A stretch of 37,854 nt of DNA from a virus, in the IMG/VR virus record IMGVR_UViG_3300035034_001821, positions 1 through 37,854 of that record. The stretch is one strand, 5' to 3'. The position numbers and the translations under genes were made by a program. The first letter of the stretch is position 1. Each line of letters opens with the position of its first letter. This document shows, one piece after another, positions 1 to 37,854 of the stretch. The notes below the pieces were generated by a model. It was not told the DNA's origin and searched no databases. It was given only the letters and a program-made list of their open reading frames with translations.

Positions 1-1376
1 ACAAGAATAGCTGTATGCCCATCTAGATCACTATCAACAGCCGTGCGCAAACTAGAGAAGAACGTAATCATTTCATCATTATCATTTTCATTTGCTGTAT
101 TAAAATTGGCCAAAGGATCCATAACAAGAATATCACACCCGCCGTTCTCAGGGGGGAATACCCGCTTAATATCAGCAACTATGCCTAATATGTGCTCAGG
201 GGTTAACCTTTCACGGTCCGGCGGCGTAATATATAGGCGCTCACTAATTTGAAGCGCATCATTGCGCGTGAATCCATAATCTTGCAACCGTTCACGCAGA
301 TAACTTTCTTGTAGCTCAGCTTGTAAAAAGTAAATATTTAAAGGGCGCTGTATTTTAAAATCCATAAAATCAAGGCCCATACAGGCGTGAAAGCATAAAT
401 TGATAAGGAAGTCAGATTTACCCACCTTCGGGGCGCCAGTAAGAAGCGTTATTCCTGCGGGTATGACAATACGGGGCCCGATAAGGTCCTCTTGCGGGTC
501 CGGCACAATATCATAAAAATCAAGAACAGACTTTGCAAAAGTTGGTATGTTAATTTTTTCCCGTAACTTTGCGCCCTGTAATAGGGACTTAATCACATCA
601 CCGCTACAATCCGCCGCATCATGTTTAGGCGGCAGAGTTGAGCAATCTACAATCTTAATAGGGCAGTCAAACTCTTGCAGAACCTTAATAACATTATCAC
701 TGAATGCCATTCCAGCCGTATCATTATCGGGCCATACTATTATTTTCTTGCCGGACAAGGGGCTCCAGTTGGTTTTTGCGCTTGCCTTTGATCCCCCAGC
801 GCAAGTAGTTGCAACATACCCTAAATCAATTAGGTGCTGGGCTGTCTTCTCCCCCTCGACAACGATCACATAATCAGACAAGCTAATATTGTCTAGATTA
901 TATAATGGCCTGCTTTCTTTTGGCATGCTGGGGATTTGCCTAAATTCTTTGCGAGGCTTAAGATCATCTCCCAATGACGGGAATCCATCAGAATCCACCA
1001 TATCATATCTAATTACATCAAACCCACGATACGACCATCTATCAACCTCTTTTCTTGATAGGTGTTTTTTATCATAGCCACCTTTAGATAATCCACTTAT
1101 CCCCAAATAATCCCCGATCTCTTTAAGGGTGTCTGATTTATTTATTCCCTTAACCTCCCCCCAAAGTTCAATTAAATCACCTTTACCATCATTTGAGAAA
1201 TCGGCCCATATTCCAGTATTTGAACCAGATACACATACTTTTAAACTTGAACCATGAGAGCCATTAACATCACCGCAAACCCATTCATTACCTTCTTTGC
1301 GGCCAGTTGGCAAAAGGTGCTGGGCTATACTTAAAGCTTGATTATTTAGCGCGTTCTTAATGGTTATAATGTCCAT
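1..1376 (-). CDS. Toprim/RepA-like primase-helicase, N-terminal 458 codons (gene continues at 37854)
   Basis: The minus frame opens at ATG 1376 and runs off base 1, then continues in frame from 37844 down to 37256, giving 654 residues once the circle is closed. The N-terminal ~80 residues resemble the degenerate zinc-ribbon region of phage primases but lack the usual cysteine set. A Toprim-like segment follows, with VVEGEK (Glu174) and WPDND about 35 residues later. Next is an AAA_25/RepA-type ATPase with Walker A GAPKVGKSD (Lys320) and Walker B DILVMD. The likely role is priming and unwinding at the replication fork; no polymerase is encoded. The leader contains CAACCAAGGA (1396-1387), shared with other early transcripts. 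The gene is transcribed divergently from the early operon at 1520. Confidence 0.88.
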   Translation of the reverse strand, partial: MDIITIKNALNNQALSIAQHLLPTGRKEGNEWVCGDVNGSHGSSLKVCVSGSNTGIWADFSNDGKGDLIELWGEVKGINKSDTLKEIGDYLGISGLSKGGYDKKHLSRKEVDRWSYRGFDVIRYDMVDSDGFPSLGDDLKPRKEFRQIPSMPKESRPLYNLDNISLSDYVIVVEGEKTAQHLIDLGYVATTCAGGSKASAKTNWSPLSGKKIIVWPDNDTAGMAFSDNVIKVLQEFDCPIKIVDCSTLPPKHDAADCSGDVIKSLLQGAKLREKINIPTFAKSVLDFYDIVPDPQEDLIGPRIVIPAGITLLTGAPKVGKSDFLINLCFHACMGLDFMDFKIQRPLNIYFLQAELQESYLRERLQDYGFTRNDALQISERLYITPPDRERLTPEHILGIVADIKRVFPPENGGCDILVMDPLANFNTANENDNDEMITFFSSLRTAVDSDLDGHTAIL

Positions 1377-1386
1377 TTTTAACTAA

Positions 1387-1396
1387 TCCTTGGTTG
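1387..1396 (-). promoter_or_regulatory. Leader/RBS motif of the primase-helicase
   Basis: CAACCAAGGA lies 10 bases upstream of the ATG at 1376. AAGGA can serve as the Shine-Dalgarno. The preceding CAACC is shared with the leaders at about 1492, 5673 and 34224, so the motif may be more than a ribosome site. Confidence 0.5.
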
Positions 1397-1424
1397 AATA
1401 TTGTTATTATTTGTATTTTTGTGT

Positions 1425-1453
1425 TTGACATCGTTAGCATGAATTGATATAAA
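1425..1453 (+). promoter_or_regulatory. Strong sigma70-type promoter of left early operon
   Basis: TTGACA (1425-1430), a 17-base spacer, then TATAAA (1448-1453) preceded by TGA, an extended -10. The predicted start is near 1460, giving a ~60-base leader that contains an AT-rich inverted repeat (GAAATA 1470-1475 / TATTTC 1482-1487) and CCAACCAAAG before the AAAAGGAAA ribosome site of the gene at 1520. It is the best consensus match in the window. Confidence 0.82.
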
Positions 1454-1464
1454 GGAATTGTCAA
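1436..1464 (-). promoter_or_regulatory. Possible opposing promoter for primase-helicase
   Basis: On the minus strand a perfect TTGACA (1464-1459) is followed after 17 bases by CATGCT (1441-1436), a weak -10. It overlaps the plus promoter at 1425-1453 almost completely, so the two would compete for polymerase. The perfect -35 box and position support it; the poor -10 box is against it. Confidence 0.4.
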
Positions 1465-1519
1465 GAGACGAAATAAATAAATATTTCTTCTCAACCAACC
1501 AAAGATAAAAGGAAATATT

Positions 1520-1918
1520 ATGAGCAACTACACAGAGCTGGACGATTTAATTATCAGTTTTAAAGATGCTAAGGAAGCTGAAAACTTAGCTAAACAAGAG
1601 CGGATAACCATTGAAGAAAGTATTTACACCCTAACAAAAGGCGATTTCAAAAAGACAGAAGGCACCAATAATATCAGCGGCGAAGTGGAGAAGATGTCTG
1701 TCACCGTGGGTTTTTATTTGAAGTTTGACCAAACAGAACTGGATCTTTTATACAAAACAGGAACAGAAGTTGAAAAGTCAATATTTCCATTTAAACAAGA
1801 GTGGAAGTGTGATGTTAAGATGTTGAAAAATATTCAACAAACTTCACCCGAGCTATATAAAAAGATTCAAACAGCAATGACGGTGACGCCGAAAAAGCCA
1901 TCATTTAAAGTAAAGTAA
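1520..1918 (+). CDS. Unknown protein, first gene of recombination operon
   Basis: 132 residues from ATG 1520, with AAAAGGAAA just upstream. It is acidic to mixed in charge, with a helical N-terminal third rich in Glu/Lys and a basic C-terminal tail (PKKPSFKVK). There is no catalytic motif or signal peptide. It stands 9 bases before the Sak4-like ATPase and shares its transcript, so a helper role in recombination or replication is a reasonable inference, but I recognise no family. Confidence 0.8.
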   Translation: MSNYTELDDLIISFKDAKEAENLAKQERITIEESIYTLTKGDFKKTEGTNNISGEVEKMSVTVGFYLKFDQTELDLLYKTGTEVEKSIFPFKQEWKCDVKMLKNIQQTSPELYKKIQTAMTVTPKKPSFKVK

Positions 1919-1927
1919 GGAAGTAAA

Positions 1928-2680
1928 ATGATAGATTTAAGTAAGATTAAGAAAGAAAAACAGATGAAGCCACCGCGTATCGTTTTGTACGGCACACCTA
2001 AGGTCGGTAAATCAACCTTTGCATCCGAGGCCCCTAGCCCAGTATTTATTGATATTGAAAAGGGCGCAGATGCCCTTGAGGTTTCTCGTGTGACAATATC
2101 TGTATACGATGATGTTATACAGGCCATCGGAGCTCTGGTAAAGCAGGATCACGAGTTTAAGACAGTTGTTATTGATTCGGTTGATTGGTTAGAAAAGCTT
2201 ATCCATCAAAAAATTTGCAAAGACTATAAAGCGTCATCTATTATGGATAAAGATATTAAGGATCTAGCTTATGGTCGAGGTTATGTTTTGGCCGCTAATA
2301 TGATGGCCGTTATATTAGGTGGATTAACCAAGTTACGTGATGACAAGAATATGATAGTTATTATGATTGGCCATGAGCATATCAAGCGCTATGATGACCC
2401 TATAACGGATGGATACGACCGTTATAAACTTAGTATGCACGACAAGACGGCGGCTCTTATTCAGGAGTGGTCAGACTGCTTGCTTTTTGCAAAAGAAAAG
2501 ACATATCTAAAAACAGATGATTCTGGAATCAAAGACAAGAAGAAGGGGGTTTCTGGTGGTAGGGTAATTTACACACAAGAAACGCCTGCATATGTGGCTG
2601 GTAACCGTTACGGGTTACCTGCCGAAATACCGCTATCATGGAATAAGTTCATGGCAGCCCTAACCGAAGTAATGAAATAG
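1928..2680 (+). CDS. Sak4-like RecA/Rad51-fold recombinase ATPase
   Basis: 250 residues with an AAGGAAG ribosome site. Walker A is GTPKVGKST (Lys28) and Walker B is TVVIDS (Asp83), in the short RecA-core layout of phage Sak4 single-strand annealing proteins. The family promotes annealing or strand exchange and usually works with a single-strand binding partner. That fits the next gene, a DUF669 protein, and the Cas4-like exonuclease downstream. The assignment to the P-loop NTPase superfamily is firm; Sak4 rests on motif spacing, size and neighbours. Confidence 0.85.
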   Translation: MIDLSKIKKEKQMKPPRIVLYGTPKVGKSTFASEAPSPVFIDIEKGADALEVSRVTISVYDDVIQAIGALVKQDHEFKTVVIDSVDWLEKLIHQKICKDYKASSIMDKDIKDLAYGRGYVLAANMMAVILGGLTKLRDDKNMIVIMIGHEHIKRYDDPITDGYDRYKLSMHDKTAALIQEWSDCLLFAKEKTYLKTDDSGIKDKKKGVSGGRVIYTQETPAYVAGNRYGLPAEIPLSWNKFMAALTEVMK

Positions 2681-2693
2681 AAAGATTAAGATT

Positions 2694-3209
2694 ATGAATG
2701 ATTTAACAAACCTAGAATCCATGTGGGACGATGTTGACGCAGAGACAGAGGCAGTATCAGGATTTGAACCAATCCCAGAAGGTGAATATATTGCCATTAT
2801 CAAAGAAAGCAAAACAAATACGTCTGCCGCAGGTGAGCAATACGAAAGTTTAACTGTAGAAATAGTGGATGGCCCATATTCAAACCGCATGGTTTGGGAT
2901 TCCCTGTCTCTGTCATCCGCTAAAGAAAAGTGGGTTAAGATTAGCCAATCTAAGATTAAGCAAATCGCTAATGCTATTAATGGTGGCGCTGCGCCCAAAT
3001 CTTACGAAGAGCTTCTAAATAAACCTCTGTCTATTTCTTTGATCGTTCAAAAAGGCAAGGGCGAATACTCTGATGGAAATTCGATTGTAGCCTACCATCA
3101 AAAAGATGGTGAAGTTACTAAAGGCGCACCTAAAGCGGCTAAAGGTACCGATAGCATAGAAGATGCAGAAATCTTCCCAACATCATCGGATAAAAATCCT
3201 TGGGAATAA
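2694..3209 (+). CDS. DUF669 family protein, probable ssDNA-binding partner
   Basis: 171 residues. The core, with PIPEGEYIAIIKES near residue 23 and LTVEIVDGPYSNRMVWDSL around 50-70, is typical of DUF669 proteins of phage recombination operons. The protein ends in an acidic linker and a short aromatic/acidic tip (NPWE), reminiscent of the protein-docking tails of SSB. It follows the Sak4-like gene by 13 bases. Binding single-stranded DNA to load the annealing protein is inferred from family context. Confidence 0.8.
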   Translation: MNDLTNLESMWDDVDAETEAVSGFEPIPEGEYIAIIKESKTNTSAAGEQYESLTVEIVDGPYSNRMVWDSLSLSSAKEKWVKISQSKIKQIANAINGGAAPKSYEELLNKPLSISLIVQKGKGEYSDGNSIVAYHQKDGEVTKGAPKAAKGTDSIEDAEIFPTSSDKNPWE

Positions 3210-3235
3210 AAATACCTTTGGTTGGGTAACCTAGG

Positions 3236-3283
3236 AGCCACATGCTTAAGTTGTGGGGCTGGCGTGCTAACGCTCATTTTTTT
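3236..3283 (+). terminator. Tandem hairpins with T-tract, possible attenuator
   Basis: In the 91-base gap after DUF669, an imperfect hairpin (AGCCACA 3236-3242 with TGTGGGGCT 3252-3260) is followed by a short one (GCGT 3262-3265 / ACGC 3270-3273, loop GCTA) and then seven T (3277-3283). The second stem is weak, so partial termination is more likely than full. The ribosome site of the next gene (AAAGGA) follows the T run directly. Confidence 0.45.
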
Positions 3284-3300
3284 AAAGGACAAGATTTATT

Positions 3301-3621
3301 ATGGAAGAATTATCAGTAAAAGAAGCAATACATGGCAGTCTATTCACGTTCAAGTACATCTCATTTAGGTTCAGTGTGCCGAAATCAACATTGTATGGTT
3401 GGAACGACACAAGAATAGTGCCAAGAAAAGAGAATCAAAAATCCTACAACAATATATTGGATCTATGTATGAAGAACCCACGTATCCCTTACCACCCGTC
3501 ATTCGGGTACGCCACGGAAGAGCAAATTAAAGAACTTGAAAGTCTGGGGGTCGGCGAAAAGAAAAACCGCCTACTTAGAGACATAGAAAAACAAGTTAAG
3601 TCCAAGGGGAAGAAATCTTAA
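3301..3621 (+). CDS. Small putative HTH protein
   Basis: 106 residues from ATG 3301 with AAAGGAC upstream. Residues ~20-38 (ISFRFSVPKSTLYGWND) look like a helix-turn-helix recognition segment of the kind that starts S-x-P/S-T-x-x-x-W. The C-terminus is very basic (KQVKSKGKKS). It may be an early regulator or DNA-binding accessory factor. It overlaps nothing and is followed one base later by the Cas4-like nuclease. The HTH reading is by eye only. Confidence 0.7.
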   Translation: MEELSVKEAIHGSLFTFKYISFRFSVPKSTLYGWNDTRIVPRKENQKSYNNILDLCMKNPRIPYHPSFGYATEEQIKELESLGVGEKKNRLLRDIEKQVKSKGKKS

Positions 3622-3622
3622 G

Positions 3623-4345
3623 ATGGATATACGAGATAAGATCTTTAAATCATACGAATTAGACAGCAAGCAAGAAAATAGGCCCCATTTAGGGGGGTCA
3701 GCTATTGGGGACTCCTGCGAACGTAAGCTTTGGTATTCGTTTAGACACGTAAGTAAGCCTGTATTCGAAGGACGTATACTTAGGCTGTTCGAAACAGGGC
3801 ACCTACAAGAGGCGCGCGTTGTAAGTGATTTAAAGTCTGCGGGATTCCAAGTGAAAGATACTGACAGCCAAGGCAATCAATTTCGTGCTGAATACTTTGG
3901 GGGGCACTTCGCAGGGTCTTGCGATGGATTTATTAGAGGTATAGATGGCGATGAAACGTACCTACTCGAGATAAAGACGCATAACGAAAAGAGTTTCAAG
4001 CAACTTGAGTCAAAAGGCGTGCTTTCAAGCAAGCCCATTCATTACGCCCAGTGCCAAGTTTATATGGCGGCATTTGACCTAAAGAACGCGCTATATATTG
4101 CTGTTAATAAAAATAATGATGATCTCTATACTGAGGTTATTAAATACAGCACAGCATCCGCCAATAGACTTTTAGAGAAAGCTAAGCGTATAATTTTTTC
4201 AGACGTGCCCCCTTTCGGTATAAGTGACAATGAATCATGGTTTGAATGTAAGTTTTGTGACTTTAAGGATATTTGCCACAAAGGTGAGCCGTATGATGCG
4301 GGCTGGAGATCAAGTCAACCAAAGGAAGATGGGACATGGACATAA
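3623..4345 (+). CDS. Cas4/RecB-like PD-(D/E)XK exonuclease with Fe-S cluster
   Basis: 240 residues. The nuclease motifs are in order: H60 in ETGHLQE, D101 in GSCDGF, E116 and K118 in LLEIKT, and Q143 in HYAQCQVYM. Four cysteines placed as in Cas4/AddB nucleases (C32, then C209, C212 and C218) should hold a 4Fe-4S cluster. In phages such enzymes resect double-stranded ends to feed the annealing protein, here the Sak4-like gene two positions upstream. The start follows AAGGGGA. The last 10 bases overlap the next gene. Confidence 0.88.
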   Translation: MDIRDKIFKSYELDSKQENRPHLGGSAIGDSCERKLWYSFRHVSKPVFEGRILRLFETGHLQEARVVSDLKSAGFQVKDTDSQGNQFRAEYFGGHFAGSCDGFIRGIDGDETYLLEIKTHNEKSFKQLESKGVLSSKPIHYAQCQVYMAAFDLKNALYIAVNKNNDDLYTEVIKYSTASANRLLEKAKRIIFSDVPPFGISDNESWFECKFCDFKDICHKGEPYDAGWRSSQPKEDGTWT

Positions 4346-4599
4346 GAGACATAAGAATGAACAGAATTAAATTAACTCAAACGAATGGCAGGCCCTTCTT
4401 TTTTAATCCAGCATATCTAGACAGCGCCACCCAGACAAAGGACGGCATAACTCGAATATTAATAACCTACCCATATAAGGGTGTTGGCGGCAAGTGGACG
4501 GCATCGTCTTTTGTTAAAGAGGATTTAAATAAAGTTCATAACATGATCGAAAAACTAAAAGACTACACAATGCCGGCGAGGAACAGTAATGGGAATTGA
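4336..4599 (+). CDS. Small FlbD-like fold protein, function unknown
   Basis: 87 residues. After a short basic leader, the pattern IKLTQTNGRPFFFNPAYLD, then TRILITYP, then a C-terminal helix KVHNMIEKL, resembles the small FlbD-like beta family (I-x-L-T-x-x-x-G-x-P-x-x-x-N). It has no catalytic residues. ATG 4336 is chosen for its AAGGAAG site seven bases upstream; ATG 4357 is possible. It overlaps both neighbours, so it is translationally coupled in the nuclease operon. The resemblance is weak and functionally uninformative. Confidence 0.72.
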   Translation: MDIRDIRMNRIKLTQTNGRPFFFNPAYLDSATQTKDGITRILITYPYKGVGGKWTASSFVKEDLNKVHNMIEKLKDYTMPARNSNGN

Positions 4600-4900
4600 T
4601 GAATCATTAGATGCTTTGAATGATGCGTATCACTTTGTCCAACATGTTTATTTAGTGGAGAATAATATAGGAAAAAGCAGCCCGATGCCTGTGTTGGGCG
4701 CGGAAATGCAGAAAAATATGGTGAAAGCTTTATCTAAAGCGCACAACCTCATTAACACATACCCCGTACGTAGGGCATGTAATTCATGTATACAATTTAC
4801 AGATGGTGGTATTTGCAATATTGCAGGGAAGGCGCCTCCAGAAAAGATTAAACCTATAGGGTGTCCACAGTGGGCTAATAAATTTGAAGTACCCTTCTAA
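4589..4900 (+). CDS. Small zinc-binding phage protein
   Basis: 103 residues from ATG 4589, with GAGGAA upstream. The N-terminal ~60 residues are helical. The C-terminus has a CxxC...C...C set (RACNSC, GGICN, IGCPQW) ending in PF. This is a recurring arrangement in small phage proteins that are thought to bind one zinc. It overlaps the previous gene by 11 bases. Function unknown; DNA or protein contact near the recombination enzymes is only a guess. Confidence 0.75.
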   Translation: MGIDESLDALNDAYHFVQHVYLVENNIGKSSPMPVLGAEMQKNMVKALSKAHNLINTYPVRRACNSCIQFTDGGICNIAGKAPPEKIKPIGCPQWANKFEVPF

Positions 4901-4905
4901 TTTAA

Positions 4906-4934
4906 TTGAAACAAATAACAACGTATGGTAACAT
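4906..4934 (+). promoter_or_regulatory. Extended -10 promoter abutting the HTH gene
   Basis: TTGAAA (4906-4911), 17 bases, then TAACAT (4929-4934) with TGG in front, an extended -10. The expected start is at 4940-4942, on the ATG of the HTH gene (4941). The decamer GTATGGTAAC (4923-4932) recurs exactly in the promoter at 34206-34215. Confidence 0.6.
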
Positions 4935-4940
4935 ATTTAA

Positions 4941-5126
4941 ATGGATGACAAATTACTAACAACGAAACAAGTCGCGGAACGCTTAACTATATCAGAGGTA
5001 ACTTTGAGGCAGTGGAGAATGCAGGACGTCGGCCCTAAATACATAAGATTAGGACATGGCAAAATGCCACCTATTCGTTATCGTTTATCTGATTTAGTCG
5101 ATTTTGAGAAAAAAGGCGAGAGCTAA
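4941..5126 (+). CDS. Excisionase/MerR-like HTH_17 DNA-binding protein
   Basis: 61 residues that make up almost exactly one winged-helix HTH_17 domain. It opens with LLTTKQVAERLTISEVTLRQW (helix-turn-helix, residues 5-25), then the wing IRLGHGKMPPIRYRLSDLVDFE. Such proteins act as excisionases or small transcription regulators. No integrase is present, so regulation is likelier. No clear Shine-Dalgarno precedes the ATG, and the predicted transcript begins at about the start codon, so it may be leaderless. Confidence 0.85.
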   Translation: MDDKLLTTKQVAERLTISEVTLRQWRMQDVGPKYIRLGHGKMPPIRYRLSDLVDFEKKGES

Positions 5127-5240
5127 GTGGCTGACGGTGATAACGAATTATGTGAAGATGATCATCCAACAATCACGCAGGAATTAGAAGTGATTCTAAT
5201 TGAGCTATGCTCATATATGGGAAGGTTTCTTCCATCATGA
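5127..5240 (+). CDS. Small acidic protein, GTG start
   Basis: 37 residues in the frame starting at GTG 5127, directly after the HTH stop codon, and ending in TGA at 5238-5240, which overlaps the RusA-like ATG (ATGA). It is rich in Asp/Glu in the first half (DGDNELCEDD). An upstream AAAAAAGGCGAG could be the ribosome site. The tight junctions on both sides support it; the short length leaves doubt. Confidence 0.5.
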   Translation: MADGDNELCEDDHPTITQELEVILIELCSYMGRFLPS

Positions 5241-5617
5241 TGTTTACCCTACCTATACCGGTTAGTTTAAATAAGCTATACGCCAACAATAACACTAAGG
5301 GGCAAAGAGGCCGACACAAAGTGAAGAGTGGCAAAAAATGGGATGTGGACGCCGCACGCATGATCCCACACCAGTTTAAGCAAATAGCTACTCGAAAGAG
5401 CCACACCAAAGACACCCGCTACCAAGCTCATTACACATACCATTTTGCCGACAAAAAATTGCGTGATATTGCAAATTATGAAAAGGCCATTTCAGACATC
5501 TTAACTAAAATGGGCGTTATCCGTGAGGACTCTCAGATAGATAGAATGTTCTTAGAGCGCGGGAACCCATCTAAAGATATGCCACACGTTCATATTCATA
5601 TATCTATATTAGATTAA
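5237..5617 (+). CDS. rusA: RusA-like Holliday junction resolvase
   Basis: 126 residues from ATG 5237. The N-terminus FTLPIPVSLNKLYANN is the RusA signature. The catalytic region reads LRDIANYEKAISD then REDSQID: Asp77, Lys83, Asp87 and Asp98 are present, but the second Asp of the usual D-x-D-N motif is Ala79. Active RusA dimers cut four-way junctions and can debranch DNA before packaging, which fits this recombination operon. An earlier ATG (5207) would add ten residues unlike the family. The loss of one acidic residue may lower activity. Confidence 0.82.
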   Translation: MMFTLPIPVSLNKLYANNNTKGQRGRHKVKSGKKWDVDAARMIPHQFKQIATRKSHTKDTRYQAHYTYHFADKKLRDIANYEKAISDILTKMGVIREDSQIDRMFLERGNPSKDMPHVHIHISILD

Positions 5618-5634
5618 ATATTTGTAATTAATTG

Positions 5635-5662
5635 TTGCAATATGTTTTTATTGTGATATTGT
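5635..5662 (+). promoter_or_regulatory. Extended -10 promoter for small membrane gene
   Basis: TTGCAA (5635-5640), 16 bases, TATTGT (5657-5662) preceded by TGA. The AT-rich upstream stretch TTTGTAATTAATTGTTG (5621-5637) is nearly repeated upstream of the promoter at 34190. The leader carries AACAACCAAAAGGA at 5673-5686. Confidence 0.6.
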
Positions 5663-5688
5663 CTAATTATTAAACAACCAAAAGGAAT

Positions 5689-5856
5689 ATGAATATGTAC
5701 AATACATTATTTACAATAGTTATAAGCGCCTTGTCTACTGTGGCGATAATCTCATTAGTTATTATGATATTTTCTTTGGGCGGGAAAAGCCAATGTGAAG
5801 ATATTAATAAAACAGAATGTGAGCTAGTGACATTTTGGCAGCCGTTCGATTTATAA
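5689..5856 (+). CDS. Small single-span membrane protein
   Basis: 55 residues from ATG 5689 (ATG 5695 also possible) behind AAAAGGA. Residues ~7-31 (FTIVISALSTVAIISLVIMIF) form one strong transmembrane helix. The C-terminal ~24 residues are polar, with two cysteines (QCED, TECE). The gene has its own promoter and a good terminator, so it is an isolated monocistronic unit. That is unusual among these operons and suggests a distinct time or level of expression, for example a superinfection or membrane effector (inference). Confidence 0.75.
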   Translation: MNMYNTLFTIVISALSTVAIISLVIMIFSLGGKSQCEDINKTECELVTFWQPFDL

Positions 5857-5879
5857 ATTTTAGCAACAGACTAACCTTG

Positions 5880-5906
5880 GGCTGGCATTTGTCAGCCTCT
5901 TTTTTT
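5880..5906 (+). terminator. Rho-independent terminator
   Basis: GGCTGGC (5880-5886), loop ATTT, GTCAGCC (5891-5897) with one G-T pair, then a T-rich run to 5906. It closes the small membrane gene unit. The exonuclease ATG follows 12 bases later, so that gene depends on readthrough or an unseen promoter. Confidence 0.82.
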
Positions 5907-5917
5907 GAAAGATTACA

Positions 5918-6484
5918 ATGAAAACTTATCTATTTATAGACACGGAAACCACCGGATTTAAAAAGAGCGGGAATCTAATTCAAGAAGGGCAAGGTAGAGT
6001 GTGTCAACTAGCCTTGATACTTGCCAAACAAAATGGCCAAGTTTTATTTGAATTTTCGACACTTATTAAACCTAATAATTGGAACTTGAACGGAAAGACT
6101 GAAAATTATTTTGGCCTGCCTTATGCTGATTGTGAGGAATATGGAATGACGCAAAGCAGAGTAATGAGTATGTACTTCCAAATAGCATACGGCGTTGATT
6201 CTATAGTCGCTCATAATTCAAAGTTTGATAAAGGAATGATGGACGTTGAGGGCGCGTATTTTGAAGGGGATGAAACTTCATACAAAGCATTGACTATGGA
6301 TAAAAAATGGCACTGCACCATGCTAGAAAACACTCACATTTCTGCAAACGGGAAGTGGCCAAAGCTAGACGCAACACTGCAGCATTTCTGTAACAGATCC
6401 CTAGGCGATGAGGCGCATGAAGCTATGGCCGACACGCGGGCATGTAAGGATATATTTTTCGCGTCACGAGGAGTTAAGTTGTAA
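5918..6484 (+). CDS. DnaQ-like DEDDh 3'-5' exonuclease
   Basis: 188 residues. Exo I is LFIDTETTGF (Asp8, Glu10), Exo II is VAHNSKFDKGMM (Asp104) and Exo III is HEAMADTRAC (His167, Asp172), the full DEDDh set of the RNase T/DnaQ fold. With no phage polymerase gene, it may trim 3' ends during recombination or supply proofreading in trans. Its stop overlaps the next start (TAATG). The ribosome site is weak (GAAAGA). Confidence 0.9.
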   Translation: MKTYLFIDTETTGFKKSGNLIQEGQGRVCQLALILAKQNGQVLFEFSTLIKPNNWNLNGKTENYFGLPYADCEEYGMTQSRVMSMYFQIAYGVDSIVAHNSKFDKGMMDVEGAYFEGDETSYKALTMDKKWHCTMLENTHISANGKWPKLDATLQHFCNRSLGDEAHEAMADTRACKDIFFASRGVKL

Positions 6485-6642
6485 TGACAAATATTGAAGA
6501 GGTTTCAAAGCTATTAAACGATACAATGGATAGGGCCGAGCTCATGGAGGTTGGCGTCGTGTCTATTGGGTACAGACGCAATAAGAAATTTTATGACGTT
6601 ACCATTACAGAAAGGTTGAGTAATGAAAGTAAAGAATCCTAA
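6484..6642 (+). CDS. Small unknown protein, coupled to exonuclease
   Basis: 52 residues from an ATG sharing one base with the exonuclease stop. The N-terminus MTNIEEVSKLLNDTM is closely matched by the 17-residue reading frame at 37162 (MTDNIKEVAKLISDTM), so the two are paralogous. The rest (GYRRNKKFYDVTITERL) looks like a small beta unit. The last 20 bases overlap the next gene in another frame. Function unknown. Confidence 0.65.
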   Translation: MTNIEEVSKLLNDTMDRAELMEVGVVSIGYRRNKKFYDVTITERLSNESKES

Positions 6643-7102
6643 GTTTGTTATCAAAACAGCTAGGGATGGTCAAAGCTACTTTATTCTTACAGCTAAGAAT
6701 GGTCAGGTGATTGCCAAATCAGCAATGTATAAAGCTCTGCGTTCCTGCAAGAGCGGCATTGAGTCAGTTAAGTTAAATGCTCCTAGTGAGTTTCTTTCTA
6801 AGTCAGACGAGGCAGCGTTGCGCCACGATAATAAATCTTGGTCTTATAAGTTTTGGGTATACCCCACGGCGGACCAGCTAGAGTCAGACCAAAAAGAGGT
6901 TTTATTTAGGAAGAAAGCCGCGTCACAAGCGGGCGCACAATCAGCAGGCCAAGTATTTACCTTGAACGCGTGGAACTTTGTTTATGTTGAATACGACCAA
7001 GTCGCAGGCACCATTAGCGCCAGCCTAAACAACACCACACCTGAAACATACCATACAGGTGTAACCATATTCGGGGGTACAGCAGACTTTGTACTGGGAT
7101 AG
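6623..7102 (+). CDS. DUF1508-LamG chimeric protein
   Basis: 159 residues behind AAAGGTTGAG. Residues ~7-55 are a DUF1508/YegP-like unit (KFVIKTARDGQSYFILTAKNG, then SGIESVKLNA). From ~58 to the end the sequence follows the LamG/concanavalin jelly-roll pattern: EFLSKSDEAALR, WSYKFWVYPTA, WNFVYVEYDQVAGTIS, then IFGGTADFVLG. The middle LamG strands seem shortened and the protein stops at the last strand. LamG domains belong in adhesion proteins, as in the gene at 28600, so their presence in an early gene suggests domain shuffling. Function unknown. Confidence 0.75.
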   Translation: MKVKNPKFVIKTARDGQSYFILTAKNGQVIAKSAMYKALRSCKSGIESVKLNAPSEFLSKSDEAALRHDNKSWSYKFWVYPTADQLESDQKEVLFRKKAASQAGAQSAGQVFTLNAWNFVYVEYDQVAGTISASLNNTTPETYHTGVTIFGGTADFVLG

Positions 7103-7123
7103 CAGAAATTGAAGAGGTTTAGT

Positions 7124-7279
7124 ATGGATAAACAGGCAAGAAAAGATAATAGAGTCCGCTTAACATTGATGGCTTTGTCATTTCGTAAACACCAAAGAGC
7201 ACAAGATAGAGTGTCTGGTTATTTTAGATTAAAGATGTGGAATGCTCGAGTTAATAACCTTAAAGGCAAGGGTAAATGA
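7124..7279 (+). CDS. Small basic protein
   Basis: 51 residues from ATG 7124 with GAAGAGG upstream. It is strongly basic throughout (RKDNRVRL, RKHQRAQDR, NNLKGKGK) with two amphipathic helices, suggesting nucleic-acid or ribosome contact. Its stop overlaps the next ATG (ATGA), showing coupling. No family recognised. Confidence 0.65.
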   Translation: MDKQARKDNRVRLTLMALSFRKHQRAQDRVSGYFRLKMWNARVNNLKGKGK

Positions 7280-7491
7280 AAATATTTGATGAGGTCGTTA
7301 TGTCGGAAGATGTGACCGTCAGCAAAAACCAAGGGCTCTTATTCAAACATAACGTGAGTTATAAGCATAACGGCACCGAGTACTTCTTTGATATATGGGC
7401 TGGCAATAAAGAGGATGCATTGAAGCGCGTGGAATCACTTAAAGATACCATTGAATACCATTCAATTTGTAAGAATGAGGTTTCGGCATAA
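7276..7491 (+). CDS. Unknown 71-residue protein, last gene of left early operon
   Basis: Mixed alpha/beta composition with a central HNGTEYFFDIWAGNKEDALKRVESL, which resembles small proteins that pair a beta hairpin with a helix. ATG 7276 overlaps the preceding stop. The 92 bases between it and the convergent holin gene hold only a weak hairpin with repeated CGCGATTT (7510-7527) and no strong terminator. Confidence 0.65.
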   Translation: MKIFDEVVMSEDVTVSKNQGLLFKHNVSYKHNGTEYFFDIWAGNKEDALKRVESLKDTIEYHSICKNEVSA

Positions 7492-7583
7492 AATATCGTG
7501 CACTTTTACGCGATTTTGCGCGATTTATCTAAAAGAGACCTCACTCATGTAAGGGCCAAGTATAGAGGGTCAGTCCGTAGGCA

Positions 7584-8069
7584 TTACTTGAAGCTATATT
7601 TAGATTTTATTAATCTTTTCCACTCATGATCTGGGGCGTCTGGCTTTACGTCCAATATAAGAGGCTTTACAGTGCTTATAGTATTTTTCGCGATATGTTC
7701 ACGTATCTTTCCTTTACCCCATCCCTTGATAACGCGGTCTCCAAAATAGAAGGTGACTATAATGCTAAGTAGCCCCCACATCTCCAAAGGTATTAGTGCA
7801 AGATTTCCAGCACCTGTTGCAAACTTTTCAGGATCTTGCCAACAAAGACCAAAAAGGTAAATAATACCAAATGCGAAAGTTGGTCGTGGCAGGCGATTAA
7901 GACCATCAATCAAACTATCAAATAAGTTTTGGTTATTCCCAAACTCTTTAGAAAACTGCGCATGTATAGAGCTATTAGTCGCAGCATTTTGCTCATCCCT
8001 TTTAAGCTTAGAGCCAAAGACGGACTCCCAAAGATTCCCTATACCTGAAAATAGTGCTAATGGATTCAT
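7584..8069 (-). CDS. 3TM-type holin-like protein
   Basis: 161 residues. A soluble N-terminal part (1-60) is followed by hydrophobic segments at ~63-78 (PTFAFGIIYLFGLCW) and ~90-110 (LALIPLEMWGLLSIIVTFYFG), then DRVIKGWGKGK and a charged tail. The DEQN-AAT-RPTFAFG-plus-FYFGDR layout resembles the Holin_3TMs family. It follows the endolysin with a 4-base overlap and ends the late block, fitting membrane permeabilisation at lysis. Confidence 0.75.
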   Translation of the reverse strand: MNPLALFSGIGNLWESVFGSKLKRDEQNAATNSSIHAQFSKEFGNNQNLFDSLIDGLNRLPRPTFAFGIIYLFGLCWQDPEKFATGAGNLALIPLEMWGLLSIIVTFYFGDRVIKGWGKGKIREHIAKNTISTVKPLILDVKPDAPDHEWKRLIKSKYSFK

Positions 8070-8467
8070 CCTGAAAAACTCCTTGGTAATTGAAAGTGAG
8101 GGTAATCTTTAAAGCTTCGCCAGTGGCCGCCCCACTCTATAGAGATTCCCATCTCCATCGCCGCACGAAACATTAGAGACCCCATCATATTGAATCGTGT
8201 AATATTATCCCAGTTAACAGGGTATGGCGCCAAATCAATAGCATGGCCATATCCGGTTGATCTTTGAACCCTATGTAGGCTTTTTAATGTTTGTGACGCA
8301 CCCTTAGCTACCAGTTTTTGCTGATCCTTTAAGGTGCGCAACCCACCATAGGGCACTACAGTTAAATCAAGAACACCATATGACAAAGCCCTTTCAGAGC
8401 ATTCAATCATGAGAGGGTGGACACCTTCCATTCTCTCTACTGAGGTTTCGCCAAACTTATATGACAT
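8066..8467 (-). CDS. Endolysin, M15 L,D-carboxypeptidase/endopeptidase
   Basis: 133 residues, one compact peptidase_M15 domain with no signal peptide. Motifs are GLRTLKDQQKL (42-52), GASQTLKSLH (His65), GYGHAIDLAPY (Asp78) and DYPHFQL (His124), giving the His/Asp/His zinc set of phage D-Ala-D-Ala or L-Ala-D-Glu peptidases. About six residues are inserted between His65 and the GHAIDL block compared with the usual short spacing. It cuts peptidoglycan cross-bridges once the holin opens the membrane. The start overlaps the stop of the 28-residue frame upstream. Confidence 0.88.
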   Translation of the reverse strand: MSYKFGETSVERMEGVHPLMIECSERALSYGVLDLTVVPYGGLRTLKDQQKLVAKGASQTLKSLHRVQRSTGYGHAIDLAPYPVNWDNITRFNMMGSLMFRAAMEMGISIEWGGHWRSFKDYPHFQLPRSFSG

Positions 8468-8553
8468 TATTTGTCAGCCTTCTTATCAAGGTTATCATCA
8501 AGGTTATTAATCTTGCGTTCTATCCTAGTTAAAATCTTTTCAATACTTTTCAT
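8467..8553 (-). CDS. Tiny charged coiled-coil peptide
   Basis: 28 residues from ATG 8553 to a stop sharing a base with the endolysin ATG (TAATG). The sequence is a Lys/Asp-rich amphipathic helix (SIEKILTRIERKINNLDDNL). Position and overlap suggest a translated coupling peptide, but the ribosome site is weak. Confidence 0.45.
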   Translation of the reverse strand: MKSIEKILTRIERKINNLDDNLDKKADK

Positions 8554-8568
8554 CTGTATAGAACCTAT

Positions 8569-8745
8569 TTACTGCAGAGCTCCAAGCTCAAGCTTAGCGG
8601 CCTCTTCAACACGATCTATCTGACCATCTAAGTGCATGAATCTGGTTTCTACACTCGAAGCCCACCATATTCCAGTTACTGCTAGGCATCCTAAAGTTAA
8701 GATTTGACCTATTGTTACCTCTTTTTTCAGATGCCATCCATTCAT
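8569..8745 (-). CDS. Small membrane protein of the lysis cassette
   Basis: 58 residues from ATG 8745, chosen for AAAGGAA seven bases upstream. A 14-residue longer form from ATG 8787 (ATGA overlap with the upstream gene) is possible. One transmembrane helix (~10-28, IGQILTLGCLAVTGIWWAS) is followed by an amphipathic stretch (HLDGQIDRVEEAAK). The layout suits an i-spanin-like or holin-accessory protein, but no spanin signature is visible. Confidence 0.68.
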   Translation of the reverse strand: MNGWHLKKEVTIGQILTLGCLAVTGIWWASSVETRFMHLDGQIDRVEEAAKLELGALQ

Positions 8746-8783
8746 TACAGATTCCTTTGATGTTTTTTTCCTTATGCATTGAT

Positions 8784-9383
8784 TCATAATGCACCAATAA
8801 GTTCACAAGCCGCAACGGAAATATTAATATACACACCAATTCCTAGAAGGAAAGAAAGGCCCTCAGAGTACATATGAGGGTTTTTCAACCTCCCCTTAGC
8901 ATGGCTGCCAATCTCATAACCTAAAGCGAAAAGAATTCCACCAAATCCACCCAAAGGAAGCGTTATAACAGTGCCCTTCACAAAGGCAGAAATCCAAGAG
9001 TAGCCTTCTTCTCCTATTTCCCATCCACCAATCTTGCTAGCCAGCCAATCAACTATAGGTTTTTGCGTAAAGTCTCTATCAGGGTACCTATTAGGTCCAG
9101 TTTCCCATTTTAAAAATGACCATGTCGCAGATTGGATCCCAGCATAAGAAACGAGCCAAGATAAAATAAAAGCTGTCAAACCCCACGATGAACCGTAAAT
9201 ATCAAGACCTAAAATCCCATAACAATAAACGGAAGCACAGGAAATAATTATAGCAGTTAATATTTCTGGAAGTTGACGTAAACTAATACGTCCCCAATTC
9301 TGCCACCGAGAAGACCATGGGAAAGATGCGCCAGATTCCGCACCCAAGAAGAACATAACCAAAAGAAGGGCTACTTCTGCCAT
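8784..9383 (-). CDS. Multi-span membrane protein, paralogue of the 27853 gene
   Basis: 199 residues with hydrophobic segments near 2-15, 40-60, 68-85, 135-160 and 176-195. The central motif DRDFTQKPIVDWL...FVKGTVITLPLGGFGGI...EIGSH closely parallels DRDNFLTPFVLRI...FVKCSLITLPIGGTGGL...AAH in the protein at 27853-28380. It overlaps the tail-fibre gene by 13 bases and the next gene by ATGA. Function unknown; membrane placement next to lysis genes suggests a role at the envelope. Confidence 0.75.
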   Translation of the reverse strand: MAEVALLLVMFFLGAESGASFPWSSRWQNWGRISLRQLPEILTAIIISCASVYCYGILGLDIYGSSWGLTAFILSWLVSYAGIQSATWSFLKWETGPNRYPDRDFTQKPIVDWLASKIGGWEIGEEGYSWISAFVKGTVITLPLGGFGGILFALGYEIGSHAKGRLKNPHMYSEGLSFLLGIGVYINISVAACELIGAL

Positions 9384-11113
9384 ATCTCAATTACTCCGGA
9401 GGTTATGTTCCCGCTATCAAAGGCTATTTGCCCACCACCCATACCTGTTGAGGTAACGCTTGCATTCTTACAAACAAGTGTTCCAAAGATAGCATTGGAT
9501 GTTCCTGAAGTTTGTGTAGTTGATGAGTTATACAAACAAGACTTCTCTAAAGCGGACTGAGGTTGTGCGAATACAAGGTTGCCATTGTATCCCGCTTGCG
9601 CAGCGCCTAAACCAACACCTAACCCCCCAGTTAAGATAAATCCTGTACTCGTACCTGTTGAGTCGGTAGTGCCGGAACGCAACAATGAGCGCTCGTAAGT
9701 GCTATCTGTTTGCAATGTCCCAGCGGCGTTTTTTACTTGTAAAATAGGAATTGCGTTACCTACGCTTGGCTTGATATTCTTAAATACAATCTCAACTTCC
9801 CCTGTATAGGATACGTCAATATTAAAGCTCTGAGTGGCAACAGGACTACCTATTGTAATGGTTTGAGTATTAACTGCACCCTCTTGCGGTATAGCCGCGA
9901 TCAAAGCGTCAACCTCAGTTTGGGAATAGGTATTAGATACGGCGCGGACTTGAGTCCCTGTCAAAGCCTGAGGAACGCCCGTTCCGGCACCATTTGCGCG
10001 GCCGATTATAGTGGAGGCGCCTAAATTGGCTAATTTAGCTAAAGTTACAGACCCATCAGCTATATCTGCAGACTGAACAACGTTCAACCACTCTCCAGTA
10101 GCAAAGTCACCTACAAGTACATTCGTCGTGAATTGATCGGTAAGAGGTATTGATCCAACTCCATTAATTGTATCAGATCCACCAGCATTAATCGTAACCG
10201 CTGATGCGCCTGCGTTATCTTTTGTGAAGGCAAATTTCATATCTTCTGCATAAACTGATAGCTCAGATAGGTTTATAACAATAGCGCCTGAACTTGTATC
10301 GCACTTAAATAAATATCCCTCTTGAGCCAATACAGGGACATAAGGGCTATCAGCTGATGTTAAAGATATAACCTCAGAGTACAATCCTTCAGCAGCTGAA
10401 CTGGCTGCCGCTGCCGCTGATGCGGCTGCTTGAGATGCTGATGTTGCGGCCGCCGCCGCCTCATCTGGCGCATCTTGAATGGCTACAATATTTGTGGCCG
10501 CCGTATTCACATCGGCTATATTGGTTGCAACTATATTAACATTCCCGATGTTATCAGCAACAATATTAATATTAACAATATTATCAGCGACAACCTGAGC
10601 GTTTCCTTCAAGGTCAGATAATGTTGCAGATGTATTTCTTAAATTGCCAGTAGACCCATCCCAAACAAGGCCAAATCCATCGGTAGGAATAGGCAGCGAA
10701 GGGTTCGACACAGATGACCCAACTTGGAATTTAAAGGATCTATCAATCTCATCTTGTTGATCTTGGTCAATCGCAGTTAATTTATCTAATGAATTTTCGA
10801 TAACCTCCCCTTGGAATCCTTTAGATGTTCTGTAAGGATCAATCTGGTCAACCTCAACGACACGCGCGATAACAACAAAGTTAGATGATGTTGGGGCCTC
10901 CCCGAATGTAACGATAAAGCCAGAGCTATCAAAGGTAACTGTGTATTCATCTAAAGCTCCACCCTGATTAACAAGGGTTTGAACGCCGGTAGATACACTT
11001 TCTAAGTATACACGCAGATAAGATTCGGCCAAAACCTGCCAAGTCCCCGTAAACTGTGTTGTGCTACCGTTACCAAGTTGTTTTACCGGTTCATAATTAT
11101 CTGAAATTGCCAT
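9371..11113 (-). CDS. T7 gp17-like tail fibre
   Basis: 580 residues behind AGGAG. Residues 1-~140 match the T7 gp17 N-terminal tail-attachment domain (VKQLGNGSTTQFTGTW, DPYRTSKGFQGEVIENSLDKL). A shaft follows, made of Asn-Ile repeats (VVADNIVNINIVADNIGNVN, ~175-205) and an Ala/Ser-rich helix (~215-240). The C-terminal ~150 residues form a beta domain with a Gly-rich segment (LTGGLGVGLGAAQAG), the likely receptor tip. It docks on the tail tube formed by the 17372 and 19407 products and may work beside the LamG/SGNH protein. Confidence 0.88.
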   Translation of the reverse strand: MAISDNYEPVKQLGNGSTTQFTGTWQVLAESYLRVYLESVSTGVQTLVNQGGALDEYTVTFDSSGFIVTFGEAPTSSNFVVIARVVEVDQIDPYRTSKGFQGEVIENSLDKLTAIDQDQQDEIDRSFKFQVGSSVSNPSLPIPTDGFGLVWDGSTGNLRNTSATLSDLEGNAQVVADNIVNINIVADNIGNVNIVATNIADVNTAATNIVAIQDAPDEAAAAATSASQAAASAAAAASSAAEGLYSEVISLTSADSPYVPVLAQEGYLFKCDTSSGAIVINLSELSVYAEDMKFAFTKDNAGASAVTINAGGSDTINGVGSIPLTDQFTTNVLVGDFATGEWLNVVQSADIADGSVTLAKLANLGASTIIGRANGAGTGVPQALTGTQVRAVSNTYSQTEVDALIAAIPQEGAVNTQTITIGSPVATQSFNIDVSYTGEVEIVFKNIKPSVGNAIPILQVKNAAGTLQTDSTYERSLLRSGTTDSTGTSTGFILTGGLGVGLGAAQAGYNGNLVFAQPQSALEKSCLYNSSTTQTSGTSNAIFGTLVCKNASVTSTGMGGGQIAFDSGNITSGVIEIWQK

Positions 11114-11147
11114 TTTTAAAATCTCCTAAAAAATATTAGCATAGTTT

Positions 11148-14100
11148 TTAATCTGTTAACAGCTTGGTTTTTTTACTTCCACCACGATTGCCGCTTGTTT
11201 TTTTACCAGAGCCTCCGCCGAACCAAAAATAATAAAGCTCCCCACCGATTGGTATAGATCGAATTGCTTTAGATGTCTCTGCCGTTAATTCACCTTTGCT
11301 AGCTTTCTTGTAGTCCTTAAAGACATTGGTGAAAAATTTAAATGGAGGCAAGAATATACTGGCACCAACCTCAATAGGCCCCTCTTTAGCAAGCATACCA
11401 AGCTGGTACCTGCTAAATCCAAATGCTTTTAACGCATTATCAAACAAGTAACTATCAGGCTCATCAATCTCATCGCCGCCCAATGCGCTACGCAACAAGT
11501 CCTTCATATAATCAGCGCTAGCGCCCATAACTATCCAGTAACTACCAAGACGAACAAAATTACCCAAAGCTTTCGCTGCTAATTTAGCGTCATTTGTTTT
11601 TCTTGCTGTATTTAATTGGCTAAAAACCTCTCTTCTATAAATATCTAATTGACGTACAGTAAATGTTTTAAGCATATATAAAAGTTTCAAATTCCCAGAC
11701 CTTAAATAATATTCTGGCATTTCTGACTTGGCCAATGGCTGCATATCTAAAAGAAGATTAAACATTAAAAACTTTACATCATCTGTCATGTTCCCATTAA
11801 TTAAATCTTGGCGAACTTGATTGGCACCACCTTCAAACATCGTATCTAAGGTTGCCATAAATTTGGCGTCACCTTTTTTTGCTAGATCTTGATTCTTTTT
11901 AATTCCAGAATTAACTAAAGTCAATTTACCAACTCTATCCATTTTATTAAGGCCAGTTAATTTAAATACCTTATTAACCCCCTTACTTGTCATAGATGAG
12001 CTTCTGAACTCTTCATAAATGTTATCTATACCTAACTGGTCTAAAGAAACACTACCTTTATTTAGAGCAGCTGATGGAAGCGCGTTAATAGTGTTGATGA
12101 TCCCAGCGTTGTACATTGATGTAGCTATATCTCCAAACTGAGTAATAGCACTAAGCGTTGACCCCATAGTGTCAATGTATGACAAGTCTCTATAAGCCGC
12201 CATTCCTCGGCCCATAGTATTCTCGTTAAATCTAGCGCCTAATATTTGCTTTAACTGGGTGGATTGAGATGTTGAAATCTCCCCTCTATCAGAAAGCTTA
12301 TTAACAAAAGACCCGATACTTTCCTCTACATTGTTAGCGCCCTCAAGTGTCATAACACCCTTCCCAAACAATTTGTTTGTCTCAATAGCATCATTGACGG
12401 TTACCACGTACGCAAGCAGCGCCTGATCAGATGTTTCATAGAACTGATTGATTTCAGCATTAACAGTTTGGATAGTTCTTTCTTTAAAAACGCCCTTCTT
12501 AGACAAAGATATACCGCCCACTTTAAATCCACGAAGCAAGTTATTGATAACCGTTGTTCTTTCAAGGTCAGTCAGGTCACGCTTTAATGTTTTGGCGCGT
12601 GAATCAATAGCTTCCTGAAACACATTCCAATACCCGTTACCCTTAAAGTAATCGATTAAACCTTCTAAATCTTTAACCTTACGAGGGAAAAAGTCAGACT
12701 TAAACCTCACATCAACGCCAGCTTTTTTGGCTCGAGAAAATAGATCATTTAACAAGTCACGGACAGCCTCTACCGCTTCGCGCATATTGTTACTATCTGA
12801 GATCTCATTAACAACGTCCGTTTTGTTATTTTTAAAAGCAAAATCCAAGGCGAGACGCGTATCATCATCTAATGTCTGTAGCTTCTGTAGGAATGGCTGA
12901 ATTATCTGGTTATCTTTTATTGTATTTGTTTTGACCCTAAATTCATACCGCCGAATCTTAATAAACAATCCTTTATCGATATTCTTAATTCGAGTTGATA
13001 TCGGGGTTAATAATTTCTCAATCCCAAGACCGAAATCCTTACCAAAATTACGCACAGACTTAGGTAGAAAGGATCCCGACAAGAGCCCCGCTGAATCCAC
13101 CTTGAGGATCTCTAAATCTTTCTTAAAGTTTTCATCTATACTTTTAATCTCTTCAAGTTTCGCTATATCAGTTTTTTGACGAGAAGAAAAATCCCCAAGC
13201 TGTTTTTCAGACCTTATAATTTTAGAAATTTCTTCAACCGAAGAGTTTCTATTTATACCACGCCTTTCAAACTCACCAACATTGACTTCATTTTGGATTA
13301 GATCGCCTATCTCTTTTAAGTCGACGCCCGTATAGACCTTGTCTCCAGACACATCAGACGCTATAGCATCGAATAATTCAGTGTCACTAATATCATCATA
13401 GTTTTGCTTATCAGGAAAGAACCCTTCATCAAAAACACGCCGACGAACTTCATCAATATTATCCACCCCAGTCTCTTTCGATTTGCGAACAAGGCCAACT
13501 TTGGATTTTGCATTAATATCTCTAGCTATCAATTCACCGCTAGAATCAACGATACCACCAGTTTGCCGAACAAACTCGCTTAATGTTGTTGGTGTGTATC
13601 CTAAAGTCTTCTTGAAAGAGGCAGGCTTAGATAGATTGTAATCTGGGAGCTGTGATAGCTCTTGCTTGATAAATTCAGCTTCAGAGACAATGCCAGCCTG
13701 CACCTCATTTTCTATCTCAATAATATTATTTTCACTAATGGCAGATATGATGTCTCTCTCAGCAGAACTTATCTCTGAATCAAAATTCTCTACTTCTGAT
13801 GGCGTCGGAACCCCAGACACAGTAACAGCGTCAACTTTACGAGTTACCTCTTTGATTTTTTCTGTAACAACTTGCGCTGTTTTCTTTGTTGTCCCAACAG
13901 ATGCACCAATTGCTGTTTGCCCGACTGATTGACCAAGGCTTGAAACAGATTCTAAAATAACATCCTTAAAGTCAACCTTACCAAAAGCTGCGAATTGACC
14001 TGCGGCCTCTCCTGCGCCCTCACCGACAGACTGAACAGCCACATCAGCTACGGCGGCGGCGGCTTTTTTAATTCTGTTAGCCTGCGCAGATCTACGCGCT

Positions 14101-14879
14101 ATCTTTAAAAAGCCTCCAGCAAATGTCTGAAAAAACGAATCAACTGCGGCTGTGGCTATAGCTTTTTTTTGCGCCTTTATTTTTATATCAGCCATTAATT
14201 CTTTATTAGAAAAAGCCTCTAATAGCTGCTCTGAGTCAGAGGGATCAACGCCAGCATCAACCAGAAGTTGATCAACTTGGGACCCAAACTCAACCGCGAA
14301 TGTTCCAGCAAAGGACCCAGCAACAGCGCCAGCTTTACCAAGGACTGCGGAGCCTACTCCGGTCGCTATAAGAGGAACAGCAGAGTTAGGAGTTTGCGTT
14401 AATACTACACGACCTAAAGCTTTCTTATTATCCAAAAAAAAACCGGAAGTCTGAAAGAACCCCTTAGACTTTCCAAAATCAGTAAAAAATTTATCCATAT
14501 ATTCTGGCTGTCTTTTGTGCGCGCTAGCTAAGGCCTTACTTCTCTTTGATGCAAAATTAGCAGTAGATTCATCCCCAAGCAAACCATAAGCATTCGCGCC
14601 AAAAGCCAAAAATGCACCTTGCTTCTCAAACATTGCACCAATTTCCTCAAATAAGCCCGCTGGGGCATCATCAAAGGTACTGTCGCCCTGAACGTCAGAG
14701 AAAAATTCAGAAGATCCTGCAGGAGCGGTGAATGTTTCACCTGTCTTTGAATCCAGTATAGTCTCATCTGCGCCGTCATTAGATGACAATGGAGCATACA
14801 AAGGCTTGCTGTATGATTGCGTTTCCCATGGCTTGCCAGAAGCCGATGAGTCATAATTTACTTCCCAAGGTTTAACCAT
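11148..14879 (-). CDS. T7 gp16-like large internal virion (ejection) protein
   Basis: 1243 residues from ATG 14879 (GGAAAGAG upstream). Place and size match the largest T7 ejection protein, gp16. A Gly/Ala-rich hydrophobic zone (~165-200) and further amphipathic stretches (~235-330) could insert in the host membrane. A long charged helical middle and conserved-looking C-terminus (SYWIVMGASADYMKDLLRS) follow. I see no lysozyme or transglycosylase motif, unlike T7 gp16. The role is inferred from synteny: a channel or motor for genome entry. Confidence 0.75.
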   Translation of the reverse strand: MVKPWEVNYDSSASGKPWETQSYSKPLYAPLSSNDGADETILDSKTGETFTAPAGSSEFFSDVQGDSTFDDAPAGLFEEIGAMFEKQGAFLAFGANAYGLLGDESTANFASKRSKALASAHKRQPEYMDKFFTDFGKSKGFFQTSGFFLDNKKALGRVVLTQTPNSAVPLIATGVGSAVLGKAGAVAGSFAGTFAVEFGSQVDQLLVDAGVDPSDSEQLLEAFSNKELMADIKIKAQKKAIATAAVDSFFQTFAGGFLKIARRSAQANRIKKAAAAVADVAVQSVGEGAGEAAGQFAAFGKVDFKDVILESVSSLGQSVGQTAIGASVGTTKKTAQVVTEKIKEVTRKVDAVTVSGVPTPSEVENFDSEISSAERDIISAISENNIIEIENEVQAGIVSEAEFIKQELSQLPDYNLSKPASFKKTLGYTPTTLSEFVRQTGGIVDSSGELIARDINAKSKVGLVRKSKETGVDNIDEVRRRVFDEGFFPDKQNYDDISDTELFDAIASDVSGDKVYTGVDLKEIGDLIQNEVNVGEFERRGINRNSSVEEISKIIRSEKQLGDFSSRQKTDIAKLEEIKSIDENFKKDLEILKVDSAGLLSGSFLPKSVRNFGKDFGLGIEKLLTPISTRIKNIDKGLFIKIRRYEFRVKTNTIKDNQIIQPFLQKLQTLDDDTRLALDFAFKNNKTDVVNEISDSNNMREAVEAVRDLLNDLFSRAKKAGVDVRFKSDFFPRKVKDLEGLIDYFKGNGYWNVFQEAIDSRAKTLKRDLTDLERTTVINNLLRGFKVGGISLSKKGVFKERTIQTVNAEINQFYETSDQALLAYVVTVNDAIETNKLFGKGVMTLEGANNVEESIGSFVNKLSDRGEISTSQSTQLKQILGARFNENTMGRGMAAYRDLSYIDTMGSTLSAITQFGDIATSMYNAGIINTINALPSAALNKGSVSLDQLGIDNIYEEFRSSSMTSKGVNKVFKLTGLNKMDRVGKLTLVNSGIKKNQDLAKKGDAKFMATLDTMFEGGANQVRQDLINGNMTDDVKFLMFNLLLDMQPLAKSEMPEYYLRSGNLKLLYMLKTFTVRQLDIYRREVFSQLNTARKTNDAKLAAKALGNFVRLGSYWIVMGASADYMKDLLRSALGGDEIDEPDSYLFDNALKAFGFSRYQLGMLAKEGPIEVGASIFLPPFKFFTNVFKDYKKASKGELTAETSKAIRSIPIGGELYYFWFGGGSGKKTSGNRGGSKKTKLLTD

Positions 14880-14881
14880 AA

Positions 14882-16462
14882 TTAAAGCTCTTTCCAATTA
14901 CTTTGATCATTATGGTCACCACCCTGAAACTTATACCTCTTCCCGCTAGATTCATCCAAAACAACACTACCCACAGAAACGGAAGGTTGTGCGGGTGTGA
15001 CGATTCCATTGACATCATCTCTGCCAAATAACTTCTGATTAAATGTTCTTTTCGCCGTATCCAAAGCCTTCGTATATATCTTCTGCTCCTTAGCATGACC
15101 AAGATCACTTAACTTATGTAATGGGACATCGTTTTCTATAGCCTGCTTATTTAACTCCTGTAAGTAAGTGCCGTAAATTAGATTGGAGTTTTTATAATAG
15201 TTAAACTGAGCCTCCGGCTTTAAGTTACCGACATTATCTTCATTAACGTTTGAGACCCTTCTAACCTCAGCCTTAACGCTATCTATACCAAGATTTTCCT
15301 TAAAAGGATTAAAGTCACCAACTTCAAATTTATCAGCCATTCTTATTTGCTCATCAATTACAGGGGCAAGTAATTGATTTAAAAAACCAAACCCTTCATT
15401 TTTAGATAGAACACCCTTACTCATTGCTGAATAAACACCGTCTTGCAGAAGTTTAATATCAGCATTTGTCATGGTTTTTGCGCCAATTACATCAGACAAA
15501 AATGCATTAAATTGATTTTTACCTTGGGCCTTTTCCTCAGCAGACAGAGCCCTTTTAGTATTAGCGTACCCATTCACTTCTTCATAGAAAGAGCGAGCTT
15601 GAGGCGAAGTGTTAAACTTACTAAAGTTAGCCTGAAGATCTGAATAGCTCATGCTTCCTATTTTTGAAATTAAAGAATTTGTTCCAGCCAATTCGCTAGC
15701 ATCTGATTTCTGCTTTCTTGACCTGTCAAACCGCTTTACGCGCGCCTCTACGCTGCGTTTAAATTTAAACAACTGCTCTTTGTCGCGGAATCCTTCTGTG
15801 ACTATATCGGTGTCGAGAATACTTAGTGCCTTATGAGGGTTGGTTTCAGCAACACCTGATATGAACGACTTAAGGTAATCCTCCTCGTACGTTTCCATCA
15901 ATCCCTCTGATGTTTCAGATCCGAGGTTTTTCGCAGAAAATTGCTCTAAAGCCTCAAGAGATGTTCCAAAATTTACAAATGCCTCAATTTCACTTTCATC
16001 CGATAAGCCAAACTTTTGGCCGTCATTACTAGCCTGCGTAAAATTATTCTTCATCGTATCATTGACGCTATTAATTGTATTTACACGAGCTTGCTTTATA
16101 CCCCATGCCTGTTGAGTTGCGTTATTTCTATTAGATATTTTTCTAGTCTGGTCCTGCCACTGCCTATTGTAAAAGGGGGAAATACCTTCGCCATAACTGT
16201 CATATATATCTTGACGCTTTTGCTCATATTCAGAGATGCCCTCCTTATTTAAGGGATCCCCCTGAAAATCAATACGGTACTGGTTTTCAAGTTTAGCCAA
16301 ATCAAGCTGTGCCTGAGATAAACTTTGCGCAATCTTAGCCTCTTGCCCTTGGCTTATAACGGACTGAGCAATATCAGCCGTGGCATTAAGGGCTTGGTTC
16401 TTATTCTCGACTACTTGCTGCGTTACCTGTCTGAACTGAGTACTTGTTACGTCTCTACGCAT
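14882..16462 (-). CDS. T7 gp15-like internal virion protein
   Basis: 526 residues, almost wholly helical, Gln/Asn/Lys-rich in the first 120 (QVTQQVVENKNQALNATADIAQ) and with no membrane segment. Lying between the small gp14-like and very large gp16-like genes, it fits the middle ejection protein gp15, which lines the periplasmic tunnel. The start shares a base with the previous stop. The last ~30 residues (SVVLDESSGKRYKFQGGDHND) form a small beta unit. Assignment is by order and size. Confidence 0.7.
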   Translation of the reverse strand: MRRDVTSTQFRQVTQQVVENKNQALNATADIAQSVISQGQEAKIAQSLSQAQLDLAKLENQYRIDFQGDPLNKEGISEYEQKRQDIYDSYGEGISPFYNRQWQDQTRKISNRNNATQQAWGIKQARVNTINSVNDTMKNNFTQASNDGQKFGLSDESEIEAFVNFGTSLEALEQFSAKNLGSETSEGLMETYEEDYLKSFISGVAETNPHKALSILDTDIVTEGFRDKEQLFKFKRSVEARVKRFDRSRKQKSDASELAGTNSLISKIGSMSYSDLQANFSKFNTSPQARSFYEEVNGYANTKRALSAEEKAQGKNQFNAFLSDVIGAKTMTNADIKLLQDGVYSAMSKGVLSKNEGFGFLNQLLAPVIDEQIRMADKFEVGDFNPFKENLGIDSVKAEVRRVSNVNEDNVGNLKPEAQFNYYKNSNLIYGTYLQELNKQAIENDVPLHKLSDLGHAKEQKIYTKALDTAKRTFNQKLFGRDDVNGIVTPAQPSVSVGSVVLDESSGKRYKFQGGDHNDQSNWKEL

Positions 16463-16983
16463 TAGTTAAAACCTCCAAAGCTATTATTGGTTCCAAAAAC
16501 AGAGCTTTGAGATCCACCAAATCCAGAAACATCTAAACCAGATCCTGCTGTACTTAAATTTCCACCACCAGAGAAGAACGAACCAGCTCCACCGGCTCCA
16601 CTAGTAGCGGGAGCCCCGCCGAATCCGCCAGCAGCGCCAATGGCCGCACCAGCAATTTGCGTGATTGCCTGAGTGCGAGCTTGCGATAGAATATTTTTAG
16701 ATTGCTTATTCGCATTGCTTGTTATCTGGTTAATATCAGAAATACCAACATCAAATGTATTTTGGATAACAGACATAGGGGTCCCGTCAAGAGTTAGACC
16801 AGAATTGAGGAATGAAGATTGCTGAGTCGCTGCGTTTAAACGAACTCTTCTTGCTCTGTCCTCGGCTTGTAAATTTCCTTGGGCCACCACAGCCTCCGCC
16901 TGATCTTCTGCAGCGCTAATGCCAGAATGAGCTTGAAACAAACCTAAACCCAAACTAAGAAATGATAATGTTTCTACTCCCAT
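16462..16983 (-). CDS. T7 gp14-like internal virion protein
   Basis: 173 residues from ATG 16983; a GTG four codons earlier is possible. A hydrophobic N-terminal segment (LSFLSLGLGLFQAHSG), a helical middle (AEDQAEAVVAQGNLQAEDRARRV) and a Gly/Ser/Phe-rich tail (AAIGAAGGFGGAP...FGGFN) match the gp14-type ejection protein that enters the outer membrane first. It overlaps the gp13-like gene by 10 bases and the gp15-like gene by 3. Confidence 0.78.
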   Translation of the reverse strand: MGVETLSFLSLGLGLFQAHSGISAAEDQAEAVVAQGNLQAEDRARRVRLNAATQQSSFLNSGLTLDGTPMSVIQNTFDVGISDINQITSNANKQSKNILSQARTQAITQIAGAAIGAAGGFGGAPATSGAGGAGSFFSGGGNLSTAGSGLDVSGFGGSQSSVFGTNNSFGGFN

Positions 16984-17375
16984 CTCAATACCCACTTATT
17001 AAAGCCTTTTACTTGATCTAAAAGACTATCCCTTTGCTGTTTAAAACCTAAAAATTTATGCCATCTATTTAACATATCACAATCAACACTATAAGTAATG
17101 CAACTGATTGCACCAAGCCTGACACTAGCACTATCTATAAACAGCTTCAATGCCCTCACATGCTTCATACTAATACTTTCAGGCATTAATAAAAAGGAAG
17201 CATACTGCCGTGGCGAATATTGCTTCCATAATATAATGCATTTTATTTCGCCATCATCATCTAGGCTGTGTTTTATAAAGCTGTCATCAAAGAAAACATC
17301 AATTATATCACCTATAGATGAATGTTCGTTAGTTTTTATATCTAAATGATCCCCTAATTTAAAAGGTCTTATCAT
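16974..17375 (-). CDS. T7 gp13-like internal virion/GNAT-fold protein
   Basis: 133 residues between the tail-tube B and gp14-like genes, the slot of T7 gp13, which resembles GNAT acetyltransferases. Patterns such as IIDVFFDDSFIKHSL, then SVRLGAISCITY, then MLNRWHKFLGFK fit the GNAT alpha/beta order (the terminal W-x-x-F-L-G-F is typical). The acetyl-CoA loop is not evident, so it is probably structural or an assembly helper rather than an enzyme. It starts in an ATGA overlap. Confidence 0.7.
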   Translation of the reverse strand: MIRPFKLGDHLDIKTNEHSSIGDIIDVFFDDSFIKHSLDDDGEIKCIILWKQYSPRQYASFLLMPESISMKHVRALKLFIDSASVRLGAISCITYSVDCDMLNRWHKFLGFKQQRDSLLDQVKGFNKWVLRWE

Positions 17376-19396
17376 CGCGTGCTCGAGTAATTAGCGTCCA
17401 AAAAGACACTTGTTATATTAAATGGCAAAGGCTCATCCTGCACCACATAGAAAAATTTATCTATTTCATTATCATCTGCATAGTCAATAAACTCTGTACC
17501 ATCCACCGGAAGGGGCGGTAAGTAGTTAATATCATTCTGTGACAACTTCTGATATGGCTGCATTCTATAAAGTGTTGATCCAAACTTACCACCCGCAGAT
17601 GCCACCGTTCTTAAGCTTGTCTTTGTGATGGCTTTCATTGTTACTTGAGTGTTTTCAGCCTGAATAGAAAAACCCAATGGGAATGATTTAATAATACCTT
17701 TATATGTGTAGCCTACAACACACGATAATACTTGCTGGTTAAATTCTAAAGTATCTCCAGTGATGGCAAAATTATCCAAAAAACCACCATCAGTAACTAC
17801 GCCAATGGTATTACCAATATATTGCGACAGCCCAGATATAGATTTAAACGATAAGTACCAATTACTGTAAGTATTTTGAGTTGGGGGCTGCAGAACAGAT
17901 ACATCCACCGTATTTACATCAACAAAACCTGTAATCTCAAATCTGCCACTTTCATAGCCGGTATCTGTCTTGTAAGATATATGTTTACCAACATCCCCAG
18001 AAAGGAAAATACCATCCGTGTCTACGATTGTGGATGCTCCTGCATCGTATGTTATTAGGTTTCCTTCTTGTAAATTATTAAGACGCAAAGAGTTATCTAA
18101 GTAAACGCACTCTGACAACTCCTCCGCAACCTTTCTATTATAAGCTTCGTCGTCCGCACTCTCGTTATCGGTAAAGAAATCAACACGCTCAGAAATCTTT
18201 ATATGCTCTGCCATGCGTTCAATAAAATAATCAGAACCACGAGACACCAAAGCAAAAAACTTTGGGTTTCCCTCATTGTCAGAAATAACAGCTATATCCC
18301 TTACGTCACCTTGCGTTTTTTGAGTATGCCATCCAATAATACGCTCTTCTTCTTTAAAGTTTAAAGTCAACCATCGGCCATCACCACGCACAGAGTAAAT
18401 AAGATCATTTCTATCTTTCTTATCACGAATTTTACCTAAATCTGATTCCGTTATATCATATGAGATAAAGTTTGCGTCTTGCGCCTTAAAGCTTTCTGTC
18501 AAAAGATCGTAGCTAAAATAATATACATTTCTGCTATTTTTACCTTCGTAAAATATAAGGCCATCCTTAGTCAGTGGAAGTTTATCATTTGACCCATCTG
18601 TAGCAGTCAAATCTGCCTCAATCGTTCCGGCCGTGATTGGTGTGTTTACACCTCCGCCATTAACCGCGACCAACCCCTCAGCGCAGCCAAGTATTAGCGA
18701 ATTTTCACCGCCAAATATCCATTCAATAGGTTGGGTTATTTCAGCAATCGTAAACTTTAAAGGTGATATATCCGTGACAGACGCTGGTATAACGAAATTA
18801 TTAAAATCCCCAGCTTCGGAACCCCAGCTTGTGGTTGTTTCTGCCGGTGTATTGGCAAAATATAGCCGTCCCTTGTAAAAGCGTGCAGTTTTAGGCCAAT
18901 TAGGGGCTGTAAAAGGAGGCGTTCCATTAAATACATGATCAGCTATCGTGAATGTATCGGCAGCTGTACGCGTTAAATCTTGAGGGGGATGATCATTGTG
19001 CGTAATAACTGTAACGTCACCATTTTGCGTAAACTGCAATTCGCGAGATTCAGCCAGAGTGTACGGCGTAGTGACCTCTAGGGGTGTACCGCCATTTAAA
19101 ACAAAACCAAACACACCAGATGCATCATAGGTCAAAAATCTCACAGTTGTTTCGTAAAATAACATTAAGTAATTTTGATCATTTCTAAATAAAAACTCTT
19201 GGAATACACAGTCCCTAAAGGCGCCAATAGTATCCTCAAGTCCAGATCTATATATGGCGTTACCCTTAAAGTTTGTATAGAAATTCTCCATAACATCCGC
19301 GCCAGAACGGTATACAGGAAGGTCAAAACGACCCATCATATCATGATCTATCTTACCTCGAGCAAAGTTATTGTAAGCCGTTACTACTTTTACCAT
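17372..19396 (-). CDS. Tail tubular protein B-like (nozzle)
   Basis: 674 residues, mostly beta. The N-terminus ARGKIDHDMMGRFDLPVYRSG and MENFYTNFKGNAIYRSG is the conserved opening of podovirus tail-nozzle proteins (T7 gp12-like). Later segments (FYKGRLYFANT, YYFSYDLLTESFKAQD, GDGRWLTLNFKEEERIIGWHTQ) look like beta-propeller strands, as expected for a gp12-type nozzle. It would sit below the gp11-like ring and contact the fibres. AAGGTAG precedes the ATG. Confidence 0.85.
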   Translation of the reverse strand: MVKVVTAYNNFARGKIDHDMMGRFDLPVYRSGADVMENFYTNFKGNAIYRSGLEDTIGAFRDCVFQEFLFRNDQNYLMLFYETTVRFLTYDASGVFGFVLNGGTPLEVTTPYTLAESRELQFTQNGDVTVITHNDHPPQDLTRTAADTFTIADHVFNGTPPFTAPNWPKTARFYKGRLYFANTPAETTTSWGSEAGDFNNFVIPASVTDISPLKFTIAEITQPIEWIFGGENSLILGCAEGLVAVNGGGVNTPITAGTIEADLTATDGSNDKLPLTKDGLIFYEGKNSRNVYYFSYDLLTESFKAQDANFISYDITESDLGKIRDKKDRNDLIYSVRGDGRWLTLNFKEEERIIGWHTQKTQGDVRDIAVISDNEGNPKFFALVSRGSDYFIERMAEHIKISERVDFFTDNESADDEAYNRKVAEELSECVYLDNSLRLNNLQEGNLITYDAGASTIVDTDGIFLSGDVGKHISYKTDTGYESGRFEITGFVDVNTVDVSVLQPPTQNTYSNWYLSFKSISGLSQYIGNTIGVVTDGGFLDNFAITGDTLEFNQQVLSCVVGYTYKGIIKSFPLGFSIQAENTQVTMKAITKTSLRTVASAGGKFGSTLYRMQPYQKLSQNDINYLPPLPVDGTEFIDYADDNEIDKFFYVVQDEPLPFNITSVFLDANYSSTR

Positions 19397-19406
19397 CTAA
19401 ATAAAG

Positions 19407-20024
19407 CTACCTTTTATTTGGGACTTGAGGAAAACTTGAAATTCTAGCCTCTTTGAAGCGAGACCTACTGATGCGAATAGGTTTATTTTCCTGAGCATTA
19501 ACACCGGACAAGGCAGCCATCTTCATCGGTATTTTCGCTTCTATAGATTCGGCCTTACGAACATCTTGAGTAACTGGCAATGCAATTAATGAAGCTAGGT
19601 ACCAAGAAAAACCAACCTTAAACTCAGTAGACATTCTAGATACATCCTTTACATTTCTAATAAACCGCAAAGGCATACCACCCTCGTAAAGGATATTTGT
19701 GTAAATTTTATTATCTTCAACTGTATAGTTGTTCCGCTTATCCTCAACCGCGCCAATACCTAAAACCTTAAGGCAGTCTGACGGGTATTCATAAGCGTAA
19801 CCAAACGGATAAGGGGGCGTAATTGCCAACTGCGCAACATCCCGTCTACCCATTGAAAAATTCGGTATTGTCATTTTTAGAAATGTTTCTCTAGCTATAT
19901 CATACCAAAGAGAGCAAATAATTTCTATATCTGTGGTTGGGGTATCAATATTTAATACAGATCCATAGTTTCCAAGGTGGCTAACCGCCATATTGCATAA
20001 GCTTGACTTACCATTAATCGTCAT
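19407..20024 (-). CDS. Tail tubular protein A-like head-tail adaptor
   Basis: 205 residues from ATG 20024, chosen for the AAGGGGA site seven to nine bases upstream; an upstream in-frame extension lacks one and reads through the hairpin region. The pattern LCNMAVSHLGN, then TTDIEIICSLWYDIARETFLK, is the hallmark of the gp11/TubA family: a small aliphatic start, then a W-Y-D-x-A-R-x-x-x-L helix. It forms the ring between portal and nozzle. The C-terminus is basic. Confidence 0.84.
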   Translation of the reverse strand: MTINGKSSLCNMAVSHLGNYGSVLNIDTPTTDIEIICSLWYDIARETFLKMTIPNFSMGRRDVAQLAITPPYPFGYAYEYPSDCLKVLGIGAVEDKRNNYTVEDNKIYTNILYEGGMPLRFIRNVKDVSRMSTEFKVGFSWYLASLIALPVTQDVRKAESIEAKIPMKMAALSGVNAQENKPIRISRSRFKEARISSFPQVPNKR

Positions 20025-20052
20025 AAAGTATCCCCTTAAAAATAAGTAGAGA

Positions 20053-20095
20053 CGGGGGCAAGCCCCCGAAACCACGAAAGGTATCTTCGTACCTT
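20053..20095 (-). other. Tandem stem-loops between decoration and tail-tube genes
   Basis: In minus-strand RNA, AAGGTA/TACCTT (20095-20078) overlaps the stop codon of the gene at 20094, and CGGGGG-CUUG-CCCCCG (20068-20053) follows, closed by a CUUG tetraloop. No immediate U-run follows; U-rich sequence comes 10 bases later. It is more likely an mRNA-stabilising or partial-termination element than a full terminator. Confidence 0.6.
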
Positions 20096-20603
20096 AGTTA
20101 GTTGTCGCGCAATCGATATCGATGGCAAGAGCAACTGTGGCAGTAGCTGTATTAGCGCTATTAAGCGTCAATACAAGATACACACCCCCGAAAGGCTCAT
20201 CATCAACACCAAGCCCAAGCAGCTCACCAATGTTTTTGCTTTGATCTAGTCCGGCATTTTTACCAGAAAGCATATTGCTCCCAGTGTAAACCGTAGCTAG
20301 AGTCACGCCATCCCAAAGGATATCAGCATCAAGCGCTTGCAATAAACCTTTCTCGTCTTTGTAGAAAAAACCAAGATCAGAGTTAGTTGCACCGGTAAGA
20401 GCCGGCACGTTAGTTGCATTAGGGCGGATTGCACTAATACGATCCGCTAAACTCAAAGCAGAAACAAGAGTAATCTTGTCGCCAGCCGCTGAGTTAGCGC
20501 CTGTAAAGTCTGCTGAAAACTCAACAGTTTTTGTCATTTTACCCGTCTTAAACCGTGGATTTTTAGGTTCCGAAGTCGCTAGGGCATTTAATTTATCAGC
20601 CAT
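20094..20603 (-). CDS. Probable head decoration/minor capsid protein
   Basis: 169 residues from ATG 20603, chosen for the AAGGAG ten bases upstream; an ATG seven codons earlier lacks a site. The sequence is rich in Ala, Thr and Asn, ends in regular beta strands (YLVLTLNSANTATATVALAID), has one Cys near the end, and no catalytic motif. Placed directly after the major capsid gene and before a stable hairpin, it is most simply a highly expressed capsid accessory or cement protein. No family is certain. Confidence 0.68.
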   Translation of the reverse strand: MADKLNALATSEPKNPRFKTGKMTKTVEFSADFTGANSAAGDKITLVSALSLADRISAIRPNATNVPALTGATNSDLGFFYKDEKGLLQALDADILWDGVTLATVYTGSNMLSGKNAGLDQSKNIGELLGLGVDDEPFGGVYLVLTLNSANTATATVALAIDIDCATTN

Positions 20604-20649
20604 CTTAATATTCTCCTTATTCAAATGGTTTATTTATTTTAATCCAAGA

Positions 20650-21582
20650 TTAGATTGTTGTGTTTACAATCTGAACTAGAACACCTTCTTTGCGCATGGC
20701 GTTGATCCAGAAATCAATAGTGATATCGTAAGAGTTCACTTTTGACGCACTTTTTTCAACTTCAATACGTCCAACTTCCATCGCCATAGCGATAGACATA
20801 GGAGCAAGAACCACACAATCACGTAGTGTTGCACCTTCTGGAAGGATTGGATTAGTTACTTGGATTCCACCGTTAACAGAACCAGCGAAAAGAACAACTT
20901 GATAATTAGCAGCGCTCTTTGCCACTGCATTTTCAGCAGAAGGCATAGAAACAATGTAATCATTGTTGATGAACTTATCATCGGCCATTAGGTCACTATT
21001 TTCTTTACCTGAAGCGCAAATCGTAGAACCACTAAAGTCTTGGTAAGGAATATCGTTATTAATGAAGTTTTCTGTTATCTTCTGAACAGTAGAGTAAACA
21101 AATCCAGCTGAACCATCAATCGTCAGCACACCATCGGCGGCAGCTGTGACAGATGAAGGGGCTTGATCTGGCGCACCAACAAGTACATCGCCAACAGCGG
21201 CAGAAATCGCAATGCGATCAATAACGCGCTCTTTAGCGTTTGTAAGCTGTTTAAGGATATCCGAAGTAGGGTCCTTTAAAAGCTCGTTGATATCGTACAA
21301 CGCATCGATTGTAACAGTACGTGTAAAGCGACGCTTGTTAAATTGACGGTTATCCAACGCATAGTCACCGAAAGCCTTATCAGGATTACGTGTATCAACT
21401 TCTGCAAGTTCGATACGACCAATGCGTGCCATGTTGTTTGTTTTACCCTTAGGGTTCAAAAACGTAACGGCGTTTGATGAAACTAAGCGTGACTTAGTTT
21501 GTTGAGCAAGTTCATAAAAGCTATCTTCAAAATTCAGTCTAGCACCCTGATCAATACTCGGATTAATAGTATTAGATGTCAT
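20650..21582 (-). CDS. Major capsid protein
   Basis: 310 residues. Segments LNFEDSFYELAQQTKSRL, NMARIGRIELAEVDTRNPD and RRFTRTVTIDALYDINELLKDP, then KERVIDRIAISAAVGDVLVG, match the HK97-fold podovirus capsid family (Phage_capsid-2 type); the central RxxFTRTV-ID-xD-xxxLL-DPTSD block is diagnostic. It is the only gene with its own terminator-promoter pair directly upstream, as expected for the most abundant protein. No frameshifted long form is evident. Confidence 0.85.
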   Translation of the reverse strand: MTSNTINPSIDQGARLNFEDSFYELAQQTKSRLVSSNAVTFLNPKGKTNNMARIGRIELAEVDTRNPDKAFGDYALDNRQFNKRRFTRTVTIDALYDINELLKDPTSDILKQLTNAKERVIDRIAISAAVGDVLVGAPDQAPSSVTAAADGVLTIDGSAGFVYSTVQKITENFINNDIPYQDFSGSTICASGKENSDLMADDKFINNDYIVSMPSAENAVAKSAANYQVVLFAGSVNGGIQVTNPILPEGATLRDCVVLAPMSIAMAMEVGRIEVEKSASKVNSYDITIDFWINAMRKEGVLVQIVNTTI

Positions 21583-21709
21583 TTTCTAATTCCCATTGTT
21601 AATATTAAATAAATGTTTATTCAAAAGGTATCCCTATAAAGGGGCTTTCTAGCATTTTCGGCTGCATAGCCATTATGGGTTGCAAGGGCGCAAGTATCCA
21701 ATGATTTAA

Positions 21710-21738
21710 ATTATGCCATTAAAGTTAACATCTTGCAA
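21710..21738 (-). promoter_or_regulatory. Capsid-gene promoter
   Basis: On the minus strand TTGCAA (21738-21733), 17 bases, CATAAT (21715-21710) preceded by TGG, an extended -10. It begins five bases past the terminator at 21743-21770 and leaves a ~120-base leader before the capsid ATG at 21582. The leader holds a short CCCT/AGGG hairpin near 21630-21641. Confidence 0.62.
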
Positions 21739-21742
21739 ATAG

Positions 21743-21770
21743 AAAAAAACCAGCCCAATTAAGAGCTGGT
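21743..21770 (-). terminator. Rho-independent terminator ahead of capsid gene
   Basis: Minus-strand ACCAGC (21770-21765) pairs with GCTGGT (21754-21749) around a 10-base AT-rich loop that can extend the stem, followed by a run of T (complement of A at 21743-21749). It ends transcripts from the packaging/portal genes before a new promoter restarts transcription. Confidence 0.8.
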
Positions 21771-21806
21771 CAAGTTTATGTACCATACTGGAGGGTATGA
21801 AATTTA

Positions 21807-22523
21807 TTAAGCGAAAAGCATTCCGTAAAGTTTATCAAATCCAATCTTATGGTGATAAGAAATATTCTTAGTGTCTGCGATGTTTTTTAAGTCAGCCAAT
21901 GTAAGGTGACTTTTAGGCGTCTCAGCTTCATTCATTGGCTTCATCTCCATATCGATCATTTCATCATTTGTAACTTTTTGAGATAAATCAACGCGGGCCT
22001 CACTGTCTTCTACAAACAAATCAGGAAGCTTTGCGAAATCAAAAGTTAAACGATCACCAACCTTAGATGAGTGTTGCGGCAAAGGGTTGTTAACATTAAT
22101 ATTAACACCTAAACATTTATCTGAGTAACCTAAATATGCTTGCGTTCTCATTTCACGAAGATCAACACCTGAGAGAGATTTAGGCAATGGGATTCTGCGA
22201 ATATCTTTAGATGTAGCTAAATCCTGCAATTCATCATAACTCATATCTTTGATGTTTTTACCAACAAAAGAAAACTTAGTATCATCCTGCTTAATATCAT
22301 CAATAAATACTTGGCGCATTGTATCAATTCGATTAGAATATACCTTATCACCATTTCTGTCTTTAAGGTTACGAATCCATTCCGTAGCATAGCGGCTACG
22401 AACATGCATTTTTGCGTGCTCGTCATCAACAAAGGGAATAAATCCCTTTACGTTTTCAAAGTCTACAATTTCGCCCGATGATGTTTTGTACGATCCAGAG
22501 ATCGTTACTTCTAGTGATTTCAT
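21807..22523 (-). CDS. Structural-region protein with HeH/LEM-like C-terminus
   Basis: 238 residues between scaffold and capsid. The C-terminal ~32 residues (LTLADLKNIADTKNISYHHK...DKLYGML) have the helix-extended-helix (HeH/LEM/SAP-like) pattern found at the ends of many phage head proteins. The N-terminal part (LEVTISGSYKTSSGEIVDFENVKGFIPF) is beta-rich, followed by a basic helix (RSRYATEWIRNL). It is probably a head-associated or DNA-contacting assembly factor; no specific family was recognised. Confidence 0.68.
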   Translation of the reverse strand: MKSLEVTISGSYKTSSGEIVDFENVKGFIPFVDDEHAKMHVRSRYATEWIRNLKDRNGDKVYSNRIDTMRQVFIDDIKQDDTKFSFVGKNIKDMSYDELQDLATSKDIRRIPLPKSLSGVDLREMRTQAYLGYSDKCLGVNINVNNPLPQHSSKVGDRLTFDFAKLPDLFVEDSEARVDLSQKVTNDEMIDMEMKPMNEAETPKSHLTLADLKNIADTKNISYHHKIGFDKLYGMLFA

Positions 22524-22550
22524 AATTTTATTCTTTCTGTGTTATAATTA

Positions 22551-23459
22551 TTAGTACAATGAAGAGAGCTGCTTAGTAAGGTCCGCAATTTGAGTGTGAG
22601 AAAAAGGCTTACCTTCCAGATCTATAATCTTTTTACGGATAGCTGTTCGCTGCTCGGCAACATCTATGCCAGTATTACTGCCTTGACCACCGTCAGCTTG
22701 AGCGCCAGTCTCAGTAACCCCATGCTCTTTAAGTATATTGGAAATGCGCTCCTCATATGAAGTAACCAACGAATTAACGGTGCGATCAATAGTTGCGCGC
22801 GTGTTATTGTCAGTGTTATCAAGGAAGGCTTTATCCGCGTCTGAAACGGCATGATTTTTAAGCGCGTTCTCTACAAGTTTAATATTTTGCTCATAGTTAT
22901 CACCAAAACTTTCCTTCATGATATCCATATAGCCATCTTTACTGGTGTCTATTTCAGCTTGAGCGGTTGCTAATGTTCCAATAATTTCATCAAACTTTGA
23001 AGTGATGGCATGTTGTTGGTGTGCGTTGATACCAGCCTTTAAAAATACATCATTCATAGGCCCGCTAATCTCAGGCATAGAGCCCTCGCCCCACGTGTAA
23101 TCCTCAACGCCATTTTCTGGAGCTAAAGATGCATGATAAGCTTCTATCTGCTCAGTAGTCGCAGTCGCATAGTCAATAGGCGAAATGGTCTTTTTACCGA
23201 CTAAAGTGGTTAGATTTTCAATCTGCTTATATGCATCTTCATGTGACTTCACTTTCCCAGCCCACGACTTATCTTTATACTCATCCGGAAGAGTGAAGCC
23301 CGACGGCGTTTCACTTTCTGTAATGCTTTCCCTCGCCTCGCCAGAACCTTGCGTGACCGGTGCCGGCTCCTGAGATTCAGTAGCTGGTGTAATTGATGCT
23401 TGGCTATCGGGCGCAGTATCCACGGGTGCGGGTGCGGTATCCGTTGCTATGTCATTCAT
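22551..23459 (-). CDS. Scaffolding protein
   Basis: 302 residues. A Pro/Ala/Thr/Glu-rich disordered N-terminus (~1-50), then FTLPDEYKDKSWAGKVKSHEDAYKQIENLTTLVGKK, the conserved motif of podovirus scaffolds, then a long acidic helical region (~100-290) ending KQLSSLY. It lies between portal and capsid genes, in the order portal-scaffold-capsid. It would guide procapsid assembly and leave the head before DNA entry. Charge pattern and position are both typical. Confidence 0.85.
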   Translation of the reverse strand: MNDIATDTAPAPVDTAPDSQASITPATESQEPAPVTQGSGEARESITESETPSGFTLPDEYKDKSWAGKVKSHEDAYKQIENLTTLVGKKTISPIDYATATTEQIEAYHASLAPENGVEDYTWGEGSMPEISGPMNDVFLKAGINAHQQHAITSKFDEIIGTLATAQAEIDTSKDGYMDIMKESFGDNYEQNIKLVENALKNHAVSDADKAFLDNTDNNTRATIDRTVNSLVTSYEERISNILKEHGVTETGAQADGGQGSNTGIDVAEQRTAIRKKIIDLEGKPFSHTQIADLTKQLSSLY

Positions 23460-23462
23460 ATT

Positions 23463-23774
23463 TTAACTTTCTAATTTATTTTTGATTAATGGTTCGAGAA
23501 ATGGCCGCACGTATTTAAGATAGACATTTCTATCATTTGCACGCAGCAACGCCTTTGCATCACCTGTATTCACAGGCTCAAATACCCCCGATACAGAGAT
23601 TAAACTTTTTAAAAATAAATTACCATTAGGGGTGGACGCAACACCATTGAGGGCTTTAATATATTCCTCAAGGTTTTCTACGCCTAATTTTTTTGCTGTT
23701 TCTTCTTGGTCGCGCGCGCCAAGTATACGGCTTACAGTGCTACTAGGCCGATTACTATTCTTATTACTAGTCAT
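23463..23774 (-). CDS. Small protein between portal and scaffold
   Basis: 103 residues. The ATG directly follows the portal stop codon (TAAATG). The N-terminus is disordered and basic, then a compact helical core follows (KKLGVENLEEYIKALNGVA, NLFLKSLISVSGVF, KYVRPFLEPLIKNKLES). Similar short genes stand at this place in related podoviruses. Function unknown; a head-assembly accessory is plausible. Confidence 0.72.
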   Translation of the reverse strand: MTSNKNSNRPSSTVSRILGARDQEETAKKLGVENLEEYIKALNGVASTPNGNLFLKSLISVSGVFEPVNTGDAKALLRANDRNVYLKYVRPFLEPLIKNKLES

Positions 23775-25580
23775 TTACTCCGTTCTTTCTGCGTCCTTAT
23801 TGTTTTTATTGGCCTGAGACACATCTTTTTCTATCTGCGCCCCACCTTGCCCAGCCTGTAACGCTGCCTGCTGTGCTTGTGCTTGAGCGGCTTGCTCAAG
23901 TTCTTGTTTAAAGTCTTTTTCAGACATCATAATCTGACTATTGAAATCTAAATTATCATTAATATCTTTAAGCAATTTATACCAATCAACGGCCCCAACA
24001 ATTTGAGGGTAAAGACCAGCTATAGCTGTAACAGATTGAATCATTTGTAAAAGAGACTGAACCGCCTCTGTACGAGTCAATTTCTCTAATTCATTATTAA
24101 ATCTTAATTCATACCATGGCCGTCCCGATGCCATAACTTCCAAAACAGCCTCAGGGATCACTCGACTAGATCTTCCTGCATTCTGTAGCTGGCTAGCTTT
24201 TTCTGGGTCGCTAGAGGGGTCAATACCAAGCTCACCAATACTTTGCAACAAACCGATAGCCCGTTTTGTAATAGGGACTAACATCTCATTTTTTTGCTGC
24301 AATAAAAACCCAGATAAAGACTTTCCACGAATAGCATACCGCTGCAAGGACTCAGTGGCTGTCATCTCTTTAGCGCTAGAAAAATCAAGAAGGCTATCAA
24401 CTTTAAACGCAGTCATAACTTTCTCATTCAAATAAGGAACTAAAAAATTAAGAATAGCAGCAGGATCACCAACATCCACAATAGGAAATACAGGATTTCC
24501 ACTCGCTTGAGCCAAGGCTTGATTAAATACCGTAAGCCCATCCGAGCTAGTGTCTAAAACGCTATCACCAAAGATAGCATTATTCATAACACCCAAAGGA
24601 GGGTTGGACATTTTATCAACAATCTCAATCCCCGTACCAACCATAAAGTTTACTGATCTAATTGTTGATATAAGAATGGTTCCAGATGCGCGCCCATAAG
24701 TTTCACCACGTACCTTGATGGCACGAGCCATAGCAATCGGTCGGTCGGAGAAATCTTCTTCAAAGAACGGCTTACCATTATGCTCATCATCTAAAAACCA
24801 TACACCACGATAACGAGTCCCGCGCTTTCCTTTAAACTTAGGATCGTAGTCTTGGCGTGGATAAAAGCCAAATACGATTTGGAATTTAGTATTGTAGTCA
24901 TTATTTTTATACGCATCACTGATCTGCTTAGGAAGCTTGGCCACTAAAGATTCATCTATAACGCCATCCTTTTGAGCAAACTCACCGACAATACGGTTAA
25001 CTTTCCAATTATAAACTGCAAAAACAATTTCTGGCTGACCTGATTTACCTTCATCAATCATAGTATTATCAATACCGTAATCCTTGAACGATAGAGCGTT
25101 TTCATCAATACGCTCTTCAAATGCCTTATTTTTAAAGCAACCTATTCCAGATGTACCAAAAGAGAATTGATCATATGTATAAGGGCGCAAAGCAGTAGTA
25201 AACCCAGCATCTTGATGGTTCATATGGTACAATGATTGATCTGTTGCAAAATCATACCATTCCTGAACAACAGCCTCATCAACAAGCTCAGTCACATATC
25301 GAGACGGCACAATATCAAAAACACCCTCACCAGTACCCCACATGATACCCATCAAATAATCACCAGCCTGATTAACTGAAATGGCCGCCGTTGGGTCATC
25401 TACATAGTCATCAAGATCACGTGCATCGTCTGAATTTGATCCACGATTATAAATATAATCTGTATCAACGCTAATACCCACAAAGTGGGAAATATCTTCC
25501 CACTCAGGTTTTTTGCGTTCCCAAGTCGTCTTAAGGTCAGAATATAACTTCTGAATGTTGCTGAAGTTATCTAATGACAT
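23775..25580 (-). CDS. Portal / head-to-tail connector
   Basis: 601 residues of T7 gp8 connector type. The N-terminus KLYSDLKTTWERKKPEWEDISHFV, then DDPTAAISVNQAGDYLMGIMWG, is the family signature. The middle beta-rich wing runs to ~330, the crown and clip helices to ~530. The tail of the protein is Gln/Ala-rich (EQAAQAQAQQAALQAGQGG) and disordered. Twelve copies form the vertex ring that docks the TerL motor and the TubA-like ring. Confidence 0.88.
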   Translation of the reverse strand: MSLDNFSNIQKLYSDLKTTWERKKPEWEDISHFVGISVDTDYIYNRGSNSDDARDLDDYVDDPTAAISVNQAGDYLMGIMWGTGEGVFDIVPSRYVTELVDEAVVQEWYDFATDQSLYHMNHQDAGFTTALRPYTYDQFSFGTSGIGCFKNKAFEERIDENALSFKDYGIDNTMIDEGKSGQPEIVFAVYNWKVNRIVGEFAQKDGVIDESLVAKLPKQISDAYKNNDYNTKFQIVFGFYPRQDYDPKFKGKRGTRYRGVWFLDDEHNGKPFFEEDFSDRPIAMARAIKVRGETYGRASGTILISTIRSVNFMVGTGIEIVDKMSNPPLGVMNNAIFGDSVLDTSSDGLTVFNQALAQASGNPVFPIVDVGDPAAILNFLVPYLNEKVMTAFKVDSLLDFSSAKEMTATESLQRYAIRGKSLSGFLLQQKNEMLVPITKRAIGLLQSIGELGIDPSSDPEKASQLQNAGRSSRVIPEAVLEVMASGRPWYELRFNNELEKLTRTEAVQSLLQMIQSVTAIAGLYPQIVGAVDWYKLLKDINDNLDFNSQIMMSEKDFKQELEQAAQAQAQQAALQAGQGGAQIEKDVSQANKNNKDAERTE

Positions 25581-25581
25581 C

Positions 25582-25779
25582 TTAGTTACCTAACAGTGTA
25601 TTACGTTGCTGCACACCGCCAGAGCTAAGCTCTTGGCCCGCAACCCCACCCTCTGTTTCAAATAAACTTGCACGAGATGCCTTTGACTTCTCTTTCCCAG
25701 CGACTGTAGCGACGATGCTTTTTTTCGCAACCTTAGGGGCAGCTAAGCTGCCAAAGAGAGATGAAATGATCTTACCCAT
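25582..25779 (-). CDS. Small protein upstream of portal
   Basis: 65 residues, Ala/Ser/Lys-rich. It begins MGKIISSLFGSLAAPK, an amphipathic segment that could contact a membrane or the portal, and ends in a disordered Gly/Gln tail. It lies one base before the portal ATG and 41 bases after terL. Short proteins with this start sit next to portal genes in many podoviruses. Role unknown. Confidence 0.7.
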   Translation of the reverse strand: MGKIISSLFGSLAAPKVAKKSIVATVAGKEKSKASRASLFETEGGVAGQELSSGGVQQRNTLLGN

Positions 25780-25820
25780 AGTTATATCCTTATATTGAAA
25801 TTAATATCCGTGTATTGTAT

Positions 25821-27173
25821 CTATTTTTTACGCGCCTGTCTACGTCTGCTTGATTTACGTGTAGTCTTAGTGCTATCAGAGCCCGTAAGGTTATTTGCAC
25901 TCTTTCCTAAATACTGCGTTGCGGCCCACACAGCCATCATTAAACTATCGGCATTATCAGGAGAGTACGTTAGTTCCTTCTTCATATCCACCTTAGATTG
26001 TATCATACGCACACCATTTGAACGGTATTTCATCTTGATCTTTTCAAGCTCTTTTACAACCTCCATGTCCCTATCTTTATCTATAGATAAAAACCCACTA
26101 TCAAACCACTCAACAAGCTTGTAATATGCAGCGGCCCTTGTGTTGCCGTACGCCTTATCAATACCCTTATTGGATCCCCCATCAAAGGCATATATATCAA
26201 TACCTACCTCAATAAGCCTATCAAACACAGGCTTACCCATACCGCCAACATCAAGAATAGCCACATCCGGCTTGAAATCACCAATGTAATTAACAATTTT
26301 TCCAACTGAAACCATTGTGTCTGGCTCATCCCAAGGCAATCTCTCGGATAGCTCCCAGTGCTGATTCGAGACCCTGTCAAGCACAGTGCCCACACACAGA
26401 TCATTACCTTGTGCCGCGAAGTCAAAGGCCATTACACGCTGCCTAAATGGCACCTCCCCGAAGGGCTGCACATCAAATGCATTGTGAAGTTTATCAAAGT
26501 TAAATAAGAAGTCATCAGCTTGAGCCCTAGGCTGACCAAGCCAAATGTGATTATAATCACGCTGCGAACGCCTACGCTCTTCCTCTGCTTGTATCTTGAG
26601 AGAGAGGGGGCAGAATGGATTATCAAAGTAATTAATATGAATATGCTTAGTGCGGTCTCTACCTATACAATACTCAGGGACAGCATCTTCACGTAAAAAT
26701 CTGTTCATAGAGAACAAAACCTTAGCCTTTGCTTTACGAATTGTTGGCATAATAACTTCCAACGTATGCTTGGTGATAGACTGCGCCTCATCAATCCACA
26801 AAACGTCAACGCCTTCCAAGCCTTTAACGGCAACATTGCCCTGCTCTCTAAAGCCTTTGAAGTTTATTTCGGTGCCTGTCCATCTATGTTTAATCTTAAA
26901 TGCCATCACATCATAGGCTAAATCATATTGAGAGATTAAATCCTTAAGTAGAGTATATACTGACTCCTCAATATTTGTTGCAATCTCACGGCCACATACA
27001 ATACGTATCTTCTTTTGCTCACCTAAGTAAAGAATAAACCTAGCAATGCTATGTGATTTGCCAGATCCGCGACCACCTTCTGCAAGCAGTATATCGTAAT
27101 CGCTAAATTCAGTTACCATAGGCATAAGCTTTTGAGGCATACTTAGTATTTCGGGAAGATCCATTTTTCGCAT
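25821..27173 (-). CDS. terL: Terminase large subunit
   Basis: 450 residues. ATPase: Walker A GGRGSGKS (Lys39), Walker B VLWIDEA (Asp128, Glu129). RNase H-like nuclease: AFDFAAQGND (Asp251, Asp258), AILDVGG (Asp308) and DNADSLMM (Asp406, Asp409). The layout is that of the PBSX/Terminase_3-type family. It pumps DNA through the portal and cuts it. The basic C-terminal tail (KTTRKSSRRRQARKK) may grip DNA or the portal. The ATG at 27173 has no strong ribosome site and may be coupled to the 44-codon frame upstream; ATG 27164 is an alternative. Confidence 0.93.
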   Translation of the reverse strand: MRKMDLPEILSMPQKLMPMVTEFSDYDILLAEGGRGSGKSHSIARFILYLGEQKKIRIVCGREIATNIEESVYTLLKDLISQYDLAYDVMAFKIKHRWTGTEINFKGFREQGNVAVKGLEGVDVLWIDEAQSITKHTLEVIMPTIRKAKAKVLFSMNRFLREDAVPEYCIGRDRTKHIHINYFDNPFCPLSLKIQAEEERRRSQRDYNHIWLGQPRAQADDFLFNFDKLHNAFDVQPFGEVPFRQRVMAFDFAAQGNDLCVGTVLDRVSNQHWELSERLPWDEPDTMVSVGKIVNYIGDFKPDVAILDVGGMGKPVFDRLIEVGIDIYAFDGGSNKGIDKAYGNTRAAAYYKLVEWFDSGFLSIDKDRDMEVVKELEKIKMKYRSNGVRMIQSKVDMKKELTYSPDNADSLMMAVWAATQYLGKSANNLTGSDSTKTTRKSSRRRQARKK

Positions 27174-27179
27174 TGAAAT

Positions 27180-27314
27180 TTATTTTCTGGAAATTTTATC
27201 CGTTATTTTAATGTACAAAACAGTAATCTTAGATAGCAATGGGATATACCATAAGTCTTCCCAATAATACCACACCCAGCCGATTAACCTTATCACAGAA
27301 TAATCCATAACCAT
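27180..27314 (-). CDS. Tiny Trp/Tyr-rich peptide ahead of terL
   Basis: 44 residues from ATG 27314 (or 27308), ending six bases before the terL ATG. The core (IRLIGWVWYYWEDLWYIPLL) has four Trp and four Tyr and is hydrophobic enough to associate with membrane. The evidence is the open frame, its fit in the gap and the possible coupling to terL, which lacks its own site. It could still be chance. Confidence 0.42.
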   Translation of the reverse strand: MVMDYSVIRLIGWVWYYWEDLWYIPLLSKITVLYIKITDKISRK

Positions 27315-27329
27315 AAGGGGAAAATCAAA

Positions 27330-27500
27330 CTAGCGCTCATTATCTAACATTTGTGTAGCGTAACTTCTATCAGCGGCCAACCGAGATACGGTGCGCCCAG
27401 TCCAACGCTTGATAACCTTTACATCATCATGTTTAGGGTTATCTGTTGCGGAACAATAGATAAATACCGTGTTTATTTTACGATTTGGTTTTTTAAACAT
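27330..27500 (-). CDS. Small protein resembling the N-terminus of an N-acetylmuramoyl-L-alanine amidase
   Basis: 56 residues from ATG 27500, which shares a base with the previous stop. TVFIYCSATDNPKHDDVKVIKRW follows the start of Amidase_2/T7-lysozyme proteins (IxxHCSAT...VxxIxxWH), but the zinc-binding His of HCSAT is Tyr here and the frame stops long before the other ligands. So it is either a remnant or a small protein that kept only the first strand and helix. An active amidase is excluded. No continuation is seen in other frames downstream. Confidence 0.6.
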   Translation of the reverse strand: MFKKPNRKINTVFIYCSATDNPKHDDVKVIKRWTGRTVSRLAADRSYATQMLDNER

Positions 27501-27700
27501 TAAAAGAACTTTTCCAGCGACTTAATTACAACTGTTATGATTAATGTTGATATAATAGCATACAGGGCAACAACCTTGCCCATAGTTATACGGAGGTCAA
27601 TAACATCAGTGCTGAATTTCTCAACAGCCTTTTTAAGTTCCTTGATAGTCTCTAATATAAAGAGGCGCTCTTGGTCATAGTCATGTTTATTTTCCGACAT
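27500..27700 (-). CDS. Small coiled-coil membrane protein
   Basis: 66 residues from ATG 27700 (TTG 27706 is an option). A heptad-like helix (ERLFILETIKELKKAVEKFS, ~11-31) is followed by one transmembrane segment near the C-terminus (VVALYAIISTLIITVVI, ~43-60). This arrangement is found in phage haemolysin XhlA-like and holin-accessory proteins. Placement well away from the lysis genes makes the role uncertain. Confidence 0.68.
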   Translation of the reverse strand: MSENKHDYDQERLFILETIKELKKAVEKFSTDVIDLRITMGKVVALYAIISTLIITVVIKSLEKFF

Positions 27701-27851
27701 TCTCAAAGTAACCTTCTAAACTAACAAGTTTTTCGTGTATGGATTTGATGTCCTCTTCAATCCTAGAAAATATAATACCACAACTTTGCGGTGCTTTCAC
27801 TAAGCAAGGCTCGGTATTCTCTGTTTTTATTTCTTTCATATGGAAACACAT
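27687..27851 (-). CDS. Small unknown helical protein
   Basis: 54 residues from ATG 27851, one base after the upstream stop; other in-frame starts lie at TTG 27869 and ATG 27839. The C-terminal half is an amphipathic helix (SRIEEDIKSIHEKLVSLEGYFENVG), possibly pairing with the coiled coil of the next protein. Three cysteines lie in the first half. It overlaps the next gene by 14 bases. Confidence 0.55.
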   Translation of the reverse strand: MCFHMKEIKTENTEPCLVKAPQSCGIIFSRIEEDIKSIHEKLVSLEGYFENVGK

Positions 27852-27852
27852 A

Positions 27853-28380
27853 CTAAAATACTTGCACAAAAATAAGGATTGATAGACTTATTCCGAGAGC
27901 TCTTGCTATCATTTCTGCGGGCGCTCTGTATTCATACGCAATATATTTATGGGCGGCTAACATCAAGGGCGGGACAAACAGGCCGCCAGTACCACCGATA
28001 GGGAGTGTGATTAAAGAACACTTAACGAACCAAAAAAGCAAATCATAATTAAGAGATGAACGCTCATACTTTAGTTTTCCAGCAATGCGCAAAACAAAGG
28101 GTGTGAGAAAATTATCACGGTCATCTGTAGGGGACCCCCCTCCTAAGTCTAGCGCATCTTTATGGCCAGTCCAGAACCAAGCTGCCGACCACACAAGAAC
28201 AAGTATAGATGCCCAATCACCGCCAAAGACAGCGTTAAAGGCAATAGCTATTGGAATGGCGCGTAATGTATGAGTAATAACCTTGGGTATTTTACCCTCC
28301 CAAATCACACCGCCAGCAACAAGGCCCAAAAAAGCCATGTACAATATTAAAATTAAAGAGAGTAAAAAGGTCATAATCAT
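27853..28380 (-). CDS. Multi-span membrane protein, paralogue of the 8784 gene
   Basis: 175 residues with hydrophobic segments at ~3-27, 40-55, 57-72, 115-140 and 158-174. The cytosolic or lumenal loop GHKDALDLGGG-PTDDRDN resembles the GH-(S/K)-x-D-LG loop of a phage membrane family. FVKCSLITLPIGGTGGLFVP matches FVKGTVITLPLGGFGGILFA of the 8784-9383 protein. It starts in an ATGA overlap. Function unknown; two divergent copies in one phage suggest separate or paired roles. Confidence 0.75.
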   Translation of the reverse strand: MIMTFLLSLILILYMAFLGLVAGGVIWEGKIPKVITHTLRAIPIAIAFNAVFGGDWASILVLVWSAAWFWTGHKDALDLGGGSPTDDRDNFLTPFVLRIAGKLKYERSSLNYDLLFWFVKCSLITLPIGGTGGLFVPPLMLAAHKYIAYEYRAPAEMIARALGISLSILIFVQVF

Positions 28381-28598
28381 CTGCCCATCGATCTTTCTTG
28401 AGCTTGTGTTATCTCAGATATTGCAATATCAATTAGCTCATCTTGACGTCTATCTAATTCTTGTGTGGTCAGTTTATCACACCGTACACGACCATTATCC
28501 TTTTCAATGTATTCACAACCTGAATGATGCCCTAGATACATCTGGCTCAAAATCTTGACGTTATATAGTAACTGCTTACGGGAACGCTCTGCTTTCAT
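28377..28598 (-). CDS. Small charged protein downstream of the LamG/SGNH gene
   Basis: 73 residues from ATG 28598, next to the stop of the 28600 gene. It is helical and strongly charged, with a central GHHSGCEYIEKDNGRVRCDKL that could hold a metal or disulfide (Cys28, Cys40, His24, His25). A small binding protein or chaperone for the long neighbour is possible. No family recognised. Confidence 0.68.
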   Translation of the reverse strand: MKAERSRKQLLYNVKILSQMYLGHHSGCEYIEKDNGRVRCDKLTTQELDRRQDELIDIAISEITQAQERSMGR

Positions 28599-28599
28599 A

Positions 28600-31500
28600 T
28601 TATAACCCGTATTTGTTCATTAAGTATGTTGTGATGTCTGATAATTGACTGTCATCCTTAAGAACACCAAATGCCTTAACATCCATAGGTGTTGTACCAG
28701 CCCCGTTAAGTGCGCCAACACACATATTAGATAGATCAATTAAAATATCATCAACGCTCGTATTTGTGTCTATAGTCGTTCCATTAACTATTAGATTTAA
28801 CCTGTTGTCCTTAAGCTGAACCACATACAACGCATACTCTCCGTAGAACCCAGCCATTTGAGCGTAAGTTCCAGTCTCAATATCATCACTGTCATCATCT
28901 CTTGCATAGGCCGTAAACGTCTGATCACCTTGGTCATTACGCAAGAGCATCAAGTCCGTACCTGATTCATAGCCAGTAACCAACCTATTCTGGCCGGTTA
29001 ACCCTGTCGTATCAGACGTCTTGGCCAGAACAAGCATAATTAGCTCTGAGGATCCCGATATAGGCGTTGTACTTATAGGCACCTTTTGAAGTTGTGTCGT
29101 ATTGTTCGCAAAGGCCATAGCCCCGTCATCTGCAACAGTAAAGATTGGACGCTTAGATGTATCCGAATCAAGGCGGTTATTATCATAACTAGTAAGGTTG
29201 TGAAGCCCGATAACATCTTGGGTGGCGCCAACCGTGCTTGAGTCTGTAAACTTAACGTATCCCGCAGTAGTATGTAGATCGCTCTCATAAAATCCAACGG
29301 TTGCTGAGGTTAAAATATCACCATAATAGAATTTAGACTTTAATCCCCTTGCAGCTAATGCAAAGATAGAAGTCTCGTGACCTATTGTGTTATTGTTTGT
29401 CTGCTTCCAGTGAATCTCATCAACGATAAGCTGCTCACCAGTCAAGACATTCTTCGCGAAGTCATTATAAACTTCCGCACTTACAGCAGTGGCTACAGCC
29501 GCTTGACCCGCACGAATCTGACTCATCGCCACATCATCTGTCATATCAGCACCGCCAGCGAGCGTGGTATTAATAACGCCGGAGCCTACAATGTCCGTGT
29601 GCGTAAAGGGAAATGTAAGGTTTGTATCTGTATTCCACTGGTTGATGGTATTCTCAAAGTTAGCCTCATATTCAGCTTGATTTTGTACCGCAAGCTCAAT
29701 TAATCGCCCGTCATTCTCACCAATGTTCCAAACAGCCGTTACAGATGCAGGCGTAATACCATAAGCTGCCAATCTATCATATGCCGCGTTCAATGCTGTG
29801 CGCTTAGTTACATATATGCTGTCTGTGGCATTATCTATATTCCACGAGGAGCCCTGCCCCGCCGTGTGAAGCTCACGAACACAAGTTCCATCCTCTGCGA
29901 TATTAATTATAATAGGAATTCGTCCTGATTGGTCATACCAAGCAGCAGCCCAAGCCGGCCACATAGATCCATCACCGCCATCAATCTGTACATAATCAGT
30001 AGAGCTTGCGGACGGGGTGATAGTTGACTCCCACATATACCCTTGTCCCAACGGAATGGTTGGTGCAAGCAACGGCTCACCAGATTTACCACGACCATTT
30101 GATTGGCCCATAGAAACAAAGACATCATACGTAAAGGAGGATGGTAGAGGAATTAACCACTTATTGGACAAGTATGCGTTAACCCTAGATCGGGTTGCAT
30201 CATCAAGGGCATCGTTCGTTACAATAATCTCCGACACTTGACAATCAAGGAAGCTATCAGCCCCCCTGTTCGTTCCAATCCTTACGTCCTGTGTCGTATC
30301 AATATCCGTATTATAATCACTTACGGAGTTTACACTCTCAACACCATTAATGAAGAGTTTGGCCGTGTTATTATCAGAATCAAGACGATACTCATAAATG
30401 TTATGGATGTTCTCTTGATTCGTTTCACCATACTGAAAGTCTGTGTGGCCCGTAGCTGCGGCTCTATATAAGAACTCTGTGTTGCTTGATGTAGCGCCCA
30501 CTAATTCAAAATCATTCGTTGCATCCATCGAGAATAACCCGTCAGTAAAGGCGGACACCTCATTAACGTTAGCAACAATAAATATCGTCGTACTCACACC
30601 AGCTGTAAAGGCTGATTTTTGCAAGTATTGGGCTATGCCGTCGAAGTCAACCGTAGGCTTACCATTAAAGCCATCAATATCAAGTATAGGCTTATCATCA
30701 GCAGTCGATTGAATAAAATCATTACCAAAACCAGACTTATCAACCCACTTACTGATAGGATCGCCATTGCTGGCTTGGCCGGAAACAATACCGTTAGCGC
30801 TACCGACTGTGTTATTATCCGTTAGATCATTGTCGCTATGCGCGTCGGCTCTGGTGCCAGATACTTCGTTTAGATCCCAGAATGCCTTCATACTCGTTGA
30901 TGTTATTAGTTCGCCGGAGCAAGGGACATTACTTGAATATGTTGGGTTACCGTTCAAGACGATAGTGTAATTTCCTGTGTCGTCCTGTGCATTTCCTCTA
31001 AACTTAGCGTCAAGCTGCAAACTTGCATCAGAAACAGCGACACCGTTGAATAGGTTGGCCGCTTCCGTAGCTGTCAAAGCGCGTCCATAAACAAGCACAT
31101 TAGACATGAGAGCGTTCAAATACCTATCGTTAAGGTTTGGCCCCCTGCGTCCGATGTTGAGGTCTGCGCCAGATATGCCAATTACTGCGCCGGATGCAAC
31201 GGTGACATCAATACCATCCTGATAGATGGTAATTTCTCCCGCGGCCTTATCTATAACAACCGTGAAGTGGTGCCACCCCGTAATACCCGGATCGTTCGTT
31301 TTGGCGTCCGTAACTGCGGCGCTTTCCGAGTAAGCAACATACAGCCCGTGGATGTTGTTTGTGAAATATATGCCTTCGGCGTTATCGAGTGATCCATCGC
31401 CGCTAGATAAAACCATAGCCCCGCTAATGTTGTCTATGTTTAGCCAAAAGGCGTATGTTGTGACGGTGTTATCTTCGTGCGGGTTAAACCCTGCAACGCT

Positions 31501-32280
31501 GGCGTAATCATTTGTACCATCCAACGCCAGCGAAGACCCAAAGTTCTTCGTATCCAGTGACGGGCTTTGAATAGGTAATGCTGCTGCGGTGAGGTATGTT
31601 TGCCCCGCACCTGCATTGTACAGCGCTGTGCGCTCTGCGTCTGTTATCACGCGCTTAACCAATGTAGAGCTATCTAATGCGCCGTCATAATAATCAGTTG
31701 AATCGCCGTCCGCGCCCATAACAAATGGAACAGAGTTTGACAAAGAACCCACATCGGATACAGGGCCGTCAGCCGCTATATTGTCGACTAAAACATTATC
31801 AACATAAATGCTCATCTGTTGTTGAACACGGTCTAAGGTGCAAGAAATGTGCTGCCAAGACCCCGCCGAAATCGCCCCTGCGACAAAAGCGCGTGTTGTG
31901 CCGTCAGATATTAAGAAAACAATCGCACCGCCTACTCTATAAGCAAAGTAACCCGCGTCCGCTTGTTCATTGTGGGTGCTTTTCTTGCCGATAATAGCGT
32001 CAGTCCCCACAACATCATCAGGGTTCGTCCAGAAATTGAGCGTGAAGCTCTCGGTCCCGACATCAAGGCCATCTTGGGCCGCGTCCGTGATTGATAAGCT
32101 TTCGCTGTTCGAGGCCGTAAACTGAGCAGCGCCATCAGTGATGAGGGTGTCTGCTTCGTAAGCATCCAACCAAAGACTGAGGCCAACTAGATTAATAGGA
32201 GAGAATGACCCGCCACCATCTAGAAATCCTACTATATATGGACTGATAAAGTCTCTAATATAAGGAACTACGTATGGCAT
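28600..32280 (-). CDS. LamG-repeat/SGNH carbohydrate-esterase receptor-binding protein
   Basis: 1226 residues. A short anchor (1-50) is followed by three LamG/concanavalin-like units: ~55-230 (SFTLNFWTNPDD, SWQHISCTLDRVQQQMSIYVD), ~245-430 (YAFWLNIDN, GWHHFTVVIDKAAGEITIYQD) and ~510-715 (SGFGNDFIQSTADDKP). Then comes an SGNH/SASA-type esterase: GQSN (Ser727), GEND (855-857) and DEIHW (Asp954, His957). A fourth LamG-like unit ends the protein. It probably binds and de-esterifies host surface glycan. There is no signal peptide. It is transcribed between terS and terL, away from the tail-fibre gene. Confidence 0.85.
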   Translation of the reverse strand: MPYVVPYIRDFISPYIVGFLDGGGSFSPINLVGLSLWLDAYEADTLITDGAAQFTASNSESLSITDAAQDGLDVGTESFTLNFWTNPDDVVGTDAIIGKKSTHNEQADAGYFAYRVGGAIVFLISDGTTRAFVAGAISAGSWQHISCTLDRVQQQMSIYVDNVLVDNIAADGPVSDVGSLSNSVPFVMGADGDSTDYYDGALDSSTLVKRVITDAERTALYNAGAGQTYLTAAALPIQSPSLDTKNFGSSLALDGTNDYASVAGFNPHEDNTVTTYAFWLNIDNISGAMVLSSGDGSLDNAEGIYFTNNIHGLYVAYSESAAVTDAKTNDPGITGWHHFTVVIDKAAGEITIYQDGIDVTVASGAVIGISGADLNIGRRGPNLNDRYLNALMSNVLVYGRALTATEAANLFNGVAVSDASLQLDAKFRGNAQDDTGNYTIVLNGNPTYSSNVPCSGELITSTSMKAFWDLNEVSGTRADAHSDNDLTDNNTVGSANGIVSGQASNGDPISKWVDKSGFGNDFIQSTADDKPILDIDGFNGKPTVDFDGIAQYLQKSAFTAGVSTTIFIVANVNEVSAFTDGLFSMDATNDFELVGATSSNTEFLYRAAATGHTDFQYGETNQENIHNIYEYRLDSDNNTAKLFINGVESVNSVSDYNTDIDTTQDVRIGTNRGADSFLDCQVSEIIVTNDALDDATRSRVNAYLSNKWLIPLPSSFTYDVFVSMGQSNGRGKSGEPLLAPTIPLGQGYMWESTITPSASSTDYVQIDGGDGSMWPAWAAAWYDQSGRIPIIINIAEDGTCVRELHTAGQGSSWNIDNATDSIYVTKRTALNAAYDRLAAYGITPASVTAVWNIGENDGRLIELAVQNQAEYEANFENTINQWNTDTNLTFPFTHTDIVGSGVINTTLAGGADMTDDVAMSQIRAGQAAVATAVSAEVYNDFAKNVLTGEQLIVDEIHWKQTNNNTIGHETSIFALAARGLKSKFYYGDILTSATVGFYESDLHTTAGYVKFTDSSTVGATQDVIGLHNLTSYDNNRLDSDTSKRPIFTVADDGAMAFANNTTQLQKVPISTTPISGSSELIMLVLAKTSDTTGLTGQNRLVTGYESGTDLMLLRNDQGDQTFTAYARDDDSDDIETGTYAQMAGFYGEYALYVVQLKDNRLNLIVNGTTIDTNTSVDDILIDLSNMCVGALNGAGTTPMDVKAFGVLKDDSQLSDITTYLMNKYGL

Positions 32281-32549
32281 TAGAGCTTTGCCCCTGTGAC
32301 CTCAACCGTAGTGTCTCCGCTCGCAGCGGTTTGACTGAATCTAAAGGCTCGAGCGCCTGTAACGGTAGAGTATATAACCCCATCCTCACATACTTGCGCA
32401 TCTTTCCATACAGACAAAGGTCCGCTGGTAAGCTTAACTTGCGCAATAACTGTTCCAGATCCTGCGATTGAAAATGTGAGCTGCTCATCATCACCAATAA
32501 TAATTGGGTCAGTGTCAATGATTGAGGATAATACTTCTAATTTATTCAT
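32280..32549 (-). CDS. Small beta-rich structural protein preceding the LamG/SGNH gene
   Basis: 89 residues behind GGAG. An all-beta pattern of alternating hydrophobic residues (EQLTFSIAGSGTVIAQVKLT, GVIYSTVTGARAFRFSQT, TTVEVTGAKL) gives about seven strands, like an immunoglobulin-type or tail-adaptor fold. Its stop overlaps the start of the 1226-residue protein, so stoichiometric coupling is likely. It may be the adaptor or a shaft cap for that protein (inference). Confidence 0.7.
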   Translation of the reverse strand: MNKLEVLSSIIDTDPIIIGDDEQLTFSIAGSGTVIAQVKLTSGPLSVWKDAQVCEDGVIYSTVTGARAFRFSQTAASGDTTVEVTGAKL

Positions 32550-32605
32550 GTTTGGGAACTCCTATATCCAACAAATAGGATATGTGAAGCGGCTCAATGT
32601 GTCAA

Positions 32606-32695
32606 TTAGAAATTTCCACCTAAGTATCCGCTCAAAAGCAACGCGAAAATAACAACCACAGTCTCTATAGCCTGTCTAATGTGTGATGATTTCAT
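32606..32695 (-). CDS. Tiny membrane peptide overlapping terS
   Basis: 29 residues from ATG 32695, seven bases after AGGAGAGAAGG, a strong ribosome site lying inside the terS coding end. The first 20 bases overlap terS in another frame. One transmembrane helix (AIETVVVIFALLLSGYLGG) fills most of it. The ribosome site and hydrophobicity support a real gene, perhaps a holin-like or regulatory micro-protein. Confidence 0.55.
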   Translation of the reverse strand: MKSSHIRQAIETVVVIFALLLSGYLGGNF

Positions 32696-33122
32696 TTGCC
32701 TTCTCTCCTATGTCAAATTCAAGGGCAACAGATTCACCCGTTAAACTCTCAACAGTCACCTTACCCATCTCTGTTACGGTAAATTTATGCTCACTCACGT
32801 CTGTAAATAACTTCAAATGCTTGCCTAAAAGCTCTAAACCCTTAAGTGCTTGAGCGTATTCGCCAATAGATCGGGCCTCGACAGCAATTTCTTGTATATT
32901 ACGAAGCACATAGTCGGCTGTTATATACGTGCGGTTGCTGCGTGCAGCCATTTCTTTCGCTATTCTCTCTTTAATGTATGGCTTTTTAAGCAACTGACAG
33001 GCTCGAACACGCGCAGAGCTTGCAGCATAGCCCGCAGCTACAGCCGAACGAGCTCCGTTCAGGTCAATTATGTATTCTTCGCAAAATACACGCTGTCTAT
33101 CAGACTTTAAAGAATTAGCCAT
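32676..33122 (-). CDS. terS: Terminase small subunit
   Basis: 148 residues. The N-terminus has the Terminase_2 pattern: QRVFCEEYIIDLNGARSAVAAGY, then SSARVRACQLLKKPYIKERI, a helix-turn-helix DNA-recognition domain. It is followed by an oligomerising helix (AQALKGLELLGKHLKLF, ~87-103) and an acidic beta tail for TerL contact. It recognises the packaging site. It is 5.5 kb upstream of terL instead of next to it. The pac site usually lies in or near terS, which makes the non-coding region at 33566-33864 of interest. Confidence 0.85.
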   Translation of the reverse strand: MANSLKSDRQRVFCEEYIIDLNGARSAVAAGYAASSARVRACQLLKKPYIKERIAKEMAARSNRTYITADYVLRNIQEIAVEARSIGEYAQALKGLELLGKHLKLFTDVSEHKFTVTEMGKVTVESLTGESVALEFDIGEKANEIITH

Positions 33123-33124
33123 TA

Positions 33125-33499
33125 TTAATGTTCCGTTCTCTCTTTAGTTAACTGAACCTCAGACACAATAACATCGCCCAAAATTCGAGAATAAAAATCC
33201 TCTACCTTAGCATTATAACTCTCAACGGTCTTTTTAACAAGCTCATTACCCTCTTTAGTGATCTCAACAACGCCGTTAATTAGCTCTTTGTAAGTATCCT
33301 TGCTAGACTTATCATAATTAATGGCAATAATATCTATATTAAATCCATCCTCACCATCCTTAACGCGAACCATTAAGCGCCCACGAGGATCCAAAAGAAT
33401 AGCCTCAACAGATCCAGAGCCCTCAATTATATTTCCCTCTTCGTCTGCTCGTAAATATGTAACGAGTTTACCGATCTGTGGGTATTTTTGAGTTTCCAT
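33125..33499 (-). CDS. Unknown first gene of late operon
   Basis: 124 residues. An N-terminal SH3-like small barrel (IGKLVTYLRADEEGNIIEGSG, VEAILLDPRGRLMVRVKDG) is followed by a helical half (DTYKELINGVVEITKEGNELVKKTVESYNAKVEDFY). It ends two bases before the terS ATG. It starts ~30 bases after the predicted late promoter start. It is possibly a packaging or late-expression cofactor; no family recognised. Confidence 0.72.
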   Translation of the reverse strand: METQKYPQIGKLVTYLRADEEGNIIEGSGSVEAILLDPRGRLMVRVKDGEDGFNIDIIAINYDKSSKDTYKELINGVVEITKEGNELVKKTVESYNAKVEDFYSRILGDVIVSEVQLTKERTEH

Positions 33500-33536
33500 T
33501 TGTAATATTCTTTCTAAGTTAATCTATGTTTTCTCT

Positions 33537-33565
33537 AGTATAATACAAACAAATACATTACGCAA
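33537..33565 (-). promoter_or_regulatory. Late-operon promoter
   Basis: On the minus strand TTGCGT (33565-33560), 17 bases, TATACT (33542-33537). The -10 is good and the -35 weak, so an activator may be needed. The expected start near 33530 gives a ~30-base leader to the gene at 33499. It heads the long minus-strand block. Confidence 0.6.
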
Positions 33566-33609
33566 GTCCAAGTATCCAGTATCCATATAGGCTTAAAAGT
33601 TTCCTTTTC

Positions 33610-33660
33610 CTAAAAGACATCGACTTTGTCTTTTAGAACTTTTAGCGTGTCTTTTAGAAC
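33610..33660. repeat. Inverted and direct repeats with TTTTAG core
   Basis: CTAAAAGACA (33610-33619) and TGTCTTTTAG (33627-33636) are a perfect inverted repeat with a 7-base loop. TGTCTTTTAGAAC (33627-33639) is repeated exactly at 33648-33660, a 21-base period or two helical turns. A partial unit TTTTAGCG stands between them (33640-33647) and recurs at 33840-33847. Confidence 0.85.
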
Positions 33661-33734
33661 AACCCCTTGAAATCATTGTGGCTTTTGGGATGTGGTTTTT
33701 AGACATTTTAAATCCCCTAAAACCCTTGCAGGGG

Positions 33735-33763
33735 TTGACTTTGACTAAAATTCGTGCTATTAG
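33735..33763 (+). promoter_or_regulatory. Orphan extended -10 promoter inside the non-coding region
   Basis: TTGACT (33735-33740), 17 bases, TATTAG (33758-33763) preceded by TGC. It matches the early promoter style of this phage. No open frame follows; the transcript would start near 33770, run through three hairpins and then lie antisense to the gene at 33865-34092. Confidence 0.55.
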
Positions 33764-33769
33764 GTCAAG

Positions 33770-33844
33770 GGTTGACGACCCGAGCCCCTCAAGGGGCGGT
33801 CTACCTAGACCTAGGTATCTAATGTGTGAAACATATCCTTTTTA
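33770..33844 (+). ncRNA. Candidate structured small RNA
   Basis: Downstream of the orphan promoter the RNA could fold as GGGU-UGACG-ACCC (33770-33782), GCCCC-UCAA-GGGGC (33784-33797), UACCUAG/CUAGGUA (33802-33817) and AUGU/ACAU (33822-33834), ending in CCUUUUU (33837-33843). Closely packed stems plus a terminal U-run suggest a short stable RNA, an origin transcript or an antisense leader. The last stem is weak. Confidence 0.42.
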
Positions 33845-33864
33845 GCGTAAAAGATACATTCTTA

Positions 33865-34092
33865 CTAAGCGCTAAGCTCAGGCTTAACATCATCTCTGAA
33901 TACATATTGGTAATGGTTAGTATGCACAATCACGTTAACTAGTGTTAGTCCCTTTAGCTTCATATCCTCAATATAAGCATCGCCAAAGGCTCTACAATCA
34001 GACTTATCGAGATCCACATGCCATAGTAAATCAGCGCTCATATTATTATCATTGGTCACTAAGTATTCAATGTTTTCTGTATCGTATAACAT
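33865..34092 (-). CDS. Small unknown protein in the control region
   Basis: 75 residues behind AAGAAGAGGA. It is acidic, with a beta-alpha look (EYLVTNDNNMSADLLWHVDLD, LTLVNVIVHTNHYQYVFRD). It has its own minus-strand promoter and is the only gene between the late block and the right early operon. That is the position of a control gene in many phages, although no HTH is visible. The leader contains CCCAACCTAAAG, a variant of the shared motif. Confidence 0.68.
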   Translation of the reverse strand: MLYDTENIEYLVTNDNNMSADLLWHVDLDKSDCRAFGDAYIEDMKLKGLTLVNVIVHTNHYQYVFRDDVKPELSA

Positions 34093-34120
34093 AATTAATC
34101 CTCTTCTTTAGGTTGGGTAC

Positions 34121-34150
34121 ATTTTAAGTATCACATATATTTGTTAACAA
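34121..34150 (-). promoter_or_regulatory. Promoter of the 33865 gene
   Basis: On the minus strand TTGTTA (34150-34145), 18 bases, TAAAAT (34126-34121). The -35 lies in the palindrome TTGTTAACAA (34141-34150). The spacer is one base over optimum. The ATG is ~22 bases past the expected start. Confidence 0.5.
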
Positions 34151-34189
34151 TGGGTTAAGTAGTTATTTGTAATTAATTGTAATTAATTG

Positions 34190-34217
34190 TTGACAACATA
34201 TTAAGGTATGGTAACCT
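34190..34217 (+). promoter_or_regulatory. Promoter of right early operon
   Basis: TTGACA (34190-34195), 16 bases, TAACCT (34212-34217) preceded by TGG. The exact decamer GTATGGTAAC (34206-34215) is shared with the promoter at 4906-4934. AAGG/CCTT arms around it (34204-34219) form an operator-like imperfect palindrome. The leader contains AACAACCAAAGGA (34224-34236). Confidence 0.6.
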
Positions 34218-34242
34218 TATCTTAACAACCAAAGGATTTAAA

Positions 34243-34689
34243 ATGAATACACAAGATTGCAGAATAATTCGTATGACCGATGAGGAATTGCATATTGAAA
34301 TTAGTAAAATGCAACAAAAAATTGATTATTTAAGCGAAACATCATTCGGGTTCGCTGGTGTAAGAATCAGGGATGATATGATTATTGAGTTATCTAGAAT
34401 GAAGGTCAGCGCCTTCACCAGATCCGCTTTAATTGAAGATATATGGGTATACCGAATGGATGATGAGAAGTTTGAGGTTTGGGATCTTATTGCTGATGAG
34501 CGTGAATTTAAGACAAAAGAAGAGGCACACACAGCGGCGATTGACTTCATTAAATACAATCATGAAGAACTGTACGGTCATTATGGGTATGCGCTGATTA
34601 AACTAATGGTGACGCGCAATACTTACGGCGAGATTGTTAAACATAAAGAGCGCGCCTCTGCATATTATCAATTTAACTACAATGATTAA
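34243..34689 (+). CDS. Unknown protein, first gene of right early operon
   Basis: 148 residues from ATG 34243, with AAAGGA upstream. A helical N-terminus (DEELHIEISKMQQKIDYL) and an alpha/beta C-terminal half (KFEVWDLIADEREFKTKEEAHTAAIDFIKYNHEELYG). It has no known motif. First-gene position under a strong early promoter suggests an early host-directed function, by inference only. Confidence 0.75.
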   Translation: MNTQDCRIIRMTDEELHIEISKMQQKIDYLSETSFGFAGVRIRDDMIIELSRMKVSAFTRSALIEDIWVYRMDDEKFEVWDLIADEREFKTKEEAHTAAIDFIKYNHEELYGHYGYALIKLMVTRNTYGEIVKHKERASAYYQFNYND

Positions 34690-34706
34690 GGGAAGAAAAA
34701 CGCACC

Positions 34707-34928
34707 ATGAACACCAAAATAAATATAGATGATACAAACCTGCACTTTGTTAAGGTTGAAACTGTTAAAAGAAAACCTAAAAATGAGGTTATCGAAACAC
34801 ACTATAAAAGGTTCAGGTCTATCTATAACGCCGAACGATTTAAGTTTGATGTTAATTTTGATGAAGAAATCGGGAATGAATATAAGCGCGCAACAGTAAT
34901 TAAGAGTAGACCAAAGGAAGCACTTTAA
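34707..34928 (+). CDS. Small basic unknown protein
   Basis: 73 residues from ATG 34707. Rich in Lys/Arg (VETVKRKPKNEVIETHYKRFR, KRATVIKSRPKEAL). The spacing to a possible AAGGGAAG site is long. It ends one base before the pentapeptide-repeat gene. Unknown; nucleic-acid contact is possible from charge alone. Confidence 0.68.
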   Translation: MNTKINIDDTNLHFVKVETVKRKPKNEVIETHYKRFRSIYNAERFKFDVNFDEEIGNEYKRATVIKSRPKEAL

Positions 34929-34929
34929 A

Positions 34930-35679
34930 ATGACAAAGATAATCACACACAAACTACTTATATCATGGGATCCTTGTCCATATTTCTACAAGAGGTACTG
35001 CCAGCTATTTCCTAAGGGCGCGGATTTAAAGAGTGCCGTTGATGGTCTTCTGGCAGATGGTCATAGAGATTGGGCGGCATGGCTATTCCATGAATGTAGG
35101 GAAAAGAACCTATTCACCGAATATATTAAAGGATTTCGCAACGCGGGCTACGGCAATAGAGGCGCCTATAATGCTGGTCACTGCAATACAGGCGCCTTTA
35201 ATACAGGTAACAATAATACAGGCGCCTTTAATACAGGTAGCAATAATACAGGTAACTGCAATACTAGTTACCGCAATACTGGTTACGGCAATGCAGGCGC
35301 CTTTAATACAGGTAACTGGAACACAGGTGATTATAATACAGGTCACTGCAACAGCATCACACCAGATACCATCCTTGTTTTTAATAAGCCTTGCAAGAGA
35401 GAAGATTGGAATAGGGCTGACAAGCCTCACTGGATGCACGCGTATCTCACTGATTGGATTTGTGAATCCGATATGTCAGACAAGGAAAAAGAGTTATACC
35501 CATCATACACCAAAGAACGTGGTTATCTGAGAGTTTATTTATCACTCAAGCATGCGTATGTTGAGGCATGGGAAGAAGCTAGCCCCGAAGATCGAGAACT
35601 AACGCGTAAGCTACCTAACTTTGATGAGAAGGTTTTTGAAGAGGTGTTTGGATTTAACCCTTGGAAGGCCACATCATGA
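34930..35679 (+). CDS. Pentapeptide-repeat (NTGxx) protein
   Basis: 249 residues. An N-terminal ~68-residue helical unit (LLISWDPCPYFYKRYCQLFPKG, HRDWAAWLFHECREKNL) is followed by 14 consecutive pentapeptides of form N-(T/A/R)-(G/S)-x-x (71-140), then a ~105-residue C-terminal domain starting ITPDTILVFNKP. The repeats are of the Pentapeptide_2 type and would form a short right-handed beta helix. Similar three-part proteins occur in phages and prophages without a proven role. DNA mimicry, known for other pentapeptide proteins, is conceivable. Its end overlaps the next gene by ATGA. Confidence 0.85.
   Translation: MTKIITHKLLISWDPCPYFYKRYCQLFPKGADLKSAVDGLLADGHRDWAAWLFHECREKNLFTEYIKGFRNAGYGNRGAYNAGHCNTGAFNTGNNNTGAFNTGSNNTGNCNTSYRNTGYGNAGAFNTGNWNTGDYNTGHCNSITPDTILVFNKPCKREDWNRADKPHWMHAYLTDWICESDMSDKEKELYPSYTKERGYLRVYLSLKHAYVEAWEEASPEDRELTRKLPNFDEKVFEEVFGFNPWKATS
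35140..35349 (+). repeat. 15-base tandem repeats encoding the pentapeptides
   Basis: Fourteen 15-base units with recurring AATACAGG blocks; the pair CAGGCGCCTTTAATA recurs three times. The DNA similarity means copy number can change by unequal recombination without loss of frame. Confidence 0.85.
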
Positions 35680-35999
35680 AAATATCTAATGATAAAAAAC
35701 GACTGGGAGTTAAGATAGATGAAACTATGACTGCTCCATCCCTATTAGACAAACTGCGCCTCCTTCCGCACGGAGATGCCGCTAAATTTATTCGCCGTGA
35801 AATTGACCCACATTGGGGGCTAGGTAGGGACTCAAGCGCCAGAGTTGCTCGCGTTACTTTTGAGAAAACTCAAACATGCTTAGTGGGCGTGATTGCTGAA
35901 AGCGAAAAAGAGGCCGAGGACAAGATAAGGAAATTGCCTCGAGATGACATGAGCATTCTAGATGAATACGAGGAAATCACCCAAATAGTATTTTTTTAA
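35676..35999 (+). CDS. Unknown protein, coupled to the pentapeptide gene
   Basis: 107 residues from ATG 35676, overlapping the previous stop (ATGA), with GGAAGG upstream. A central basic segment (DKLRLLPHGDAAKFIRREIDPHWGLGRD) precedes an alpha/beta stretch (CLVGVIAESEKEAEDKIRKLP). No family recognised. Confidence 0.7.
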   Translation: MKISNDKKRLGVKIDETMTAPSLLDKLRLLPHGDAAKFIRREIDPHWGLGRDSSARVARVTFEKTQTCLVGVIAESEKEAEDKIRKLPRDDMSILDEYEEITQIVFF

Positions 36000-36028
36000 T
36001 TAACAAACGTAAACGAAGGATATAAATA

Positions 36029-36691
36029 ATGTTACAAGCATTTCATAACGAAAAAGAAGTTAAAGACAAGTATGTTAACCGTGTTATCGCACATCGCAAG
36101 GCTGATAATATTATACAAGGCACTGGGTGGGAAGAAGGAAAGGGCTGCGCGGTTGGCTGCACACTGGAAAGATACACCCATGAAAGTTATCCTATTGAAT
36201 TGGGAATACCTGAATGGTTGGCTCATCTTGAAGATACCTTATTTGAAGGTATGGAGCAAAAGGATGCGATGGTATGGCCTGAGAATTTTCTTAAAGCTAT
36301 TCCTTTAGGTGTGACCGAGGACCAGTTTGATAAAAATGTTAAGCGACCCTTTATGATATTTATACTTGAGGGGCTATTCCATAACTTTGATATTGAGGAA
36401 TACCCCGAGATTGCGGCGGTGATTAAAGATGTGATTGCTTTACACAAAAGAGGTGATGTAACCAACGACGAGTGGAGAAGCGCAAGGTCAGCAGCAGCAT
36501 CAGCAGCAGCATCAGCATCAGCAGCATCAGCAGCATCAGCATCAGCAGCATCGGCAGCATCGGCATCGTCATGGTCAGCATCAGCATCAGCAGCATCAGC
36601 AGCATCAGCAGTATCGATAACGGCAAGGACAGAGGCCTACAAACAATACGCGGATAAATTAATTGAACTACTCGAACAAGCGCGCGGATAA
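36029..36691 (+). CDS. Phage protein with Ala/Ser microsatellite
   Basis: 220 residues behind GAAGGA. The first ~150 residues form a globular domain (GTGWEEGKGCAVGCTLERYTHESYPIELGIPEWLAHLEDTLFE broken across 33-76). Residues 154-196 are only Ala and Ser except one Trp and one Val, then a helical tail (EAYKQYADKLIELLEQARG). Proteins of this type with Ala/Ser/Tyr stretches occur in several phages; no role is known. The repeat lies in slippage-prone GCA/TCA codons, so length variants are likely. Confidence 0.8.
   Translation: MLQAFHNEKEVKDKYVNRVIAHRKADNIIQGTGWEEGKGCAVGCTLERYTHESYPIELGIPEWLAHLEDTLFEGMEQKDAMVWPENFLKAIPLGVTEDQFDKNVKRPFMIFILEGLFHNFDIEEYPEIAAVIKDVIALHKRGDVTNDEWRSARSAAASAAASASAASAASASAASAASASSWSASASAASAASAVSITARTEAYKQYADKLIELLEQARG
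36488..36616 (+). repeat. GCA/TCA trinucleotide repeat tract
   Basis: Forty-three codons drawn mainly from GCA and TCA in the gene at 36029. All alternative frames across it lack stops, so single-base slips would still be read for a distance. Confidence 0.9.
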
Positions 36692-36702
36692 GGGGCAACA
36701 AG

Positions 36703-36828
36703 ATGACAGCTAAAGACGTATTAGAAAAACTTAACGAAATTCCACATATACAGGGCAGATCAAGCACAAACCTAAAGCTAAGGCAAGATTTGAGAAGAGC
36801 CCTCCCCCAACAAAAAGAAAGAGAATAA
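36703..36828 (+). CDS. Small basic helical protein
   Basis: 41 residues from ATG 36703 (GGGGCAACAAG upstream) to a stop directly followed by the next ATG (TAAATG). Sequence such as DVLEKLNEIPHIQGRSS and LKLRQDLRRALPQQKERE is helical and basic. The exact junction with the next gene supports it. Confidence 0.6.
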   Translation: MTAKDVLEKLNEIPHIQGRSSTNLKLRQDLRRALPQQKERE

Positions 36829-37149
36829 ATGATTGAATTTTACAACAGAATATCACCATCCGAAGTATTAATGTTCGCCCTAGCTTTGAATACGGCTATA
36901 GCTATTTACCTAGCTATAGCCCTTCATCTTATGTCTAGTTCGGTAAATGACTGGAGAAGGGCCTACAATAGGGTTTTTAAATATTGGTCTATATCTCAAG
37001 AGGAGTTTGAGTTTTTGCATAAAAACTCCCAACCAATAAACCCTAAAACAAAAAGATTTATGAGTAAGCATGAGTGGTACTTTGAGTTCTTTGCTCCCTA
37101 TGCGAGTGAGTTGAGGGAGCCTCATGATGGGAAACCTAATAAATTTTAA
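36829..37149 (+). CDS. Single-span membrane protein
   Basis: 106 residues from ATG 36829. One transmembrane helix at ~13-35 (VLMFALALNTAIAIYLAIALHLM) with a short outside N-terminus, then a charged C-terminal domain (NDWRRAYNRVFKYW, KHEWYFEFFAPYASELREP). It may act at the inner membrane during early infection. No family recognised. Confidence 0.7.
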   Translation: MIEFYNRISPSEVLMFALALNTAIAIYLAIALHLMSSSVNDWRRAYNRVFKYWSISQEEFEFLHKNSQPINPKTKRFMSKHEWYFEFFAPYASELREPHDGKPNKF

Positions 37150-37161
37150 GGAAAAGAAAAG

Positions 37162-37215
37162 ATGACCGATAACATTAAAGAAGTTGCTAAGCTTATTAGC
37201 GATACAATGTATTAA
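37162..37215 (+). CDS. 17-codon remnant or micro-gene, paralogue of the 6484 N-terminus
   Basis: ATG 37162 with AAGGAAAAG upstream opens MTDNIKEVAKLISDTMY and stops. Eleven of its first 16 positions match the start of the 52-residue protein at 6484 (MTNIEEVSKLLNDTM, allowing one gap). It may be a decayed duplicate whose ribosome site survives, or a real short peptide. It is the last frame before the operon terminator. Confidence 0.42.
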   Translation: MTDNIKEVAKLISDTMY

Positions 37216-37221
37216 TTACAG

Positions 37222-37247
37222 CCGCCCCTTAATAGGGTGGTTTTTTT
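37222..37247 (+). terminator. Rho-independent terminator of right early operon
   Basis: CCGCCC (37222-37227), loop CTTAATA, GGGTGG (37235-37240) with one G-T pair, then seven T. It separates the operon from the convergent primase-helicase gene, whose stop is at 37256. Confidence 0.85.
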
Positions 37248-37255
37248 ATGCCAAC

Positions 37256-37854
37256 CTAGAGCTTTTGCATAACCCCAGAATCAGGCGACAGCATATGAGT
37301 TGCTTCAATTATTTCACCTTGGTTGGTTTTTGTATTGGCTGTCACTAAGTACCCTTTTGATCTATTGGGCAACTCATCCACCCTAAACGGGAAATCACTT
37401 TGAATAAAGCGTATATCTCCATTTAAGGCCAAATCATCAATGGCGCGCTCGACGGTTCGGGCCCCTAGGTTGAGTAAATGCGACTCAACAAGGTACGCAG
37501 CCATTGCATTGCGTGTCTTCATTATATTTTTAAGTGCCAAACCCTCAATATTAGATAAGATTTTATAATGCTTATCTTCTAATTTAAGTTTGTTCCTCTT
37601 TTCTTGGCGCGTCATGCCTGCATCATGTTTCGAAATTATCTCCCATTTGCCATCTCTTTTATCGACAACCCAAGGATCTATGCCGCGACCATTTCGGATC
37701 TCAAAAGCAAGCTCCCGCATGCCTTCGCGCTCGTACATAACAATCCCAGTATCATATAACCCCTGCAGAGAGCTAGCGCCACGCATAGACTGGTGCGGGT
37801 CATCTTGAACCGCCTCCTTTGTCTTTTTCCCTGTATGGTGGGATACAAGAATAG
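37256..37854 (-). CDS. Toprim/RepA-like primase-helicase, C-terminal part (continues from base 1)
   Basis: The minus frame enters at the window end and stops at 37256. Joined with 1-1376 after removing the repeated ten bases it gives the end of a 654-residue protein. The first residues after the junction, AILVSHHTGKK, are the conserved His-His motif of RepA-type ATPases that follows Walker B, direct proof of the join. The C-terminal ~110 residues (RNAMAAYLVESHLLNLGARTVERAIDDLALNGDI broken here into parts) look like a winged-helix tail, as in many phage RepA-like proteins. Confidence 0.88.
   Translation of the reverse strand, partial: ILVSHHTGKKTKEAVQDDPHQSMRGASSLQGLYDTGIVMYEREGMRELAFEIRNGRGIDPWVVDKRDGKWEIISKHDAGMTRQEKRNKLKLEDKHYKILSNIEGLALKNIMKTRNAMAAYLVESHLLNLGARTVERAIDDLALNGDIRFIQSDFPFRVDELPNRSKGYLVTANTKTNQGEIIEATHMLSPDSGVMQKL
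37845..37854. repeat. Window-end overlap identical to bases 1-10
   Basis: ACAAGAATAG occurs at 1-10 and 37845-37854. With the reading frame and protein motif running across the joint, this is best read as the overlap of a circular assembly, not a biological terminal repeat. Confidence 0.85.

Follow-up and report, generated by a model that had tools for sequence, protein, structure and literature searches.

A hexamer array near terS as a probable iteron-type replication origin in a phage with a TOPRIM primase-helicase

Few phage replication origins have been mapped, and they are seldom annotated in metagenomic phages. PICI origins, for which plasmid replication was tested, always hold an AT-rich melting site between two sets of iterons, a layout described as absent from all other known bacterial replicons (PMC6092414). 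As we propose here for a phage, the PICI/SaPI rep-ori combines clustered, replicon-specific short iterons with a phage-type primase/helicase initiator, and its layout of two sets around an AT site is seen in most of the relatives that we compared. Satellite P4 (alpha/ori-crr) likewise has replicon-specific short iterons read by a phage-type primase/helicase initiator. The locus described here differs from both in having no AT tract between two groups of repeats and in an array that stands apart from the helicase gene. Additionally, its protein is of the TOPRIM + AAA_25 type, unlike PICI Rep and P4 alpha.

The window, that is, the whole 37,854-nucleotide stretch of DNA analysed (IMG/VR record IMGVR_UViG_3300035034_001821), also bears comparison with other systems. 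The closest annotated relatives of its helicase in named phages are the Wolbachia WO 'RepA' proteins, which recalls RSF1010-type RepA/RepC; however, no RepC-like initiator was recognised in the window, and the repeats here are of 6-8 bp, whereas RSF1010 iterons are direct repeats of ~20 bp. A lambda O-type origin has its counterpart in one relative, G007, where six TGCTAGCA palindromes (20622-20814, or L163 2622-2814) lie inside a 202-aa replication-protein gene (phrog_26426), followed by a DnaB-like helicase, making this a lambda-O-like origin candidate. In contrast, the window array lies outside coding sequence, and the window yielded no O-like gene. As with the pac sites of SPP1 and P22, the window array lies near terS, but across the relatives neither array location nor motif tracks terS.

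We conclude that the gap at 33500-33864 is probably an iteron-type replication origin, or the portion of one that an initiator binds, based on the clustering of its repeats, the fixed place of arrays in relatives, and a motif and location that appear to follow the replication module. An iteron-type origin is a known kind of element, and what is of interest here is the turnover of the repeat at a fixed position.

The IMG/VR record is treated as linear, with identical first and last 10 bases (1-10 and 37845-37854), and joining the ends keeps open one long leftward frame that encodes a 654-aa TOPRIM + AAA_25 primase-helicase. Thus, this overlap and the restored frame make it very probable that the window represents a podophage genome assembled completely as a circle of about 37,844 bp. 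The original prediction, made from the letters alone, had supposed a RepA-type helicase, which was correct in kind. Leftward from the site lie structural genes (portal, capsid, terminase and large tail proteins), and the early and recombination genes point mostly rightward. A 1226-aa virion protein gene (28600-32280) lies between terS and terL, where L024, L026 and L028 have no room for it. The cumulative GC-skew minimum, which had been put forward as a check, does adjoin the site (34.1 kb), but it is confounded by gene orientation, which diverges at that point, so we do not weigh it as strong evidence. Features of the locus are listed in Table 1.

Table 1. Coordinates of the proposed origin and its neighbouring features in the window
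Feature	Position	Strand	Remarks
Primase-helicase, N-terminal two thirds	11-1382	-	Gene crosses contig ends; PF13481 E 8e-18, Toprim
Primase-helicase, C-terminal third	37256-37854	-	End overlap, open frame
Terminase small subunit terS (Terminase_2)	32676-33122	-	phrog_51 E 1.7e-27; PF03592 E 3.6e-23
Small gene conserved beside the site in relatives	33125-33499	-	Predicted Tudor/SH3-like barrel plus long helix, model pLDDT 88
Non-coding gap, proposed replication origin	33500-33864	.	Between terS operon and small leftward ORF; no conserved ORF
Putative terS-operon promoter	33537-33565	-	TTGCGT, 17 nt, TATACT; 8/12 matches by eye, below scan threshold
Iteron array, eight exact TTTTAG/CTAAAA	33610-33845	.	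236 bp
Hexamer positions	33610, 33631, 33640, 33652, 33697, 33717, 33745, 33840	-, +, +, +, +, -, -, +	
Perfect 10-base inverted repeat CTAAAAGACA / TGTCTTTTAG	33610-33636	.	33610-33619 / 33627-33636, 7-base spacer
13-base direct repeat TGTCTTTTAGAAC	33627-33660	+	Two copies (33627, 33648), start-to-start 21
GC hairpin GACCCGAGCCCCTCAAGGGGCGGTC, then TACCTAG-AC-CTAGGTA	33776-33817	.	Hairpin 33776-33800; palindrome 33802-33817
Small ORF beyond the gap	33865-34092	-	Homologue in L022

The repeats that first drew attention to this region, namely at least eight hexamers in ~240 bp, a perfect inverted repeat, a direct repeat at a spacing of 21, a GC hairpin and a near-palindrome with two perfect 7-base arms, were all recovered as described. 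The 365-base gap (63% AT) holds 8 of the 40 TTTTAG copies in the window, against 2 in the remaining 1781 bp of intergenic sequence. As the genome-wide count equals chance (40 observed, 42.2 +/- 6.8 expected), it is the clustering and not the total that is unusual, and the clustering is confined to this place, with at most two copies per 240 bp elsewhere in the window. In 100 dinucleotide shuffles, a stretch of the array's size reached a maximum of 5 copies of TTTTAG and of 6 for any hexamer. Other hexamers form equally strong clusters within coding sequence, near 35.2 kb (35185-35335) and 36.5 kb (36494-36599), in repeats that belong to a pentapeptide-repeat protein and an alanine-rich protein.

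The hairpins admit a different explanation, in which this part of the site is a structured RNA, a terminator or another non-replicative element and the hexamers are incidental. Single-strand folding energy at the site does beat shuffled sequence (z -2.8 on the + strand and a significant -4.0 on the - strand), and the GC hairpins lie downstream of the leftward ORF at 33865-34092. A scan of the site against Rfam gave no match at E<=1, tRNA and terminator scans there were empty, and neither the hexamer cluster nor the arrays of relatives would be accounted for, so we consider this explanation extremely doubtful. The hairpin part (33776-33817) may nonetheless also belong to the transcript end of the leftward ORF.

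Relatives were obtained by two viral-contig scans, one with a portal and one with a terminase alignment; scans of the same kind with the protein of 33125-33499 alone, the 1226-aa protein or the helicase returned none. The gene order in these relatives runs from a homologue of 33125-33499 through, usually, terS to terL and portal. Twelve or more phages have a member of this unannotated family beside terS, and its Tudor/SH3-like model was built from an alignment of twelve copies, with weak fold matches when the predicted model was compared with other structures.

A whole-record scan for clustered 7- and 8-mers, not aimed at the site, placed a leading cluster just before the start of the 33125-family gene in seven relatives (G003, G005, G006, G010, G011, L024 and L028). 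The motifs are ATGGCAGA (TGGCAGA) in G003, ACGCAGA in G005, TGTAAACA in G006, GTGGGACA in G010 (whose record has its strongest cluster elsewhere), ATTATGCG (ACGCATAAT) in G011, AATAAAA in L024 and AATAAACT in L028. L031 has four CGCAGA within a short upstream stretch. Motif density in the array regions is at least 8-fold over the rest of the record, for motifs chosen after inspection. The proposed comparison with related phages thus bore out the position of the array in most of them, but not its sequence, as the repeat motif differs by phage. An insertion-sequence transposase-like sequence, seen by eye, lies just upstream of the repeats in L024 (240-1440).

Most of these arrays have AT-rich DNA between or next to the repeats. 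A 40-mer of 97-100% AT lies among the repeats in G003, G005, G006, G011 and L024, and in the first four no other place in the record is as AT-rich. Repeat orientation mostly flips across the AT tract in G005, G010 and L024, and an AT tract between repeat groups is present or nearly so in G003, G005, G006, G010 and L024, as well as in Bdellovibrio phage phi1422.

Some observations count against an origin. The window array has no 97-100% AT tract of the kind found in these relatives (its best 40 bp reach an AT content of 0.80 in the gap and 0.85 at 34163, neither outstanding in this genome), and the end of the helicase gene is ~3.5 kb away. Additionally, the k-mer scan gave no convincing array at this place in G009, L026 or L027, the upstream sequence of L026 being short, which also counts against it. 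G009 (41120 bp, end overlap 121) has neither a recognisable large primase/helicase gene nor a strong repeat array.

The original prediction left a choice between an origin and a pac site, and comparison with the relatives favours the former. If TerS bound the repeats and packaging began there, or if this were a cos-side terminase-binding site, an array 0.5 kb upstream of terS would be well placed, the circular assembly would be compatible with headful packaging, and the fast divergence of terS among relatives would be as expected of a protein whose target changed. However, G007 has a terS (44% identical to that of L028) and a 33125-family gene with no array in the ~70 bp before the latter; its repeats lie in the replication-protein gene instead. 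By terS, G003 stands closer to L028 (48%) than to G005 and G011 (39-40%), but in its repeat it goes with the latter two, and L028 has a different one. Outside the trio of G005, G011 and L031, the closest terS pairs have unrelated motifs. We therefore give the pac half of the prediction little probability.

Arrays appear instead to follow the replication module, judging from comparisons across the relatives. G003, G005 and G011 have TOPRIM primases that are 55-70% identical and similar repeats (TGGCAGA, ACGCAGA and ACGCATAAT), and in G010 a VapE-type helicase gene adjoins the array. The G005/G011/L031 trio alone is not decisive because their terS are also close; G007, with an O-like initiator gene that contains its repeats, is the more informative case. 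Against an origin, the viral-contig helicase scan and the comparison of relatives' primases gave no relative with the helicase of the window, so that the pairing of motif and helicase is drawn from other phages. By analogy with the relatives, the window array appears to behave as part of its replication module. Neither a DNA-level search of named phages nor a search of viral contigs for the exact inverted-repeat pattern returned a match.

Named phages with related primases (27-34% identical) extend this pattern. Arrays with an AT tract inside or close by occur in Bdellovibrio phi1422 (GGTAAC, directly 3' of the primase gene), Serratia MQ-4 (GTAAC), Bordetella PY223 (CGTAAC) and Microcystis Mwe-JY13 (GGTAAT). 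In blastp of the large terminases of these four phages and the window, only those of MQ-4 and PY223 are related, with phi1422 and the window weakly so. The arrays of phi1422, PY223 and Mwe-JY13 lie away from terS, which again argues against packaging. In P8625, whose primase-helicase is 23% identical to that of the window over 408 aligned positions, a TATCGGCA array lies directly 3' of the primase-helicase gene and runs across the record ends. Five repeats after a RepA-like gene in Wolbachia WO (L180) were set aside, as they may be simple tandem repeats. The origin half of the prediction thus gains from the shared place of the arrays among relatives, from motifs that track the replication module, and from a like layout beside homologous primases in phages whose terminases are mostly unrelated.

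The same comparisons bear on the possibility that the TTTTAG repeats are operators, bound by a phage transcription regulator of the terS (late) operon promoter or of the leftward small ORF. In favour, a possible promoter (33565-33537) adjoins the array, the stretch at 34093-34242 is a divergent early promoter region, and a small DNA-binding protein is encoded (an HTH_17 protein at 4941). Arrays of this size, with 7-12 copies spread across 300-600 bp about an AT tract, would be unusual for operators. Moreover, G007 has terS and the 33125-family gene with its array inside the replication-protein gene instead, and related-primase phages have arrays without such a terS context. We regard an operator function as unlikely.

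If the gap is an origin, the phage would encode an initiator that binds at the TTTTAG repeats and distorts or opens the DNA, and the TOPRIM + AAA_25 primase-helicase would then be loaded for replication. The initiator may be the window's own replication protein, perhaps through the C-terminal third of the primase-helicase by analogy with P4 alpha. Folded as a single sequence, this C-terminus gave a pLDDT of 37 with no recognisable winged-helix domain, and its comparison with solved structures returned no match. Strands would open here, with the AT-rich stretch at 33521-33560 or that at 34093-34242 as candidates.

More tentatively, in this group of podophages the non-coding stretch preceding the 33125-family gene and terS may be a fixed origin place, where the matching iterons of an acquired replication module usually land. 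The PICI-type order of iterons, AT tract and iterons would then be widespread in ordinary phages with TOPRIM primase-helicases. Where the place is kept while the repeat changes with the replication module, an origin and its cognate initiator would become predictable in pairs from sequence, and such phages would form natural sets for testing the evolution of initiator specificity.

Comparison loci chosen on terS (L002-L020) were distant and had no TTTTAG cluster. L022, from sample 3300035698, was rejected as a deciding case as its terminase and helicase differ from those of the window and it too has no TTTTAG cluster. The early region that it has in common with the window (34929-37149, L022 6000-7510) reaches up to 96% DNA identity, which suggests a recent exchange. 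The small ORF at 33865-34092 has its homologue at 5493-5732 of L022, flipped relative to the same neighbouring early genes.
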